Assembly: GCA_028874315.1 (NCBI GenBank)
Contig: JAPPKM010000090.1
Coordinates: forward strand, 1-58,097
From: Chloroflexota bacterium
GTDB lineage: Bacteria > Chloroflexota > UBA11872
DNA: 58,097 nucleotides
Direction of reading: 5' to 3'
How positions within the stretch are numbered: the first letter of the stretch is position 1; every line of letters begins with the position of its first letter. The notes beneath the pieces are model-generated. The model did no database searches and was not told the origin of the DNA. It was given only the letters and a program-made list of their open reading frames with translations. This document shows positions 1 to 58,097 of the stretch, piece by piece. The position numbers were made by a program, and so were the translations under genes.

Positions 1-881
1 ATGTTGGTTTGGATGGTGATGCCGGCGACGTGGGGGGAGAAGAGGCAGTTGGGGGAATCGAGGATCGGGCTGCCGGTTGGGGGTTCCTGTTCGAAGACAT
101 CGATGGCGGCGCCGGCGATGGTTCCCTGGTGCAGGGCAGCGGCCAAGGCCGATTCGTCGACGACGGGGCCGCGGCAGGTATTGACGAGGATGGCGCTGGG
201 GCGCATCTGACCTAGTCGCTCGGCGTTGATGAGATGGCGGGTTTCGGGGGTGAGGGGGGTGTGAAGGGTGACGATGTCGGCGCGCTGGAGGAGGTTCTGG
301 AGGGTGTCGACGGGTTGACCGCCGTGGTCGCGGACGACCTGGGCGGGGACGAAGGGGTCGTAGACGAGGCCCTGCATCTGGAGGCCGAGGGTGAAGGCTC
401 GCAGGACGCGGAGGCCGACGCGGCCGCTGCCGATGATACCGACGGTGCGGCCGGCGATTTCGTGGGCGGGCAGGTCGCCGCTGTGGCGCCAGCCGCCGGC
501 GCGGACGAGACGGTCGCGGTCGGGGATGCGCTTGAGGAGGGCGAGGGCGGCGGCGACGGTGAATTCGGCGACGGAGGCGGCGTTGGCCTCGGGGGTGAAG
601 CAGACGGGGATGCCGCGGCGGGTGGCGTGGTCGACATCGATGCTGTCGACGCCGACGCCGTGTTTCTGGATGCAGCGCAGGTTGGTAGCGGCGTCGATGA
701 CGGCGGCGGTGACGGGGGCGACGCGGACGAGGATGGCGTTGGCGGCGGGGGCGACGTCGAGGATGGAGGGTTCATCGGGGCGTTCGGGGCGAATGACGTC
801 GGCGAATTCCTGGAGGGCGTCGATGCCGCCCTGGTGGATGGGTTCAGTGAGGAGGACGGTGGGGCGTTGGGCGGCGGTCAT
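1..881 (-). CDS. D-2-hydroxyacid dehydrogenase (C-terminus cut by window edge)
   Basis: Likely NAD(P)-dependent oxidoreductase of the phosphoglycerate dehydrogenase / hydroxypyruvate reductase family. About 293 codons are present and the C-terminus lies outside the window. Reading the minus strand from ATG at 881 gives MTAAQRPTVLLTEP, an N-terminal substrate domain, a Rossmann motif GIIGSGRVGLRV, the catalytic Arg in VNTCRGPVVDE, and the SPHVAG segment that holds the catalytic His. The start overlaps the threonine synthase stop as ATGA (878-881), so the two genes are probably cotranscribed. The substrate cannot be read from sequence. SerA-like or glyoxylate/hydroxypyruvate reductase-like roles are both possible. 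Confidence 0.85.
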   Translation of the reverse strand, partial: MTAAQRPTVLLTEPIHQGGIDALQEFADVIRPERPDEPSILDVAPAANAILVRVAPVTAAVIDAATNLRCIQKHGVGVDSIDVDHATRRGIPVCFTPEANAASVAEFTVAAALALLKRIPDRDRLVRAGGWRHSGDLPAHEIAGRTVGIIGSGRVGLRVLRAFTLGLQMQGLVYDPFVPAQVVRDHGGQPVDTLQNLLQRADIVTLHTPLTPETRHLINAERLGQMRPSAILVNTCRGPVVDESALAAALHQGTIAGAAIDVFEQEPPTGSPILDSPNCLFSPHVAGITIQTN

Positions 882-2098
882 GCGGGCAGGGGATCGATGG
901 GGGGCCGGGCGGGGCGGTCGACGAGGTGGGTGTACTTGAGGGCGTTGCCGGTGTTGAGGAGGACGATGCGTTCGTCACGGCCGATGTCGCCGCGCTGGAG
1001 CAGGGTGGTGAGGGCGGGGACGAGGGCGGCGCCTTCGGGGGCGGCGAGGACGCCTTCGAGATCGGCGAGCTGGCGCATGGCGTGGACGAGTTGGTCGTCG
1101 TGGACGGCGACGGCGGTGCCGCCGGTCTCATGGAGGATGCGAAGTATGAGGCGGTGGGCGAAGGGGAGGGGGACGAGGAGGCCGTTGGCGACGGTGCGGG
1201 GATCGTCTGGCCGTTGGGCGTCCGGCACGCCGGATTCCCAGGCCTGCACGATGGGTGCGCAGTCGGCGGCCTGGACGGCGATGAGACGGGGCGGGGTTCC
1301 CTTGAGCCAGCCGAGGTCGGCGAGTTCGCGCATGGCTTTCCAGACGCCGATGAGGCCGACGCCGCCGCCGGTGGGGTAGAGGACGACGTCGGGCGGATCC
1401 CAGTCGAAGGCTTCGGCGATTTCAAGGCCCATGGTCTTTTTGCCTTCGACGCGGTAGGGCTCTTTCATGGTGGAGGCGTCGAACCAGCCGGATTCGGCGG
1501 CGCGTTCGGAGGCGATGCGGCCGGCGTCGCTGATGACGCCGCGGACTTCGGTGACGTCGGCGCCGTAGGCAACGCATTCGGCCTTGATGGGATCGGGGGT
1601 GTTGACAGGCATGACGACGCGGAGGGTGATGCCCCAGGCGGCGCAGTAGGCGGCCCAGGCGCTGCCGGCGTTGCCGGCGGTGGGGATGGCGATGTCGCGA
1701 ACGCCGAGTTCATGGGCGCGGGCGACGCCGACGGCGGCGCCGCGGGCCTTGAAGGTGCCAGTGGGGTTGGCGCCCTCGTCCTTGAGCCAGAGGTTGGTGA
1801 GGCCGAAGTGTTCGCCGAGGCGACGAAGGCGAAGAAGAGGGGTAGCGCCAGCGCCGAGGTCGGGGGCCTGGAGGGGATTGTCGAGCGGTAGGAGTTCGCG
1901 GAAGCGCCAGAGGTCGTGGGGGCGCCGGCGGATGTCTTCAGGGGTTACGGCGGCGCGGACGGCATCAAGGTCGTAGTCGGGGAGGAGGGTGGCGCCGGCG
2001 CGGTGGCTGACGGACTGGAGAACGGTGGAGTCGTGCGCTGCGCCGGTTTCAGCGCAGCGGAGGGCGGTTAGGAAGGAGGTGAATGTTGGGTTAGACAC
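878..2098 (-). CDS. thrC: Threonine synthase (PLP-dependent)
   Basis: Converts O-phosphohomoserine to threonine in the cytoplasm. The protein has 406 residues, a normal length for the short thrC type. The PLP lysine is K117 in NPTGTFKARG, and the cofactor phosphate loop is PTGGGVGLIG. The N-terminal region that in many homologues is a four-Cys zinc ribbon keeps only C15 here, although the following LLPDYDL anchor is conserved. It is followed with a 4-base overlap by a 2-hydroxyacid dehydrogenase. Related fold-type II enzymes such as threonine dehydratase or cysteate synthase are less likely because of the N-terminal extension and overall length. Confidence 0.88.
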   Translation of the reverse strand: MSNPTFTSFLTALRCAETGAAHDSTVLQSVSHRAGATLLPDYDLDAVRAAVTPEDIRRRPHDLWRFRELLPLDNPLQAPDLGAGATPLLRLRRLGEHFGLTNLWLKDEGANPTGTFKARGAAVGVARAHELGVRDIAIPTAGNAGSAWAAYCAAWGITLRVVMPVNTPDPIKAECVAYGADVTEVRGVISDAGRIASERAAESGWFDASTMKEPYRVEGKKTMGLEIAEAFDWDPPDVVLYPTGGGVGLIGVWKAMRELADLGWLKGTPPRLIAVQAADCAPIVQAWESGVPDAQRPDDPRTVANGLLVPLPFAHRLILRILHETGGTAVAVHDDQLVHAMRQLADLEGVLAAPEGAALVPALTTLLQRGDIGRDERIVLLNTGNALKYTHLVDRPARPPIDPLPA

Positions 2099-2218
2099 CG
2101 AGCGCCAGGGAATCGGGTGGGGCGGATGGGGAGCCTAGCGCATGCGAGTGGATGTGCGTGGTCGGGATAGCGATCGTGGCGGGTGGACATCCGCTCGAGA
2201 GGGCGGTCCGAAGGGAGG

Positions 2219-2253
2219 CTCGGCGCGGAGCGGACTCGCCACTCCGCACCGAG
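2219..2253 (-). terminator. 12-bp hairpin downstream of the Crp/Fnr gene
   Basis: Arms 2219-2230 and 2242-2253 pair over 12 positions around an 11-base loop. On the plus strand one pair is a C/A mismatch, but on the minus-strand transcript it is a G-U wobble, so the stem forms fully only in RNA made from the minus strand. It lies 13 bases past the crp-like stop at 2266. There is no clear T-run, so it may be a weak or factor-assisted terminator. Confidence 0.5.
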
Positions 2254-2265
2254 TTGGGGGCTGAC

Positions 2266-2928
2266 CTAGTGGGCTTCGGGGCGGGCGCCCGCGAGCCGCT
2301 GCAGCTTGGGAAGGCTGAGAATTGATATCAGGCGCTTGCGTCCGCCGGAGGGAGCCAGGGCCCCCGCGCGCCGCAATTGGTTAATCGCAAGGCTGACGCT
2401 CTCTCGGACAGTGCCGAGACGCTGCGCGAGCTCCTCGTGGGTGACACGAAGATCCGTGGCGTGCTCGCGTTCGGCCATTTGGAGAATTGCCAGCGCCACC
2501 GTTCCCGCCACGGTGTCGAGCGCGGTCTGCGAAACGCGGCGCTGAATGGTGTTGAGCCGCGCCAGCTGGCGTTGGATCAGCTCGCGCACCACGTCTGGAC
2601 GCCGCTGGGTGAGGCGGCGAAAGGTCGGAATGTCGAACCAGGCGATAGTGACGGGACCGTCAGCCTCAATGACCGTGCGATCCCGCCCATCAGTCGCGAA
2701 GACATTCTCAAACCAGTCGCCGTCGCGCAGCGAAGCCGTGGCGAGCTGGCGGCCGCTGGGGCTGATACGCCAGACGGTGACGCTGCCCTCGCAGACGACG
2801 CCGACGCGCTGGGGATCCGACACGGGATCGAAGACGACCTGATTGGCTCGGTAGCTAGCCGACTGCGCGCCTTCGGCTCGTAGACGGCCGACCAGCCGGG
2901 GCGAGAAGGTAATTGCCGGTGGTGACAT
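2266..2928 (-). CDS. Crp/Fnr-family transcriptional regulator
   Basis: A DNA-binding regulator of 220 residues. An N-terminal cyclic-nucleotide-binding-like beta-barrel (about residues 15-120, with GSVTVWRISPSGRQLA and DGDWFENVFATDG) is followed by a long dimer helix and a C-terminal winged helix with recognition segment THEELAQRLGTVRESVSLAI. No Fnr-type N-terminal cysteine cluster is visible, and the classic cAMP pocket residues are not clearly conserved, so the effector is unknown. A longer ORF begins 12 codons upstream, but the ATG at 2928 follows a perfect AAGGAGG (2935-2941) by six bases and is preferred. It stands alone, downstream of a sensor kinase and response regulator on the same strand. 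Confidence 0.85.
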   Translation of the reverse strand: MSPPAITFSPRLVGRLRAEGAQSASYRANQVVFDPVSDPQRVGVVCEGSVTVWRISPSGRQLATASLRDGDWFENVFATDGRDRTVIEADGPVTIAWFDIPTFRRLTQRRPDVVRELIQRQLARLNTIQRRVSQTALDTVAGTVALAILQMAEREHATDLRVTHEELAQRLGTVRESVSLAINQLRRAGALAPSGGRKRLISILSLPKLQRLAGARPEAH

Positions 2929-2934
2929 GTCCGC

Positions 2935-2941
2935 CCTCCTT
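2935..2941 (-). promoter_or_regulatory. Ribosome binding site deciding the Crp/Fnr start
   Basis: AAGGAGG on the minus strand, six bases before the ATG at 2928. It favours the shorter reading over the in-frame ATG at 2964. Confidence 0.8.
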
Positions 2942-3025
2942 GGTCGGAAGCGCATGAGTTGCACTTCTTAGTCGCCATTGAGGCTACGGGGGCAAGATGA
3001 GAGAACTCTAAGACGCGTGTGCGGG

Positions 3026-4459
3026 CTAGCCGGCCGTCCCATTCGAATCCGACGCGGCCGCGTCGGGAGGGCGACCGGCGGGTAGCCGGACCTCGATTTC
3101 AGCGCCGCCAAGGTCGGCGCGGCGGGCTACGACGCTGCCACCGTGAGTCTCCGCCACACTTCGCACGATGGTGAGGCCCAGACCAGTGCCGCTGCCGGCG
3201 CGCGAACGGGCCGGGTCGACCCGATAGAAGCGTTCGAACACGTGCGGAATGTGCTGTTCGGGAATCCCGGGTCCGTCGTCGCTGACGACGAGAGACACGG
3301 TGCGGTCGCGTTCGCTGAGTCTGAGCTCGATCGCGCCGTCGGTTGCGGTAGCGGTGATGGCGTTCTGCACAAGGTTGCGGAGGGCGCGCTCGACTTTATC
3401 GGCGTCGGCGAAGACCCAGGCGGTGTCAGAACCGGCAAGAGCGATCGAGCGTTCGCCAGCAACCGGGCCAAGATCAGTGAGCACGCGGACGATGAGCGTT
3501 CGCAGGTTGACGGGCTGGAATTTCAGTTCGCCCGGGGCGTCCAACTCGGCGACGGCGAGCAGGTCGTTGACGATGCGCTGCATGCGGTCAGCCTCGCGGG
3601 TGATGGCCTGGGTGGCGGCCGCGTCGGAACCGGCCGGGTCGCGGCCAAGCAGTTCGGCATTGCCGCGGATGACGGTAAGCGGCGTCTTGAGTTCGTGCGA
3701 GGCGTCGCCCACGAAGCGACGCTGCGCCTCCACGCTGTCCTCAATATGGTCGAGCATGCGGTTAAAGGTGCGGCCCAGCGCGCTGAGGTCGTCCTTGCCG
3801 GCGCCTACGCTGATTCGACGGCTCAGGTCGCCCTGGAGGTATATGGCCTCGGCGGTGCGAGTTATGGCAGCGACGGGATTGACGGCGGTGCGGGTGAGGT
3901 AGAGGGCGCTAAGGGAAGCAACAACAAACACGAGGGCGGCCCCGCCAATGAGCAGGTTGCGGGATCGGGTGGTGGTGCTGTCGGCGAACTGGAGCGACTG
4001 GGCGCTCTGGAGGACGCCGACGAGGTCGTCGCCGCGCAGGATGGGAACGCTGTGCATGCGCAGGCGGAAGCGGCCGGCGACGTTGATGGTTTCGATGGAC
4101 TCCTCGTGGGTATCGATCACGTGCATGGCGCCGTCGGTGACGGGCAGCGACTGGCCGCGCAGATTGACGGAAGCGACGACGGGGCGTCCCTGCGGATCGA
4201 GAACCTGGAGGTAGACCTCGCGTTCGCGGAGCTCGTCGACGGGAAGTTCAATGAGCATGCCAACCTCGGGGCGGACGCCGGTGAGGCCGCCGCTGAATTG
4301 GGCGATGCGAACGACCTCGCGGGCGCGGGACCGGAGGGTTTCGTCGACTTCGGTTTCGACATGGGCCATCAGCAATAGCTGCAGGCCGATGCCGAAGACG
4401 GTGATGGTGACGGCGATGCAGGCGAGGTAGAGGAGCCGCAGCTTTAGGCGAATGCTCAT
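3026..4459 (-). CDS. Two-component sensor histidine kinase (HAMP, EnvZ/BaeS type)
   Basis: Membrane sensor kinase of 477 residues. TM1 covers about 9-31, an extracytoplasmic sensor region about 32-165, TM2 about 168-188, and HAMP follows. The phosphoacceptor is H255 in FVGDASHELKTPLTVI. The C-terminal ATPase domain has DDGPGIPEQHIPHVFERFYR and the G2 box SGTGLGLTIV. The start ATG overlaps the stop of the response regulator gene as ATGA (4456-4459), so the two form an operon and almost certainly a cognate pair. The sensed signal cannot be inferred. Confidence 0.93.
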   Translation of the reverse strand: MSIRLKLRLLYLACIAVTITVFGIGLQLLLMAHVETEVDETLRSRAREVVRIAQFSGGLTGVRPEVGMLIELPVDELREREVYLQVLDPQGRPVVASVNLRGQSLPVTDGAMHVIDTHEESIETINVAGRFRLRMHSVPILRGDDLVGVLQSAQSLQFADSTTTRSRNLLIGGAALVFVVASLSALYLTRTAVNPVAAITRTAEAIYLQGDLSRRISVGAGKDDLSALGRTFNRMLDHIEDSVEAQRRFVGDASHELKTPLTVIRGNAELLGRDPAGSDAAATQAITREADRMQRIVNDLLAVAELDAPGELKFQPVNLRTLIVRVLTDLGPVAGERSIALAGSDTAWVFADADKVERALRNLVQNAITATATDGAIELRLSERDRTVSLVVSDDGPGIPEQHIPHVFERFYRVDPARSRAGSGTGLGLTIVRSVAETHGGSVVARRADLGGAEIEVRLPAGRPPDAAASDSNGTAG

Positions 4460-5157
4460 GCGCCGCTCTCCCGGAGCACGTAGCCGGAACCGCGGACCGT
4501 CCAGATCAGGCGATGGCGGCCATCGGCTTCGAGTTTGCGCCGCAGGTAGCCGACGTAGACATCGACGACGTTGGAAATGGTGTCGGGCGCGAAGCCCCAG
4601 GCGGACTCCAGCAGGCGTTCACGGGAGAGGACGCGCCTGGGTTCGCGCATGAAGACGCGCAGCAGATCGAATTCGGTGGCCGTGAGAGGTATCACGGCGC
4701 CGGCGCGAGTGACCTGGCGGGCGGCCTCGTCGAGTTGCAGATCCGCAAAGACCAGCCGGTCCGTTTCCGGTGACCCGGGCCGTCGGAGGAGTGCTCGGAG
4801 CCGGGCAATGAGCTCACCGAAGGCAAACGGCTTGGGCAGGTAGTCGTCACCGCCGGCGTCTAAGCCGGCAATGCGGTCGCGCACGCGCTCGCGGGCGCTC
4901 AGAAAGAGAACAGGGATGTCGCTGGTTTCGCGAATCCGCTTGATGACGGCCAACCCGTCGAGTCCAGGCATCATGACGTCCAGCACGACGACATCGGTGG
5001 GGAGCTCAGCGAGCGCCGCAAGCGCAGACTCGCCATCGCAGGCGACGCGCACGTCGAAGCCCTCGATCTTGAGGCCTCGATCCAGAAGGTCCAGGATCTC
5101 GGGATCGTCGTCGACCGCGAGCACGCGCGGCTTTGCCACAGGCTGGTTGTGCGCCAT
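4456..5157 (-). CDS. OmpR/PhoB-family response regulator
   Basis: DNA-binding partner of the downstream kinase, 233 residues. The receiver domain has the acidic pocket DDD (16-18), phosphoacceptor D60 in VVVLDVMMPGLDG, and the conserved Lys in LPKPFAFGEL. The C-terminal winged-helix domain runs from about residue 135 (LTATEFDLLRVFMREPRRVL) to the end, including SNVVDVYVGYLRRKLE. It is the first gene of a two-gene minus-strand operon, and a secreted protein is encoded divergently 49 bases away, a possible target. Confidence 0.94.
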   Translation of the reverse strand: MAHNQPVAKPRVLAVDDDPEILDLLDRGLKIEGFDVRVACDGESALAALAELPTDVVVLDVMMPGLDGLAVIKRIRETSDIPVLFLSARERVRDRIAGLDAGGDDYLPKPFAFGELIARLRALLRRPGSPETDRLVFADLQLDEAARQVTRAGAVIPLTATEFDLLRVFMREPRRVLSRERLLESAWGFAPDTISNVVDVYVGYLRRKLEADGRHRLIWTVRGSGYVLRESGA

Positions 5158-5206
5158 GACGGGAGCCTACATGCGGCAGAGGCGTGATTTCGCGGTAGAT
5201 TGAACA

Positions 5207-5746
5207 TTGGAGATGCTCACGCGACACCCAGTTCCCATCCGTACGCGTCTGCGCGCCGCAGCCCTGGTCGCCTGCGCCGCGCTCGCGCTGTTGGGTGCCA
5301 CTTGTGCGCAGGACGATACGGACTCGGACGAGCCGTTCGTACTGGATCTGGACGAAAAAGCCCGCGTGACGATTGAGGCCGAATTCGGAACGGCCGCGAT
5401 TCCGCGTACGGGGCTACAGCAAATCTGGGTGAACCGGTCGTCCGGTTGGGATCCCTGTCCGGAGATGCTGAGTACGGAGTTTCCGCCGGAGACTTGCTGG
5501 ATTCGGGTGCTGATCGGCGAGACGCCAGTTGCCGTGTTGCTGCCCGAACCCAACGGAACCCTGGGACCGTATCCCATCCCGGTGCACTTCGATGTGTTCG
5601 ACTTTGCGGCTGGCGACTATCAGCTATGGCTGATCCAAGTGGGACGCCTGGAAGTTCGCCACACGGAGGGTGCGCCGCTGCTGATCGAGCCGGCGCCCGA
5701 GCAGACCCCGACCGCCGCGGCTCCGGCCGCTGGCTCCGGGGGATAG
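5207..5746 (+). CDS. Secreted protein of unknown function
   Basis: A 179-residue protein that I do not recognise. Residues 1-35 form a signal peptide: basic residues (RTRLR) then a hydrophobic run (AAALVACAALALLGATC). The Cys after LLGAT could be lipidated, but the lipobox is imperfect. The mature part is rich in acidic residues and beta-strand-like segments, has two Cys close together (DPCPEML, ETCWIRV), and ends in an Ala/Pro tail. The start may be TTG 5207 or ATG 5213. It is transcribed away from the response regulator gene, so the 49-base spacer must hold both promoters. Confidence 0.6.
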   Translation: MEMLTRHPVPIRTRLRAAALVACAALALLGATCAQDDTDSDEPFVLDLDEKARVTIEAEFGTAAIPRTGLQQIWVNRSSGWDPCPEMLSTEFPPETCWIRVLIGETPVAVLLPEPNGTLGPYPIPVHFDVFDFAAGDYQLWLIQVGRLEVRHTEGAPLLIEPAPEQTPTAAAPAAGSGG

Positions 5747-6026
5747 CGCAGCTCTTCCAAGCGGTCGAGCCCGTCGGTCAGGCAGGCCGGTCAGCGCTGA
5801 AGGATGATCTCCGCGGGTAGCTCGTGGACATGTCCAGCGCGAATGGCAGGAACCGTATCCGCGCCGGGCCGGGCCGCGACCGCCTGGTGGGCGAACGGCT
5901 TGCCCCACCCGGAGGCCGGCATGACGTTAGGGGCCAGCGGCCAATGGCAATGCCGGTCGCTGGCGCACTCATTGCCAGACGACCGGGAACAGGTGGAGCG
6001 TGCGCATGCGCGTGCCTTGAGCTGCT

Positions 6027-6887
6027 TCAGCCACGTGGGATTTCCGAGGCCAGAACCGCGGAGGCGAGCGAGATGTCATCCAGAAGTTCCGCCGCTGAGT
6101 CTTGATCGACGCGTGCAATCTGCAGGATCAGCACCAGAATGTCGTCCTGCTCGGTAATGAGCAGGCGGGCTTCGAAGGCATCGGTTCCGCTGACGACGCG
6201 CGTGCGGGCGGCGGCGGAGCGTTCCCCCACGGGCGGTGGCGCCTGGACGACCAGCGCAACCACATCGGCCGGACGATCGGAAGTCTGGAAGCCTTCAACG
6301 AGACCGCTGGCCACGGTCTCCAGGAAGGGCCCCGGCGCATCGAGCAGGTCGTCCGCCAGCAACTGCTCCACGCTGGAGGCGCTCTGTCCGACGAAGAGAA
6401 GAGCAAAGAGAAAGGGGTCTAGCCGACGAATAAGCAGCGGATCCAGGAACTGTCCTTGCAGGCCGAAGTTGGCCGCGGTGATGTTTTCGTCGGCGCCCGG
6501 CAGCACCGGTAGGCCGAGGCGATCCGACAGTGCAGTGGGGCCTGGCACTCGCGCCATGAGCTCTTCGGTGCTGTAGCGGGCGAGCTCCTCAGGCGAGGCG
6601 GTGGGCGGGGGTGGCGTTGGGTCAGCTTGGGACTCAGCGACAGGCGCCGGCGGCGCCGTCGCGACCCGAGTTGCGGCGGCCTCGACGGTTGGCGCCTGGG
6701 TTGGCGTTGGCGTGGGCCGCGGAGTGGCGGTCGCGAACGGAATGGGCGTCCAGGTGGGCGAAGGGGAAGGTGTGGGCGTGGCAGCGGGCACGACGACTCG
6801 CGGCGAGTCGCAAGAAACGGCGGTGAACGCCAGGGCTATTGCCGCGGCGCCGGCCGTACGCAGAAGCCGTCCCACCGGTCCATTCAC
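6027..6887 (-). CDS. Probable lipoprotein with Pro/Thr-rich linker, unknown function
   Basis: A 286-residue exported protein. The GTG at 6887 overlaps the stop of the upstream aminopeptidase gene as GTGA, which fixes the start. A signal sequence (LLRTAGAAAIALAFTAVSC) ends at a possible lipobox Cys. Next comes a low-complexity Thr/Pro linker of about 60 residues, then a folded domain of about 190 residues with segments such as LFALLFVGQSASSVEQLLAD and TEQDDILVLILQIARVD. I do not recognise the folded domain. Translational coupling suggests a shared role or regulation with the aminopeptidase. Confidence 0.65.
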   Translation of the reverse strand: MNGPVGRLLRTAGAAAIALAFTAVSCDSPRVVVPAATPTPSPSPTWTPIPFATATPRPTPTPTQAPTVEAAATRVATAPPAPVAESQADPTPPPPTASPEELARYSTEELMARVPGPTALSDRLGLPVLPGADENITAANFGLQGQFLDPLLIRRLDPFLFALLFVGQSASSVEQLLADDLLDAPGPFLETVASGLVEGFQTSDRPADVVALVVQAPPPVGERSAAARTRVVSGTDAFEARLLITEQDDILVLILQIARVDQDSAAELLDDISLASAVLASEIPRG

Positions 6888-7894
6888 ACCGCGAGTCGCC
6901 CGTCCTCGATGAGCGGCGTGTCGCCAGCGAGGATCGTGGGCTTGTTGATAACGCCATCGCTGTGAAAGGGAACGTCGGTTGCGCCCCCGATGTGGAGGCT
7001 GTTGCCCAGGGCGACGTGAGCCGTGCCAACCACCTTCTCGCATTCGAGGACGTTGCCACTGATCCGTGTCGCGGGATTGGTGCCGATGCCGAGTTCCGCG
7101 ATGTTGCGAGCGTCGTCACCCAGTCGGTCGATGACGGACTGCAAGTCCCGGGCTCCGGGGCCCGTGATCTGACGGGCCAGACCGTCGCTGACCGTGATGA
7201 CCATAGGCTCTTCAGCCAGGGCGTCCTCCGGATCGTCAACCGGAAGTGCGGCGTCGAAGACCAAAGTACCCCGGGCGCGGCCCTCCAGGGGCGCGATGAA
7301 GGCTTCGCCCGCCGGCAGGTTGCCGAAGGCGCCCGGCGCGGTAAAGACACCGGTATCGGCAAAGCCCGTACGTCCCTTCAGGTCCAGGCACAGGTCGGTG
7401 CCCCCGGGGGCGGTAAGGCGTACGGAATCGGCCGCGCTGAGTAGGACCGCCAGCGCCTCGGACGTGCGTGCGATGTCGCGGTAATTCACTCGCAGCGTGC
7501 GCATCGCCATCTCGTAGGTGATGGACGGCATGCTGGCGACACGTGCGCCGGCGGCGCTGGCGTCCTGACGCGCGTGCGTGTGGCTGAGGGACTTGCTGGT
7601 GGGCAGGAAGCACACGTCAGCCGCAGCCATGGCTGCGGCAACCTGTGGCGGCGGCTCGCTACCGTGGTCGTCGGCTTCCGGCATGACCAGAAGTCGAACG
7701 CTGTCGGTGGCGCGGAGAGCGCCGCGCGCGAACAGCTTGCCAAGCGAGCGCCTGGGTGGGTCGGTGACCACCAGCACACGCTCGCCTGCTCGCACGCCCA
7801 GCGATTGACGCATGACGGCGTCCAGCATGCGGGCTTCGTCAATGCCGAGCGCGCGCGTCTTGAGGTCCTTAGGTCCGAACTCGAGCACAGTCAT
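6884..7894 (-). CDS. M29-type (leucyl/AmpS-like) aminopeptidase family protein
   Basis: Predicted metallo-aminopeptidase-like protein of 336 residues, shorter than typical M29 enzymes (about 370-410). Supporting segments are NLPAGEAFIAP, containing a likely metal-binding Glu, ELGIGTNP, the ECEKVVGTAHVALGNS region, and PFHSDGVINKPT near the C-terminus. The N-terminal part has GVRAGERVLVVTD, typical of the family. No signal peptide is present, so it is cytoplasmic. It overlaps the following lipoprotein gene by four bases. Peptidase activity is inferred from the family, and I could not verify all metal ligands. Confidence 0.75.
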   Translation of the reverse strand: MTVLEFGPKDLKTRALGIDEARMLDAVMRQSLGVRAGERVLVVTDPPRRSLGKLFARGALRATDSVRLLVMPEADDHGSEPPPQVAAAMAAADVCFLPTSKSLSHTHARQDASAAGARVASMPSITYEMAMRTLRVNYRDIARTSEALAVLLSAADSVRLTAPGGTDLCLDLKGRTGFADTGVFTAPGAFGNLPAGEAFIAPLEGRARGTLVFDAALPVDDPEDALAEEPMVITVSDGLARQITGPGARDLQSVIDRLGDDARNIAELGIGTNPATRISGNVLECEKVVGTAHVALGNSLHIGGATDVPFHSDGVINKPTILAGDTPLIEDGRLAV

Positions 7895-7993
7895 ACGGCA
7901 GATTCCTCACGGCGAGGTTGCTCGCAGTGTGACATCGTGTACTGCACATCCTGCCCGGCGCGCGGCCAGCGCGTCGCACGAAGGCAAGGGCTG

Positions 7994-8995
7994 ATGGCGT
8001 CGATCTACCAGGGAATGCACCGGCGGCGGCCGGGCCGGCTGCCGATGTATTTGCCGCGCCGGCGCGTGCGCTTGCGGCACCTGGTCCTGCGGATCGGAAT
8101 TGGCCTGATGGCGCTCGGCGTGCTGGGTTTTCTGACGTTATCCGCGCTCACGGCCTGGTTTCTCACGCACCCACCGCAGGCAACTGACCTGAACTCGCGG
8201 CTGGACAACGACGTGGGCTGGCTGCGCCTGGACGTGCCGACTCGCGATGGAGCGAGTCTGGCAGCCTGGTACGGCCCCGTGATCGATCCGGAGGGCACTG
8301 TAATCGTGTCGCACGGCATCGCAAGTACCCACCGCGACATGTTGGGCAAGGGCAACATGCTGCGGCGTCTGGGGTTCAGCGTGTTCATTTTTGACTTTCG
8401 CGGACATGGCCTCAGCGATCCGGGTGTCGTGACGCTTGGGGCGCGTGAAGTCGACGATCTGATCGCGGCCGTGGACATGGTCGTTGGTCTACCTGGAGTC
8501 GATCCGCGACGGATCGCTGTTATCGGCGACTCGATGGGCGGCGCGGCGGCCATCATGGCGGCGGCCCGGGACCCTCGAATCGCAGCCGTAGTTTCCGAGT
8601 CGTCCTATGCGCGCCTGCTGGATACCACGGATCAGTCGTTCGAGGCGTTCCTGAGGGTTCCGGCGTTTCCCTTCGCCGGCCCGGTGCAACTGTTCGCGCG
8701 ACTATTCAGCGGCGTCGATCCAGGGCAGGTCAACCCGGCCGACGAGATTGGGCGCATTAGCCCGCGACCCGTGTTCGTCATTCACGGGGAGTCTGACCGC
8801 TATGTGCCGGCCGAGGTCGGACGCGAGCTCTATGAGGCGGCGGGGGAGCCGCGTGTGATCTGGCAGCCGGCACAGGTTGGTCACGTAGGCGCGTTTTCTC
8901 AGCGGCTTGGCGAGTACGCCGTGCGGGTCAACGCCTTCTTGCGGCAGGCGCTCGGACGTCAGAATCGGACCACATCGGCCGTGGCGGCCAGCTAG
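7994..8995 (+). CDS. Membrane-anchored alpha/beta hydrolase
   Basis: Predicted serine hydrolase of 333 residues. A basic N-terminus is followed by one membrane segment at about residues 33-57 (IGIGLMALGVLGFLTLSALT). The hydrolase domain shows the oxyanion region VIVSHGIAS, FDFRGHGLSD, the nucleophile elbow GDSMGG, the Asp in VIHGESDRYVP, and a His near the end (QVGHVGAFSQ). The ATG at 7994 follows AAGG closely. Longer in-frame readings run antisense through the neighbouring aminopeptidase gene and are rejected. The substrate is unknown; this family includes esterases, peptidases and bem46-like proteins. Confidence 0.85.
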   Translation: MASIYQGMHRRRPGRLPMYLPRRRVRLRHLVLRIGIGLMALGVLGFLTLSALTAWFLTHPPQATDLNSRLDNDVGWLRLDVPTRDGASLAAWYGPVIDPEGTVIVSHGIASTHRDMLGKGNMLRRLGFSVFIFDFRGHGLSDPGVVTLGAREVDDLIAAVDMVVGLPGVDPRRIAVIGDSMGGAAAIMAAARDPRIAAVVSESSYARLLDTTDQSFEAFLRVPAFPFAGPVQLFARLFSGVDPGQVNPADEIGRISPRPVFVIHGESDRYVPAEVGRELYEAAGEPRVIWQPAQVGHVGAFSQRLGEYAVRVNAFLRQALGRQNRTTSAVAAS

Positions 8996-9050
8996 CCGGT
9001 GGTAACATCACGCCGCTTCCGCCCGGTGCGGAACGCACAGGGGCGCACGC

Positions 9051-9608
9051 GTGGAACGTAGCGGTTCGGCGGTCACCGACACCACCATTGTCATTTTGGT
9101 CTTACTGCTTGGCGGCATGTTCTGGCTCTTTACCTGGCTGCCATCGCTGGGCCTGCGCCAGGAAATCGAGGAATGGGTGGTGCCGGCGGAGTTCGTTGGC
9201 GTTGAGAATCCGGTTGAGTTCAACGTGGACGTGCTGACGCGGTCCCGCGAGCAGTACTTGTTCACCTGCGCCAAATGCCATGGGTTCCTGGCCGACGGCT
9301 ACGGTCCGCAGTACCAACTTCTGGTTCCCCGCCCACGCAATTTCTCGCACCCCAACGTCCAGAATCAGACTGACGGCGAGATCTTCTACAAGATCTCCGC
9401 GGGACGCGGCGACATGCCGGAATACGGCTCGCGGACAACGCAGCAAGAGATTTGGGAACTCGTGTGGTACGTGCGGGCGATTCCGCATCTGCCGGGCTAC
9501 TACGACGAAACCAATCCGGATGACGTGATTCTGAATCCCGGAACTGTTCCGACCGCACGGGCTGACACTACGGTTACGGCCATCCCGCTCATCGCGCCGG
9601 ACCGGTAG
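9051..9608 (+). CDS. Membrane-anchored c-type cytochrome
   Basis: An electron carrier of 185 residues. An N-terminal membrane anchor (IVILVLLLGGMFWLFTWL, about residues 13-30) is followed by a single class I cytochrome c domain with heme-binding CAKCH and a candidate axial Met in GRGDMPEYG. The C-terminal tail is Thr/Ala-rich. The start is GTG. No oxidase, reductase or cytochrome maturation gene is nearby; the next gene, 23 bases on, is an amidase. Its electron-transfer partners must be encoded elsewhere. Confidence 0.87.
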   Translation: MERSGSAVTDTTIVILVLLLGGMFWLFTWLPSLGLRQEIEEWVVPAEFVGVENPVEFNVDVLTRSREQYLFTCAKCHGFLADGYGPQYQLLVPRPRNFSHPNVQNQTDGEIFYKISAGRGDMPEYGSRTTQQEIWELVWYVRAIPHLPGYYDETNPDDVILNPGTVPTARADTTVTAIPLIAPDR

Positions 9609-9631
9609 GGGGCCTGGCGAGGAGACGGAGC

Positions 9632-11038
9632 GTGGACCTCGGCGACATTCCCTTCGCATCCGCAGGGGAGATTGCCGGTGCCGTCCGTGAACGCCAGGTC
9701 AGCGCTCGCGAGGTTACAGAGGCTGCGCTTGAGCGGATAACCGCCACCGACGGTTCCTTACGCGCCTTTCGCCACGTGGACACCGACGGCGCCCGTGCCA
9801 CAGCCGCGGCACTGGACGCGGCCCGCGCGCGCGGAGACGAGCTTGGCCCGCTGGCCGGTGTGCCGGTGGGCGTGAAGGAGCAGGTGGCCGTGGCCGGACT
9901 GCCGCGCGAGGCCGGGTCGCTCCTGCTGAAGGGCAACCGCGAGCCGTCTGACGGACCGGCGGTTGCTCGGCTGCGGGCCGCAGGCGCGGTAATTGTGGGC
10001 ATGACCGCCATGCCGGAGTTTGGACACCTGGCCTTTGGGCACAGTCCGCTCGGCCCGGCAACACGCAATCCGTGGTCCGCCGGTCATACGCCAGGAGGCT
10101 CAAGCAGCGGCTCGGCGGCCGCACTGGCGGCCGGGCAAGTTGCGCTGGCCCTGGGCACGGATGGGGGCGGCTCGATCCGCATTCCCGCCGCGTGTTGCGG
10201 GGTGGTCGGGCACAAGCCGACGCTGGGCCGCGTGCCGCACGCGCCGCTGCGGCACGGGTTTGCGCCGATGTCGCACCTGGGGCCGATGGCGCGCTCGGTG
10301 GCCGACACGGCGCTGCTGTTGGACGTGATTGCCGCGCAGGATCACGCGGATCCGGCGTCGCTGCCGCCGGAAGGCCTGAGCTACACGGAGATCGCCAGCC
10401 GTCCACCCGAGTCGGGGCGGATCGCATGGGCGCCGCAGCTGGGCCAGGCGGAGGCCGATCCAGAAGTCTTGCAGCCGTGCCGCGCGGCGGTGGAAGCGCT
10501 GGCGGCCGACGGTTTCGCGGTGACCGAGATGGAACCATTCCTGGACGACTGGATCGAGTCGTGGGCGACGCTGTTCGACGCGTCGCTGGCGCTCAACGTT
10601 GGCGACCGGTTGGAGGACATGCGGCGTCTTTCGGACGCGACGCTGATCGCTCGGGTGGAACATGGGCATCGGATCAGCGCGACCGACTTCCTGGCTGCCG
10701 AGGCGGACCGACGCGAAGTGTGGGCGGCGTTCGAGCGCGTGTACCACGATTTCGACGTGGTGATGACACCTGCGCTGCTGCAACCGCCACTGTCGGTGGA
10801 CCCGGTTACCGGCGTCACGGACGCGCCCGACTCTTGGGTCGAACGCTGGTTCCAGCACATGTATCCGTTCAATATGACGGGCCAGCCGGCGGTGAGCGTC
10901 CCAGCCGGGCTGACGGCGGACGGACTGCCGGTCGCGATGCAGGTTGTGGGGCCGCGGCTGGCAGATGGGGTGACACTCGGATTCGCCGCGGCGGTGGAGC
11001 AACGGTTGGGCTGGGACGCGGCGCAGCCGACGCTGTAA
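9632..11038 (+). CDS. Amidase signature family enzyme
   Basis: Hydrolyses a C-N amide bond; the substrate is unknown. It has 468 residues, typical of the family. The catalytic Ser-cisSer-Lys triad is visible: Lys in GVPVGVKEQ, and the serines in the glycine/serine-rich [14 protein letters not shown] and in [12 protein letters not shown]. The start is GTG with a GAGGAGA-like Shine-Dalgarno upstream. A GatA role is unlikely because no gatB or gatC is adjacent. Confidence 0.88.
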
Positions 11039-11189
11039 GCCGGCCGAGGGCGGCTGGCCGTTCATCGCCTACAATGGCTGTCGGCGCGGCTGCGCGCCAT
11101 TGCGCCCTCCGCGCCGCAGGCCGCTCGGCGCCGCCGATGTTGGCCTGCCGGAAGTGCGTTGAACCGACGATTCGCGAGGAGGGACGTTG

Positions 11190-12314
11190 ATGGCAGCGAA
11201 AGAGAGCGGCCTGCGAGGGGTCGTTGCCGGCCGGTCGGCACTGAGTTCAGTCGACGGTGAAGTCGGCCGGTTGACCTACCGCGGTATCGACATTGCCGAC
11301 CTGGTCGGGGCCGAGACCACATTTGAGGAGGTTGCCTACCTCTTGTGGCATGACGAGTTGCCGACCCGTAGCCAGCTCGACGCGCTGACCAATCAGCTCA
11401 ATGAGTCCCGCGACTTGCCGGGGCCCGTAATGGACATGTTGGCGTCGCTGCCCGGCGACTCGACCCCGATGGTTGCCCTGCGGACGGCCGTGTCGATGCT
11501 GGGCAGCTTCGATCCCGACCAGGGGGACGACTCGCTGGAAGCCGCAGAGCGGAAGGCCGTGCGGCTGCTGGCGCAAACGCCCAACATCGTGGCGCAGGCC
11601 GGTCGCCTGCTGGAGGGGCGCGATCCCCTCGACCCTCCAGACGGTTCGATCGCCGAGTCATTCCTGGCCACCTATCTCGGTGAAGCGCCTAAGCCCGAGG
11701 CGACGCGCACGATTGACGTCATGCTGGTGCTGCAGGCGGACCACGAATTCAACGCCAGCACGTTCGCCGCGCGGGTGATCGCTGCCACGCTGACCGACAT
11801 GCACTCGGCCATCGCCGGGGCTGTTGGCGCGTTGCGCGGTCCGCTGCATGGCGGGGCGAACCAGGCTGTTCTTGAAATGCTGTTGCAGGTAACGTCTCCC
11901 GAGGAAGCCGAGGCTTGGGTGATGGACAAGCTGGCCAAGCGCGAGCTGGTAATGGGGTTCGGTCACGCGGTGTACCGCACGGCCGATCCGCGAGCGACCG
12001 TGCTGCGCGAGATCGCGCGAGAACTGGCGCCCGCCTCCGGACACGCTGAGTGGTTTGAGACCTCGCAGGTCATGGAAGCTGTGATGCTGCGGGAGAAGAA
12101 CCTGAACTCCAACGTGGACTTCTACGCGGCGACGGTATACGCCTCGCTGGGGATTCCGCCCGACCTGTTCACGCCGATTTTCGCTATCAGCCGGATGAGT
12201 GGCTGGACCGCTCACGTGCTGGAGCAGCAGGGCAACAACCGGATCATCCGCCCCAGGGCAGAGTACGTCGGCCACATGGACCGCGCAGTCACGCCGATGG
12301 CGGAGCGCGGCTAG
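11190..12314 (+). CDS. Citrate synthase (short bacterial type)
   Basis: Condenses oxaloacetate with acetyl-CoA (or propionyl-CoA, as 2-methylcitrate synthase). The protein has 374 residues, the length of the hexamer/dimer short form. Key segments are LTYRGIDIADL, DHEFNASTFAARV, GPLHGGANQAV and the signature GFGHAVYRTADPR, where the usual Arg after the His is Ala. The catalytic Asp is in NSNVDFYAATVY. A TTG directly before the ATG gives an alternative start one codon earlier; the Shine-Dalgarno is GAGGAGGGA. The gltA and prpC functions cannot be separated by eye. Confidence 0.9.
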   Translation: MAAKESGLRGVVAGRSALSSVDGEVGRLTYRGIDIADLVGAETTFEEVAYLLWHDELPTRSQLDALTNQLNESRDLPGPVMDMLASLPGDSTPMVALRTAVSMLGSFDPDQGDDSLEAAERKAVRLLAQTPNIVAQAGRLLEGRDPLDPPDGSIAESFLATYLGEAPKPEATRTIDVMLVLQADHEFNASTFAARVIAATLTDMHSAIAGAVGALRGPLHGGANQAVLEMLLQVTSPEEAEAWVMDKLAKRELVMGFGHAVYRTADPRATVLREIARELAPASGHAEWFETSQVMEAVMLREKNLNSNVDFYAATVYASLGIPPDLFTPIFAISRMSGWTAHVLEQQGNNRIIRPRAEYVGHMDRAVTPMAERG

Positions 12315-12327
12315 GGCGGCGTCAGGC

Positions 12328-13383
12328 TTAGTTCAGCGGGACTTCGGTTCGTTCTTCGGCGGAGCGGTAAATCGCGTCAACGATGCGCGTGACCATGACG
12401 CCCTGTGCTGCGGTGACGGTGGGCTGGCCGCCCGTGCGGACGGCGTGAATGAAGTCCGCGACGGAAATCACGTGCTCTTTTCTGGTTTCCCCACTCGTAT
12501 CGTAGGTCTCGGTGCTGTGGAAGCCGTCGCGGTCGTGAAAGACGCGAAGGGGGCTGATTTCGAGACCGCCGTCGGCGGCGGAGACGACGAGGCGTTCGAC
12601 GCTTTGGCCGATGCGGAGGATCCAGGAGCACTCCAGCAGCAGGATCAGGTCGCCCTCGAAGCGGATGCCTGCGAATGCGTAGTCGTCAACGTCGTAGTTT
12701 GAGGTGTCCCAGGAACCCCAGCGGTTGGTGACGCCGGCGCGGTTGCCGAAGGGCCGGCCAATGGCGCCCCAGACGCTGAGAGGCGTGGGATGGCCAAGTA
12801 CGTATAGCGCGCGGTCAAGCGCGTGGACGCCGATGTCGATGAGGGCGCCGCCGCCGTTGGCGGCCTTGGACGTGAAGGTGCCCCAGGTGGGGACGCCGGC
12901 CTGCCGAAGCATGGTGGCGCGGGCGAAATTGGGCTCGCCGAGGTGACCGCCGGCGACCAACTCGTGGGCGCGCCGGGCGTCGCGGCTGAAGCGGGTCTGA
13001 AAGTCGATGGCGAGGACGCGTCCCGCCCGCTCGGCCGCATCGGCCATGGCCTGGGCTTCGTGGGCGTTCATGGCCATGGGTTTTTCGCAGAAGACGTGCT
13101 TGCCGGCTTCCAGGGCCGCGATCGTGGCCTCGGCGTGGGCGAAGGGCGGGGTGCCCACGGACACGACGTCCACGTCATCTCGTGCAAGCAGGTCGCGGTA
13201 GTCGGTGTAGGCATGCGGGATGTCGAAGTCGCGGGCGAATTCGGCGGCGCGGCCTGCGAGCGGGTCGGCGGCGGCCACGATTTCGACATTCGGATGGGCG
13301 GCAAATCCCGGCTGGTGGGCGCCGCGGGCAATGCCGCCGGCCCCGATGATTCCCGCACCAAGGGTTTCGGAATTTCGCGTCAT
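12328..13383 (-). CDS. Gfo/Idh/MocA-family oxidoreductase
   Basis: NAD(P)-dependent sugar or cyclitol dehydrogenase family, 351 residues. The Rossmann motif is GIIGAGGIARGAH, the conserved catalytic Lys lies in HVFCEKPMAMN, and the second-domain motif GGGALIDIGVHALDRALY contains the active-site Asp and His. It is cytoplasmic. It converges with citrate synthase (13 bases between stops), and a small hypothetical gene lies 7 bases upstream on the same strand, probably in the same operon. The substrate is unknown. Confidence 0.9.
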   Translation of the reverse strand: MTRNSETLGAGIIGAGGIARGAHQPGFAAHPNVEIVAAADPLAGRAAEFARDFDIPHAYTDYRDLLARDDVDVVSVGTPPFAHAEATIAALEAGKHVFCEKPMAMNAHEAQAMADAAERAGRVLAIDFQTRFSRDARRAHELVAGGHLGEPNFARATMLRQAGVPTWGTFTSKAANGGGALIDIGVHALDRALYVLGHPTPLSVWGAIGRPFGNRAGVTNRWGSWDTSNYDVDDYAFAGIRFEGDLILLLECSWILRIGQSVERLVVSAADGGLEISPLRVFHDRDGFHSTETYDTSGETRKEHVISVADFIHAVRTGGQPTVTAAQGVMVTRIVDAIYRSAEERTEVPLN

Positions 13384-13389
13384 CGCCGG

Positions 13390-13734
13390 CTAGCGATCGG
13401 TGGTTCCGACCCTGGCGTACTGCACGGCAAATAGCTCGCGGCGCACCGTGGAGTCGTGCAGGAGCGGAGCCAGCCTGGACCACAGAGCCCCGCTGTGCGG
13501 ATCGGTGGACATGCGGTCCCAGGCGGCTTCGAAGTCGGCCGTGCGCTTAAACGCGAACTCGACGATCAGGGAGGGGTGGCCACCGCCGCGACCGACCATG
13601 ACCCGACCAACGGGCCAGTCAAGCGTAGCGGCGGCGAATCTGAGGAACTCGTAGACCGTGCGGCGGGCCTTACGCCAGGATTTGGGACGCGGAACCGCCG
13701 ACCAGCGATAGACGAGGGTTGGGGATTTGACCAT
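13390..13734 (-). CDS. Small hypothetical protein, possible dimeric alpha/beta-barrel
   Basis: A 114-residue protein without signal or membrane segment. The pattern SLIVEFAFKRTADFEAAWDR, followed by SGALWSRLAPLLHDSTVRRE, resembles the alternating strand/helix layout of NIPSNAP/EthD-like ferredoxin-fold dimers, but I have no firm family match. It is first in a minus-strand pair with the Gfo/Idh/MocA gene, suggesting a shared catabolic role. Confidence 0.6.
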   Translation of the reverse strand: MVKSPTLVYRWSAVPRPKSWRKARRTVYEFLRFAAATLDWPVGRVMVGRGGGHPSLIVEFAFKRTADFEAAWDRMSTDPHSGALWSRLAPLLHDSTVRRELFAVQYARVGTTDR

Positions 13735-13894
13735 ATCCGCTGCCGAGGCGGTGAACGTGGGACGCTAGCACACTGAGCGGAACGTGACGTGGGCGCCAAA
13801 GTGGCATCGCACCGGACCAGGGCTGGACACGCGGAGCAGAACCAGCCGGTGATACACTCAAGGCCTGCGGCGTCCGAGGAAGCCGCGACCAGCT

Positions 13895-14029
13895 ATGAAA
13901 CGAACATACCAACCCAAGGTTCGACGACGTAAGCGCCGGCACGGTTTCCGTGCCCGCATGGCCACACGCAGCGGTCGCGCGATCCTCCGCCGGCGGCGGC
14001 GGAAGGGCCGCAAGCGCCTGACCGTCTGA
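13895..14029 (+). CDS. rpmH: 50S ribosomal protein L34
   Basis: Large-subunit ribosomal protein of 44 residues, found by reading the region; it is too short for most ORF screens. It starts [20 protein letters not shown], with the characteristic KRTYQP start and GFR motif, and ends KGRKRLTV. About half of all residues are Arg or Lys. It heads the conserved rpmH-rnpA-yidD-yidC-khpB cluster, with rnpA starting 32 bases after the stop. Confidence 0.97.
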
Positions 14030-14061
14030 CCCGCGTCGCCTCCCGTCGCGGTCCTCAACAC

Positions 14062-14403
14062 ATGAACCGCCGGAACCGTCTCCGCCGGGCTGGCGATATC
14101 GCACGCGTACGTTCGCGTGGCGCCAAGGCTGTGACGCGTTCGATCGTGGTGTTCGCAATGCCGGGTGCCTCTGCGGCGCCTCGGGTTGCGGTGCCAGTCT
14201 CGAAGCGATTCGGATCGGCCGTGCGGCGCAACCGGCTGCGCCGGCGAGTGCGGGAGGCGTTGCGCTGTCAGCTTGCTGAACTGCCCAGCGCATTGGACAT
14301 CGTGGCCCTGCCACGAGCACGGGCCGTGTACTCGTCCTCAGACGAACTGGCCGACGCGGTACGGCGTGGACTGCGCCAATCTCAGGCTCGGCTGGCCGAA
14401 TGA
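14062..14403 (+). CDS. rnpA: Ribonuclease P protein component
   Basis: Protein cofactor of RNase P, which trims the 5' leader of pre-tRNA. It has 113 residues. The family signature is the basic helix [18 protein letters not shown], preceded by VAVPVSKRF. The N-terminal [15 protein letters not shown] matches the usual start of RnpA. The stop overlaps the yidD start as ATGA (14400-14403). Confidence 0.96.
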
Positions 14404-14609
14404 CGCCCACGGCACTCTGGTTGATTCGCGTCTACCAGCGCTGGGTGTCTCCGGCATTCGGGTCGGTGTGCCGGTACGAGCCGGCCTGTTCGCAGTACGC
14501 GCACGAGGCGATCGAGCGGTATGGGGTCCTGCGTGGAGCCGCGATGTCCGTGCGGCGGCTTGCACGCTGTCATCCCTGGCACGCGGGAGGCTACGACCCC
14601 GTCCCGTAG
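14400..14609 (+). CDS. yidD: Membrane protein insertion efficiency factor YidD
   Basis: Small amphipathic inner-membrane-associated protein, 69 residues, which assists YidC-dependent insertion. The signature is complete: [26 protein letters not shown] and [13 protein letters not shown]. It is translationally coupled to rnpA and lies 15 bases before yidC, the usual arrangement. Confidence 0.96.
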
Positions 14610-14624
14610 GGATGCGGCCGACCA

Positions 14625-16241
14625 ATGGAAGCTATCCCCAACACCTGGCAGACGTGGGCCGTCGACCCGCTGAGCGACGCGTTGACGCTGATTCACGACG
14701 CGGTGGGCAGCTACGCGATTGCGATCGTGCTGTTCACGGTCCTGATCCGGCTGCTGATGATTCCGCTGACGCTGAAGCAGATCACGTCGCAGCGCAAGAT
14801 GCAGTTGATTCAGCCGGAACTGGAAAATATTCGTAAGCGCTTCAAGGGGGACCGGCAGGCGGTCTCGGAAGCGACGATGAAGCTCTACAAGGAACGCGGC
14901 GTCAACCCAATGGCGGGGTGCCTGCCGATCTTCATCCAGCTGCCGGTCCTTCTAGCCCTGTACGGGGGGATCCTGACGCTCAGCAGTCGTGGCCTGCTGA
15001 ATGAGCAGTTCCTGTGGTTCAACCTGGCGCGGGAGGACTCGACCATTCAGATCGTCGGGGACGCCGCCCCCACCGAGCCCGTGGACGTGGTGATTGCCAC
15101 CACGGAACTGCCGACACCCTTGGAGTCCTCGCTGGCCGTTTCGTTCACACAGTTCGCGGCCAACTACCAGTTCCGCACGGACGTCGTGGACGCAGAGGCA
15201 GCGATTGCAGCCCTGAGCGACGGCAGCGCCGCGGCGATTTTCCTGGACGACGAGGCAGACCTGAGTCAGATGCCCGCGGGCACGGGTGAAACGCGCCTGG
15301 TGCAGGCGGCGGCGTTCCTGGTGGAACGGGACCGAGCGGCCACGCGGCTGACGGTGGACCAGGTGGAAGGCATTCTGCGCGGAGAGATTGTGAATTGGGC
15401 GGACGTGGACGCGGGAGTCGGGCCGATCGTGTTGCATGGGCTCAAGGACGACTTGAGCGCTCCGGGGCTGCTGGAACGGGTTGTCCTGAATGGCGATCCG
15501 ATTCGAGCACCGATCCGCGAGCACAACAGCGTGGACGACTACTTCAACGCACTACGGGCCGAGCCGGGATCGTTAGGTGTCTCACCACCCATGCGGACGG
15601 ACGACATCCGGATGCTGAACATCGAGTCCCGCGGCGCCGATCGGGCCTATCCGGCCGTGGCGGACGTGCTGGCCGACGGTCGATATGCGCTGGCGCGGAA
15701 TGTGTATGCCTACTGGGGTCCGGCGACGGACTCAACGAAGGCATACCTGCGCGATTGGTGGAACAGCGGCCAGGGGCAGGAAGCGGCCCAGGTGGCGGGC
15801 TTTACCCGGCTACCAGCGAACTTTGACCTGTTTGCGTCGGGCGGGTTCTATATCTCGGTGCTGGCATTGCTGGCCGGGGGGTTCCAGCTGATCCAGGCGC
15901 GGATGATGGCATCGAGCACGGCGACGGGGCAGGCGGCGACAATGAACCGGGTGATGCAGTTCATGCCGATCATCGTGGTGGTGTTTGCCTGGACATTCCA
16001 GGCGGGCTTGGTGGTGTACTGGGTGATTTCCAGCATTATTGCGATCGTTCAGCAATACTTCACCACGGGCACCGGGAGGCTGATTCCCGCCCACTGGCCG
16101 ATCGCGCGCGACGTGATGGGGGAACATCACGCGAAGGTGGAAGCGGCGAAGGCGGAGGCTCAGGAGAAGGAAAGCGAGTCCAAGCCCGCGGCGGCAGCTA
16201 GACCACGCCGCCGACGGCGACGAAGGAGACGCGGTGGCTAA
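14625..16241 (+). CDS. yidC: YidC/Oxa1-family insertase with an inserted PstS-like domain
   Basis: Inserts and folds membrane proteins. It has 538 residues, against roughly 250-330 for Gram-positive-type YidC. Core TM1 is about 30-50 and carries the conserved hydrophilic-groove Arg (R42 in FTVLIRLLMIPL). The cytoplasmic C1 hairpin is 51-98 and TM2 about 99-120. Residues about 141-398 interrupt the core with an extracytoplasmic domain resembling a PstS-type binding protein, including LTVDQVEGILRGEIVNW (242-258). The core resumes with TM3 (about 403-427), TM4 and TM5 (about 443-480). The tail is strongly basic, ending in a run of Arg. Proteobacterial YidC also has a large periplasmic domain, but at a different position (between TM1 and TM2) and of a different fold. 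Confidence 0.93.
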   Translation: MEAIPNTWQTWAVDPLSDALTLIHDAVGSYAIAIVLFTVLIRLLMIPLTLKQITSQRKMQLIQPELENIRKRFKGDRQAVSEATMKLYKERGVNPMAGCLPIFIQLPVLLALYGGILTLSSRGLLNEQFLWFNLAREDSTIQIVGDAAPTEPVDVVIATTELPTPLESSLAVSFTQFAANYQFRTDVVDAEAAIAALSDGSAAAIFLDDEADLSQMPAGTGETRLVQAAAFLVERDRAATRLTVDQVEGILRGEIVNWADVDAGVGPIVLHGLKDDLSAPGLLERVVLNGDPIRAPIREHNSVDDYFNALRAEPGSLGVSPPMRTDDIRMLNIESRGADRAYPAVADVLADGRYALARNVYAYWGPATDSTKAYLRDWWNSGQGQEAAQVAGFTRLPANFDLFASGGFYISVLALLAGGFQLIQARMMASSTATGQAATMNRVMQFMPIIVVVFAWTFQAGLVVYWVISSIIAIVQQYFTTGTGRLIPAHWPIARDVMGEHHAKVEAAKAEAQEKESESKPAAAARPRRRRRRRRRGG

Positions 16242-17118
16242 CAATTCCGGCAATGGCGTGATCGTGACCGGCGGTACGGTTGAGGACGCGGTGAAGCGCG
16301 CGCTCCTGCAACTGAACGTGACGCTGGATGAGATTGACGTGGAGGTGCTGAGTTCAGGGTCGCGCGGGGTGCTGGGCATGGGCCGCGAGGACGCGCGGGT
16401 GCGGGTGACGGTGCGCAGCCGACCGTACTCGGAAGAGGATGACAGCGAGGACGAGGAACCCGAGGAGGTCGTGCCGGAGGCCGAGCCGCCCGAAGCCGAG
16501 GTGCTGGACGAGGAGCCAGCGGCGGAGGATGCCGCAGCGGTTACGGCGGAATCCGAGGCGCCCGCGGCGACCGAGGAAGAGCCAGCGGACGAGCAAGAGC
16601 CCGAGGCCGAGGAAGAGCCGGTGGCGCGCCCGACACGGCGTCCGCGCGGGGAATTGCTGGAGTCCGGCGAGGACCTGGAGAACGAGGCCGAGGATCTGAT
16701 TGAGAGCCTGCTGGACCGCATGGGATTCATGGCGGACTTCGACCTGGTGTCCGAGGATCCCCTGGCCTACAACATCGTGGGCGACGACGACTTCGGACGG
16801 CTGATCGGGCGACAGGGCGAGACGCTGCGCGCGTTCGGGTACCTGGTGAACCTGATGCTGGGGCGCCGGCTGGGCCGGCCGTGCCGGGTGATCGTGGACG
16901 TGAACGGTTACCGGCAGCGGCGCGCGGATCAGCTGGCTGAACTGGCGGAAACTCTGGCCGACGAAGTTCGGGACACGCAGGAGCCGATCACGCTGGAGGC
17001 AATGCCGGCCAACGAGCGGCGGCTGGTGCACGTGGCGCTGGCGGACGACGAGGATGTGCGGACGTACAGCATCGGCGAGGGCGACGAGCGCCGCGTCGTT
17101 ATCAGCCCCAGGGCCTGA
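16234..17118 (+). CDS. khpB: RNA-binding protein KhpB (Jag/EloR family)
   Basis: Cytoplasmic RNA-binding protein linked in other bacteria to cell elongation and to YidC. It has 294 residues: a Jag_N domain (about 1-60, with GSRGVLGMGREDARVRV), a very acidic linker (65-130, mostly Glu, Asp, Ala and Pro), a KH domain (LIGRQGETLRAFGYLVNLML, with the GxxG loop) and a C-terminal R3H domain (ANERRLVHVALADDED). The start is GTG and overlaps the end of yidC by eight bases. The acidic linker faces a very basic YidC tail encoded just upstream. Confidence 0.94.
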   Translation: MANNSGNGVIVTGGTVEDAVKRALLQLNVTLDEIDVEVLSSGSRGVLGMGREDARVRVTVRSRPYSEEDDSEDEEPEEVVPEAEPPEAEVLDEEPAAEDAAAVTAESEAPAATEEEPADEQEPEAEEEPVARPTRRPRGELLESGEDLENEAEDLIESLLDRMGFMADFDLVSEDPLAYNIVGDDDFGRLIGRQGETLRAFGYLVNLMLGRRLGRPCRVIVDVNGYRQRRADQLAELAETLADEVRDTQEPITLEAMPANERRLVHVALADDEDVRTYSIGEGDERRVVISPRA

Positions 17119-17131
17119 CCGCCAGGGGCGC

Positions 17132-17980
17132 ATGACCGTCGAGCCCGAGTGGCCGCTGTACCTGCTGCTCGGCAATGTCACGACAGACCTGACGCCGGCC
17201 GGTTCGACGTTTGGCGGGACGGCGTATTACAGCGGACGGGCGGCCGCGGCGCTGGGGTATCGGGTGGTGGTGGCCTCGCGTCTGCCGCGCGGAGATGCAG
17301 GGCGGCTGGCGGCCGAGGTTCCTGAAATCGAGTGGCGCGCGGGGTCGGCGGATGCGTCAGCGACGTTTTCAAACATTTACCTGCCCGAGGGTCGGACGCA
17401 GCTGGTGCATGCGCGGGCGCCGCGGCTGGGGGCGCCGGAGGTGGAGGAGTTGGCGCCGGAGGCTGAGATCGTGCACCTGGGGCCAATTCTGCGAGAGACG
17501 GGGCCGGCGGTGGTGAAGGCGATGGCGGGCCGGGACTTTGTGGCACTGACGGGGCAGGGGTTGCTGCGGCGGGTGGACGAGCGCGGGCACGTGCGGGTGG
17601 ATTTGCCGCGGTCGGCGGCGCAGGCGTTTGGGGCGGCCGACGTAAGCGTTCTCAGTACCGAAGACCTGGCAGGGGACGTCGAGACGGCCAAGACGCTGCT
17701 GGCGAAATCGCCGGTGGGGGTGTTGACGGACGGCGCCGGGACGATTGAGGCGCATGAGGGCGGGCGCTGGCTGCGGTTCCCGGTCGTCGAGCGGCCGATG
17801 CGAAATCCGACGGGGACGGGGGACGTGTTCGCGGCGGTATTGTTCAGCGCCTATCGGGCCACCGGCGACCTGCGGGAGTCACTCCGGGTGTCGGCGGAGG
17901 CGGCGGCGCGGTGGATCAGCGAGCCCACGCCGGAGCCGTTCCACGTACTGCCGGAGCCCGGAGCCGCGGGTGAATTTTGA
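17132..17980 (+). CDS. PfkB/ribokinase-family carbohydrate kinase
   Basis: ATP-dependent kinase of 282 residues. The family hallmark is PTGTGDVFAAVLFSAY near the C-terminus, holding the anion hole and catalytic Asp. The N-terminal glycine-rich strand STFGGTAYYSGRAAAALGY is the substrate side. The phosphoacceptor (sugar, nucleoside or other) is unknown. An in-frame start further upstream lies inside khpB; the ATG at 17132, 13 bases after the khpB stop, is preferred. Its 3' end overlaps the rqcH start by 11 bases. Confidence 0.86.
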   Translation: MTVEPEWPLYLLLGNVTTDLTPAGSTFGGTAYYSGRAAAALGYRVVVASRLPRGDAGRLAAEVPEIEWRAGSADASATFSNIYLPEGRTQLVHARAPRLGAPEVEELAPEAEIVHLGPILRETGPAVVKAMAGRDFVALTGQGLLRRVDERGHVRVDLPRSAAQAFGAADVSVLSTEDLAGDVETAKTLLAKSPVGVLTDGAGTIEAHEGGRWLRFPVVERPMRNPTGTGDVFAAVLFSAYRATGDLRESLRVSAEAAARWISEPTPEPFHVLPEPGAAGEF

Positions 17981-19679
17981 CGCGCTGACACTGGCGGCGG
18001 TCCGGTCGGAGATCGAGGACCGGGCGCTGGGCGGGCGCGTGCAGCGGGTGGCGTCGCCCAAGCCAGGTGCGCTGGCAATCGAGATCTACGGGCACCAGGA
18101 ACGCCACTTCCTGCTGGTGGACGTGGATGCGGACAGGCCGCGAGTGCGGTTTGCGCGGCAGTGGCCGCGGGCGAGCACGCAGGCGGCGAGCCCGTTGCTG
18201 CTGCTGGCACGGAAGTGGGTGCGGGGGGCGCGGCTGGTGGAGATCGCGCAGCCGCCGGCGGAGCGGATTCTCGATCTGGCATTTGCGTTGCAGGGGCCGG
18301 AGATGCCGGAAGCGGTGCGGACACGCCTGATCGTGGAGTTCATCGGTCGACAGACGAATCTGCTGCTGGTGGACGAGGACGGACGGATTCATGACGCCCT
18401 GCGGCGGGTTCGCGGCGGGGAAAGGCGACGGCGAATTCAGCCGGGCGCGCGGTACGAACAGCCGGCGGCGCTGAATCTCCCGGAGTTGGCAGGGGTGAAC
18501 CCGGAGGATTTACGCCGGAGCAGTGCACAGGGCGGGTCGGCCTGGCGGGTATTGGTGCGGGGTGTGCGGGCGGTGAGTCCGACGCTGGCGCGGGAGGCGC
18601 TGGCGCGCACGGGGTATGCGGCGGGGGCGCCCGCCGACGGCGTGAGCGATTGGGCGCCGGTGTTGCAGGGGCTGGGAACGATCCAGTCGGACGCGGCGCG
18701 AGGCGAGTGGCGGCCGTCGTTGGTTCCGGGCGCGGACGGCTGGCGGGCGTTCGCGCCATACGAATTGACACAGTTCGATGAGCCCTCGGTGGCGGTGGAC
18801 TCAATCAGCGAGGCGCTGGAGCGGTTTGACGCCGCCACGGCGACGCCGCCACCAGCCAGGGACGCACGTGAGGAACGGTTGGAGCAGGTGATTACGTCGG
18901 CGATGGAGCGAGCGACCAGGCGACTGGCGGCCCTGAAGGCTGAGCTGGAGAGCAGCGCGGCGGCCGACGAGTTGCAGGCGGCCGGAGAGGCGTTGCTGGC
19001 GTTCGGGCACGGATTGCCGGCGGGGACGCGGGAGTTCGAGCACGAGGGGCGGACGATCGAGTTGGATCCGCGGCGGTCGGTGGTGGAGAACGCGCAGCGG
19101 TATTTCACGCAGGCCAAGGACCGGCGGACGGCGGCGCGGGAGACTCCGGTTCGGATGCGGCGAACAGAGCTGGAACTGGGGTTTCTGCGGCAGGCGGCGG
19201 ACGACCTGGCGCGGGCGGAGTCGCCCGGGGTGCGGCAGGCGCTGGAGACGACGCTGGCGGAGGCGGGGTACGGCAAATCGAGCGCCAGGCAACGGTCCGT
19301 GCCTGCGGCGTCACGGTGGACGCTGGGGACGTGCCAGCTGCGGGCGGGTCGGACGGCGGCGGAGAATCACCGGCTGACGTTTCACGAGTCGGCGCCGGAC
19401 GACCTGTGGCTGCACGCGCGGGGTGTGCCGGGGGCGCACGTGCTGCTGCGGTGTCCCGCGGGCGAAGCGCCGGACCTGGTGATCGAGCAGGCGGCGTCGA
19501 TTGCGGCGCACCTGAGCGCCGCGCGGGACGACGCGACGGTGGAGGTGGACGTGACGCAGCGGCGTCGGGTGCGACCGATTCGCGGGGCGGGGCCGGGGCA
19601 GGTGACGTATCGGGGGGAGCGGACGCTGCGGGTTGCGTCAAGAGCGCCGGGGGAGGTTGGGGCGGAGCGGTTAGCCTGA
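17970..19679 (+). CDS. rqcH: NFACT-family ribosome rescue factor RqcH
   Basis: Bacterial Rqc2 homologue that in other species binds stalled 50S-peptidyl-tRNA complexes and adds alanine tails. It has 569 residues. The NFACT-N domain starts VNFDALTLAAVRSEI with GGRVQRVASPKPGALAIEIY. A helical/coiled-coil middle (about 300-400) follows. The NFACT-R domain has GRTAAENHRLTF and the signature DLWLHARGVPGAHVLLR. The start is GTG at 17970, inside the end of the pfkB gene; longer in-frame readings run through pfkB and are rejected. Older annotations call this family fibronectin-binding protein. Confidence 0.9.
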   Translation: MNFDALTLAAVRSEIEDRALGGRVQRVASPKPGALAIEIYGHQERHFLLVDVDADRPRVRFARQWPRASTQAASPLLLLARKWVRGARLVEIAQPPAERILDLAFALQGPEMPEAVRTRLIVEFIGRQTNLLLVDEDGRIHDALRRVRGGERRRRIQPGARYEQPAALNLPELAGVNPEDLRRSSAQGGSAWRVLVRGVRAVSPTLAREALARTGYAAGAPADGVSDWAPVLQGLGTIQSDAARGEWRPSLVPGADGWRAFAPYELTQFDEPSVAVDSISEALERFDAATATPPPARDAREERLEQVITSAMERATRRLAALKAELESSAAADELQAAGEALLAFGHGLPAGTREFEHEGRTIELDPRRSVVENAQRYFTQAKDRRTAARETPVRMRRTELELGFLRQAADDLARAESPGVRQALETTLAEAGYGKSSARQRSVPAASRWTLGTCQLRAGRTAAENHRLTFHESAPDDLWLHARGVPGAHVLLRCPAGEAPDLVIEQAASIAAHLSAARDDATVEVDVTQRRRVRPIRGAGPGQVTYRGERTLRVASRAPGEVGAERLA

Positions 19680-19682
19680 GGT

Positions 19683-20759
19683 ATGGGAAGCAGCAGGCTG
19701 GTTGCGGTGGCCGTGGCACTGGCGGCCGTGGTGCTGGTCGGGTGCGGTAGCGAGACGGCGCCCAGCCATTCCCTGGGTGCAGTGCCGGACTCGACGCCGG
19801 AGGCAGTGGCGACCGTTGAGCCAGACTCGCCGGCAGTCAACGCAGCCACGGCGTTTCTCGAGTCGCTGAGCAGTGAGCAGCGGGTGACGGCGGTGCTGGA
19901 GTTGGGAGATTCGCGTCGGTCGAACTGGTCCAATCTGCCGCCGGGTTCGGTGCGATTTGAGCGGAACGGAGTGCGGATTGGCGACCTGGACCTGGAGCAA
20001 ACGGACGCGTTGCACCACTTCCTGGCGGTGGCTTTGAGCCCGGCGGGATACGAGGTGGTGACGGGGATCGTGCGGGCGGAGGACGCCCTGGCGGAGTCGC
20101 GCGGCGGGGACCGCTCGCGGTTCAGCGCCGAGAACTACTGGCTGGCGTTTTTTAGCGAGCCGTCGGATCTGATGCCGTGGGGCTGGCAGTTCGGGGGACA
20201 TCACCTGGCGGTGAACGTGACGGTGGCGGACGGTCGGAGTTACCTGTCGCCGACCTTCCTGGGAATAGAGCCGGCGACGTTTGTGCATGGCAATGCGACG
20301 GTGGCGCCGCTTGATTCGTTCGCGAACGCGGGACGCGCGGTGATCGACGCGCTGGATGCGGATGCCCGTGCGACGGCCACGCTTGCGAGCCGGCCGAACG
20401 GCGTGCAGACGGGGGCGGGACGCGACGGCATAGTTCCCGAGATTCAAGGCGCCGCCGCGGGGGACTGGAGCCCGGACCAGCAGCAGGTGCTGCTGGACGC
20501 CATTGGGCTGTGGGTGGGTGTGCTGGATGCGGCGAGCGCGCAGGCCCGGATGGATGAGATTCGGGACGAACTGGACGACCTGCACTTTGCCTGGCATGGC
20601 GAGGCGGACGGCGGGCCGATCTATTTCCGGATGCAGGGACCCTCGCTGATCATTGAGTTTTCGACCGAGGGGCGACTCGGCGGCGGGGGCTCGCATTACC
20701 ACTCCGTCTATCGGGATCCGAGCAACGAGTACGGACAGGCGGCGGCTTCAGCGACCTGA
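19683..20759 (+). CDS. DUF3500-family lipoprotein
   Basis: Exported protein of 358 residues with a clear lipoprotein signal (VAVALAAVVLVGC, lipobox LVGC). The mature part matches what I recall of DUF3500: GWQFGGHHLAVNVTV, SPTFLGIEPATF, a long helical middle, DLHFAWHGEAD, YFRMQGPSLIIEFS and a final YHSVYRDPSNEYG. The conserved His residues suggest a metal or catalytic site, but no function is established that I know of. The start is three bases after the rqcH stop, so it is probably cotranscribed; mutM converges nine bases past its stop. Confidence 0.8.
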   Translation: MGSSRLVAVAVALAAVVLVGCGSETAPSHSLGAVPDSTPEAVATVEPDSPAVNAATAFLESLSSEQRVTAVLELGDSRRSNWSNLPPGSVRFERNGVRIGDLDLEQTDALHHFLAVALSPAGYEVVTGIVRAEDALAESRGGDRSRFSAENYWLAFFSEPSDLMPWGWQFGGHHLAVNVTVADGRSYLSPTFLGIEPATFVHGNATVAPLDSFANAGRAVIDALDADARATATLASRPNGVQTGAGRDGIVPEIQGAAAGDWSPDQQQVLLDAIGLWVGVLDAASAQARMDEIRDELDDLHFAWHGEADGGPIYFRMQGPSLIIEFSTEGRLGGGGSHYHSVYRDPSNEYGQAAASAT

Positions 20760-20768
20760 TTGAGGCCC

Positions 20769-21596
20769 CTATACCCCTCGAGGTCGGCGTTGGCAGAACG
20801 AGCAGAAGTGGGTGCTGCGCTGGCCGACGACGATGCGGCGGATGGGGCGGGCGCAGCGGGGGCAGGGTTGGCCGGTGCGGCGGAAGACCTGGAGGTGGTC
20901 CTGGTGGCCGCCGGGGGCGCCGCGGCTGGTTTCGAAGGTGCTGAACGAGGTTCCGTGGTTGGCGATACCTGATTCGAGAGCCTCGACGATTCCCGTGGCG
21001 AGGGCCTTGAGTTTGGGGATGGAAACCCTGTCGACGGGCGCCTCGGGGTGGATGCGGGCGCTGAAGAGGGCCTCGTCGGCATAGATGTTGCCGACGCCTG
21101 CGACGGTGCGCTGGTCAAGCAGGGCTGACTTGACGGTAACGGTGCGGTCGCGGAAGGCGTCACGGAGCGTGCGCCAGTCGAATTCGCTTCCCAGGGGTTC
21201 GGGGCCAAGTCCGCCAATGACCAAGGGCAGGTCGGCTTCGTCCAACGCCCAGGCGCGGCCGAAGCGGCGAACGTCGACGAAGTGGAGAGCGGGGTCGCGG
21301 TCGAAGGCCAGGACCAGTCGGGTATGCGGCTGAATCGCGTCGGCGGGGCGGAGGTGGACGCGGCCGCTCATCATGAGGTGCAAGACGAGGATCCGGTCGG
21401 TGAGTCGCAGCACGAGGTACTTGCCGCGGCGGTCAACACCCTCGACGCGCTGGCCGATGAGGCGCAATTCGAACTCCTGGAGCGGCAGGTCGAGGGTGAG
21501 TTTAGGGTCGAGGACTGTCGCACGCCGGACGTTTCGTCCTACGATGGAGGAGTCCAGCTCGCGGCGGATCGTTTCAACTTCCGGCAACTCAGGCAT
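20769..21596 (-). CDS. mutM: Formamidopyrimidine-DNA glycosylase (Fpg/MutM)
   Basis: Bifunctional glycosylase/AP lyase that removes 8-oxoguanine and formamidopyrimidines. It has 275 residues. The mature N-terminus MPELPEVETIRREL supplies the catalytic Pro2 and Glu3. Further motifs are LMMSGRVHL, GVGNIYADEALFSARIHP (helix-two-turn-helix), and a C-terminal zinc finger with CPRCARPIRRIVVGQR and FCSFCQR. The ORF extends 23 codons further upstream, but catalysis requires the N-terminal Pro, so the start at 21596 is certain. Adjacent genes give no repair operon. Confidence 0.96.
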   Translation of the reverse strand: MPELPEVETIRRELDSSIVGRNVRRATVLDPKLTLDLPLQEFELRLIGQRVEGVDRRGKYLVLRLTDRILVLHLMMSGRVHLRPADAIQPHTRLVLAFDRDPALHFVDVRRFGRAWALDEADLPLVIGGLGPEPLGSEFDWRTLRDAFRDRTVTVKSALLDQRTVAGVGNIYADEALFSARIHPEAPVDRVSIPKLKALATGIVEALESGIANHGTSFSTFETSRGAPGGHQDHLQVFRRTGQPCPRCARPIRRIVVGQRSTHFCSFCQRRPRGV

Positions 21597-21640
21597 AACC
21601 GCGAGACTATGGGACTGGCGCGCACGTCGCGCCCCACAGC

Positions 21641-22264
21641 ATGCAGATCGAAACCGACCCGTCAAGCGCCCCGGCCGATAGCCTCCCGCCCGCCGAAACC
21701 GGCGGGCGGGGACCCGCGGTCGTAGACAAGCGCGTCTTCTGGTTGCAGGTGGCGTCGCTGGTGGTGGTGACCGGCGTCAGCCTGGCGGCAATCCCGTACG
21801 CGGAGGAGATTCGGCAGAACGCCGGACCGGCATACCTGGCGCTGTTTCTGGTGTCGGTGCAGTCGGGCGCGTTATTCATGCTACCCGGGTTCGGCTGGGC
21901 GTCCATCGCCGTGTTCGCCGTGGCATTCGACAACGTGTGGGGGCCGGTGCTGGTGGGGACCACGGGACAGGTGGCGGGCGAAATGGTGTCGTACCTGTTG
22001 GGCGTGACCGGTTCGAAGTGGATCCAGCGACGGAAGTCCTATCAGCGGGTGGAAGCCTGGATCAAGCGGTGGGGGCTGCTGGTGATCTTTGCCATCGCGG
22101 CCCTGCCGAACCCGTTCTTCGACCTGGCGGGGACTGTTGCCGGCGCGGCACGGCTGGGGTGGTGGAAGTTCTTCGTGGCCTCGTGGGCGGGCAGGTTGAT
22201 CAAGAACATTGGGTTTGCGGCGGTAGGGGTGCAGGGGGCGGACTTCATTCGGCAGTTCTTTTAG
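21641..22264 (+). CDS. VTT-domain (DedA/SNARE-associated-like) membrane protein
   Basis: Integral membrane protein of 207 residues. Hydrophobic segments lie at about 33-53, 65-85, 90-115, 140-165 and 170-195. The VTT-like signature is ALPNPFFDLAGTVAGAARLG followed by WWKFFVASWAGRLIKN. Family members act as lipid scramblases or transporters; the substrate here is unknown. Divergent from mutM with a 44-base spacer. It converges with the methyltransferase gene. Confidence 0.83.
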   Translation: MQIETDPSSAPADSLPPAETGGRGPAVVDKRVFWLQVASLVVVTGVSLAAIPYAEEIRQNAGPAYLALFLVSVQSGALFMLPGFGWASIAVFAVAFDNVWGPVLVGTTGQVAGEMVSYLLGVTGSKWIQRRKSYQRVEAWIKRWGLLVIFAIAALPNPFFDLAGTVAGAARLGWWKFFVASWAGRLIKNIGFAAVGVQGADFIRQFF

Positions 22265-22315
22265 GTTTCCCGCGCCTAGCGGCGACACCGTGACTCGATT
22301 GGCGAACGGTCTGAC

Positions 22316-23065
22316 TCAGGCGCGTTCCGGGGGCCGCCTGACGACCCACATGCGGCACTCGGCGCTGAACTTGCGGATTGCTTTGGACTCAGCCGCCAGC
22401 TCAGAGCGCAGCCTGTCCTCGACGAGGATGAAGCCGGCGTTGGCTATGAGCCTGGTGACTTCGGTTTGCGCCGGGATGTGGATGTAAGTGACGAAGCCCG
22501 AGTCGGGGATCAGGCGGTCACCGAACTCGAGAAGGCGGGCGTCCTGCTCGCCGCGATCCCAGCGAGCCCTCTCCTCGCGCCAGAACTTCAGGAAACGGGG
22601 TGACGCGCGGTCGTGGGTGGTGAAGACGAAGTGAGCGCCGGGTCGCAGCACGCGACGCACCTCGCGCAGCGCGTGCAGCCTGCGCGCGCGGCCGGGGATG
22701 CACATGAACCCCTGGGCGGAGAACAGGGCTCCGTCGAAGCTCGAGTCGTCGTAGGGCATGGATTCCGCATCGCCAATGTCGAAGGAGATGGGGTGGGAGC
22801 GCTCCGCGGCGATGCGACGGGCCTCGGCGATCATGGCGGCGGACAGGTCGTAGCCGGTGACACGGCGATAGCCGGCCTCGTAGATGCCGAATGTGGTCCG
22901 TCCGGCGCCGCAGCCGATGTCGAGGACCGCGCCGTCCTGCGGTACGTATCTGTCGATTAACAGCCGCTCGGACTGCCACAGTCCGACGGAGGTCACGGCG
23001 TCGACGTATTGGCGGGCGTGGTCGTCGTCCTCCCATGAACCGCGGACGAATCGTTGGTCGACGAT
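22316..23065 (-). CDS. Class I SAM-dependent methyltransferase (probable ATC start)
   Basis: Predicted methyltransferase of 249 residues. SAM motif I is VLDIGCGAGRTTFGIYEAGY, the acidic ribose-binding position is in VTGYDLS, and motif II/III regions are FDIGDAESMPYDDSSFDGAL and VRRVLRPGAHFVFTTHD. Family-like N-terminal sequence (WEDDDHARQYVDAVTS) lies upstream of the first usable GTG (22996), yet no ATG, GTG or TTG exists before the ORF runs into the divergent XdhC gene. An ATC at 23065 follows GGAG by seven bases and is my preferred start. If it is wrong, the gene begins at GTG 22996. The substrate is unknown. Confidence 0.8.
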   Translation of the reverse strand: MVDQRFVRGSWEDDDHARQYVDAVTSVGLWQSERLLIDRYVPQDGAVLDIGCGAGRTTFGIYEAGYRRVTGYDLSAAMIAEARRIAAERSHPISFDIGDAESMPYDDSSFDGALFSAQGFMCIPGRARRLHALREVRRVLRPGAHFVFTTHDRASPRFLKFWREERARWDRGEQDARLLEFGDRLIPDSGFVTYIHIPAQTEVTRLIANAGFILVEDRLRSELAAESKAIRKFSAECRMWVVRRPPERA

Positions 23066-23072
23066 GAGGAAT

Positions 23073-23076
23073 CTCC
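23073..23076 (-). promoter_or_regulatory. Shine-Dalgarno before the ATC start of the methyltransferase
   Basis: GGAG on the minus strand, then seven bases, then ATC at 23065-23063. This spacing is ideal for initiation and matches the arrangement at the M20 peptidase gene (51553-51566). Confidence 0.5.
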
Positions 23077-23155
23077 GTGGTGACTGTGCTGGCCTGAGTC
23101 TCCGAAGATACGTCGCTGCGGCTGGCCCTGGATGCGGCGATAGAATCGCTGCGAT

Positions 23156-23485
23156 ATGGAGGAGTACTTCCGGCAGATAGCCGCGCGGACCGGCGAGGGT
23201 GAGCGGGTGGCCTCGGCGGTGGTGGTGTCGAGCCGTGGGTCGACACCGCAGGATATCGGCGCGCGCATGCTGTTCTTCAGGGACGGGTCCACCTGGGGAA
23301 CGGTGGGGGGCGGCTGCGTGGAGGCGGACGTGCGGGCGGAGGCGATCCGGGTGCTGGCGGACGGGCGGCCGCGCGCGCTGGAGATCGACCTGATCGACGA
23401 CATCAAGGGCGAGGGCGACGTGTGCGGCGGTACGCTGGAGGTGCTGCTGGAGTCCTGGAGCAGCGCTCCCCTGATCAGCCCGTGA
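23156..23485 (+). CDS. XdhC/CoxI-family protein, N-terminal-domain-only subunit
   Basis: A 109-residue protein made only of the XdhC N-terminal domain: SAVVVSSRGSTPQDIGARML, GTVGGGCVEADVRAEAIRVL and the terminal CGGTLEVLLES. Family members (XdhC, CoxI, PaoD) insert or protect the molybdenum cofactor of xanthine dehydrogenase-family hydroxylases. The C-terminal Rossmann part is supplied by the next gene, which overlaps as GTGA. The split is clean, with its own stop and restart, so it looks like a natural two-gene form and not a damaged gene. No molybdenum hydroxylase subunit is encoded in the window. Confidence 0.82.
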   Translation: MEEYFRQIAARTGEGERVASAVVVSSRGSTPQDIGARMLFFRDGSTWGTVGGGCVEADVRAEAIRVLADGRPRALEIDLIDDIKGEGDVCGGTLEVLLESWSSAPLISP

Positions 23486-24309
23486 TCGACCGCGCCGCCG
23501 CGGTGGCGGCGGCCCAGGAGGCGCTGGCAAGGCGGGCGGCCATCGTGTTCGTGCACCTGGTCGGTGCACGGGGTGTGGAAACCGGCGAGATTGGCATCCG
23601 GGCGATCTACGAGCCAGGCGAAGGTCTGTCGCAAGCCGTGGCGACGCCGGGGATCGACGAAGCGCTGGCGCGGTTGGCGGCGGAGACATTGGCCTCAGGG
23701 CATCCGCGGGCGGTGAACCTGGACGCGGCGGGCCAGCCGGTGTCGCGCCGCGCGCGGGTGTATGCGCGGTTCCTGCTGGATCCAATCATGGCGACGCCGC
23801 GGTTGCTGATCGTGGGGGCAGGGCACATTGCGGTGCCGCTGGCGCAACTGGCCTCGGTGCTGCAGTTCGAGACGATCGTGGTGGACGAGCGCGAGGACTT
23901 TGCCAACCGCGAGCGGTTTCCGACGGCGGACGAGGTTCATGCGCGGCCGTTCGAGGAGTTCCTGGACGAGTTCGAGGTGGACGAGCGCACGCACGTGGTG
24001 CTGGTGACGCGAGCGCACCGGTTCGACGAACTGGCGCTGCGGCGGCTACTGGGCTCGCCCGCGCCGTACATCGGGATGATCGGGAGCCGGCGGCGGGTAC
24101 ACATTGTCTACGGAACGCTGCTGGCGGAAGGGTACGGACCGGAGCAGTTCGAGAAGGTCTACGCGCCGATCGGGCTGGACATCGGGGCGCGGACGCCGGC
24201 GGAGATCGCGATTGCGATTGCGGCGGAGATGGTGGACTTGCGGCGGCAGGGGAAGGGGCGGCGGTTGTCGTTGAGGGAGTTTCGGCCGGGGGCCGGGAAT
24301 GGGCGATAG
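23482..24309 (+). CDS. XdhC-family protein with C-terminal Rossmann domain
   Basis: A 275-residue partner of the preceding gene. Residues 1-110 look like a degenerate XdhC N-domain (GARGVETGEIGIRAIYEPGE), lacking the Cys-Gly-Gly. Residues about 115-270 form the XdhC C-terminal domain: LLIVGAGHIAVPLAQLAS, the acidic VVDEREDFANRERFP, YIGMIGSRRRVH and APIGLDIGARTPAEIAIAIA. The start is GTG at 23482, sharing bases with the preceding stop. It is likely a molybdenum-hydroxylase maturation factor, but its client enzyme is not in this window. Confidence 0.84.
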   Translation: MIDRAAAVAAAQEALARRAAIVFVHLVGARGVETGEIGIRAIYEPGEGLSQAVATPGIDEALARLAAETLASGHPRAVNLDAAGQPVSRRARVYARFLLDPIMATPRLLIVGAGHIAVPLAQLASVLQFETIVVDEREDFANRERFPTADEVHARPFEEFLDEFEVDERTHVVLVTRAHRFDELALRRLLGSPAPYIGMIGSRRRVHIVYGTLLAEGYGPEQFEKVYAPIGLDIGARTPAEIAIAIAAEMVDLRRQGKGRRLSLREFRPGAGNGR

Positions 24310-24611
24310 GGATAGTGCCTCGAGGAGCCCTGCCAGTCGCTGGTCACGCAGCTTCATGCACGGCATGGCCCGCAGGGTTGCTGGCAGGCCGCTTTCGAGG
24401 TCAGCTGCGGTATAGTCGGAGTACGTGAGCGCCAGCGGGGCGGTAGTGCGCCCGGCCTGCTAGCGGGAGTCGCATAGCGATCCGCCCCAGCTGGCACCCA
24501 CGCCCACTCAGCGTAACCCCAGCCAGATCTCTACTTTGCCGCTCTTTCCGGCTGGGCGTACTCCAGCGAGCCCCGACTGAGACTTTCTCGTCGCTCCGAA
24601 CTGCTTCGTGG
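24310..24611. other. 302-base spacer between convergent genes
   Basis: No ORF, tRNA or repeat family is recognisable. The one clear element is the long stem-loop at 24431-24495, described separately. Confidence 0.6.
24431..24495. repeat. Long imperfect inverted repeat / candidate structured RNA
   Basis: Outer arms GCCAGC (24431-24436) and GGGGCGG (24437-24443) pair with CCGCCCC (24482-24488) and GCTGGC (24490-24495), giving 13 pairs with one bulged A (24489). Inside, TGCG (24447-24450) pairs with CGCA (24471-24474) and CCCG (24451-24454) with CGGG (24464-24467) around a nine-base loop. In total 21 pairs fit in 65 bases. It lies between convergent genes with no T-run, so it could be a bidirectional terminator, a REP-like palindrome or a small RNA. 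Confidence 0.6.
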
Positions 24612-25262
24612 CTAGCTGTCGCGGTGGGCGATGAGGTTGAGGTCGATGGCTCGGACGACGGCGGCGGTGCGGTTGGTGACGCCGAGCTTGGCGATGACGT
24701 TGGCGACGTGGATTTTGACGGTGCGTTCGGAGATGACGAGTTCCTGGGCGATGTCGCGGTTGCGGGCGCCGCGGGCCATGATCTGAAGGACTTCGAGCTC
24801 GCGGGGGGTCAGGGCTTCGACAGGCACAGTGTCGTCGGCGTCCTCGGGGCCGAGGCGGTCGAGGAGACGTTCGACGACGACCGGTTGCAGCAGGGAGCCG
24901 CCGGCGTGGACGCGGCGGATGGCGCGGACGAGGTCTTTCGGACGCACGTCCTTGAGGAGGTAGCCGCGGGCGCCGGCGCGGATGGCTTCGTAGATGGCCT
25001 CGTCGTCGTCGTAGGTGGTAAGGACGATGGCGCGCAGGTCGGGGTTGGCCTGGCGGAGGCGGCGGATGGCCTCGGCACCGCCCATTTCGGGCATGCGGAG
25101 GTCCATGAGGGCGACGTCGGGGTTGGCCTCGGCGGCCTGCTCGAGCGCTTCGACGCCGTTGGAGGCCTGGGCGACGACCTGGATGTCGGCTTCGGCGTTG
25201 ACGATGGCGCCGAAGCCTTCGCGGACGATGGGATGGTCGTCGGCGATGAGGACGCGGATCAT
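24612..25262 (-). CDS. NarL/FixJ-family response regulator
   Basis: A 216-residue transcription factor. The receiver has DDH (8-10), phosphoacceptor D54 in VALMDLRMPEMGG, and LLKDVRP with the conserved Lys. A C-terminal LuxR-type helix-turn-helix is at about 150-200 (LTPRELEVLQIMARG, RDIAQELVISERTVKIHVAN). Its ATG overlaps the stop of the upstream sensor kinase as ATGA (25259-25262), so the two form a cognate pair. Confidence 0.94.
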   Translation of the reverse strand: MIRVLIADDHPIVREGFGAIVNAEADIQVVAQASNGVEALEQAAEANPDVALMDLRMPEMGGAEAIRRLRQANPDLRAIVLTTYDDDEAIYEAIRAGARGYLLKDVRPKDLVRAIRRVHAGGSLLQPVVVERLLDRLGPEDADDTVPVEALTPRELEVLQIMARGARNRDIAQELVISERTVKIHVANVIAKLGVTNRTAAVVRAIDLNLIAHRDS

Positions 25263-27346
25263 GGGTCGTCGGCGGCCGGCTGGAGCGGGATGTGGGCCTG
25301 CACGCGGGTGCCTTCGCCAGGTTGGCTTTCGACGCTGAGTGTGCCGCCCAGACGCGCGGCGCGCTCGCGCATGCCGAGCAGGCCGTAGCCGGAATCGTTG
25401 GTGTCGGTGGGGTCGATGCCGGCGCCGTCGTCTTCGATAACGAGGCGAACGGCGTTGTGGGTGACCTGGAGGCTGGTGAGCACGTGGTGGGGCGAGGCGT
25501 GGCGGAGGGCGTTGGCCAGGGCCTCCTCACCGATACGCAGGAGCTCGCTGGCGATGGGCGCGGGGACGCCGGCGGCATCGCCCTGGAGACTGAAGCGCGC
25601 GGCGGCCTGGCCGGAGGCGTCGGCGCGGTCGACGACGGCGGCGAGGGCGTCGCCCAGGTCCTGACCATCGAGGGCGGAGGCGCGGAGACCCTGCACGGAG
25701 AGGCGGGCTTCGCGGAGGCCGACGCGGGCCAGGTCGAGCGCGCGGGCGCGGTGGTCGGAGGCCGCCGTGGCATCCCCGGCGGTCTGTTCCAGGGCTTCGA
25801 GGTGGACGATGACGCCGGTGAGGCTCTGGGCGACGGTGTCGTGGATGTCGCGGGCCAGGCGCATGCGTTCATCGAGCGCGGCGCGGGCCTGGCCCTGGCG
25901 GTAGAGCAGGGCGTTTTCAAGGGCGATGCCGATCTGGGCGGCGACGGTGAGGAGGAAGTTGGAGAGTTCGTCGCCGTCGGCGGCGGCGGTGCGGACGAGG
26001 AGGGCGCCCTGTTCGTCGGCCACGGTTAGCGGCAGGGAATGGACCCAGTCACCGGCGGGCGCGGGGCGGCTGTGGAGGCCGCCGGTGGATTCGAGGTGGT
26101 CCGTTGGGGCGGCGTCGACCCAGCCGGGTGGGGGCGTGGCGGCGAGGCCGAATTGCTCGGCCTGGGTGGGCGAAAGGCGGACCCAGGCGGCCTGGATGCG
26201 GGGGTGGCGAGGCAGCTCGGCGGCGCTGACCCGGAGGATTTCGCGGGCGTCGAGGGTCTGGGTGATGGAGCGGGCGACGCGGACGACGATTTCAAGCTCA
26301 CGGGTGCGGTCGGCGACGCGCTGCTCGAGGGAACCGTAGAGGGATTGGAGCTGGCGGGCCATGGATTCGAACTGGGTGGTGAGGTCTTCGATCTCGTCGC
26401 CGGTGCGGGCGGCGGTGGGGATGGGACGGAAGTCGCCGGCGGCGATGCGGCGGGCGGCCAGGGCGAGGTCGCGCAGGCGGCGGGTGGCGCGGACGGCGGT
26501 GAGGCCGATGAGGGCGGCAGGGAGTAGGGCGGCGCCGAGGAGGGGGATAAGGACGAGGGGGCCGGGGCCGCTGAAGGCTTCGAGGGCGGCCGTCCAGGGA
26601 CGTTCGACGATGAGGCGCCAGCCGGTGGCGCCGAGGGGGGCGAAGCCGGTGATGCGCTGGGTGCCGACCATGGGACCGCGGAGGAGGGCGCCGGAGGCGG
26701 TTTGGAAGAGCGGATCGCCGGGTTCGCCGGAGGAAGTCACGGAACGACCGGCCTGGTCGAGGTCCTGGTGGAAGGCGACGTAGGCCGCGGCGTCGACGAG
26801 GCCGAGGGTGGCGTTGGGGGCGGTGGGGATGAGGTCCTGGAGGAGGGAGCGCCAGGGGGATTCAGCCGTTTCCGAGGCGACCTGGATGACGCCGAGGCGG
26901 ATGACGGAGCCATCCGGTACCGTGGCGACGACTGCGGACTGGCCGTTGGAGGTCTGGACGACGTTGGAGAGGGCGAGGGCGCCGGCGGCGCGGGCTTGCT
27001 GGAGGGTTTCCGTGGCCGGGGGCCGGAGGGCCTCGTCGAGTTGTTGGGCGAGTCGGGCGCCGGTGGTTCGGTGGAGGAAGAGGTTGGGCGGCGTGGTGGA
27101 CGTGAAGCGCAAGTTGGTGCGGAGGGTGTCGGTGAGGGCGCGTTCAATGGGAGTGGCGAGGGCGAGGGCGCGGTCGGCTTCGGCCTGGAGGAGGGTTTCG
27201 AGGCGGGAATGCTGGTTGAGGAAAAGGGTGAGGACGGCGACGGCGAGCAGGACGGCGGCGGTGGGGACGGCGGCCAGGATGGCGATCTGGCCGGCCAGGG
27301 AGCGGGTCCAGCGACGATTGGATCCGGTTGGGGAGCGCTGCTGCAC
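25259..27346 (-). CDS. NarX/LiaS-type sensor histidine kinase with Cache-like, HAMP and GAF-like regions
   Basis: Membrane kinase of 695 residues. TM1 is about 18-43, a large extracytoplasmic region (about 45-255) resembles a double Cache sensor, and TM2 is about 262-284. HAMP is about 285-340, a coiled segment follows, and a GAF-like region lies at about 355-485. The HisKA_3 box has H502 in RLARDIHDTVAQSLTGVIVH. The ATPase domain has EEALANALRHASP, EDDGAGID and GYGLLGMRERAARLGG. Its start is 36 bases from the divergent polA start. The ligand is unknown; Cache domains usually bind small metabolites. Confidence 0.92.
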   Translation of the reverse strand: MQQRSPTGSNRRWTRSLAGQIAILAAVPTAAVLLAVAVLTLFLNQHSRLETLLQAEADRALALATPIERALTDTLRTNLRFTSTTPPNLFLHRTTGARLAQQLDEALRPPATETLQQARAAGALALSNVVQTSNGQSAVVATVPDGSVIRLGVIQVASETAESPWRSLLQDLIPTAPNATLGLVDAAAYVAFHQDLDQAGRSVTSSGEPGDPLFQTASGALLRGPMVGTQRITGFAPLGATGWRLIVERPWTAALEAFSGPGPLVLIPLLGAALLPAALIGLTAVRATRRLRDLALAARRIAAGDFRPIPTAARTGDEIEDLTTQFESMARQLQSLYGSLEQRVADRTRELEIVVRVARSITQTLDAREILRVSAAELPRHPRIQAAWVRLSPTQAEQFGLAATPPPGWVDAAPTDHLESTGGLHSRPAPAGDWVHSLPLTVADEQGALLVRTAAADGDELSNFLLTVAAQIGIALENALLYRQGQARAALDERMRLARDIHDTVAQSLTGVIVHLEALEQTAGDATAASDHRARALDLARVGLREARLSVQGLRASALDGQDLGDALAAVVDRADASGQAAARFSLQGDAAGVPAPIASELLRIGEEALANALRHASPHHVLTSLQVTHNAVRLVIEDDGAGIDPTDTNDSGYGLLGMRERAARLGGTLSVESQPGEGTRVQAHIPLQPAADDP

Positions 27347-27381
27347 AGGGCTGCGATGAGGGGCCGCGTAGACTGATCAGT

Positions 27382-30057
27382 ATGGACGCTTCCGAGCGCC
27401 CCCGCCTGGTGATCCTGGACGCGATGTCGTTGATTCATCGCGCCTACCACGCGGTGCCGCGCCACTTCGCCACTTCGAGCGGCGAGCCGACGAACGCGGT
27501 TTTCGGCTTCATGAACATCCTGCTGCGGGTGGTCGAGGAGTTGTCGCCGGATCACGCGGCGGCGGCGTTTGACCTGCCGGGTCCGACGTTTCGGGATGAG
27601 TTATACGAGCCGTACAAGGCGCACCGGGAAGCGCCCGACGACATGCTGGTCGCGCAGTTCGGGCGGATCCGGGAACTGCTCGAGGTGTTGGGGATTCCTA
27701 TCTACGACCTGGAGCCGTACGAAGCCGACGACGTGCTGGGCACGCTGGCCCGGCAGGCGGAGGCGGACGGATTTGACGTCTGGCTGATCACCGGGGACCG
27801 GGACGCGCTGCAGCTGGTGACCCCGCACGTGCGGGTGCTGAGCACGAATCCGCGGACCGGGCAGCCGCTGGTTTACGACGAGGGGGCGATCGCGGACCGG
27901 TGGGGGATCAAGGCGTCGCAGGTGGTGGACTTCAAGGGACTGGTGGGCGATAGCTCGGACAACATTCCCGGGGTGAAGGGCGTCGGAGAGAAGACGGCGT
28001 CGACCTTGCTGGCGACGTACGACGACATCGACGACATCTACGCGCACCTGGAGGACATCCGGCCGGCGATTAGGCGGCGGCTGGAGGGACAGGAAGAGAT
28101 TGCGCAGCTGTCGCGGCGGCTGGCGACGATCGTGTGCGACGTGCCGGTGGAGTTCGACGCGGAGCGGACGCGGCTGTGGCAGGCGGACGTGGTTGCGGTG
28201 CAGGCGCTGATGCGAGAGCTGCAGTTCCGCAACGTGGTGGAGAGGATGGCGTTTCTGGATACCTCGGCGCGCGAGGAAGCGGAAGCGCTGGAGGTTGAGC
28301 CGGCGGTGGTGACGGATGCGGAGGGCGCCTCGGCGCTGGCGGGGCAACTGGCGAGCGCTGAGCGGGTGGCGGTGTTTCCGTATGCGCGGGGGTCGTCGTG
28401 GAGCGTGGAGTTGCTGGGGCTGGGGCTGGCGTGGGGAAACGAGACCGCCTACGTGAGCCTGGACGGCGAGGGCGGACCGCTGGACGCGTTGAAGGGCTGG
28501 CTGGAGGACGAGAGGGCCGGGAAGGCGGCGTTCGACTCGAAGCTGTTGCATAGCGCGCTGGCATCGCGGGCGGTGGCGCTGCGGGGCGTGGAGGCGGACC
28601 TGCTGCTGGCAGCGTATGTGGCGACGCCGAGCGCGATTCCGCGGACGCTGGACGACCTGGTGTTCCGGCGGAAGGGGCTGGAAGTCGAACCGGCGTTGCC
28701 TGATGCGCAGGTGGCGGGTGGGTTGATGCGGCCGGACCCGGAGGACGCGGCGTTGCCGGCGGCGCTGCGGGCGGCGCTGGCGCTGGGGCTGGCGGACGAG
28801 ATGGACGCGGAGATCGACGACCTGAAGCTGACAGGGTTGCTGCACGACGTGGAGATGCCGCTGGCGCTGGTGCTGAGCGAGATGGAACGGCGCGGGATCA
28901 GGCTGGACGCGGGGGCGCTGGGCGAGCTGTCGCGGGAGATGGCGGAGGAGATTGCGGAACTGCAGTCGGGGATCTACACGGACGCGGGGCATGAGTTCAA
29001 CGTCAACTCGCCGAAACAGCTGGGGACGGTGCTGTTCGAGGAGTTGGGGCTGCCGGCGGGGCGGCGGACGAAGACGGGGTACTCGACGGCGAGCGGGGTG
29101 CTGGAAGGGCTGGTGGACGACAACCCGATCGTGGGGCGGGTGCTGGAGTACCGGGAACTGAGCAAGCTGAAATCGACCTACATCGACACGCTGCCGGACC
29201 TGGCGCATCCGTCGACAGGGCGGCTGCATACGACGTTCAACCAGGCCGGCACGGCGACCGGGCGGTTGTCGTCGGCGAATCCGAACCTACAGAACATCCC
29301 TATCCGGACGGCCCGGGGGCGGGAGATCCGGCGGGCGTTCGTGGCGGGGCGCGAGGGGTGGACGCTGCTGGCGATCGACTACTCGCAGATTGACTTGCGA
29401 GTGCTGGCGCACATCAGCGAGGACGCGGCGATGTGCGAGGCGTTTGCGAACGGGCACGACATCCATTCGTCCACGGCGGCGAGCCTGCACGGCGTGTCGC
29501 TGGACGAGGTGACGGAGGACATGCGGCGGCTGGCGAAGACGACGAATTTCGGAATCGTGTACGGGATCAGCGCGCAGGGACTGGCCTCGCGGACCGAGTT
29601 TTCGCGGCAGGAGGCGGCCAAATTCATCGAGACGTACTTCGCGACGTATCCGGGCGTGAAGGGGTACATGGACTCGACCATCGCGCTGGCGCACGATCGG
29701 GGGTACGTGGAGACGTTGTTCCAGCGGCGGCGGTATCTGCCGGAGTTGAATTCGCGGGCCTTCCACGAGCGGGCGGCAGCCGAACGGATGGCAATCAACA
29801 TGCCGATCCAGGGCACCACGGCCGACATCATGAAGATCGCGATGGTGAAGCTGGACCGGGCGATCCGTGAGCAGCGGTTCGCGGCGCAAATGCTGCTACA
29901 GGTGCATGACGACCTGCTGTTCGAGCTGCCGGCGGAGGAGCTGGACGACTTTGCGGGGGTGGCGCGGGAGTTGATGACCAATGCAGTGCCCCTGCATGTG
30001 CCGCTGGCCGTAGACGCAAAGACCGGGCCGAACTGGCGGGACATGGTGGAGATCTAA
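27382..30057 (+). CDS. polA: DNA polymerase I
   Basis: Repair and Okazaki-fragment polymerase, 891 residues. The 5'-3' nuclease domain (1-290) has VILDAMSLIHRAYHA, ITGDRDALQL and LVGDSSDNIPGVKGVGEKTA. The 3'-5' proofreading domain (about 300-480) lacks a visible DxE motif and looks inactive, as in Taq. The polymerase domain has TATGRLSSANPNLQNIPIR, motif A DYSQIDLRVLAH (D666), the O-helix RRLAKTTNFGIVYG and motif C QVHDDLLFE (D843). Two usual Glu positions, in motifs A and C, are Asp here (D671, D844). The ATG at 27382 is preferred over an upstream reading that overlaps the divergent kinase gene. Confidence 0.96.
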   Translation: MDASERPRLVILDAMSLIHRAYHAVPRHFATSSGEPTNAVFGFMNILLRVVEELSPDHAAAAFDLPGPTFRDELYEPYKAHREAPDDMLVAQFGRIRELLEVLGIPIYDLEPYEADDVLGTLARQAEADGFDVWLITGDRDALQLVTPHVRVLSTNPRTGQPLVYDEGAIADRWGIKASQVVDFKGLVGDSSDNIPGVKGVGEKTASTLLATYDDIDDIYAHLEDIRPAIRRRLEGQEEIAQLSRRLATIVCDVPVEFDAERTRLWQADVVAVQALMRELQFRNVVERMAFLDTSAREEAEALEVEPAVVTDAEGASALAGQLASAERVAVFPYARGSSWSVELLGLGLAWGNETAYVSLDGEGGPLDALKGWLEDERAGKAAFDSKLLHSALASRAVALRGVEADLLLAAYVATPSAIPRTLDDLVFRRKGLEVEPALPDAQVAGGLMRPDPEDAALPAALRAALALGLADEMDAEIDDLKLTGLLHDVEMPLALVLSEMERRGIRLDAGALGELSREMAEEIAELQSGIYTDAGHEFNVNSPKQLGTVLFEELGLPAGRRTKTGYSTASGVLEGLVDDNPIVGRVLEYRELSKLKSTYIDTLPDLAHPSTGRLHTTFNQAGTATGRLSSANPNLQNIPIRTARGREIRRAFVAGREGWTLLAIDYSQIDLRVLAHISEDAAMCEAFANGHDIHSSTAASLHGVSLDEVTEDMRRLAKTTNFGIVYGISAQGLASRTEFSRQEAAKFIETYFATYPGVKGYMDSTIALAHDRGYVETLFQRRRYLPELNSRAFHERAAAERMAINMPIQGTTADIMKIAMVKLDRAIREQRFAAQMLLQVHDDLLFELPAEELDDFAGVARELMTNAVPLHVPLAVDAKTGPNWRDMVEI

Positions 30058-30228
30058 GTCGGTGGACAGTGACTCGGCCGGGCTGGCGTCACCTGCGTGC
30101 GATACTGGAATAGCCAGTGGAGGCACTCCCCCAATAACCGCTCGGAAGTTCCGGTTGCCGCGACTTGTTGCCGGCCGACGGACCACTCGGCTTGGGTGGT
30201 TTGGCGCCGGCGAAGGAGCCGAACCGCG

Positions 30229-31179
30229 ATGAGGGCGACCATCGTGTACGGCTTCCTGGGGGCCGGCAAGACGACGCTGCTGCGGTCGTTGGTTCCGCGC
30301 CTGGCCTCGGTGGAATCGACAGCTCTGCTGGTGAACGAGTTTGGCATCGAGGGCGTGGACCAGGTGGTGCTGGCCTCGGACGACCTGACGGTGCGGCAGC
30401 TGGTGGGGGGCTGCGTTTGCTGCGAGGTGCGCGGCGACCTGATGGTTGCGCTGGATGAGATTGCGCGGGTCGTCGGACCGGACCGGCTGGTGATCGAACC
30501 GACGGGGTTGGCCTCGCCGGACACGTTGGCGCACGTGTTCGCGAGTCCGTCCGTGCGGTCCATTGTGCTGGTGGACTCGATCATCACCGTGCTGGACGCC
30601 ACGCGCTGTGCCCTGGTGCGGGATCACCTGGGCGAGTTTTTCCCGAACCAGGTGCGGCATGCGGACCTGGTGCTGGTGAATAAGTCGGACGCGGCGAGTG
30701 AGGCGGAGCGACGGGACGCGCGGGCGTGGGCGCGGAGCCTGAATCCCGGGGCCGCGATTGTGGACACCATGTATTGCAACGTCGATCCCGACCTGTTGCT
30801 GGCCGCCGTCCGGCAGGGGCGAGTGCGCAGGGCGGAACCTGGCGACGACGTTGACCTGAACGTGAACGTCCCACATGACGATTTGGCCGCGAGCGGCCTG
30901 GAACGGCTGGTGCTGGACACCGGCGCATTGCCCGCCGAGCGGGTCGACACGTTTGTGTGCGACCTGGCCGCGGGCGTTTACGGCGACGTGGTCCGCGCGA
31001 AGGGCTTTGTGCCCGACGCGGACGGCTGCGCGCTGGTCGATGTGGTGCTGGGCGCCTGGGAGGTCCGAGCGTTCGGACCGGCGCCGCTGTACATCGACGT
31101 GATCGGACGAAACCTGAACACCAACGAAATGGAGCTAGCTCTTACCAATGGCATCAAGGAGCTCGCGCGCACGGCGTAG
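30229..31179 (+). CDS. CobW/P47K-family GTPase (metal chaperone type)
   Basis: G3E-family GTPase of 316 residues, likely a cytoplasmic metal (often zinc) chaperone. Walker A is GFLGAGKTTLL, the metal-binding motif is GGCVCCEVRGDL (CxCC), the guanine-specificity motif is VNKSDAASE, and EPTGLASP is conserved. The C-terminal CobW_C domain is short. The ATG at 30229 follows a GAAGGAG element. It overlaps the next gene by 32 bases. No Zur box was identified. Confidence 0.88.
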   Translation: MRATIVYGFLGAGKTTLLRSLVPRLASVESTALLVNEFGIEGVDQVVLASDDLTVRQLVGGCVCCEVRGDLMVALDEIARVVGPDRLVIEPTGLASPDTLAHVFASPSVRSIVLVDSIITVLDATRCALVRDHLGEFFPNQVRHADLVLVNKSDAASEAERRDARAWARSLNPGAAIVDTMYCNVDPDLLLAAVRQGRVRRAEPGDDVDLNVNVPHDDLAASGLERLVLDTGALPAERVDTFVCDLAAGVYGDVVRAKGFVPDADGCALVDVVLGAWEVRAFGPAPLYIDVIGRNLNTNEMELALTNGIKELARTA

Positions 31180-31726
31180 CCGACGCGCGTCAACAGATAC
31201 GGCGGGAACATCGGCCAACGGGACCGAAGAGGCCGCCAAGAACAACTCGGACAAGACGGTCTCGCACCTGACGCATCACCGGATGATCGCGCGGAATCTC
31301 AACGCGCTGCGAGAGAACTTTGGCGAGTTGCGCAAGCAGGTGGTGGACACGGAGCGCCAGTACAAGCGCGGCGACAAGTCGCTGGATACGGCGCTGTTTC
31401 AGACACGCAATCAACTGGAAGCCGTGGAAAAGCGCCTGGTTGAATTCATCGAAGAGATGACCGAAGTGGCGTTCAATTCGAACCTGGAGATTCGCGGCAA
31501 TTCCGATCGCATTGCGGCGCTCTGGGAAGCTTTGGAATCGGTTGCGCCCGACGCCGCTGATATCAAGCGCCGGCGCGAGCAGTGCGAGAAGCGGGAAGAG
31601 GCGCGGCAGCATGAAATCGACCGCCGACTGCAAGACCTCGCGGAGGATCAGAAGACTAACGGCTCGGCCAAGCGCGCCCCGCGCAAGGCGGGGGCCGCGA
31701 CTTCGAAGCGAAAGAGCGCCGGCTGA
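31148..31726 (+). CDS. Coiled-coil protein with basic ends, unknown function
   Basis: A 192-residue cytoplasmic protein that I do not recognise. Both ends are Lys/Arg/Ser/Ala-rich (RSSRARRSRRAS at the start, RAPRKAGAATSKRKSAG at the end), suggesting nucleic-acid contact. The middle (about 45-165) is a heptad-like helix, ALRENFGELRKQVVDTERQY onward. Its start lies inside the CobW gene and its stop overlaps the NYN start as TGATG, so it is translationally coupled to the NYN protein and may be its partner. The overlap with cobW could be shorter if a later start is used. Confidence 0.65.
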   Translation: MASRSSRARRSRRASTDTAGTSANGTEEAAKNNSDKTVSHLTHHRMIARNLNALRENFGELRKQVVDTERQYKRGDKSLDTALFQTRNQLEAVEKRLVEFIEEMTEVAFNSNLEIRGNSDRIAALWEALESVAPDAADIKRRREQCEKREEARQHEIDRRLQDLAEDQKTNGSAKRAPRKAGAATSKRKSAG

Positions 31727-32475
31727 TGCGGCGGGTATCGGCGATTCCCGAAGACATTGAACTCGACATGGGCGACGCGGCTTCGTCCGACGGCCAGGAC
31801 CTGCGAATGCTGGTGGACGAACTGAAGGACGTGATCTCCAAAGAGCGGCCGGGCGAACGCGCCCTGGCGAACTCCGCGCGTGAGCTGACCCGCATGGCCG
31901 GGACGCTGCGCGACCAGTCGGCGACGACGAATACCGGTCCTAAGCTACGACTGGGTGTGTTCGTGGACACGGCGAACGTCAGTGACCGGGATCCTGACGA
32001 CCCGATCCGTCTCGACTTCAAGAAGCTGCTGGATGAGGTGACCGCCGATCGCCGGCTGATCCACGCACGGGCCTACTGCCCGATCTATGCGGACTTTGCC
32101 GGGCGGCTGGAGCACCAGCGGTCGGTCGCGCCGGTGTGGGAAAAGGGCTACGACATCGTGACCAAGTCCATCAAGGTGTTTGCCGACGGAACGCGCAAGG
32201 CCGACCTGGATATCGTGCTAGTAATGGATGTGATCCGACGGCTGCCGACCATGGACGTGGTGGCGCTGGTATCAGGTGATGGGGACTACGTGCCAATGGT
32301 CGACTATCTGCGCGAGCATGGCCTGCGAGTTGAGGCCTACTCGTTCGCCGACGCGATGTCGGAAGACCTGCGAGTGGCGGCCAACGACTGGTTCGACCTG
32401 TCATCGGCCACGAGCCTGCACGCCAACTCGCCCGGTGGGGCGCGCCGAAAGTCGCGCGTGGCGGCCAGAGCGTGA
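31726..32475 (+). CDS. NYN-domain (LabA/DUF88-type) putative ribonuclease
   Basis: A 249-residue protein. After an acidic/helical N-terminal 80 residues, the NYN (PIN-like) domain shows the acidic active-site positions: LGVFVDTANVSD, KADLDIVLVMDVIRRL and VALVSGDGDYVPMVDYLRE. The C-terminus is basic (GGARRKSRVAARA). NYN proteins are metal-dependent RNases or RNA-binding proteins. It is coupled to the coiled-coil gene upstream and lies 19 bases before a tiny membrane-protein gene. Confidence 0.84.
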   Translation: MRRVSAIPEDIELDMGDAASSDGQDLRMLVDELKDVISKERPGERALANSARELTRMAGTLRDQSATTNTGPKLRLGVFVDTANVSDRDPDDPIRLDFKKLLDEVTADRRLIHARAYCPIYADFAGRLEHQRSVAPVWEKGYDIVTKSIKVFADGTRKADLDIVLVMDVIRRLPTMDVVALVSGDGDYVPMVDYLREHGLRVEAYSFADAMSEDLRVAANDWFDLSSATSLHANSPGGARRKSRVAARA

Positions 32476-32494
32476 ATCGATCGGTCAGGTGGCG

Positions 32495-32680
32495 ATGAGC
32501 GCCCGGCGTCGCCGTGGCCGTCGGCGTGCGCGGCCGGACGAGGTGCGGCGGACGCGGCGCTTCAATCCGCGGCGCTGGATTACCCTGTCCGGCGTCTGGT
32601 CAATCCTGGCGCTGCTGGCGGTGCTGATGCTGATCGTTTCGCTGATCGCGCCCGCGCTCGGCACAGGAGTCGGAGGCTAG
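32495..32680 (+). CDS. 61-residue single-span membrane protein
   Basis: Small protein with a basic N-terminal half (RRRRGRRRARPDEVRR) and one C-terminal membrane segment (about 35-57, SILALLAVLMLIVSLIAP). The basic flank predicts N-in topology. The ATG at 32495 follows AGGTGG by two bases. Its stop (32678-32680) sits just after the GGAGG that serves the following M50 gene. No family is recognised; it could tether or regulate a neighbouring protein. Confidence 0.6.
   Translation: MSARRRRGRRRARPDEVRRTRRFNPRRWITLSGVWSILALLAVLMLIVSLIAPALGTGVGG
32672..32676 (+). promoter_or_regulatory. Shine-Dalgarno supporting a CTG start of the M50 protease
   Basis: GGAGG, then eight bases, then CTG at 32685. 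No ATG, GTG or TTG exists in frame between the upstream stop (32643) and 32823. Confidence 0.5.
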
Positions 32681-32684
32681 GGCA

Positions 32685-33884
32685 CTGCGCGACTCACGCG
32701 AGACCCGGACGCAAACGCGGGCGGGCGGTCGCGGGCGGATACCGTTCGGTCAGTGGCGGCTGTTCAGCGTTGGCGGCACCGACTTCAACATCGACGCCAG
32801 CTGGCTGATCATATTCGCCTTCGTGACGTGGACTACGTCAACCTCGATCATCCCGGTGCGCTTGATTGACGCGAGCTTTCGGGCCAGCGTGCCTCTGGAT
32901 GTGACGTGGCCGGCCGTGTGGGCGGCGGGCGTCGCAACCAGTCTGCTCTTCTTCGGCTCCATCGTGGCGCACGAGGCGGCGCATACCGTGGTGGCGGTGC
33001 GCACGGGCATTCCAGTGCGACGCATCCGGCTCTTCATATTCGGGGGAGTGGCGGAGATGAACCGGGAGCCTGATCGGCCCGGCCAGGAATTCTTGATCAC
33101 GATTGTGGGTCCATTGACCAGCGCTGCACTCGGGGGGCTCTGCCTCGCGCTTGCGAGTCAGCTAGGGCCGGCGTCCATTCCCGGAGTAACGGCCGGCTGG
33201 CTGGGCGAAATGAATCTGGCCCTGGCTGTGTTCAACCTGCTGCCCGGGTTCCCGCTCGACGGCGGGCGGATCTTGCGGTCGATCGTGTGGGCGGCCACCG
33301 GCAACGTGGTGCGGGGCACTCGTGTGGCCAGCTTTGTGGGATCGGCGCTGGGCGCGGCGCTGATGGCCTTTGGCCTCATCCAATTCCTGCTCCTGGGCGG
33401 GGCCGTGCAAGCGCTCTGGACCGCTGTTATTGGTTGGTTTCTATGGTCCGCCGCGCGCAGCGGATACCGCCACGCGGTTCTCAGGCAACAGCTCCAGCGC
33501 TACCGAATTGTCGACCTCCTGCGTCCCGAATCAGGGGCGGTGCCGGCCGACGGAAGCGTGCAGGAGTTCATCGAGCGTGGGCTATACCACGACCGATTTG
33601 GGCTGCGGCCGGTGGTGGACGCCTCCGGAATGCTGATGGGAATGCTCGAGGGAGACGACGTGCGCGACGTCCCGCTGGAAGAACGGGTTTTCACCCACCT
33701 GCGCGACATTGCTCGCCCGGTTGATCTCATGGCCGTGGTTGCGCCGGACGACCAGCTGGACGCGGTAATCGATAAGGCGGCCGAGACCGATCGGCGGCTG
33801 TTTTTTGTGGTTGACGAGGGACGCGTACTGGGCACGGTGGACGCAGAGGACGTGGTTAATACGCTGCGGGCCAGGAAGCGCTAA
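32685..33884 (+). CDS. M50-family site-2 protease with C-terminal CBS-like region (probable CTG start)
   Basis: Intramembrane zinc metalloprotease of the Rip3/SpoIVFB-like group, 399 residues from CTG. Catalytic HEAAH is residues 96-100, and NLLPGFPLDGGRIL supplies the third ligand Asp. Four or more membrane segments cover about 38-270, and a C-terminal CBS-like pair follows (about 275-399). The N-terminal IPFGQWRLFSVGGTDFNID is typical for this family but lies before the first GTG (32823), so a CTG at 32685 with a good Shine-Dalgarno is preferred. The substrate is unknown; relatives cleave anti-sigma factors or other membrane proteins. Confidence 0.88.
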   Translation: MRDSRETRTQTRAGGRGRIPFGQWRLFSVGGTDFNIDASWLIIFAFVTWTTSTSIIPVRLIDASFRASVPLDVTWPAVWAAGVATSLLFFGSIVAHEAAHTVVAVRTGIPVRRIRLFIFGGVAEMNREPDRPGQEFLITIVGPLTSAALGGLCLALASQLGPASIPGVTAGWLGEMNLALAVFNLLPGFPLDGGRILRSIVWAATGNVVRGTRVASFVGSALGAALMAFGLIQFLLLGGAVQALWTAVIGWFLWSAARSGYRHAVLRQQLQRYRIVDLLRPESGAVPADGSVQEFIERGLYHDRFGLRPVVDASGMLMGMLEGDDVRDVPLEERVFTHLRDIARPVDLMAVVAPDDQLDAVIDKAAETDRRLFFVVDEGRVLGTVDAEDVVNTLRARKR

Positions 33885-33959
33885 CCGGGGACCAGACAGG
33901 CGGCCCGTTGGCGTCCACTATCATTTCGTTCAGGCAATCCGCGCGCAGGAGTACGGCCG

Positions 33960-34760
33960 ATGGACGATCCGCCTCGAGCGGCGCTATTGCTTGACTTGGC
34001 CTCACTGGACGTGATGTCCGGTCATCACGGCGTGCGCGTCGCGCATGGGCGGCTGCTGGAACAGTTAAGCCGGAACCGCCGGCTGGTGCGGGCCACGGCA
34101 TATGGCGTGCGCGATGATGACCGCCCCGACTCCGAGCAGCGTCTCGCCGATCTGGCGGCCGAGGGATTCAAGGTAATCGCGAAGCCGCTGCGGCGGCGCG
34201 CGGACGGCGTGCGGCGGGCCAGTCTGGGGATCGACATTGCGGTGAACGCGCTGGAACTCGCTCCTCATCTGGATGCGCTCAGCCTGCTGACCACCGACGC
34301 TGACCTGGTCGTTCTGGTCGAGGCCGTGCAGCGACGCGGCGTGCGCGTGGAAGTGGTCACCAGCCGCGAATTGGCGCCTCCGGTTCTCATGGAGGCGGCC
34401 GATGATGTGGTGGAGTTCTCAAGCCTGCTCGATCTGGTGACGTCCGAGGGTCCAGGCCGTCGCAGTGTCCCTACGGAGCGAGGCAACGCGCGGCCACGCC
34501 TGGATCCTCCGCCGAGACGGCGGTCGCGTCGACGGTCGTCGGCTAAGCCTGATCCCGAGGCAGTCCAGGCCGTTTTGGCGGCGGAGACTGCCGAGACTAC
34601 GAGCGATCCTCAGCCACCTCCCGAGAAATCGCGCACTGAATCTCCGCCCAGCCAACCGTCGGAAGTCACGCCGGCCGCGCCGGCCCCAGCGTCGGTGAAA
34701 GTCTTGCCGCAGGAGAAACTCTCGGGACGCGCCGTGCGAAAGTCATCTGACGAGCCGTAG
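33960..34760 (+). CDS. Second NYN-domain protein with long disordered tail
   Basis: A 266-residue protein. The NYN-like domain (1-165) has acidic positions in AALLLDLASLD, RRASLGIDIAVNALEL and LSLLTTDADLVVLVEAVQRR. It diverges from the other NYN protein at 31726, so it is not a recent duplicate. Residues 165-266 are Pro/Arg/Ser/Glu-rich and probably disordered, with a basic patch PRRRSRRRSS. Its stop abuts the GTG of the next gene. RNase activity is inferred from the family only. Confidence 0.72.
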   Translation: MDDPPRAALLLDLASLDVMSGHHGVRVAHGRLLEQLSRNRRLVRATAYGVRDDDRPDSEQRLADLAAEGFKVIAKPLRRRADGVRRASLGIDIAVNALELAPHLDALSLLTTDADLVVLVEAVQRRGVRVEVVTSRELAPPVLMEAADDVVEFSSLLDLVTSEGPGRRSVPTERGNARPRLDPPPRRRSRRRSSAKPDPEAVQAVLAAETAETTSDPQPPPEKSRTESPPSQPSEVTPAAPAPASVKVLPQEKLSGRAVRKSSDEP

Positions 34761-35633
34761 GTGCGCGTCGCCGTAACTGCCACCATCTGGGGCAGGACCC
34801 CGTTTCAGCAGGCGGCCGAGGAGGCGCGGGACGCGGGATACGCCGGGATCGAGGGAGTTGGAGATTTGGCGGGCGACGTGCCACTCGCGCGTCGCGCCCT
34901 GGCCGACGCGGGTCTGGAGGTTACGGCCGGACGGTTTTTTGCCAATTGGTTCGCCGAAATGTATCGGGATATCGAATTCGACCAGTTGCAGCGGGCCGCC
35001 GAGTTCTTTGCCGACATCGGCGCAGAGTTCCTGATCACGTCCTCGCGTCCCGTACCCGAGCGAATGCTCACCGCCGGACACGTCACAAGCCAGCGCCAGG
35101 ACGGGTTATTGGACTATCAGTGGACCCAAATGGCCGACTCACTCACGCAGGCGGGCTACATCACCCAGCGCGATTTCGAGCTGCCGCTCCTCTTTCGCAA
35201 TCAGCTCGGCTCCTACGTCGAGACCGGCGACGAGATGGACCAACTGGTCAGCATGACGGACCCCGAAAACCTGCGGCTGGCGCCAGACATCGGCTACCTG
35301 GCCTATACAGGCGCGGATCCGCTGGCGTTCGTGCGCGCGTACTCCGACCGGATCGCGTACTTAACCCTGAAAGATCTTGATGCGGATCTTCACGAACAGC
35401 ACATCTGGGCACGGGGCTCACTGGAAGAGTACTGGGACGCCGGCGGATTCCTAGAGTTGGGACAGGGAGACGTGGACGTGGAGGGCCTTGTAAACCTGCT
35501 GCGCGACCAGGGGTATGACGGCTGGCTGGCCGTTGGCCACGATCAGCCTGGACGCGATCCGTCAGCCAGCGTCCAAATCTCTCGAGACTATCTGGTGGGC
35601 CTGGGGCTTGAACTCGAGGCAGAGCTGACGTGA
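34761..35633 (+). CDS. Sugar phosphate isomerase/epimerase-like TIM barrel (AP endonuclease 2 superfamily)
   Basis: A 290-residue cytoplasmic protein related to IolE/Hyi-type isomerases and dehydratases. It opens with a strand plus AAEEARDAGYAGIEG, typical of the fold. Likely metal ligands are in FLITSSRPVPE, LRLAPDIGYL, YLTLKDLD and the final GWLAVGHDQPG. The start is GTG, immediately after the NYN stop. The next gene overlaps by four bases (GTGA), so it forms an operon with the glycosidase-like gene. The substrate is unknown. Confidence 0.78.
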   Translation: MRVAVTATIWGRTPFQQAAEEARDAGYAGIEGVGDLAGDVPLARRALADAGLEVTAGRFFANWFAEMYRDIEFDQLQRAAEFFADIGAEFLITSSRPVPERMLTAGHVTSQRQDGLLDYQWTQMADSLTQAGYITQRDFELPLLFRNQLGSYVETGDEMDQLVSMTDPENLRLAPDIGYLAYTGADPLAFVRAYSDRIAYLTLKDLDADLHEQHIWARGSLEEYWDAGGFLELGQGDVDVEGLVNLLRDQGYDGWLAVGHDQPGRDPSASVQISRDYLVGLGLELEAELT

Positions 35634-36787
35634 GACAGGTAATTGGGCGCCGGGATTTCTTGGTCGGCGGCGCCGGGGCGGCCGCGCTGGGGGTGATGAG
35701 CGCCTGCGGCGATCCACCAATTCGTCGAACCCAGCCAAGTTCAATTGCGCTGGCGAATGTCTGGCCATGGGGCGCCAACACCTTTCTGGACTTGGAAGTC
35801 GAAACTTGGAAGCGACGCCAGACATTGGAAATGGTGCGTGATGCCGGCATCCGCTGGATCAAGCAGCACGCCCCCTGGGCCGATATCGAGACACCTGCCC
35901 GCGGGCAGTTCTTCGATTCGGCGTCCCGTCGCTCCACATGGGACAAGTACGACGAAATCGTCGACCTGGCCGAAGAGGCGGGCGTGGAAATCATTGCCAG
36001 GATTGATCGCGCGCCGGCGTGGGCACGTGGCAGCCAGCCCAATCCAACCGCGCCGCCCGTCGATCTCGAGGACTACGGTCGCTTCCTGACGGCGTTCGCC
36101 ACACGTTACCGCGGGCGCGTGCGGCACTTTCAGGTCTGGAACGAGCCAAACCTGGCCCACGAATGGGGCGGTCTGCCGCCACAGCCAGACGCTTATGCCC
36201 GCCTCCTGCGGGTGGCGAACCGGGCACTCAAGAGCGTCGACGACGACAACGTGGTAATCGCCGCTCCAATGGCCGCCACGCTGGAAAACAGCCCGCGGGC
36301 GATGGATGAATTGCGTTTCCTGCGACGGCTCTACGAAGCCGGTTCGGGCGACCACCTTGATGTGCAGGCGGCCAACGCCTTTGGCTTGGAGCATCCGCCG
36401 GACGCGCCGCCGGACCCCGACGTCTTGAATTTCCGACGGGTTGAATTCGTACGCGAGCTTATGGTCGAATTCGGCTTGCGAAACAGGCCAATCTGGTTCA
36501 ACGAATACGGATGGAACGCCTCGCCCGCCGACATGAACCCGGCAAAGCTCGTATGGCGGCGGGTATCCGAGGATACCCAGGCCGAGTGGACAGTGGACGG
36601 TGTGCGGTATGCCCTCACCCATTGGCCGTGGGCGGGCGTGTTCAACCTTTGGTTTTTTCGTAAACCGCTAGCGGCCCTGCAACCGGACGAGAGCGAGTAC
36701 TACTTCCGCATGGTGGAACCGGACTTCACCCCGCGGCTCGTCTACCGGGCCGTGCAACGCGCCGCCACCGGCGCCGCATTCCCCTAG
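35630..36787 (+). CDS. Tat-exported glycoside hydrolase-like protein (clan GH-A, GH39/GH5-like)
   Basis: A 385-residue extracytoplasmic protein. The N-terminus has a twin-arginine signal (GRRDFLVGGAGAAALG) ending at C26, a possible lipidation site. The TIM barrel carries the clan A acid/base Glu E172 in QVWNEPNLAHEWGG and the probable nucleophile E292 in IWFNEYGWNAS. The start is GTG overlapping the upstream stop. It is paralogous to the first third of the next protein: both end with a similar FTPR-plus-helix segment. The natural substrate is unknown; context points to cell-surface polysaccharide. Confidence 0.82.
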   Translation: MRQVIGRRDFLVGGAGAAALGVMSACGDPPIRRTQPSSIALANVWPWGANTFLDLEVETWKRRQTLEMVRDAGIRWIKQHAPWADIETPARGQFFDSASRRSTWDKYDEIVDLAEEAGVEIIARIDRAPAWARGSQPNPTAPPVDLEDYGRFLTAFATRYRGRVRHFQVWNEPNLAHEWGGLPPQPDAYARLLRVANRALKSVDDDNVVIAAPMAATLENSPRAMDELRFLRRLYEAGSGDHLDVQAANAFGLEHPPDAPPDPDVLNFRRVEFVRELMVEFGLRNRPIWFNEYGWNASPADMNPAKLVWRRVSEDTQAEWTVDGVRYALTHWPWAGVFNLWFFRKPLAALQPDESEYYFRMVEPDFTPRLVYRAVQRAATGAAFP

Positions 36788-36794
36788 GACGAAC

Positions 36795-39700
36795 CTGAGA
36801 CACCTAATTCCACCGCGTCGCGGCTGGCTGCTGCCGGCGGCCGCGGCGGTGGCGGCCGTCGCGACGGCTGGAGCGGTGGTGTTGTTGACGCTGCTGGATC
36901 GCGGCGTGACGTACGGCCTGGCGGATCTGGTCGAGATCCGAGACTCGGATACACCGTCCGTCGGCGCCAACACGTTTCTGCACCGTGAGCCTGACCCGGC
37001 GAAGGTCCGGCAGGAGCTTGCGGTGCTGCGCTCGGCCGGCGTGGGGCTGATTCGCCAGGAGTTCAACTGGGCGGAGTTCGAGCCGCTGGACCCGGACGAG
37101 CGCCCCGATCTTGGCGAGGACGCGTGGGTCAAGTACGACCACATCGTGGAGGCGGCGCGGGCTGCGGGGATCGAGATCCTGGCACGGCTGGACCGCGCGC
37201 CCGCCTGGGCCACGCCGGGTTTCGATCCGCGGGCCAACCCGTGGATGCAGGCGCCGCCGGCCGACAACGAAGACTTTGCGGTCTTTGCCGGGCGATTGGC
37301 GGCGAGGTATCGAGGCAAGATCCGCTACTACCAGATATGGAATGAGCCGAACCTGTTCGGCGAGTGGGGCGGCCGGCCGCCGAACGCGGCTGAGTACCTG
37401 GCGATGCTGCGGGCTGTCGGAACGGCGATCCGCGATGCAGACCCGGACGCGCGTATCGTGCTGGCGGGGCTGGCGCCGACGATCGAGACGGGTCCCGAGA
37501 ACCTCAGCGACCTGCTGTTCCTGCGCCAGTTGTATCTGCTGGGCGCGAAGGGCGACTTCGACATCGCCGCCAGCATGTCCTATGGGCTGTGGACGGGACC
37601 GCGGGACATTCGCATCGACGATCAGCGGGTGAACTTTCCGCGGGCCGTGCTCTGGCGTGAGGCCATGCTGGAGTTCGGCGACGCCCAGACGCCGGTGTGG
37701 GCCACGGAGTACGGCTGGATGTCGCTGCCGGCGGGGTGGACCGGCGACCCGGGGATCTGGGGCAACCATCCCATCGAGGTTCAGGCTGCCTGGACGGTTG
37801 ACGGGATCCGTCGGGCGCGCGAGCAGTGGCCGTGGATGCCGACGACCGTGATCTGGGCTTCGCGCTGGCCCGAGGACCTCGACCCGCGCGATCCCACGCC
37901 CTACTTCCGGCTGATGGACAAGGACTTCACGCCGCGACCCAATCTCGAAGCGGTGCGTGCGGCCTTCGGCGGACCGACCGTGGCCGGGGTGGGTTTGCAC
38001 CAAGAAACGCAGGCGGCAGCAAGCTACGAGGGCCCCTGGCCGCGAGTGCCCAGCGACCTTGCGTCGCTGAGGCTGCACCGGCAGACCGGGGTGGCGGGCG
38101 CGACGGTGAGATTCCGGTTTGACGGCACGGACGTGGGGCTGCTGACGCGGCGGGGTCCGGACATGGGGCGGGTGCTAGCGCGGATTGACGGGCAGGACGC
38201 GCTGGCGGATGCGCTGGCGCGGAACCCGGCGGGCGAGGCGATCCTCGATCTCTATGCCCCGAGCGTCGAGCCGCTGGCGCGGATCCCGATTGCGACGCGC
38301 CTGCCGGCCGGGTCGCACACGCTGGAACTGACGGTATTGGCCGAGTCGAACCCGGACTCGAGCGGCGGCCTGGTGATCGTGGACGGGCTGCTGGTTGGAA
38401 ATGCGCGGCCGACGTGGCCATGGCTGGTGCTGGGCGGGATGTGGGCGGCGGTTGGGGCGCTGGCGTTGTGGACGGCCCGATCGTGGCTTTGGGCTCGGCG
38501 GGCCCTGGAAGCGCTGTCGTGGAGTTGGACCGATCGGCGGGTCGGCCCGCTACGACTGGGCGAGGCAGTACTGGCGCTGGCGGCGGTGCTGTATGCGGTG
38601 CTGCCGGCTGGCGGGATGACGTCCCCGTGGACGCTGATTCGAGTGCTGCTGGCGCTTGGCATCGGCGTGCTGGCAGTAGCACGGCTGCGTGACGCGGCGC
38701 TGGTCGCGGCGGCGGCCATTCCGTTTGTGGGAGTGATCGGGCGGACCGGGGTGTTTGACCGGCCGGTGGGTGAAGTCCTGATCCTGGCGGTGGTGGCCGC
38801 GTGGATGGTGCGCGTGCTGTGGAGCGGGCCGCCACGCCTGCCGCCGGTTCGATGGCTGGCGGCAGTAGCCGCATTCGCGGTGGCTGGAGTTGTGGCAGCG
38901 GCGCTGGCCGACTATCCGAAGTTTGCGTTGCGCGACCTCCGCACAGTGGTCCTGGAGCCGGCGGCGTTCTTCATCGTGTTGGCTTCGGTCCTGCGCGACC
39001 GCAACGACGTCCGCCGACTGCTGGCGGTGCTGGTGGCCGGCGCGGCCCTGGCGGCCCTTACGGCGCTGGCGCTGATTCCGTTTGGCGCGGTCGTGACCGA
39101 GGTGTTTCCACCGCGTGTGCGGGGCACGTTCGGGTCGCCCAACAACCTGGCGTTGGTGCTGGAGCGGGCGGCGCCGGTGGCCCTGGCGCTGGCCCTGGCC
39201 GCGGGCACGAGCACGCCGCTCGGCGGGCGGTGTTGGTGGGGCTGGGGGCGGATGGCGAGCACACGCGGATTCTGGCTGCTGGCGCTCGCGGTCTTGCTGG
39301 TCGTGCTGATTCTGACGTGGAGCCGTGGGGCGTGGCTGGGGGCGTTGGTTGGACTGGCGGTGGCCGCAAGGCCGCTTTGGGCGCAGGTTGGGTTCAGACG
39401 TCGGCTGGCGGCAGTGGCGCTGTCGCTGGCGGCGTTGGCAGGGATCGTGCTGGTCACGGGCGCTGAGCGGATCGGGCAGCTCCTGCGGATTGGGGATAGC
39501 GGGGCAGTGTCGCGGCTGGCCATCTGGGACAGCGCCTGGCAGATGGGTCGCGACAGCTGGCTCTTCGGGGTGGGTCCGGACAATTTCCTCACGCACTACC
39601 GCGCGTACATGCGGCCGGAGGCCTGGCGCGAGCCAAACATCTCGCACCCACACAACCTGGTATTGGACGCCTGGTTGTCGCTGGGTCTAATGGGACTGCT

Positions 39701-39971
39701 GGCGCTGATCGCAGTGCTGGTGTTGTTCTGGCGGGACTGGCGTCGCATTCGCAGGGATGGCCAGAGTGGCTCCGATCCGCTGGCCTTCGGACTGGCGGGA
39801 GCGTTGGCGGCGGCGCTGACGCATGGGCTGGTGGACCACGCGTACTTTCTGCCGGAACTGGCGGCGACCCTCTGGACGCTGGCGGCGGCGGTGGCGGCGC
39901 TGGCTGCTGTTCGCGGCGCGGACGAACAGGCGGTGTCGGGCTGGGAGGGCGAACGATCTCCGTCGACCTAG
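36795..39971 (+). CDS. Fusion: glycosidase-like domain plus O-antigen ligase/polymerase-like membrane domain
   Basis: About 1040-1058 residues. In GTG-start (36849) numbering, a signal anchor is followed by a clan A glycosidase-like domain (about 35-385) with E166 in QIWNEPNLFGEWGG and E287 in VWATEYGW. A beta-rich region follows (about 395-500). From about 500 there are many membrane segments, including a Wzy_C-like part (RVRGTFGSPNNLALVLERA, LTWSRGAWLGALVGL, GVGPDNFLTHYR, ISHPHNLVLDAWLSLGLMG). A CTG at 36795 (AGGA five bases before) adds basic residues ahead of the anchor and is preferred; GTG 36849 is the conventional alternative. Such proteins could both cleave and transfer or polymerise surface glycans; this is inference. 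Confidence 0.8.
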   Translation: MRHLIPPRRGWLLPAAAAVAAVATAGAVVLLTLLDRGVTYGLADLVEIRDSDTPSVGANTFLHREPDPAKVRQELAVLRSAGVGLIRQEFNWAEFEPLDPDERPDLGEDAWVKYDHIVEAARAAGIEILARLDRAPAWATPGFDPRANPWMQAPPADNEDFAVFAGRLAARYRGKIRYYQIWNEPNLFGEWGGRPPNAAEYLAMLRAVGTAIRDADPDARIVLAGLAPTIETGPENLSDLLFLRQLYLLGAKGDFDIAASMSYGLWTGPRDIRIDDQRVNFPRAVLWREAMLEFGDAQTPVWATEYGWMSLPAGWTGDPGIWGNHPIEVQAAWTVDGIRRAREQWPWMPTTVIWASRWPEDLDPRDPTPYFRLMDKDFTPRPNLEAVRAAFGGPTVAGVGLHQETQAAASYEGPWPRVPSDLASLRLHRQTGVAGATVRFRFDGTDVGLLTRRGPDMGRVLARIDGQDALADALARNPAGEAILDLYAPSVEPLARIPIATRLPAGSHTLELTVLAESNPDSSGGLVIVDGLLVGNARPTWPWLVLGGMWAAVGALALWTARSWLWARRALEALSWSWTDRRVGPLRLGEAVLALAAVLYAVLPAGGMTSPWTLIRVLLALGIGVLAVARLRDAALVAAAAIPFVGVIGRTGVFDRPVGEVLILAVVAAWMVRVLWSGPPRLPPVRWLAAVAAFAVAGVVAAALADYPKFALRDLRTVVLEPAAFFIVLASVLRDRNDVRRLLAVLVAGAALAALTALALIPFGAVVTEVFPPRVRGTFGSPNNLALVLERAAPVALALALAAGTSTPLGGRCWWGWGRMASTRGFWLLALAVLLVVLILTWSRGAWLGALVGLAVAARPLWAQVGFRRRLAAVALSLAALAGIVLVTGAERIGQLLRIGDSGAVSRLAIWDSAWQMGRDSWLFGVGPDNFLTHYRAYMRPEAWREPNISHPHNLVLDAWLSLGLMGLLALIAVLVLFWRDWRRIRRDGQSGSDPLAFGLAGALAAALTHGLVDHAYFLPELAATLWTLAAAVAALAAVRGADEQAVSGWEGERSPST

Positions 39972-39986
39972 CTAAGGCCCCGAGCT

Positions 39987-41366
39987 TTACTTGCCGATGC
40001 AGAACTTCGAGAAGATGACGTCGAGGAGGTCTTCGGTGGCGGATTCGCCCGTGATTTCACCGAGGGCGTTGACGGCGCCGCGGACGCCGATGCTGACGAA
40101 GTCGGACGGTTCGTCGTCGGCCACGGCACGGCGGGCGCCAGCGAGTTCGTCGCGGGCGCGGGTGAGGGCTTCCTGGTGGCGAACGCTGGCCACGAGAGCG
40201 AGGCCACCGTCGCCGCCGGCCAGCCCGATGACATGGCGCAGGGCCTGACGTAGTTCGCTGACATCTTCACGGATGGCGGCGGTGTGGACGACGGGTGCGC
40301 CAGGCGCAAGTTCGTGGACATCGTTGGCTCTGACCGCATGCGGCAGGTCGCGCTTGTTGAGCGCAATGATGGTTGGCCTGGCGGCCCGGCGGACGCGCTC
40401 GGCGGCGGTTTCATCGTTGCCGAGGAGCGGGCGACTCGCATCAAAGACGAGGACCACGGCGTCGGCGCTCTGCAAGGCTCGGGAGCTACGTTCGACGCCC
40501 AGTGTCTCTACCGGGTCGGTGGTCTCGCGCAGGCCGGCGGTGTCATTGAGGACGATGGGCACGCCGTCGAGGTTGAAGGACTCTTCAAGGACGTCGCGGG
40601 TGGTGCCGGGAATCTCGGTGACGATGGCGCGATCCGTACTGAGGAGGGCGTTCATGAGCGACGACTTGCCGACGTTCGGGCTGCCCACGAGGGCCACGCG
40701 GATGCCGTGGCGCTGCATGATCCCGCGCCCCGCCGAGGCCAGGGCGTCCTCCAGGCGTTGTTGGAGCGAATCGAGGGTGGCGGCGACGACTGCGCGGTCC
40801 ATGGCGGGGACCTCATCCTCCTCGAAGTCGACTTCGGCCTCCATCTGGGCCAAAAGGTCCAGGCAGGCGGTGCGCATGTCGCAAACCGCGTCGGAGAGAC
40901 GACCTGCGAGCTGGTTAGCGGCGACGGCGAGAGCCGCTGGGGTCGGGGCGGCCACCAGGTCGGCGACGGCTTCGGCCTGGGCGAGGTCAAGACGGCCGTT
41001 GAGAAAGGCGCGGAGGGTGAACTCGCCGGGGCCGGCGGGGCGGGCGCCGGCCGCAAGGATGCTGTCCAGCACGCGCCGGAGTGCTATGGGACCGCCGTGG
41101 CAGCTGAGTTCGGCGACGTCCTCACCGGTGTAGGAGCCGCGGCCGGGCATGAAGAGGAGGAGGGCCTGGTCGATCAGTTCGTTGTTGCCGTCGTAGACCC
41201 GCACCAGGTGGGCGTAGCGGGGTTTGGGATCGCGGGAGCGGCGGGTGACGCGGCGGGCGATCCAGAGGGCCTGGGGACCGCTGATGCGAACAATGCCAAT
41301 GCCGCCAGGTCCCACGGGGGTGGCGATGGCGGCGATGGTGTCAGTAGTGTGAGTGCCGGGGTTCAT
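39987..41366 (-). CDS. mnmE: tRNA modification GTPase MnmE
   Basis: With MnmG it installs the 5-carboxymethylaminomethyl group on U34 of some tRNAs. It has 459 residues. The N-terminal tetrahydrofolate-binding domain has [20 protein letters not shown] and [19 protein letters not shown]. The G domain has P-loop GSPNVGKSS (228-235), switch [16 protein letters not shown] and ALNKRD. The essential C-terminal FCIGK is intact. It converges with the fusion gene, with only 15 bases between stops. mnmG is not in the window. Confidence 0.97.
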
Positions 41367-41501
41367 CAGCAGGCGGCGGGGACGCAGGCTCCGGGGCGAT
41401 GGTGGATTCTACGGGCGGGCTGAGGAACGGGGGATCGGTTCGCTAGGCTGGCCGGGAGCGCTGCCGCAGCGCTCCGACAGCAGACGCGGGAGCTGGCGCC
41501 G

Positions 41502-43100
41502 ATGCCGCAGATGACGGGTGGGCAGGCCCTGGTGGCCGGGATGCGCCAGGCGGGCGTGACGACGTTGTTCGGGATCCCCGGCGTGCATAACGGCGGGCTG
41601 TATGACGCGCTGCTGGACGCGCCCGATATGCGGGTGGTGATCACGCGGCACGAACAGGGCGCCGCCTTCATGGCCGACGGCTACGCGCGGGCCTCGGGCC
41701 GGGTGGCTTGCGTGGCGACCATCACGGGACCCGGCATCACCAACGCGGCTACCGGGTTGGGCGAGGCTTACGCGGAGTCGTCGCCGGTGTTGCATATCGC
41801 GACGGCGCTGGGTCCGGCGTCTCGCACGCCGGAAGCCGGCGAGTTGCACGAGCTCCGGGACCAGTCGGGCGTTCTGCGGGCCCTGGTGGGTCACCACGAG
41901 TTGGTGGAGAAGGTGCCGGGGATCCCAGGCGCGGTGACCCGAGCCATGGACGCGATTACGACGGATCGGCCGGGTCCGGCCAGTGTGGAGATTCCGTTGG
42001 CCCTTCTGACCGAAACGGCGGACGTGGAGTTGGCGGAGGCAGGGCCGGCGACGGTAGCCGCTCCGGATTCGGGGGCAGTGGATCAGGCGGCCGCGTTGCT
42101 GGCCAATGCCGAGGCGCCCCTGATCTTCCTGGGCAGCGGGGCGATGGACGCGGGGTCAGAGGTCGAGGCGCTGGCGGAGCGGCTGCAGGCGCCGGTGCTG
42201 ACGGCTCAGACGGGCAAGGGGGCGTTCCCCGAGTCGCATCCGCTGTCGCTGGGCTGCAAGCACCGCCTGGACGAGAGCCTGTACGAGTTGCTGCGGACCC
42301 GAGACGTGGCGCTGGTGGTGGGGTGCCGCCTGGGGGCGCGGGTGACGGACGACGACCGAATGCCGCTGCCGGAGACGCTGATCCAGGTCGATCGCTCGGC
42401 GGCCGAGTTGGGGCGGCATCGGTCCAACGCCGTGTCGATCCAGGCTGATGCCGCGGCGGCGGTGAGCGAACTGCTGGAAGCGCTGCCGGACGAGCCGCCG
42501 CCGGAGGCCCCGGACATTGCCGAGGGGATGCGGGCTCGTCGACGCAGTCCGCATGACGCCGCGGACGACCCGAGGTCGGCAGCGATTCTTGAGGAGCTTC
42601 GGCGGGTGCTGCCGGACGACGGCGTGCTGGTGAACGATATGACGATGACCAGCTACCGCTCGGCCGGGCTGTTTCCGGTGGATCAGCCGCGGTCGTACAT
42701 GTTTCCGATCTACTTCGGCACGCTGGGCTTCAGCCTGCCGGCGGCGATCGGGGCGCAGGTGGCGTGTCCCGAACGGCCGGTGCTATCGCTGAGCGGCGAT
42801 GGCGGCTTTCTATTTACGGCGGAAGAGCTGGCGACGGCGGTACGGGAGCAGCTGCCGGTGGTGGCGGTGGTGTTCAACGACTCGTCGTACGCGGCTATTG
42901 ACGGGAACTTTCGGGGGAACTTCGGTGGGCGGACGGTGGACGTGCGGCTGCACAATCCGGACTTCGTGGCGTTCGGGAAGTCGTTTGGGGCGGCGGCCGA
43001 GGGCGTGGACACGCCGGAGGCGCTGGGCGCGGCGGTGGAGCGGGGCTTGGCGCGGCGGTGTCCGACGCTCATTGAATACCGGCTGCCGCCGGTGGGCTGA
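41502..43100 (+). CDS. Thiamine diphosphate-dependent enzyme (acetolactate synthase/decarboxylase-like)
   Basis: A 532-residue cytoplasmic enzyme with the three-domain POX/AHAS layout. The ThDP-activating Glu is in ITRHEQGAAFMADGYAR, a central Rossmann-like domain has LIFLGSGAM, and the C-terminal ThDP/Mg motif runs from LSGDGGFLF to VVFNDSSY. No small regulatory subunit gene is adjacent, so a dedicated acetolactate synthase is less likely than a catabolic decarboxylase or lyase. It is followed after 61 bases by a phytanoyl-CoA dioxygenase-like gene. Confidence 0.88.
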   Translation: MPQMTGGQALVAGMRQAGVTTLFGIPGVHNGGLYDALLDAPDMRVVITRHEQGAAFMADGYARASGRVACVATITGPGITNAATGLGEAYAESSPVLHIATALGPASRTPEAGELHELRDQSGVLRALVGHHELVEKVPGIPGAVTRAMDAITTDRPGPASVEIPLALLTETADVELAEAGPATVAAPDSGAVDQAAALLANAEAPLIFLGSGAMDAGSEVEALAERLQAPVLTAQTGKGAFPESHPLSLGCKHRLDESLYELLRTRDVALVVGCRLGARVTDDDRMPLPETLIQVDRSAAELGRHRSNAVSIQADAAAAVSELLEALPDEPPPEAPDIAEGMRARRRSPHDAADDPRSAAILEELRRVLPDDGVLVNDMTMTSYRSAGLFPVDQPRSYMFPIYFGTLGFSLPAAIGAQVACPERPVLSLSGDGGFLFTAEELATAVREQLPVVAVVFNDSSYAAIDGNFRGNFGGRTVDVRLHNPDFVAFGKSFGAAAEGVDTPEALGAAVERGLARRCPTLIEYRLPPVG

Positions 43101-43161
43101 CAGCGGAACCCTTCGCTCCGCGCTGTCGGGGCGGGCCTACACTGACCGCGGCACCCCTCAG

Positions 43162-44028
43162 ATGCGGCAGGTCAGTGGCATGGGGCTTTCGGAACAGCAG
43201 GTTCGGTTTTTCGAGACGTTTGGGTATTTGAGCTTTCCCGGGGCGTTTGCGGATGAGGCGGAGGCGATCAGCGAGGAGTTCGAGCGGATCTGGGCGGAGC
43301 GTGGGGGCGGGCACGAGGGGCGAGCGCATGATCACAAACAGCGTTCGGCGTTCGTGCCGTTCATCGACCAGAGCGAGTATCTGAGTGGGCTGATCGACGA
43401 CCCGCGAATCGACGGGGTGGCTTCGGCGCTGCTGGGGGACGACTACAACTACGAAACCAGCGACGGGAACTTCTACGTGGGCGACACGCGCTGGCACTCG
43501 GACGGGTTTGGGCGGACGAAATACCGGTTTCTGAAGTTCGCGTTCTACCTGGACCCGGTGACAGCGGCGTCGGGCTGCCTGCGGGTGATTCCGGGAAGCC
43601 ACCACCGGCGCGACGGCTATGCGAACACCCTGCACGACCTGATGAGCACCAGCCGGGTCGACCAGACCGAGGAAGCGTTCGGGGTCGCCGGTTCCGAAGT
43701 TCCGGCGGTGGCGCTGGAAACGCAGCCGGGCGACCTGATCATGTTCAACCAGGACCTGAAACACGCCTCGTATGGGGGCGGCACGCGACGTCGAATGTTC
43801 ACGATCAACATGTCGGAGCGGTTCGACGATGAGGACCTGGACACGCTGCGGAACGACGTCGCCTCACTGGTGCGGTTCTGGGCGGAGAGCGCCTACGGCG
43901 ACGCGATGGTCAGGACGGCCGGGCCGGACCGAATGGTGCACCTGGAGCAGCGGATGGCGAATGACGACCATCTGCCGGCGCTGGTGTCGAAGGCGCGCGA
44001 GGAGATGAGCGAGCCGGCGCGGGGATAG
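43162..44028 (+). CDS. Phytanoyl-CoA dioxygenase (PhyH)-family Fe(II)/2-oxoglutarate enzyme
   Basis: Predicted non-heme iron hydroxylase of 288 residues. It begins LSEQQVRFFETFGYLSFPGA, usual for the family. The 2-His-1-carboxylate triad is visible as HSD in TRWHSDGFGR and the distal His in LKHASYGGGTRRRMF, which also offers the Arg for 2-oxoglutarate. ATG 43162 or ATG 43180 may be the start; the second gives a more typical N-terminus. The substrate is unknown. Confidence 0.86.
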   Translation: MRQVSGMGLSEQQVRFFETFGYLSFPGAFADEAEAISEEFERIWAERGGGHEGRAHDHKQRSAFVPFIDQSEYLSGLIDDPRIDGVASALLGDDYNYETSDGNFYVGDTRWHSDGFGRTKYRFLKFAFYLDPVTAASGCLRVIPGSHHRRDGYANTLHDLMSTSRVDQTEEAFGVAGSEVPAVALETQPGDLIMFNQDLKHASYGGGTRRRMFTINMSERFDDEDLDTLRNDVASLVRFWAESAYGDAMVRTAGPDRMVHLEQRMANDDHLPALVSKAREEMSEPARG

Positions 44029-44043
44029 TTGCCAATAGGCAAC
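44028..44043. terminator. Small palindromic hairpin between convergent genes
   Basis: GTTGCC (44028-44033), loop AATA, GGCAAC (44038-44043): a perfect six-pair stem directly after the PhyH stop and 23 bases before the radical SAM stop. It could end transcription in both directions, but no T-run is present. Confidence 0.4.
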
Positions 44044-44065
44044 AGTCTGAGCCCCAGCAGTTGGA

Positions 44066-45874
44066 CTAGGCGGCGGTGGCTGGTTCGGTGGTGGCGTCGG
44101 CAAGGGCGCGTTGGTATTCGCGCTGGAGGAGGCGCTTGCTGACGAAGATGTCGACGAGGTCCCAGGGCAGGGGTTCGTCGGGGTCGCGCTGGCGGTGAAT
44201 GTACCAATCAAGGTCGAGGCCGGCGGCTTCGATGGCCTGATACCAGCGGTCGGGCTGGAAGTGTTCCATCCAGCCGTCGAAGCGGCAGCCGCGTTCCCAC
44301 GCGCCCTTGATGGCGTGGCCAATACGGCGGTCGCCCAGGGCCAGCAGCGCCTCGATGTGACTCTCCTGGGGGTCGTGCCACATGAGGTGGATGTTGCGGT
44401 CGCGGGCGATGTCGAAACAGGCCTGCTGCTTGGCGCGAATGGCGTCGCTGCGGTCCTGCGGGTGCCACTGGAAGGGGGTGAAGGGCTTGGGGATGAAGGT
44501 GGAGACGGTGACGTTGACCTTGGCGCGCTTGCCGTGGTGGCGGCGGCCGAGAGCCATGACACGGTTGGCCAGGTGGGCGATGGCCTGGGCGTCCTCGATG
44601 GTCTCGGTGGGCTGGCCGATCATGAAGTAGAGCTTGATGGTGCGGAAGCCGCGCTGGAAGGCCATGTCGCAGGTCTCCAGCAGGTCCTCGTCCGAGATCT
44701 CCTTGTTGATGACGCGGCGCATGCGGGGGGTGGCGGCTTCGGGAGCGAAGGTGAGGCTGCCGCCGCGCTTGCCACCGCGCTGGAGGGCGTCGGCCACGTC
44801 GACGTTGAAGGTCTCGACTCGGGTGGAGGGGATGGAGACGCGGACGTAGTCCTCCGCGGAGTCGTACACGTCGTTGATGACGCCATCCAGCCCCTCGTAG
44901 TCGACAGCGTTGAGGGAGAGCAGGGAGACCTCGCTCTGGCCGGTGGCGGTGAGACAGCGGTCGACGGCCTGCTCGACCAGGTCCTTGCTGCGATGGCGGA
45001 CCGGGCGGTAGAGGTAGCCGGCCTGGCAAAAGCGGCAGGCGCGGGCGCAGCCGCGGTCAAGTTCGACGGCGATGCGGTCATGCACGACGCCGGTGTTGGG
45101 AACGACGGGACGTCTGGGCCCGCTGTAGACGTCGATGTCGACGTACTGGCGGGCGATCCGTTCGGGCAGGTCCTCCAACAACCGCCGGTGGCCAAGAAAG
45201 GCGCCGTCCTCGGCGTACTGGGGCTCGTAGAGGCCGGGGGCGTAGATGCCAGGAGTGCTGAGGGCGCAGGCGGCGATGAACTTATCGCGCCAGCCGGGTT
45301 GGGAGCGGTCAAATTCGGCATGCAGGTGCAGAACTTGCTGGAGGAGATCCTCGCCTTCGCCGACGGCAATCAGGTCAAAAAAGTCGGCCATGGGCTCGGG
45401 GTTGGAGACGGCGGAGCCACCGCCGAGGACTAGGGGGTCGGAGTCGGTGCGATCGATGCGCTCGATGGGGATGCCGGCGAGGTCCAGCATTTCCAGCACG
45501 TTGGTGTTCCCGCTCTCGTAGCTCATCGAGAAGCCGAGTATGTGGAAGTCGCGCAGCGGGCGGCGTGATTCCCAGCCCCAGAGCGGAAGGCCTTGCGCGC
45601 GCATGGCGTCGGCCATATCGGGGAGCGGGGTGAAGCTGCGGTCGCAGAGGTGCGGCGTGTCGTCGTTGACCAATTCGTAGAGCAGCCCCATGGCCAGGTT
45701 GGACATACCAATCTCGTAGGCGTCGGGGAAACAGAGCGCCAGGCGCGTCTGCGCGGAATCCCAGCCCTTCTGACGCGCGTTGTGCTCGCCCGCGAGGTAC
45801 TGCGCGGGTTTGGTTACCCGGTCGAGCAGCGGCTCAATCTCAACGAGCGACGGCGCGGAAGTGTCGATTGCCAT
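44066..45874 (-). CDS. Radical SAM protein of the TIGR03960 type (B12-binding-like N-terminus)
   Basis: A 602-residue enzyme of unknown reaction. The N-terminal VTKPAQYLAGEHNARQKGWD and FPDAYEIGMSNLAMGLLYEL match the TIGR03960 family as I recall it. The [4Fe-4S] cluster motif is CARACRFC (C276, C280, C283), followed by QAGYLYRPVRHRS. Further motifs are SLTFAPEAATPRMRRVINKE and KLYFMIGQPTET. Many homologues are fused to or followed by a DUF2344 (TIGR03936) domain, which is absent here. The ORF extends 31 codons upstream, but homology begins at the ATG at 45874. Confidence 0.86.
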   Translation of the reverse strand: MAIDTSAPSLVEIEPLLDRVTKPAQYLAGEHNARQKGWDSAQTRLALCFPDAYEIGMSNLAMGLLYELVNDDTPHLCDRSFTPLPDMADAMRAQGLPLWGWESRRPLRDFHILGFSMSYESGNTNVLEMLDLAGIPIERIDRTDSDPLVLGGGSAVSNPEPMADFFDLIAVGEGEDLLQQVLHLHAEFDRSQPGWRDKFIAACALSTPGIYAPGLYEPQYAEDGAFLGHRRLLEDLPERIARQYVDIDVYSGPRRPVVPNTGVVHDRIAVELDRGCARACRFCQAGYLYRPVRHRSKDLVEQAVDRCLTATGQSEVSLLSLNAVDYEGLDGVINDVYDSAEDYVRVSIPSTRVETFNVDVADALQRGGKRGGSLTFAPEAATPRMRRVINKEISDEDLLETCDMAFQRGFRTIKLYFMIGQPTETIEDAQAIAHLANRVMALGRRHHGKRAKVNVTVSTFIPKPFTPFQWHPQDRSDAIRAKQQACFDIARDRNIHLMWHDPQESHIEALLALGDRRIGHAIKGAWERGCRFDGWMEHFQPDRWYQAIEAAGLDLDWYIHRQRDPDEPLPWDLVDIFVSKRLLQREYQRALADATTEPATAA

Positions 45875-46017
45875 TTGCCAATACTGCCCTATCGACCTGG
45901 CCCGTTCGAGAACCTTCCAAAGTCCTGCAAGCGAAAACCATTCAGCCGAGTTGAACAATGCTCCCACGCTAGGCGGCTAAGATACTGCGCCCGCCCGTCG
46001 CCAAAGGCACTCCGGCA

Positions 46018-47268
46018 ATGCCTGATCTGGTCATCCGCGCCTCCACGCTTGTCGACGGCACCGGCGTGGATCCGTGCTTCGACGCCGAAGTCGTCGTGAG
46101 CAACGGCGCCATTGCATACGCCGGGCCTGCCCTCCCGCACGCGGACGATGTGGACGTCATCGACTACGGCGACGCCACCATCATGCCCGGCCTCATCGAC
46201 TGCCATTGCCACTTGCAGTTCGGCGCGTATTCCAGCCACGAGCGCACGCTGGCAGTCCATAAGTCCGCCTCCAACGAGGAACGGGTCATCACCGCAATCC
46301 AGAACGCCCAGCGTGCCCTGGCAACCGGGGTGACCACCATGCGCGACACCGGCGGCTACCGGACCCTCAACATGCTGGTTCGCGACGCGCAGCGCGCCGG
46401 CCATTTCATGGGTCCGCGCCTGCTGGTCTGTGGGGCGCCGATCACCACCACGGGTGGACATCTGAATTGGTGCGGGCTGCGAGCCGATTCGCGCGACGAG
46501 GTAGTCCGTGCTGCTCGCCAGATGGTCGAAGCCGGTGCCGACTTCATCAAGGTCATGGCCACCGGCGGCATGATGACACCCGGCTCCCAGGCCGGGCACT
46601 CCCAATACGATCTGGAGACGCTGCGCGCGCTGGTTACGGACTCTCATCGGCTCCGACGTCATGTTGCGGCCCATGTGCTCGGCGCAGACGGTTGCCGCGA
46701 CGCCATTGATGCCGGCGTGGATACGCTCGAGCATTGCTCGTGGCTTACGGCCGACGGAATCCGCGGCCAATCGGCGATCGACGCCGCGGCCGTCGACCGC
46801 ATCGATGCCACGCATCAGTCCGTCCATATGACGCTGGCGGCCATGAATCGAACCCCGTTCCGCGACCTGGCCCACCTGGACGCGCTGCCGGCTGACGAGC
46901 GCGAACGCATCCGAGCCGCGGGCGCGAATTTTCGCTACATGCGCGAGCAAGGTGTGCCGCACGTTGTGTCCACGGACGCCGGCGTAATCGACACGCCATT
47001 TCATGAGTTTCCGCTCTCGGTCATCAGCGCGGTCGTGGCGCTCGATACGACTCCGGTGGACGCTGTGCACCTGGTCACCGGCGCCGCCGCCCATGCCATT
47101 GGCCTGGGCGAGTTGACCGGATCGCTTGTCCCAGGACGTCAGGCCGATCTCCTGGTGGTCGACGGCGACGCGTCCGAGAACATCTGCAACATCGCCCGCA
47201 CCGTGTCTGTCTATCTTGGCGGTCAAGAGGTGGTGCGAAAGCGCCGCTTGGAAGTGCTCGTCAACTAA
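46018..47268 (+). CDS. Metal-dependent amidohydrolase (imidazolonepropionase-like)
   Basis: A 416-residue TIM-barrel hydrolase of the amidohydrolase superfamily. Metal and catalytic positions are the HxH in GLIDCHCHLQF, the carboxylated Lys in ADFIKVMATGG, His in HVAAHVLGADG, His in DTLEHCSW and the catalytic Asp in VVSTDAGVIDTPFHEF. A composite beta-sandwich closes with GSLVPGRQADLLVVDGD. The family includes prolidases and imidazolonepropionases; the exact substrate is unknown. It is divergent from the radical SAM gene (about 140-base spacer) and convergent with aspartate dehydrogenase. Confidence 0.88.
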   Translation: MPDLVIRASTLVDGTGVDPCFDAEVVVSNGAIAYAGPALPHADDVDVIDYGDATIMPGLIDCHCHLQFGAYSSHERTLAVHKSASNEERVITAIQNAQRALATGVTTMRDTGGYRTLNMLVRDAQRAGHFMGPRLLVCGAPITTTGGHLNWCGLRADSRDEVVRAARQMVEAGADFIKVMATGGMMTPGSQAGHSQYDLETLRALVTDSHRLRRHVAAHVLGADGCRDAIDAGVDTLEHCSWLTADGIRGQSAIDAAAVDRIDATHQSVHMTLAAMNRTPFRDLAHLDALPADERERIRAAGANFRYMREQGVPHVVSTDAGVIDTPFHEFPLSVISAVVALDTTPVDAVHLVTGAAAHAIGLGELTGSLVPGRQADLLVVDGDASENICNIARTVSVYLGGQEVVRKRRLEVLVN

Positions 47269-47354
47269 CCCGCAGAACTGGTGGTCGCTGAATTTGCGCT
47301 CGGCTTGCTACCGCGTCCGATTGCTTGTCTTTGCACTTGCCAGGCGGAAGGAAG

Positions 47355-48188
47355 CTATGCGAAACGCAGCGGCGAGCCGAGCTGCCGCAACAACGCGATA
47401 ACGCTCTGTGCTGCGAGGGCGCTGGTCTTGGGGTTTGTCTCGCTCGGTCGGTTCTCCAGCCGCAACTGCATGGTTCCGAACGAGCCGAGAGCTTCGACCT
47501 CGTGCACATTGCCGGGCGCTTCGGGGTCGGCCACCACGGTCACGCGCATGCGGTCGGGATCGTCCGCGGCCAGGGCCAGCAGCGCCGCCACGTTGACATT
47601 CTGAGGAAAGCCGCGCACGGCTTCCCGCGGGCCGCCTGAGAAGATGACGCGTCGCTGGGTTGTGTCCGACAGGTCAATCCCCTGCGCCACCACCCACGGC
47701 GCGTCCGCCAGGGCCAGCGGCGGTTTGGTGGTGGTCAGCGTGATCGACGTCACGTCGCCCACGCGCGCCGCACGTACGACATCAAGCGCGCCAAGGGCGC
47801 CGGACGGCACCCAGATTCGTGCGCCCGACGCCTGCGCGGCCTTCAGCAGCGACTCGAGAAAATCCCCATCCAGCGTCGCGCCGGCGCTCAAAGCCACCAG
47901 GTCGACCCCTCGGCTGAGAACTTGCGGGGCGATGACACGGAGAGCGGCTTGGGAGGCGGCTTCGAGTACGGCATCCACTCCATTCCAGTTCAGCGTGGCG
48001 AGATCGGTATGAACCGGGACGTCCGCAGCCGCCAGGCTGTCGCGCGTTGGTCCGTCTATCGGTTCAACAACGGCGGCGATTGCGACACCGGGAGCTTTGC
48101 CTGAGCGGACGGCGCGTGCAACTTCGGCTCCGATTGCTCCCAGGCCGGCAATCGCGAGTTGCAGTGGCTGCGCGCCCGAGTGGCTCAG
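47355..48188 (-). CDS. nadX: L-aspartate dehydrogenase family protein (probable CTG start)
   Basis: NAD(P)-dependent oxidation of aspartate to iminoaspartate, usable for NAD synthesis. It has 277 residues from CTG. The Rossmann motif is LAIAGLGAIGAEVARAV. Family segments are LVALSAGAT, IWVPSGALGALDVVRAA, RGFPQNVNVAALLALA, DPEAPGNVHEVE (conserved His) and NPKTSALAAQSVIALL. The first ATG/GTG in frame would delete the whole nucleotide-binding motif. A CTG at 48188 overlaps the TGA of the upstream lpdA as CTGA and gives the correct N-terminus. Operon with lpdA. nadA and nadC are not seen nearby. Confidence 0.85.
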   Translation of the reverse strand: MSHSGAQPLQLAIAGLGAIGAEVARAVRSGKAPGVAIAAVVEPIDGPTRDSLAAADVPVHTDLATLNWNGVDAVLEAASQAALRVIAPQVLSRGVDLVALSAGATLDGDFLESLLKAAQASGARIWVPSGALGALDVVRAARVGDVTSITLTTTKPPLALADAPWVVAQGIDLSDTTQRRVIFSGGPREAVRGFPQNVNVAALLALAADDPDRMRVTVVADPEAPGNVHEVEALGSFGTMQLRLENRPSETNPKTSALAAQSVIALLRQLGSPLRFA

Positions 48189-49594
48189 CGTCCGTTCCGC
48201 GGCAGGGGCAGGTGGATCGGGGCGTTGATCGCCTGCCAGGCCGATTCGGCGGTGGCTTCGGCAAAAGTCGGATGGGCGTGCACCGTCTCGCGCAGGTCGT
48301 CCAGCGTCGCCTCCAGCCGGATGGCCAGCACCCCCTCGGCAATGATGTCGCTGGCGCCCGGACCAATGACATGCATGCCCAGAATCTCGCCGTAATGACG
48401 GCCGGCCACGATCTTGACGAAACCGTCGGTGTCCCCGTAGGCGCGAGCGCGTCCCAGCGCTTGGAACGGGAACATGCCGACCTGAATGTCACCGTGCTCT
48501 TCCTTGGCCGCGTCCTCGGTCAGACCCACACTCGCGATTTCGGGGTGCGTAAAGGTGCAGGCGGGCACGGCGTTGGGTTCGTAGACGGCTGGGCGTCCCA
48601 GCGCGTGCTCGGCGGCGACGACGCCCTGATGTGACGCGACGTGTGCCAACAGCTTGTCGCCGATCACGTCGCCGATCGCGTAGATGTCGGGCTGGCTCGT
48701 CTGCTGATGTTCGTTTACGCCGATACCGCGCGGCGTGAACCGCACGCCGGCCGACTCCAGCCCGACATCTGCCACGTTGGCCCGACGGCCGGTCGCCAGC
48801 AGCACATGCGAGGCCTGCACGGTCTCCGGCTCGCCATTTGTCGCCAGCGTTACCTGAAGGTGCGGGTCGGCCCGCTCAATCGAATTGATTCGCGTGCCGG
48901 TGTGGACCCTCACGCCCTGCTGGACGAGGACTTTGCGCATGGCCGCGCTGACGGCCGCGTCCTCGTTGGGCACGACCCGCGGCAGCATCTCCACCAGGGT
49001 GACCTGGCCGCCCAGGAGCGCAAAAAGAGTGGCCCACTCGACGCCCACGGCCCCCGCGCCGGCCACCAGGATGTGCTCGGGAACTTCGTCAAGCTCGAAC
49101 GCTCCGTCGCTGTCGATGACGCCCGGGAGGTCGACGCCGGGAATCGGCGGAGCGGCGGAAGACGAGCCGGTGGCCACAATGACGGACTTCGCCGTGATGA
49201 GTTCGGTGCGATCGGCCAGCGACGCCTCCACGGCGCCGGCTCCTGCCAGGCGGCCCGTGCCCTGCAGGACCGTCACGCCGCCAGCTTTCAGGAGGCCCTC
49301 GATCCCGCGGCCAAGTTGCCCTACGACCCGGTCCTTGCGGCGAACCATGGCCTTGTAGTCGGCCTCAACGCCCTTGACCCGGACGCCGAAGCTGGACGCC
49401 TTCTTGGCCAGCTGAAAGACCTCGGCGCTGCGCAGCAACGCCTTGGATGGAATGCACCCACGGTTGAGGCAGACGCCACCGAGGCCGCTGTTTTCGACCA
49501 CGACGACCTGAGCGCCCAGTGCGGCGGCGCGAAGGGCCGCCACGTAACCGCCGGGTCCGCCGCCGATCACACACACGTCCGCCTGCAGGGGCAT
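48185..49594 (-). CDS. lpdA: Dihydrolipoyl dehydrogenase (E3)
   Basis: FAD- and NAD-dependent flavoprotein of 469 residues that reoxidises lipoamide in 2-oxoacid dehydrogenase complexes. FAD motif CVIGGGPGGYVAALRAAALG, redox disulphide in GGVCLNRGCIPSKAL, NAD motif ILVAGAGAVGVEWATLFALL, second FAD motif DIYAIGDVIGD and catalytic His-Glu in TVHAHPTFAEA. It probably serves the E1/E2 operon at 53-56 kb, although it lies about 3.5 kb away on the other strand. It is coupled to an aspartate dehydrogenase gene downstream. Confidence 0.95.
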   Translation of the reverse strand: MPLQADVCVIGGGPGGYVAALRAAALGAQVVVVENSGLGGVCLNRGCIPSKALLRSAEVFQLAKKASSFGVRVKGVEADYKAMVRRKDRVVGQLGRGIEGLLKAGGVTVLQGTGRLAGAGAVEASLADRTELITAKSVIVATGSSSAAPPIPGVDLPGVIDSDGAFELDEVPEHILVAGAGAVGVEWATLFALLGGQVTLVEMLPRVVPNEDAAVSAAMRKVLVQQGVRVHTGTRINSIERADPHLQVTLATNGEPETVQASHVLLATGRRANVADVGLESAGVRFTPRGIGVNEHQQTSQPDIYAIGDVIGDKLLAHVASHQGVVAAEHALGRPAVYEPNAVPACTFTHPEIASVGLTEDAAKEEHGDIQVGMFPFQALGRARAYGDTDGFVKIVAGRHYGEILGMHVIGPGASDIIAEGVLAIRLEATLDDLRETVHAHPTFAEATAESAWQAINAPIHLPLPRNGR

Positions 49595-49660
49595 CAGGTC
49601 CGCCGATCTGGTTGGGTAGTTAGCGGCATTGTAGAGGCGCGTGGCTTAAGACCGGTCTCG

Positions 49661-50404
49661 CTATGCATTGAAATTCGGCGGAATCTCCTCGGCGTCGAAG
49701 ACGCGCAGTGCCTCGTCCACGTGCTGGCGGCCGCGCCGCAGCGATATGCCGGCATGCCCCGGGTAAAGCGCCTCGAAATCCAGATCGCCCAGGCGGCGCA
49801 TCGTCACGACGAGATCCTGGATCGAGCAGTCGGGCGTGGACAGCAGCAGGATCTTGCCGCCTTGAAAGACCACGTCGCCGCCGAACAGGCCCACGTGGTC
49901 GTCTCCTTCGAGCAGGTAGGAGACGTGGACGCGGGCATGACCGGGGGTGGCGATGGCGGTGAGCCGAGCCTCGCCGATTTGGATGGTATCGCCGTCGGCA
50001 ATCGAGACGGCTGACTGACAGTGGACCAACCGGTAGTCGGACGGATAAGTCCCCCCGGCCCTGGCGCGTGGGAGCGAGATGGCTTCCTCGTCGGCCTGCC
50101 GGAGCCAGTCCGCCGATGGCCCCGGTGCCAGGACTTCGGCCCCGGTCAGCTCGTGCAGCGGCCCTGCGCCGCCGCCGTGGTCGGCATGGGCATGGGTGAG
50201 CGCGATCGACTGGATATTCGCGGGGTCGAATCCGGCGGCGCGAACGTTGGCCAGGATCAGTTCCGGCTCAAGGCCGACGCCGGCGTCGATCAGTGCCAGT
50301 GGACCTCCGCCGTCGACAAGGTAAACGTGGCAGTCGTACGGACCGGACAGGTCGGCGCCGGTCGCGCCGCTGCCAACCAGGTGCACGCGCCGCGTCAGGC
50401 GCAT
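49661..50404 (-). CDS. Metallo-beta-lactamase-fold hydrolase
   Basis: A 247-residue member of the MBL superfamily (glyoxalase II/RNase Z-like fold). Zinc ligands are in LTHAHADHGGGAGPL, the third His in AIATPGHARVHVSYL, the bridging Asp in GLFGGDVVFQG and the last His in LYPGHAG. The start ATG overlaps the upstream M20 stop as TGATG, so it is translationally coupled. The substrate is unknown; thioesterase or lactonase roles are possible. Confidence 0.88.
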   Translation of the reverse strand: MRLTRRVHLVGSGATGADLSGPYDCHVYLVDGGGPLALIDAGVGLEPELILANVRAAGFDPANIQSIALTHAHADHGGGAGPLHELTGAEVLAPGPSADWLRQADEEAISLPRARAGGTYPSDYRLVHCQSAVSIADGDTIQIGEARLTAIATPGHARVHVSYLLEGDDHVGLFGGDVVFQGGKILLLSTPDCSIQDLVVTMRRLGDLDFEALYPGHAGISLRRGRQHVDEALRVFDAEEIPPNFNA

Positions 50405-51555
50405 CAGGCGGCAATCTCCCCAAAGGCCTTGCAGACGCCCAGGTAGATGCCGACCGCCGCTTCGAGTTGCGCGATTTCGATCCACTCGTCGTTCGTATGT
50501 GCCTGCGCGATGTCGCCTGGGCCCAGGACGACGGACGGGATGCCGCCGACGCCGGAAAGCATGGCCGCGTCGGTGGCATAGGCCACGCCCAGCGGAGCGG
50601 GCGATATGCCCGCGGCGGCAACGGCGCGTTGCGCGGCACGCACGATCTGGGCGTCGTCGGGCGTCTCCAGCGGCGGGATGTCCACAAACGGCGGGTCGCG
50701 GTCGACGCGAAGTTCCTGGTTACCGGCCCGGAGCTCGTCCAGAGCCGCGTCAACATGCGCAAGCACCTCGGCGGACGTATCGCCCGGCACCAGCCGTCGG
50801 TCAATCTCGATCTCGCAGCGGTCGGGTACGACGTTGACTCCCGCCCCGCCCCGGATGGTCCCGACGTTCCAGGTGGCGTTGCCCAGGACTGGGTGCGTGC
50901 GGTCGTTGAGGTGCGGTTCGATGCCGCGCGCGATCGCTGGAATCGCCGTGGCCATGTCCTCAATTGCGTTGTGGCCCTGCTCGGGCATGGCACTGTGGGC
51001 GGCGACACCGTGGGTGCGGACGCGCCAGCGCACTGCGCCCTTCTGAGCGGTGATGATGCGCAACTCGGTCGGCTCGCCCACCACGGCCGCGTCGACTGGG
51101 GGACGACGCTCGGCCATGACCCGGGAACCAATCATCACGATTTCCTCGCCCACCGCTCCGGCCAGGCAGACGTCCACTGGAAAGTCTGGGTCCCCCGCCG
51201 CCGCGCGCAGAACGTGAAGCATGGCGGCCATACAGCCCTTGGGGTCGGCTGAGCCGCGGCCGTAGAGGCGGCCGCTGGCGATGCGTGGATTGAGAGCGTC
51301 GGGCATTGGATCCAGGCCGACGGTGTCAAGGTGGCACTCGAACATGAGAGTGGGGCGGTTGCCGCGGCGGATCCAGGCCAGGAGGTTGGGGCGGCCTGGC
51401 TCAACGTCGTACATCTCGATGTCGGCGCCGGCGGCGCGGGCGAGGTCGGCGACGTGGTGGGCGAGTTCGGACTCGCCTGGTCCGCCTTCCAAACTGCTGT
51501 TGACGCTGTTGATGGCAACCAGCCCCGCAAGCGTGTCAACGACCGATGTAGTGAT
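50404..51555 (-). CDS. M20-family peptidase/deacylase (ArgE/DapE-like, probable ATC start)
   Basis: Zinc-dependent amidohydrolase of 383 residues from ATC. Metal and catalytic motifs are TLMFECHLDTVGLD, GRGSADPKGCMAAML, AVGEEIVMIGS and VVGEPTE, with a dimerisation domain GAVRWRVRTHGVAAHSAMP and a late His in AQAHTNDEW. The first conventional start (TTG 51492) would remove the typical N-terminal helix VVDTLAGLVAINSVN. The ORF opens just after a TGA (51565-51567), and its only well-placed initiator is ATC 51555, seven bases after GAGG. The substrate is probably an N-acyl amino acid. Confidence 0.87.
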   Translation of the reverse strand: MTTSVVDTLAGLVAINSVNSSLEGGPGESELAHHVADLARAAGADIEMYDVEPGRPNLLAWIRRGNRPTLMFECHLDTVGLDPMPDALNPRIASGRLYGRGSADPKGCMAAMLHVLRAAAGDPDFPVDVCLAGAVGEEIVMIGSRVMAERRPPVDAAVVGEPTELRIITAQKGAVRWRVRTHGVAAHSAMPEQGHNAIEDMATAIPAIARGIEPHLNDRTHPVLGNATWNVGTIRGGAGVNVVPDRCEIEIDRRLVPGDTSAEVLAHVDAALDELRAGNQELRVDRDPPFVDIPPLETPDDAQIVRAAQRAVAAAGISPAPLGVAYATDAAMLSGVGGIPSVVLGPGDIAQAHTNDEWIEIAQLEAAVGIYLGVCKAFGEIAA

Positions 51556-51562
51556 GGCCCAA

Positions 51563-51566
51563 CCTC
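51563..51566 (-). promoter_or_regulatory. Shine-Dalgarno before the ATC start of the M20 gene
   Basis: GAGG on the minus strand, then seven bases, then ATC at 51555-51553, the same geometry as at the methyltransferase gene (23063-23076). It overlaps an in-frame TGA that closes the reading frame upstream. Confidence 0.5.
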
Positions 51567-51715
51567 ACGCGATGGCTCAGCGCGCGAGTCTGGCACATGC
51601 GGGATTTTGAGACGTTGCGGGCGGCGCCAGCCTTTGAGCTTCCGGCGCACCGAGTGCACCCAAGTTGAGACTGTGCCTTGTCGATTTACGGCAGCCGTGA
51701 AACGCCGTTGTTCGC

Positions 51716-52738
51716 TCAGTGGTTGCGGCGGAGGCCGCGGAGTTCGTGGCTGAGTTCGCGGGCCATGAGCACTTGCCCGGCTTCGGCTACGGGCAGGCCG
51801 TCGAACAACGCCTGGTTGATCAGCTCCACGATCGGCATCTCCACCCCCAGACGGCGCGCCAGGGCGAGCGCCCCGCGGGACGTGTCCACGCCTTCGGCAA
51901 CCATGACCATGCGCGACTGAATGTCATCCAGGGATCGACCGGCGGCAAGTTCCTGGCCTACGTAGTGGTTGCGCGAGTGCGGGCTTGCACAGGTGGCAAT
52001 GAGGTCGCCCATGCCGGCGAGTCCGGCAAACGTGAGCGCGTCAGCCCCGGCAGTCAGGCCCAGGCGCGTCATTTCAGCCAGGCCCCGAGTCATCAGGGCG
52101 GCCTTGGCGTTGTCGCCGTATCGCAGGCCGTCCGCCATCCCGGCGCTAATGGCGATCACGTTCTTGATGGCGCCCGCGAGTTCGATACCGATGACGTCAT
52201 CGCTGACGTAGGTGCGGAATGTCGGCGCGCTCAGCCGCTGCTGCACGTTCCGTGCAACCTCCGGGACTCGCGCAGCCACGACTGCGGTGGCGGGCTCGCC
52301 GGCGGCGATCTCGCGGGCCAGATTCGGTCCGGACAGCACCGCCAGACGGTCGAGGGTCTGGTCACCGACCCAGCTGGTCAGAAGTTCGCTGACCCGTTGT
52401 CCCGTTTCCGGGTCGAGCCCCTTGATACCGCTGACGATCGCCGCGTGCGGTTCGATCAGGCCGCCCATGATCTGCCAGTTTTCGTGAAGCCGGCGCATGG
52501 GCACGGTCAGGAGTACGAGATCCGCGCCGTCCAGCACCGCGGCGGCGTCGTGGCTGATTTCCAACGAATCCGGCAGGGTCACGCCGGGCAGGAAGCGCAC
52601 GTTTTCACGCCGTGCGGCCATGTCGTGCGCCTCGTCGGGCTCACGAACCCAGAGAGCGCAGCGACCGCGGGCTTCCGCGACAAGCACGGCAAGGGTGGTA
52701 CCCCAACTACCAGAGCCGATAACGGCAATCTTGTTCAC
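51716..52738 (-). CDS. gpsA: NAD(P)-dependent glycerol-3-phosphate dehydrogenase
   Basis: Makes sn-glycerol 3-phosphate for phospholipid synthesis. It has 340 residues. The nucleotide-binding motif is IAVIGSGSWGTTLAVL, followed by VLLTVPMRRLHE, SGPNLAREIAAGEPAT, the catalytic Lys in GIELAGAIKNVIAISAG, GLAGMGDLIATCASPHSRN and MVAEGVDTSRGAL. Length and motifs are complete. Presence of GpsA supports bacterial-type (ester) lipids. A 350-base spacer separates its start from the divergent E1alpha gene. Confidence 0.95.
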   Translation of the reverse strand: MNKIAVIGSGSWGTTLAVLVAEARGRCALWVREPDEAHDMAARRENVRFLPGVTLPDSLEISHDAAAVLDGADLVLLTVPMRRLHENWQIMGGLIEPHAAIVSGIKGLDPETGQRVSELLTSWVGDQTLDRLAVLSGPNLAREIAAGEPATAVVAARVPEVARNVQQRLSAPTFRTYVSDDVIGIELAGAIKNVIAISAGMADGLRYGDNAKAALMTRGLAEMTRLGLTAGADALTFAGLAGMGDLIATCASPHSRNHYVGQELAAGRSLDDIQSRMVMVAEGVDTSRGALALARRLGVEMPIVELINQALFDGLPVAEAGQVLMARELSHELRGLRRNH

Positions 52739-53089
52739 ACGGGTAATCCTGGGACGCGCCAGCGCCTAGTCTAGTGGTGGTCCGAGATGCACTTGGCCGC
52801 TGACGTCTGTGTCTTGAAGCATTCGGATCCTTATTCGCTTTGAGTTTGCCGGCGGTCCGCAGGCCGCCCTGGTTGGGACACTTCAGGGAACTCGGGGTCC
52901 ACATACGTTCGGGAGGCGAGGAGACGAGCGTGGCCAATAGCTCCGATCCCACCGCTTCGCAAACGTTGGTCCTCCATCCGTTGCCGCGTATCGCGTGGAC
53001 GCCCGGATATACTCTGGCGCCGGTAACCCAAACCGGTTCGGCCCGGCGGCTGCGGTATCCACCCGCCCGCTCGCAAACGGAGGCGCGCC
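52739..53089. other. 351-base divergent spacer between gpsA and the E1/E2 operon
   Basis: No convincing gene. It must hold the promoters of gpsA and of the dehydrogenase operon, but I cannot define them: the best -10-like hexamer, TATACT (53008-53013), has a TTGCCG 21 bases away, too far for a standard promoter. A GGAGG lies six bases before the TTG start of the operon. A short GGCGG/CCGCC stem occurs near 52850-52870. Confidence 0.4.
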
Positions 53090-54118
53090 TTGGCAGAGCA
53101 ACAACCTGTCTCCACCAACGGCCGCGCTGGAGGCGACGACGCCTCCAACGGCGTGCTGGAGCAGTTGACCGACGACCAGCTTCGCTGGATCTACCAGATC
53201 ATGCGGCGCATCCGCCGCTTTGAAGAAACCGCTGAAGAAGCCTTCCGCGCCGCCAAAATGCGCGGCGCCCTGCACTTCTACATCGGCGAGGAAGCCACCG
53301 CCACCGGCGTCTGCGCCGCCCTTGACGACGGCGACTTCATCACCAGCACCCACCGCGGCCACGGCCACTGCATCGCCAAGGGCGCGCGCATGGACAAGAT
53401 GATGGCCGAACTCTTCGGTCGCACCACCGGCTACTGCGGCGGCAAGGGCGGGTCCATGCACATCGCCGACATCGAACTTGGGAACCTCGGCGCCAACGGC
53501 ATCGTCGGCGCTGGCATTCCAATTGCCACCGGCGCCGCCCTCGGTTCCAAGCTGCGCAAGGACGGCAAAGTCACCGTCGCCTTCTTCGGCGACGGCGCCG
53601 GCCCCACCGGCGCCTTCCACGAAGGCGTCAACGTCGCCGCCACCATGAACCTGCCCGCCGTCTTCGTTTGCGAGAACAACCAGTACGGCATGGCCACCCA
53701 CGCCGACTTCGCCAACGCCGCCCCCATCCACAACCGCGGCCCCGCCTACGGCATCCCCAGCGCCTCCATCGACGGCAACGACATCTTCGAGGTCTACGCA
53801 ACTGCCAGGGAAGCCATTGACCGCGCCCGCCGCGGCGAAGGGCCCACCCTCATCGAATCCCGCACCTACCGCCACAAGGGCCACACGGTGCTGGACCAGA
53901 AGAACTACCGCACCAAGGAAGAAATCGCCGAATGGGTCGCCCGTGACCCTATCGAGCGATTCGTCCGGGCCGTCAACGAATCGGAGCGGCTCGACGAGGA
54001 CGACTTTCGGGCGATTGACGGGCAGATCGAACGTGAAATCGAACACGCCGTGGCGTTCGCCGAGGCCAGCCCCTGGCCGACCGTGGACGTTATCGAGCGC
54101 GACGTCTACGTGGAGTAA
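53090..54118 (+). CDS. pdhA: Pyruvate/2-oxoacid dehydrogenase E1 alpha subunit
   Basis: ThDP-dependent decarboxylase subunit, 342 residues. It has IMRRIRRFEETAEEAFRAAK, FITSTHRGHGHCIAKGA, GGSMHIADIELG and the ThDP motif from VAFFGDGAGPTGAFHEGVNV to VFVCENNQYGMAT. The phosphorylation-loop-like YRHKGHT is present. The start is TTG, six bases after GGAGG. It forms an operon with E1beta (5-base gap) and E2 (3-base gap). Acetoin dehydrogenase (acoA) is a close alternative; the sequence alone does not separate the two. Confidence 0.9.
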   Translation: MAEQQPVSTNGRAGGDDASNGVLEQLTDDQLRWIYQIMRRIRRFEETAEEAFRAAKMRGALHFYIGEEATATGVCAALDDGDFITSTHRGHGHCIAKGARMDKMMAELFGRTTGYCGGKGGSMHIADIELGNLGANGIVGAGIPIATGAALGSKLRKDGKVTVAFFGDGAGPTGAFHEGVNVAATMNLPAVFVCENNQYGMATHADFANAAPIHNRGPAYGIPSASIDGNDIFEVYATAREAIDRARRGEGPTLIESRTYRHKGHTVLDQKNYRTKEEIAEWVARDPIERFVRAVNESERLDEDDFRAIDGQIEREIEHAVAFAEASPWPTVDVIERDVYVE

Positions 54119-54123
54119 CCATC

Positions 54124-55149
54124 ATGGCCGTCACCACACCCCAAGCGCCCGCGCCCGACACCGCCACCCGCGAGATCTTCATGAGCGAGGCCCTGCGCGA
54201 GGCCATCGACGAGGAAATGACCCGCGACCCCGCCGTGTTTGTCGTTGGTGAGGAAGTCGGCGTCTGGGGCGGCGCCTACGCCGTCACCCAGGGCCTGCTC
54301 GAAAAATGGGGCCCCGACCGCATCGTCGATACCCCCATCGCCGAAGCCGCCATCGCCGGCCTCGGCATCGGCGCCGCCCTGACCGGCAGCCGGCCCGTCG
54401 CCGAGTTCATGTACAGCGACTTCATGGGCATCGCCATGGACCAGATCGTCAACCAGGCCGCCAAGAACCGCTACATGTTCGGTGGCAAGGCCAAGTTGCC
54501 CCTCACCTACCGCGCGCCCTTCGGAGCCGGCACCGGCAACGCTGCCCAGCACACCCAGAGCCTGGAAGCCTGGTTCGCGCACGTGCCCGGCCTCAAGGTC
54601 ATCACCGCCTCCACCCCCTACGACGCCAAGGGCCTCCTCAAGTCCGCCATCCGCGAGGACAACGTCGTCATCATGTTCGAGCACAAGGCCATCTACGCCA
54701 TGCGCGGCCACGTGCCCGAGGGCGAGTACCTGGTTCCCATCGGTGTGGCCGACGTGAAGCGCGAAGGCGATGACGTGAGCGTTATCACCTACGCGCGCCA
54801 GACCCACCACGCGCTTGAGGCCGCCGAGCAACTGGCGGCCGAGGGCATCAGCGTGGAGGTCGTGGATATCCGCTCGCTCTACCCGCTGGACACCGACACC
54901 ATCCTGCGTTCGGTCCGCAAGACTCACCGCGCGGTGGTGCTCTACGAAGCCGTGCGATTCGGCGGATTTGGTGCGGAGATCGCCTCGCAGATCCAGGAGT
55001 TGGCCTTCGACGACCTGGACGCGCCGGTACTGCGCGTCGGCGCCGCCCACGCGCCCGTGCCCTTCTCCGAGCCGCTCGAGCAGGCCTCCTTTCCCGACAC
55101 GGCACAGGTCGTCGAGGCCATCCGCCAGTCCCTCCAGGGCCTCTACTAG
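54124..55149 (+). CDS. pdhB: Pyruvate/2-oxoacid dehydrogenase E1 beta subunit
   Basis: Partner of E1alpha, forming an alpha2beta2 decarboxylase; 341 residues. Typical segments are VFVVGEEVGVWGGAYAVTQG, RIVDTPIAEAAIAGLGIGAA, RPVAEFMYSDFMGIAMDQIV and the C-terminal transketolase-type domain VVDIRSLYPLDTDTILRSV. Codons are markedly C-rich at third positions compared with plus-strand genes in the first 45 kb. Confidence 0.92.
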   Translation: MAVTTPQAPAPDTATREIFMSEALREAIDEEMTRDPAVFVVGEEVGVWGGAYAVTQGLLEKWGPDRIVDTPIAEAAIAGLGIGAALTGSRPVAEFMYSDFMGIAMDQIVNQAAKNRYMFGGKAKLPLTYRAPFGAGTGNAAQHTQSLEAWFAHVPGLKVITASTPYDAKGLLKSAIREDNVVIMFEHKAIYAMRGHVPEGEYLVPIGVADVKREGDDVSVITYARQTHHALEAAEQLAAEGISVEVVDIRSLYPLDTDTILRSVRKTHRAVVLYEAVRFGGFGAEIASQIQELAFDDLDAPVLRVGAAHAPVPFSEPLEQASFPDTAQVVEAIRQSLQGLY

Positions 55150-55152
55150 ACC

Positions 55153-56481
55153 GTGGCTACCGCGATTCGCATGCCCCTGATGGGGATGACAATGGAAGAA
55201 GGCGCCGTCACCGAGTGGCTGGTTGAGGATGGCGCCGAGGTCGAGAAGGGCCAGGAAATCCTGGAGTTCGAGACTGACAAGATCAACGCCCGCGTGGAAG
55301 CGCCGGCCGCCGGCATCCTGGGCGGCATCGCCGCCGGACCCGGCGACCTGGTAAAGGTTCAGGGCCTCCTGGCCTGGATCCTGGAACCCGGCGAAACCCC
55401 GCCGGCCGAGGATCCAAACCCGCCGGCCGCTGCCGCCGCTTCCGCTGCCCCGCCGGCTACACCTCCCCCGCCAGCACCGGCGCCTGTTGCCACGGCCCCC
55501 GCGCCCTCGCCAGCGCCGGCTGCACCAGCACCCGCGCCCGTGGCAGTCCAGCCCGTCGCCGTTACACCCGTTGCCGCGGCGCCATCCGCTGACGGCCGCG
55601 TCAGGGCCTCCCCGCTCGCCAAGCGCGTGGCCCGCGAACTCGGTGTTGATCTGGCCCGCCTCGTCGGCTCCGGTCCCGGCGGTCGCATCATCGAGAAGGA
55701 CGTCGCTGCGGCGGCGTCCGCTCCCGCCGCCGCACCCATGCCGGTTGCCGCGGCCCCGCCGTTGGCCCCCGCCGCTGCCGCGCCCGACGCAGCCGCCGGC
55801 CAGGTCATTCCACTGGAAGGCGTCCGCCGCGTCATCGCCGAGCGCATGCAGCAGAGCCTTCAGGGCAGCGCCCAGGTCACCCTGGTCGCCGAGGCCGACG
55901 CCCGTCGTTTCCACGAGCTGCGCACCGAACTCGCCAGCCGTCACGAATCGACGCTCGGCTTCCGAATCAGCTACAACGACCTGCTTATCCGCATCTGCGC
56001 TCACGCCCTGCGTGAACACCCCCGTGCCAATTCCAGCCTGGAAGGCGACGCCATTCGCCTCCACGACGTCGTGAACGTCGGCCTGGCCATCGAGGCCGGC
56101 GGTGATCTGGTCGTTGCCAACGTCAAGCAGGCCGACCGCAAGTCGCTCGTCGAAATCGCCTCCGACCTCCGCGGCCTCGTCGACCGTGCCCAAGCGAACA
56201 AGCTGGACTTGGACGACATCACCGGCGGTACCTTCACCATCTCCAACCTTGGCGTCTACGGCATCGACGCCTTCACCCCCGTACTCAACCCACCCGAGTC
56301 GGCCATCCTCGGCGTCGGCGCGCTGCGCGAGAAGGCCGTGGCCCGCGACGGCGAGGTGAGCGCCGAACTCTCCATGACCCTCAGCCTCACCTTCGATCAC
56401 CGCATCATCGACGGCGCCCCCGCCGCCCGCTTCCTGGCCCGCATCCGCGAACTCATCGAACAGCCCTACTTGCTCCTGTAG
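55153..56481 (+). CDS. pdhC: Dihydrolipoamide acyltransferase (E2)
   Basis: Core acyltransferase of the complex, 442 residues. One N-terminal lipoyl domain has lipoylated K43 in FETDKINARVEAP (the usual DKA is DKI). A long Ala/Pro linker (about 80-145) follows, then a peripheral-subunit-binding domain (VRASPLAKRVARELGVDLAR, GGRIIEKDV), a second Ala/Pro linker, and the catalytic domain from about 215 with the active-site motif FDHRIIDGAPAARFL. The start is GTG. The complex needs E3, probably LpdA at 48.2-49.6 kb. Confidence 0.94.
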   Translation: MATAIRMPLMGMTMEEGAVTEWLVEDGAEVEKGQEILEFETDKINARVEAPAAGILGGIAAGPGDLVKVQGLLAWILEPGETPPAEDPNPPAAAAASAAPPATPPPPAPAPVATAPAPSPAPAAPAPAPVAVQPVAVTPVAAAPSADGRVRASPLAKRVARELGVDLARLVGSGPGGRIIEKDVAAAASAPAAAPMPVAAAPPLAPAAAAPDAAAGQVIPLEGVRRVIAERMQQSLQGSAQVTLVAEADARRFHELRTELASRHESTLGFRISYNDLLIRICAHALREHPRANSSLEGDAIRLHDVVNVGLAIEAGGDLVVANVKQADRKSLVEIASDLRGLVDRAQANKLDLDDITGGTFTISNLGVYGIDAFTPVLNPPESAILGVGALREKAVARDGEVSAELSMTLSLTFDHRIIDGAPAARFLARIRELIEQPYLLL

Positions 56482-56545
56482 CGCCCCTCGGTCGCCGGAC
56501 GCCTGGCTGGCATGATGCGGGGTGTTCGCCTGCATGGGGTGCGCC

Positions 56546-57370
56546 ATGGACTTGGTTGAGTCGCACGTACATATCTGGACGATTCGGGATCCGCGGTTTG
56601 GCCGGCACCCGGAGTCTGACTTTGAGCCGAACATCGAGGCCGCGCCGGCGGACCTGTTCCGCGCCCAGGACGAGATCGGCGGCGTGGCGTGGACGGTGCT
56701 TATCCAGCCGCGCTACTACCTCTGGGACAACGCCTACCTCATTCAGGCGGCGGAGGCGCATCCTGACAGACTCGTCGTTGCCGGTCGGGTCGATCCTCTG
56801 CAGTCCGATGCGCCTGACGCACTGCGGGAGCTCATGCGGCATCCTGGGCTCCGCGGCATCCGCCTGGCCCCCAACACCCATCCCGAGACGCGCTGGCTGG
56901 ATGACGAGTCGCAGGACGGACTCTGGGACACGGCGGCCGACACTAACGCCACCATCGGGCTCCTGATCAACTGGCGACAGCTTCCTCAGGCCAACGCAAT
57001 GGCCGCCCGGCATCCCGACGTGACCGTGGTCATCGACCACCTCGGCTCGCCCGACTACCGCGACCCCGAGTCGCTGACCAACCTCCTGGCGCTGTCGGAG
57101 CGCCCCAATGTGTTTGTCAAGGTGTCGGGCTATCCAAACGGAACCCGTGCCGCCTATCCCTACCGCGAGGCTCACTCGGTCATCGAGCGCGTCTACCGGG
57201 CCTACGGTCCCCGGCGGCTGATGTGGGGCACCGACTGGCCGGTGTGCCTGTCCGGAGCCACCTACAAGGAGGCCTTCGACTCGGCCTGGAACCTGCCGTT
57301 CCTCAATGATGCCGACCGTGAATGGATATTTGCTCACACCGCCAGGCGTGCGTGGAATATCGAGCCTTAG
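56546..57370 (+). CDS. Amidohydrolase-2 family protein (lactone/decarboxylase type, COG3618-like)
   Basis: A 274-residue metal-dependent TIM-barrel enzyme. N-terminal metal motif VESHVHIWTIRDPRFG, LRGIRLAPNTHPE, the His in VVIDHLGSPDYRDP, VFVKVSGYP and the terminal Asp in LMWGTDWPVCLS. Relatives hydrolyse sugar lactones or decarboxylate small acids. The ORF can start at GTG 56522, but the ATG at 56546 gives the family-typical N-terminus. It follows the E2 gene on the same strand after 64 bases and is followed by a strong hairpin. Confidence 0.86.
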   Translation: MDLVESHVHIWTIRDPRFGRHPESDFEPNIEAAPADLFRAQDEIGGVAWTVLIQPRYYLWDNAYLIQAAEAHPDRLVVAGRVDPLQSDAPDALRELMRHPGLRGIRLAPNTHPETRWLDDESQDGLWDTAADTNATIGLLINWRQLPQANAMAARHPDVTVVIDHLGSPDYRDPESLTNLLALSERPNVFVKVSGYPNGTRAAYPYREAHSVIERVYRAYGPRRLMWGTDWPVCLSGATYKEAFDSAWNLPFLNDADREWIFAHTARRAWNIEP

Positions 57371-57396
57371 GCCAAGTTCTGCCGGTTAAATAGGTT

Positions 57397-57431
57397 CCGG
57401 GTGCAAAGCCGGGCGGAGGCCTTGCACCCGG
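57397..57431. terminator. Strong hairpin after the amidohydrolase gene
   Basis: CCGGGTGCAA (57397-57406) pairs perfectly with TTGCACCCGG (57422-57431). After one mismatch the stem continues with GCC (57408-57410) and GGC (57418-57420) around a seven-base loop. It lies 27 bases past the stop at 57370. There is no T-run downstream, so a factor-assisted or bidirectional terminator is likely. Confidence 0.6.
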
Positions 57432-58019
57432 ATGAGGTGCACGAAGCGACCCTACGCAGCCCGGGGACGCAGCTCCCTGTCTGGGCAGCTGCCAACCGTC
57501 GAGAAGTCAACGGCGCTTGCAGCCTTTGAGTGAGTGAAACGAAGGACGCAATCGGCCAACAACCCGCGCGCACAGAAATTGCTGGGCGTGTGCGGGTTCG
57601 CGTCCGCAGCGAGCTTCGCGAACCTCAACATGCCTTCGAACGCAGGAGGCTGCTCGAAGACAAGTGCGAGCCTGAATACCGGCTCACACTCTTCCGCCCG
57701 AGAGTCACGGACCGCAGCGTTATGTTCCAGTTCGCCCAACTGAAACGATGAATCCGCCACGTTAATGCCACGGCCCGTCACCGGAAGAACACCTTTGATC
57801 TCCGCGCGTGGTGCGCTTAGAGGTCCGTTGCGTTCGCCCGAGGCGCAGCGGCTGTTACTTCGGCATCACGCTACGCCCCTTTGGATGGGGCAACCGTTGC
57901 AATGCTTACAGACGCGGCGGCTCTAATGCTCTAGGGGAAGTGATCACATTTGCACTTCGCTCGCCCGAGCGTGACTGAGATTGGATCACAGGCCGTTAAG
58001 CGGAGCGGCCCGCCCGGCC

Positions 58020-58065
58020 AAAAAAAAGCCCCGGGGGGCGCGCCACCCCCCCCCCAAAGCGGGGC
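58020..58065 (-). terminator. Terminator-like GC hairpin with T8 on the minus strand, or contig-end artefact
   Basis: GCCCCG (58028-58033) pairs with CGGGGC (58060-58065), and inside it a G-run (58034-58038) faces a C-run (58046-58055). On the minus strand the stem is followed by eight T (58027-58020), the form of an intrinsic terminator for a gene entering from beyond the window. The long homopolymers at a sequence end also suggest assembly error, so confidence is low. Confidence 0.3.
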
Positions 58066-58097
58066 GCCCGTTTAAGACCCAGTGTGTTAAACCGGGG

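Follow-up and report, generated by a model that had tools for sequence, protein, structure and literature searches.

A predicted PstS-like domain inside the membrane core of YidC in one family of Chloroflexota

Introduction

Why would a membrane protein insertase carry, in the middle of its core, what looks like a solute-binding protein? YidC belongs to a pair of ancient and nearly universal protein transporters, with a membrane core that is otherwise conservative; its well-known large addition, the P1 domain, precedes that core. In a 58,097-nucleotide stretch of DNA from a Chloroflexota bacterium (contig JAPPKM010000090.1 of assembly GCA_028874315.1, hereafter the window), an unrelated and well-understood binding fold appears to sit mid-core instead. 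An initial reading of the letters and open reading frames (the sequence-only reading) had pointed this out and had added that no YidC of such a form was known to be described; likewise, no description of a YidC with a PstS-like domain in its core was found in the literature that we searched. Both halves of the protein belong to known families, and what appears new is their combination and the site, although the sequences may already be deposited and automatically annotated in protein databases.

Results

The yidC gene (14625-16241; all features given here are on the + strand) encodes a protein of 538 amino acids and lies between genes for the RNase P protein (rnpA, 14062-14403; PF00825) and YidD (14400-14609; PF01809) on one side and jag/khpB (16234-17118; PF14804, PF01424 and PF13083) on the other, the last sharing 8 nt with the end of yidC. 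With the neighbours checked by Pfam, the order rnpA-yidD-yidC-jag is the usual one; rnpA, yidD and jag are common neighbours of yidC in bacteria. The layout of open reading frames around yidC agrees with that in a relative whose genome is a single contig (G002). The YidC families PF02096 (60KD_IMP; 167 bits against a cut-off of 35, E 3.9e-49 for the whole protein) and TIGR03592 (yidC_oxa1_cterm, NCBIfam; 186 bits against 84.3) each match in two separated stretches, both above cut-off for PF02096, with PF12849 between them. By family membership the product is a YidC/Oxa1 insertase, and insertase activity is predicted. The fused gene is the sole YidC in the four genomes checked (G000, G002, G013 and G018).

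The first part of the core (14625-15044, aa 1-140) comprises an N-terminal helix, TM1, the cytoplasmic C1 hairpin, TM2 and the extracytoplasmic segment FLWFNLAREDST. Only about 28 residues precede TM1. Its hydrophilic-groove arginine, R42, does not vary among 19 sequences. The second part (15837-16238, aa 405-538) holds TM3-TM5, the last of them bearing the YW motif, and an arginine-rich C-terminal tail. Hydrophobic segments were seen at aa 32-50, 99-117, 402-428 and 437-464, and TM5 was placed by alignment. The tail closes with a run of about 10 arginines (16194-16238) that is kept in 19/19 members of the family.

To set the junctions, we aligned the protein to sister-family YidC, which lacks the insert, and so placed the whole insert at 15045-15824 (aa 141-400), a segment missing from the sister-family proteins and present in all 19 family members. 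It begins directly after FLWFNLAREDST (aa 129-140) and ends shortly ahead of TM3 (FYISVLALLAG, aa 408 on), the native segments FLWFNLA..D.T and YIS.LA.L.G (the start of TM3) both being retained on either side. The split PF02096 match and the sister-family alignment thus agree with the earlier proposal of a YidC core up to about residue 140, an extra part, and TM3-TM5 from about residue 400. A PstS-like domain almost certainly lies inside the YidC core, between TM2 and TM3. In the consensus nomenclature of the Oxa1 superfamily, the site is the junction of H4 with h4h5, a region that is hypervariable throughout the superfamily and forms a transmembrane hairpin in bacteria (PMC8675477).

The insert had also been predicted to lie outside the cell membrane. 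Consistent with this, the C1 loop has a net charge of +6 and the C-terminal tail of +9, compared to -20 for the TM2-TM3 loop, in which the PBP-like domain is itself strongly acidic (net -16); hydropathy gives the insert no membrane helix. The charge pattern and hydropathy together argue for the outer side of the membrane.

The window is one contig of a draft genome of 206 contigs, which leaves room for an assembly chimera or a gene-fusion artefact. However, a search of related genomes, as proposed in the sequence-only reading, recovered the same architecture in every genome of the family (19/19; 13 from the genus of the window, g1, and 6 from a second genus, g2). The junctions are identical throughout, across two genera, several assembly series and a single-contig chromosome (G002 = OY282448.1, 3,002,743 bases, titled as chromosome). 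The architecture is therefore neither chance nor chimera, and an artefact is scarcely conceivable. It was seen in 0/5 genomes of the sister family and 0/17 of the rest of the class searched. Among 400 Chloroflexota genomes, matches to the insert outside the family were far weaker (at most 61 bits); the best of these were read and proved to be PstS-like proteins that are not part of a YidC, the majority bearing a lipoprotein-type leader. A scan of 84,980 species (one genome per species), with search patterns that detect close relatives only, returned 16 loci, all in Chloroflexota MAGs or assemblies. Several of these isolates are presumably derived from sponge metagenomes, judging by their names. 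No viral relatives were found.

Several lines of evidence tie the insert to the PstS group of type 2 periplasmic binding proteins, the assignment originally made from motifs. The PF12849 (PBP_like_2) match covers aa 147-375 (44.3 bits against a curated cut-off of 27), and the family matches 19/19 members with E values of 0.001 or less, all above cut-off; an HMM search, one of the checks first proposed, therefore gives PF12849 on the insert and PF02096 on its flanks, all above cut-off. A profile built from 15 inserts found PstS chains as its best matches in the PDB (4gd5, E 9.2e-9; 4q8r, 1e-8; 1twy, 1e-7; 9l8j, 6e-7), with eight other PstS-type chains beyond 4gd5 below 1e-4. Alignment by hhalign to seven free-standing Chloroflexota PstS-like proteins gave 98.7% probability; the 232 aligned columns run from the first helix through the C-terminal GF motif. 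NCBIfam has a weak ptsS_2 match on the 538-aa protein. From the PF12849 match, the PDB profile search and hhalign, the domain proper is placed at 15081-15815 (aa ~153-397, ~245 residues), ending in a PstS-type C-terminal GFTRLP. The PstS-type motifs listed at the outset were all found within aa 141-398 (15045-15818), among them the conserved PstS-group motif LTVDQVEGILRGEIVNW (15348-15398, aa 242-258). These comparisons support the insert as a complete PstS-like (PBP_like_2) domain, homologous to type 2 binding proteins.

Structure prediction with a fold search had also been proposed as a check. Foldseek placed PstS on top (E 1.5e-6 with the domain, 8.8e-11 with the full length), but with TM-scores of only about 0.2-0.42, and the two AlphaFold models, computed from a shallow alignment of 15-17 family sequences, are of low confidence (pLDDT about 50-54, with pTM 0.45 where pLDDT is 54). 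With these values the models add little, and the fold assignment rests mainly on sequence and profile homology.

The insert is homologous across its entire length to PstS-type proteins (PF12849; TIGR02136; PDB 4GD5, 4Q8R, 1TWY and 9L8J), sharing LT..Q...I..G.I.NW, Y.LAR..Y.Y and the C-terminal GF..lP. It differs from them in having no signal peptide or lipobox, in lying within an insertase and outside a pst operon, and in the loss of the anion loops. The sequence-only reading had noted that the usual SGT stretch was not obvious, with DDLSAPG instead, and DDLSAPG indeed occupies the PstS SGT position, in a degenerate loop (15438-15467, aa 272-281) that reads GLKDDLSAPG where PstS has SRETNSGTH. 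The GSST, ASR and SGT loops of PstS correspond to ATTE, DDEA and LSA in the insert, a pairing of residues that is less certain in the first lobe than in the second. At the positions where the family's true PstS proteins have GSSTV, DASR or NASR, and DSGTYDYF, the inserts have ATTE, an acidic run, and DDLSAP or, in g2, DIGTR; the free-standing Chloroflexota PstS-like relatives have NKGSDT, NASR and NSGTH. The third loop varies among members (SAP, GAR, GSR or GTR), with IGTR at the SGT position of the g2 inserts retaining the GT.

These data bear on whether the domain could be a membrane-fixed phosphate receptor that serves the Pst transporter or phosphate signalling, as its PstS homology might suggest. 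The PstS phosphate receptor model TIGR02136 scored 20.6-22.8 bits, far under its cut-off of 206.6. The domain is encoded within yidC, in the rnpA-yidD-jag cluster, and not beside pstC/pstA as an exported lipoprotein or soluble receptor. Furthermore, the family members checked have a separate PstS gene about 0.4 kb from pstC, with PstC/PstA. Because the anion loops are lost or eroded and a separate PstS-PstC-PstA cluster is kept, a phosphate-receptor role is very unlikely. In the draft genome of the window itself, 87% complete, no other PF12849 match was found. We considered whether the insert had replaced a lost PstS and rejected this, as relatives carry a separate PstS beside PstC/PstA; its absence from the draft is thus most likely due to incompleteness.

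Purifying selection has kept the insert, with dN/dS of about 0.07-0.13. The median dN/dS in g1 was 0.065 for the insert vs. 0.046 and 0.018 for the two core parts, and in g2 0.13 (median) vs. 0.049 and 0.040. Amino-acid change in g1 was about 3-fold faster in the insert than in the core (dN 0.036 vs. 0.012), and identity between genera is 46% for the insert, compared to 72-85% for the core. All 19 genomes keep the insert at full length, and no indel in it exceeds one residue. An insert tree separates the two genera with moderate support, matching the genome grouping, as expected if the domain had entered before the genera split. The data are most simply explained by a single insertion before the split of the two known genera, followed by fixation. 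Descent from the family's own PstS was unsupported, the insert profile finding short PstS proteins of other Chloroflexota (61 bits) and missing the family's own; the branch of the insert is too long to fix its origin firmly. Recent horizontal acquisition was likewise set aside, composition giving no clear sign of it (GC 66% in the insert vs. 61% in the core; GC3 79% vs. 86%).

Discussion

What might such a domain do for an insertase? The closest known parallel is the proteobacterial YidC with P1 (PDB 3BS6, 3BLC), which likewise has a large extracytoplasmic domain on a YidC core. P1 has a beta-sandwich fold. It lies ahead of the core, between the diderm TM1 and TM2, whereas the insert is not N-terminal to the core helices, falling between core TM2 and TM3, and is a PstS homologue; the claim that both fold and site are unlike P1 is thus upheld. 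The P1 region of E. coli YidC is an interaction site for SecD/SecF and contains a cleft where unfolded chains may bind (PMC7618853).

We tentatively favour, at a little under an even chance, a PBP-derived module outside the membrane that has given up phosphate binding and would serve as a dock or chaperone for clients or a partner protein. In this view a two-lobed domain would stand over the groove of YidC on its outer side, tied at both ends to TM2 and TM3. Devoid of anion ligands, it could offer a fixed docking or holding surface outside the membrane, and this surface might hold emerging extracytoplasmic client segments or a partner such as SecDF, as P1 is thought to. We infer that the insert may bind protein or peptide clients, and a SecD/SecF-type gene pair is present as a candidate partner. 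Some observations count against a docking surface. E. coli YidC tolerates a large P1 deletion (PMC7618853), so extracytoplasmic YidC domains need not be vital; the roughly 3-fold faster change of the insert means that no tightly fixed binding site is visible; and the IGTR remnant in g2 leaves room for some ligand binding.

That same GTR remnant is one of the points in favour of the most interesting alternative, a ligand-driven switch. A non-phosphate small molecule (another anion, an osmolyte or a host-derived metabolite) would close the lobes and, via TM2/TM3, open or shut the insertase. A PBP fold lends itself to use as a closing clamp, here joined to the core at both ends, and its structural core motifs are retained. 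However, none of the three ligand loops of PstS is left unaltered, and the variation in the third would be unusual if a binding site were kept; we regard such a sensor as a possible, minority explanation. More generally, it is rather improbable that insertion is gated or paced by the lobes closing on a ligand or an emerging chain, with mechanical coupling to TM2/TM3. If such a ligand-controlled insertase did exist, it would be the first member of YidC/Oxa1 in which a clamp-like binding-protein domain is built into the core.

The strong acidity of the domain, its confinement to one family and its quick sequence change around a conserved structural core would also fit a tether or spacer that binds nothing soluble and links YidC to some component of the envelope or translocon that is specific to the family. 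No candidate for such a partner was found in a search that covered SecD/SecF, and we consider a tether rather unlikely.

A further alternative is a tolerated passenger: a harmless insertion with no function of its own, in which selection acts on foldability alone. The hypervariability of h4h5, between TM2 and TM5 (PMC8675477), speaks for it, as do the loops of up to about 110 aa found there in other Chloroflexota YidC. The full length in every genome and a dN/dS well below 1 argue against it, though selection for clean folding would lower dN/dS too, and on balance a passenger is unlikely. Whatever its role, an insert fixed across one bacterial family in its only YidC shows how much the TM2-TM3 connection can tolerate, and makes the family a natural testing ground for the purpose of extracytoplasmic domains in YidC.

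The monoderm five-helix type of Bacillus halodurans YidC (PDB 3WO6/3WO7) and SpoIIIJ shares the TM1-TM5 core, the TM1 arginine, the C1 hairpin and the TM5 motif with the window's YidC (43-45% identity to 3wo6/3wo7 over ~120 columns by Foldseek), which has in addition the ~250-residue PBP-like domain between TM2 and TM3. In another Chloroflexota family (L088 of G060 and L089 of G048), the same loop is enlarged to ~90-110 residues, with no PBP similarity detected. The sister family (f2; L085, L086 and L087) has ~30 additional residues in the TM2-TM3 loop, with a conserved cysteine pair; these precede FLWFNL and so occupy another position in the loop than the PBP insert does. Finally, YidC proteins of a further family (f24; L091 and L093) have an apparent lipoprotein-like leader (LVALAVVACAGA and LLVLLVAACAGA), while the window's YidC has none.

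Follow-up and report, generated by a model that had tools for sequence, protein, structure and literature searches.

We show here that a single gene of a Chloroflexota bacterium joins a PslG-like glycosidase to a WaaL/Wzy-type membrane domain in one polypeptide. The catalytic residues are conserved in both halves, the fusion recurs within the phylum, and in a relative it is part of a Wzy-type exopolysaccharide operon. With moderate confidence, we read the protein as a surface-polysaccharide polymerase or ligase with a tethered PslG-like endoglycosidase that would act on its own nascent chain. The window, which is the whole analysed stretch of 58,097 nucleotides, is contig 136 of a genome of 3.34 Mb (206 contigs, 86.6% complete). 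As the sequence-only reading had claimed, the fusion lies in one uninterrupted frame (36849-39971 on the forward strand, starting with GTG at 36849; 1040 amino acids, no internal stop), and tblastn against its own genome recovers residues 2-1040 at 100% identity. Its order is an N-terminal anchor, the PslG-like glycosidase, a beta-sandwich and the WaaL/Wzy-type membrane domain. The anchor (residues 1-20, 36849-36908, +) is indicated by hydropathy and by a model helix of low confidence at residues 2-16. All residue numbers count from the GTG; the earlier reading had placed the start at 36795, a CTG codon. Since this CTG occurs at the same place in 9/9 inspected loci of the genus (window included) and an AGGA-like stretch a few bases 5' of it is mostly kept while the adjacent bases vary, CTG 36795 is a plausible start of the gene. 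It would add 18 residues, a probable basic N-terminus leading to the anchor helix (36795-36848, +). The codon lies just 3' of the stop of the upstream gene.

The barrel, here termed GH-B (residues 36-376, 36954-37976, +), is most likely a PslG-like clan-A endoglycosidase, with its activity predicted from sequence and model. A phmmer comparison with PslG yields E=6e-9, and PslG is the first match of a profile built from 27 relatives (E=5.6e-26), a match that is confined to the barrel. The structure model of the fusion is of modest quality (mean pLDDT 62.7, pTM 0.53); within it, residues 35-497 find PslG entries as best fold matches (Z 24.1), the C-terminal beta domain included, and PslG is also returned on top by Foldseek. 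This beta-rich region (residues 384-520, 37998-38408, +) is CBM-like as in PslG and is delimited by alignment conservation together with the fold match. A clan A barrel with both catalytic glutamates had been proposed before, and the match to PslG in sequence and fold bears this out. E166 (codon 37344-37346, +, in WNEPN) and E287 (codon 37707-37709, +, in TEYGW) do not vary among 17 fusion proteins whose identity to that of the window is 37-89%, and in the profile alignment they correspond to E165 and E276 of PslG, given a chain-numbering offset of 26 that we deduced. According to the description in PMC11912335, PslG is a retaining endo-beta-glucosidase in which E165 acts as acid/base and E276 as the nucleophile, the latter having been covalently trapped. 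A Pfam search of the glycosidase half gave no match above cut-off. For the GH39 family PF01229 the fusion has no listed match, and the separate glycosidase encoded upstream, GH-A, reaches 13.6 bits against a cut-off of 26. Because the PF01229 cut-off is not reached, we file the barrel as PslG-like and not as a formal Pfam GH39 member.

The extracytoplasmic part is followed by a first transmembrane helix (residues 521-545, 38409-38483, +; model helix 523-545) and by a WaaL/Wzy-type polytopic domain (residues 607-1025, 38667-39923, +). That the C-terminal half resembles Wzy_C/WaaL had been recognized from the letters alone and is borne out by Pfam, profile and fold matches. Residues 811-954 (39279-39710, +) match Wzy_C (PF04932) with E=2.5e-21 and 76.5 bits (cut-off 31.7); the WaaL structures 7tpg and 7tpj are the only matches with E<0.5 of a profile from 28 relatives (E=3.8e-16), and the model superimposes on 7tpg over residues 607-1025 with Z 22.9. 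PF04932 spans polymerases, ligases and protein glycosyltransferases. Five residues, R889, H933, H935, H992 and D996, are invariant across 28 polymerase domains. R889 (codon 39513-39515, +) and the His pair of the HPHN motif (H933-P-H935, 39645-39653, +) lie within a large external loop of 70 residues (872-941) and align with Arg265 of the WaaL chain and with the WaaL motif HAHN, residues which we take to be catalytic. A catalytic histidine and a guiding arginine are mentioned in PMC12800693. The match to the bicarbonate transporter IctB (TIGR00947; 49.9 bits) stays below the curated cut-off of 366.4.

The sequence-only reading had left it to related genomes whether the two halves belong together; the junction is found in many assemblies, and the halves are not always separate. 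Among 41 sampled genomes of the window's class (G000-G040), 36 carry both halves in one frame by hand count. The full fusion is absent from G016, G019, G021, G024 and G035; in G024 and G035 the matches are partial and lie on shorter frames, and the barrel is missing from G019. The locus in G019 (L147, 280-2328, -) encodes a 683-aa frame with beta-sandwich and Wzy domain, as if the glycosidase had been lost. In the rest of the phylum, 359 genomes were sampled and at least 20 of them have the fusion, so that it is present in 12 families outside and 5 families of the class, 17 in total; part of the compared loci were hand-picked, mostly as top matches, and are thus a non-random sample. One of the genomes with the junction, G002, is a single contig. 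Close named relatives are Chloroflexi/Chloroflexota MAGs, and the 13 matches among plasmid records include none that covers 80% of the query. A locus with an odd 1299-aa frame, in which the N-terminal domains are partly repeated (L014, G012:C60; possibly a misassembly), was excluded from comparisons. Every segment of the fusion, linker included, is under purifying selection: against three congeners, dN/dS ranges over 0.07-0.15 in the barrel and sandwich, 0.14-0.19 in the Wzy domain and 0.15-0.28 in the linker, while a fourth comparison (L015) was saturated. The recurring architecture and dN/dS values of 0.07-0.28 in every segment argue that the fusion is more than chance. A viral origin was considered and rejected; 23 viral contigs (L075-L097) match only within residues 58-323, in the barrel, and the Wzy half is present in none of them. 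These contigs do carry PslG-like glycosidase barrels.

GH-A, the separate TAT-type glycosidase encoded directly before the fusion (35630-36787, +), is a paralogue of the fused barrel (43% identity) and a conserved neighbour. In the glycosidase tree GH-A and GH-B form separate clades, and free GH-CBM proteins beside unfused Wzy genes cluster with GH-A (100 SH-aLRT) and not with the fused barrel; this tree and the Wzy tree are quick searches without bootstrap, from which near-identical class rows were omitted. The unfused loci concerned therefore have GH-A by the Wzy gene, without GH-B, and for the examined loci fission of the fusion is rejected as the source of the separate genes. In six loci without fused barrel (L099, L102, L103, L111, L114, L132), GH-A immediately precedes a gene of the same Wzy type or is found close to it, an arrangement which indicates that this kind of glycosidase is tied to the polymerase type independently of the fusion. 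With the second Wzy type omitted, the Wzy tree has 6 changes between fused and unfused states, so the fused barrel may have been lost in some lineages, and/or more than one fusion event may have occurred. In a sister genus (L137, L144, L148), GH-A itself has Ala at the nucleophile position and His for the motif Asn in 3/3 loci; this nucleophile-less GH-A is under purifying selection, and the fused copy there is intact.

The surface-polysaccharide context guessed from the sequence is supported by the operons of relatives. The fusion of one relative (L118+L177, G148) belongs to a Wzy-type exopolysaccharide operon: GH-A-CBM, the fusion, a GDP-mannose dehydratase/epimerase, a second Wzy_C and LPG_synthase_TM are followed by several GT4, Bac_transf, GT, methyltransferase and Wzz genes. 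Portions of this gene order are found in L131, L134 and L132. A second, distinct Wzy_C, separated from the first type by the tree, is present in 17 of the 37 loci that carry the first Wzy type. In the window, no glycosyltransferase gene is adjacent to the fusion; GH-A and an AP_endonuc_2 gene are there and the other neighbours are unrelated. Likewise, no neighbouring glycosyltransferase was seen for the dead-barrel fusions with scanned surroundings, namely L120, L123 and, with one neighbouring gene, L127. The AP_endonuc_2 gene (PF01261) encodes a xylose-isomerase-like TIM barrel 5' of GH-A (34761-35633, +), and a gene of the same kind precedes GH-A in L136. Elsewhere in the window's genome, contig C199 has a second Wzy_C, LPG_synthase_TM and three GT4 genes together, and the whole genome holds four matches to PF04932, four to PF02397 (phosphoglycosyltransferases), one to Wzz and one to PF03706. 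The exopolysaccharide operon of this genome hence appears to be split between contigs, which lends further support to the guess. Two other observations concern the window at large. NYN-domain genes at 31726-32475 and 33960-34760 (+) flank an M50 peptidase with a CBS domain, and the YidC/60KD_IMP insertase at 14625-16241 (+; PF02096 in two stretches) carries, at residues 147-375, an inserted PBP_like_2 domain (PF12849, phosphate-binding-protein type), an insertion that is, to our knowledge, unusual for YidC.

The favoured reading can be laid out as follows. On the external side of the cytoplasmic membrane, the WaaL/Wzy-type domain would accept a glycan carried on undecaprenyl pyrophosphate and transfer it to a repeat unit, as a polymerase, or to a surface acceptor, as a ligase; the direction of transfer is presumed. 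Outside the same membrane, the PslG-like endoglycosidase with its CBM-like sandwich would hold and cut the nascent chain, presumably the one made by the attached Wzy domain, and cutting of this putative substrate would set the chain length or release the chain. Against this explanation stand several lineages whose Wzy domain has no barrel attached, the barrel-less frame of G019, and the position of the window's gene away from glycosyltransferase genes. The fate of the catalytic glutamates weighs on it as well. Both are kept in all 27 class rows (fusions L001-L033), a tally that omits L005 and L017, the latter having both in the alignment of 17 fusions; since they are present in every fusion examined, barrel catalysis is probably used in the window's class. 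Outside the class only 4 of 20 fusions (L118, L131, L139, L154) have both intact. In the other 16 (13 from a first set of loci and 3 from a second) the nucleophile is replaced by H, Q, S, N or A, and the Asn of WNEPN is changed to Asp in all of these except L119. Hydrolysis is thus dispensable there, and catalysis cannot be the sole reason why the domains are joined. In the Wzy tree 12 of 13 dead-barrel fusions fall into one group (97). With dN/dS of 0.07, 0.13 and 0.24 in three pairs, the dead barrels are under purifying selection, so that part of the job of the barrel is probably non-catalytic. Alternatively, the dead barrels may use a mechanism that is independent of these glutamates.

The same observations favour a competing explanation, in which the fused barrel serves the Wzy domain mainly as a clamp that binds the polymer or as a gauge of its length. 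Hydrolysis would then be secondary, retained in the window's class and given up in others. Where the fused barrel is dead, GH-A or unlinked glycosidases would do the cutting. Consistent with this, an intact PslG-like glycosidase is encoded elsewhere in 13/13 dead-barrel genomes whose second locus was examined, and the sister genus with dead GH-A and intact fused copy shows the reverse arrangement. The strict retention of both glutamates in the window's class speaks against it, and we regard this explanation as rather unlikely. A broader proposal combines the two, namely a polymerase family with an endoglycosidase-derived chain handler that would cut the nascent chain in some lineages and act as a dead gripper in others; we put it forward tentatively, as a possibility. 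An O-oligosaccharyltransferase or wall-glycan ligase deserves mention too, where Wzy_C would link the glycan to a protein or to the wall, to be trimmed by the barrel or, by its retaining mechanism, transglycosylated. PF04932 includes ligases and protein glycosyltransferases, and where a locus carries two distinct Wzy_C genes, as many do, one could serve as polymerase and the other as ligase. In addition, PglS is noted to resemble WaaL (PMC12800693). However, no acceptor can be named and nothing here sets such an enzyme apart from a polymerase, so we consider it improbable. Taken literally, the Pfam name, along with a weak NCBIfam match to RfaL, would point to a true O-antigen ligase of lipopolysaccharide. 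Such an enzyme is very hard to reconcile with an RfaL score of 18.8 bits versus a cut-off of 277 and with Omp85, which was found in 0/16 genomes versus 7/14 controls and whose absence argues against a ligase of this kind. The missing Omp85 fits a cell with a single membrane and the barrel on the cell surface, and is no proof of it. Finally, there are loci in which the Wzy half and related glycosidases are encoded by genes of their own, which might hint at an assembly or annotation artefact that joins two genes. Yet many assemblies, drawn from 17 families, share this junction, as does the single-contig genome, and the linker is under purifying selection; the recurrence refutes an artefact, to which we give practically no credence.

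Among known systems, PslG of Pseudomonas aeruginosa (PDB 5bx9, 4zn2, 9g17) is closest to the first half. It has the same Glu pair and C-terminal beta domain and is encoded in an exopolysaccharide cluster, as is the fusion of the relatives. In contrast, PslG is a separate protein without Wzy domain, the fusion is about 20% identical to it in the structural alignment, and a sister clade of the fusion has lost the nucleophile. WaaL of Cupriavidus metallidurans (PDB 7tpg, 7tpj) shares the fold over 607-1025 and the Arg and His equivalents with the second half, but it is free-standing and makes LPS, whereas the relatives of the fusion show no Omp85. PslJ is Wzy-like, so that the Psl pathway with PslG and PslJ would place both activities in one operon and two proteins, where here there is one. 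One account lists PslJ as of unknown function (PMC11891150). Polymer cutters fused to a part of the production or export machinery are described in PMC7112194, namely BcsZ-BcsC of Zymomonas and PgaB, a deacetylase with a glycoside hydrolase; there the cutter is joined to an outer-membrane pore or a deacetylase, here to a Wzy/WaaL membrane glycosyltransferase. A hydrolase or lyase is encoded in many clusters for exopolysaccharides, and the roles reported for it vary (PMC9894940). In the open-licence full texts searched, we found no description of a PslG-Wzy fusion. The covalent linkage of a glycosidase to a polymerase or ligase ties such enzymes to chain assembly, and the active and dead forms that occur in nature make the role of the glycosidase directly testable. 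If the proposal of a built-in chain handler is true, chain length or release would be controlled within one polypeptide and not by separate Wzz and hydrolase proteins. In addition, the fusion suggests that a surface-polysaccharide system is conserved in Chloroflexota, for which the matching named records are MAGs.
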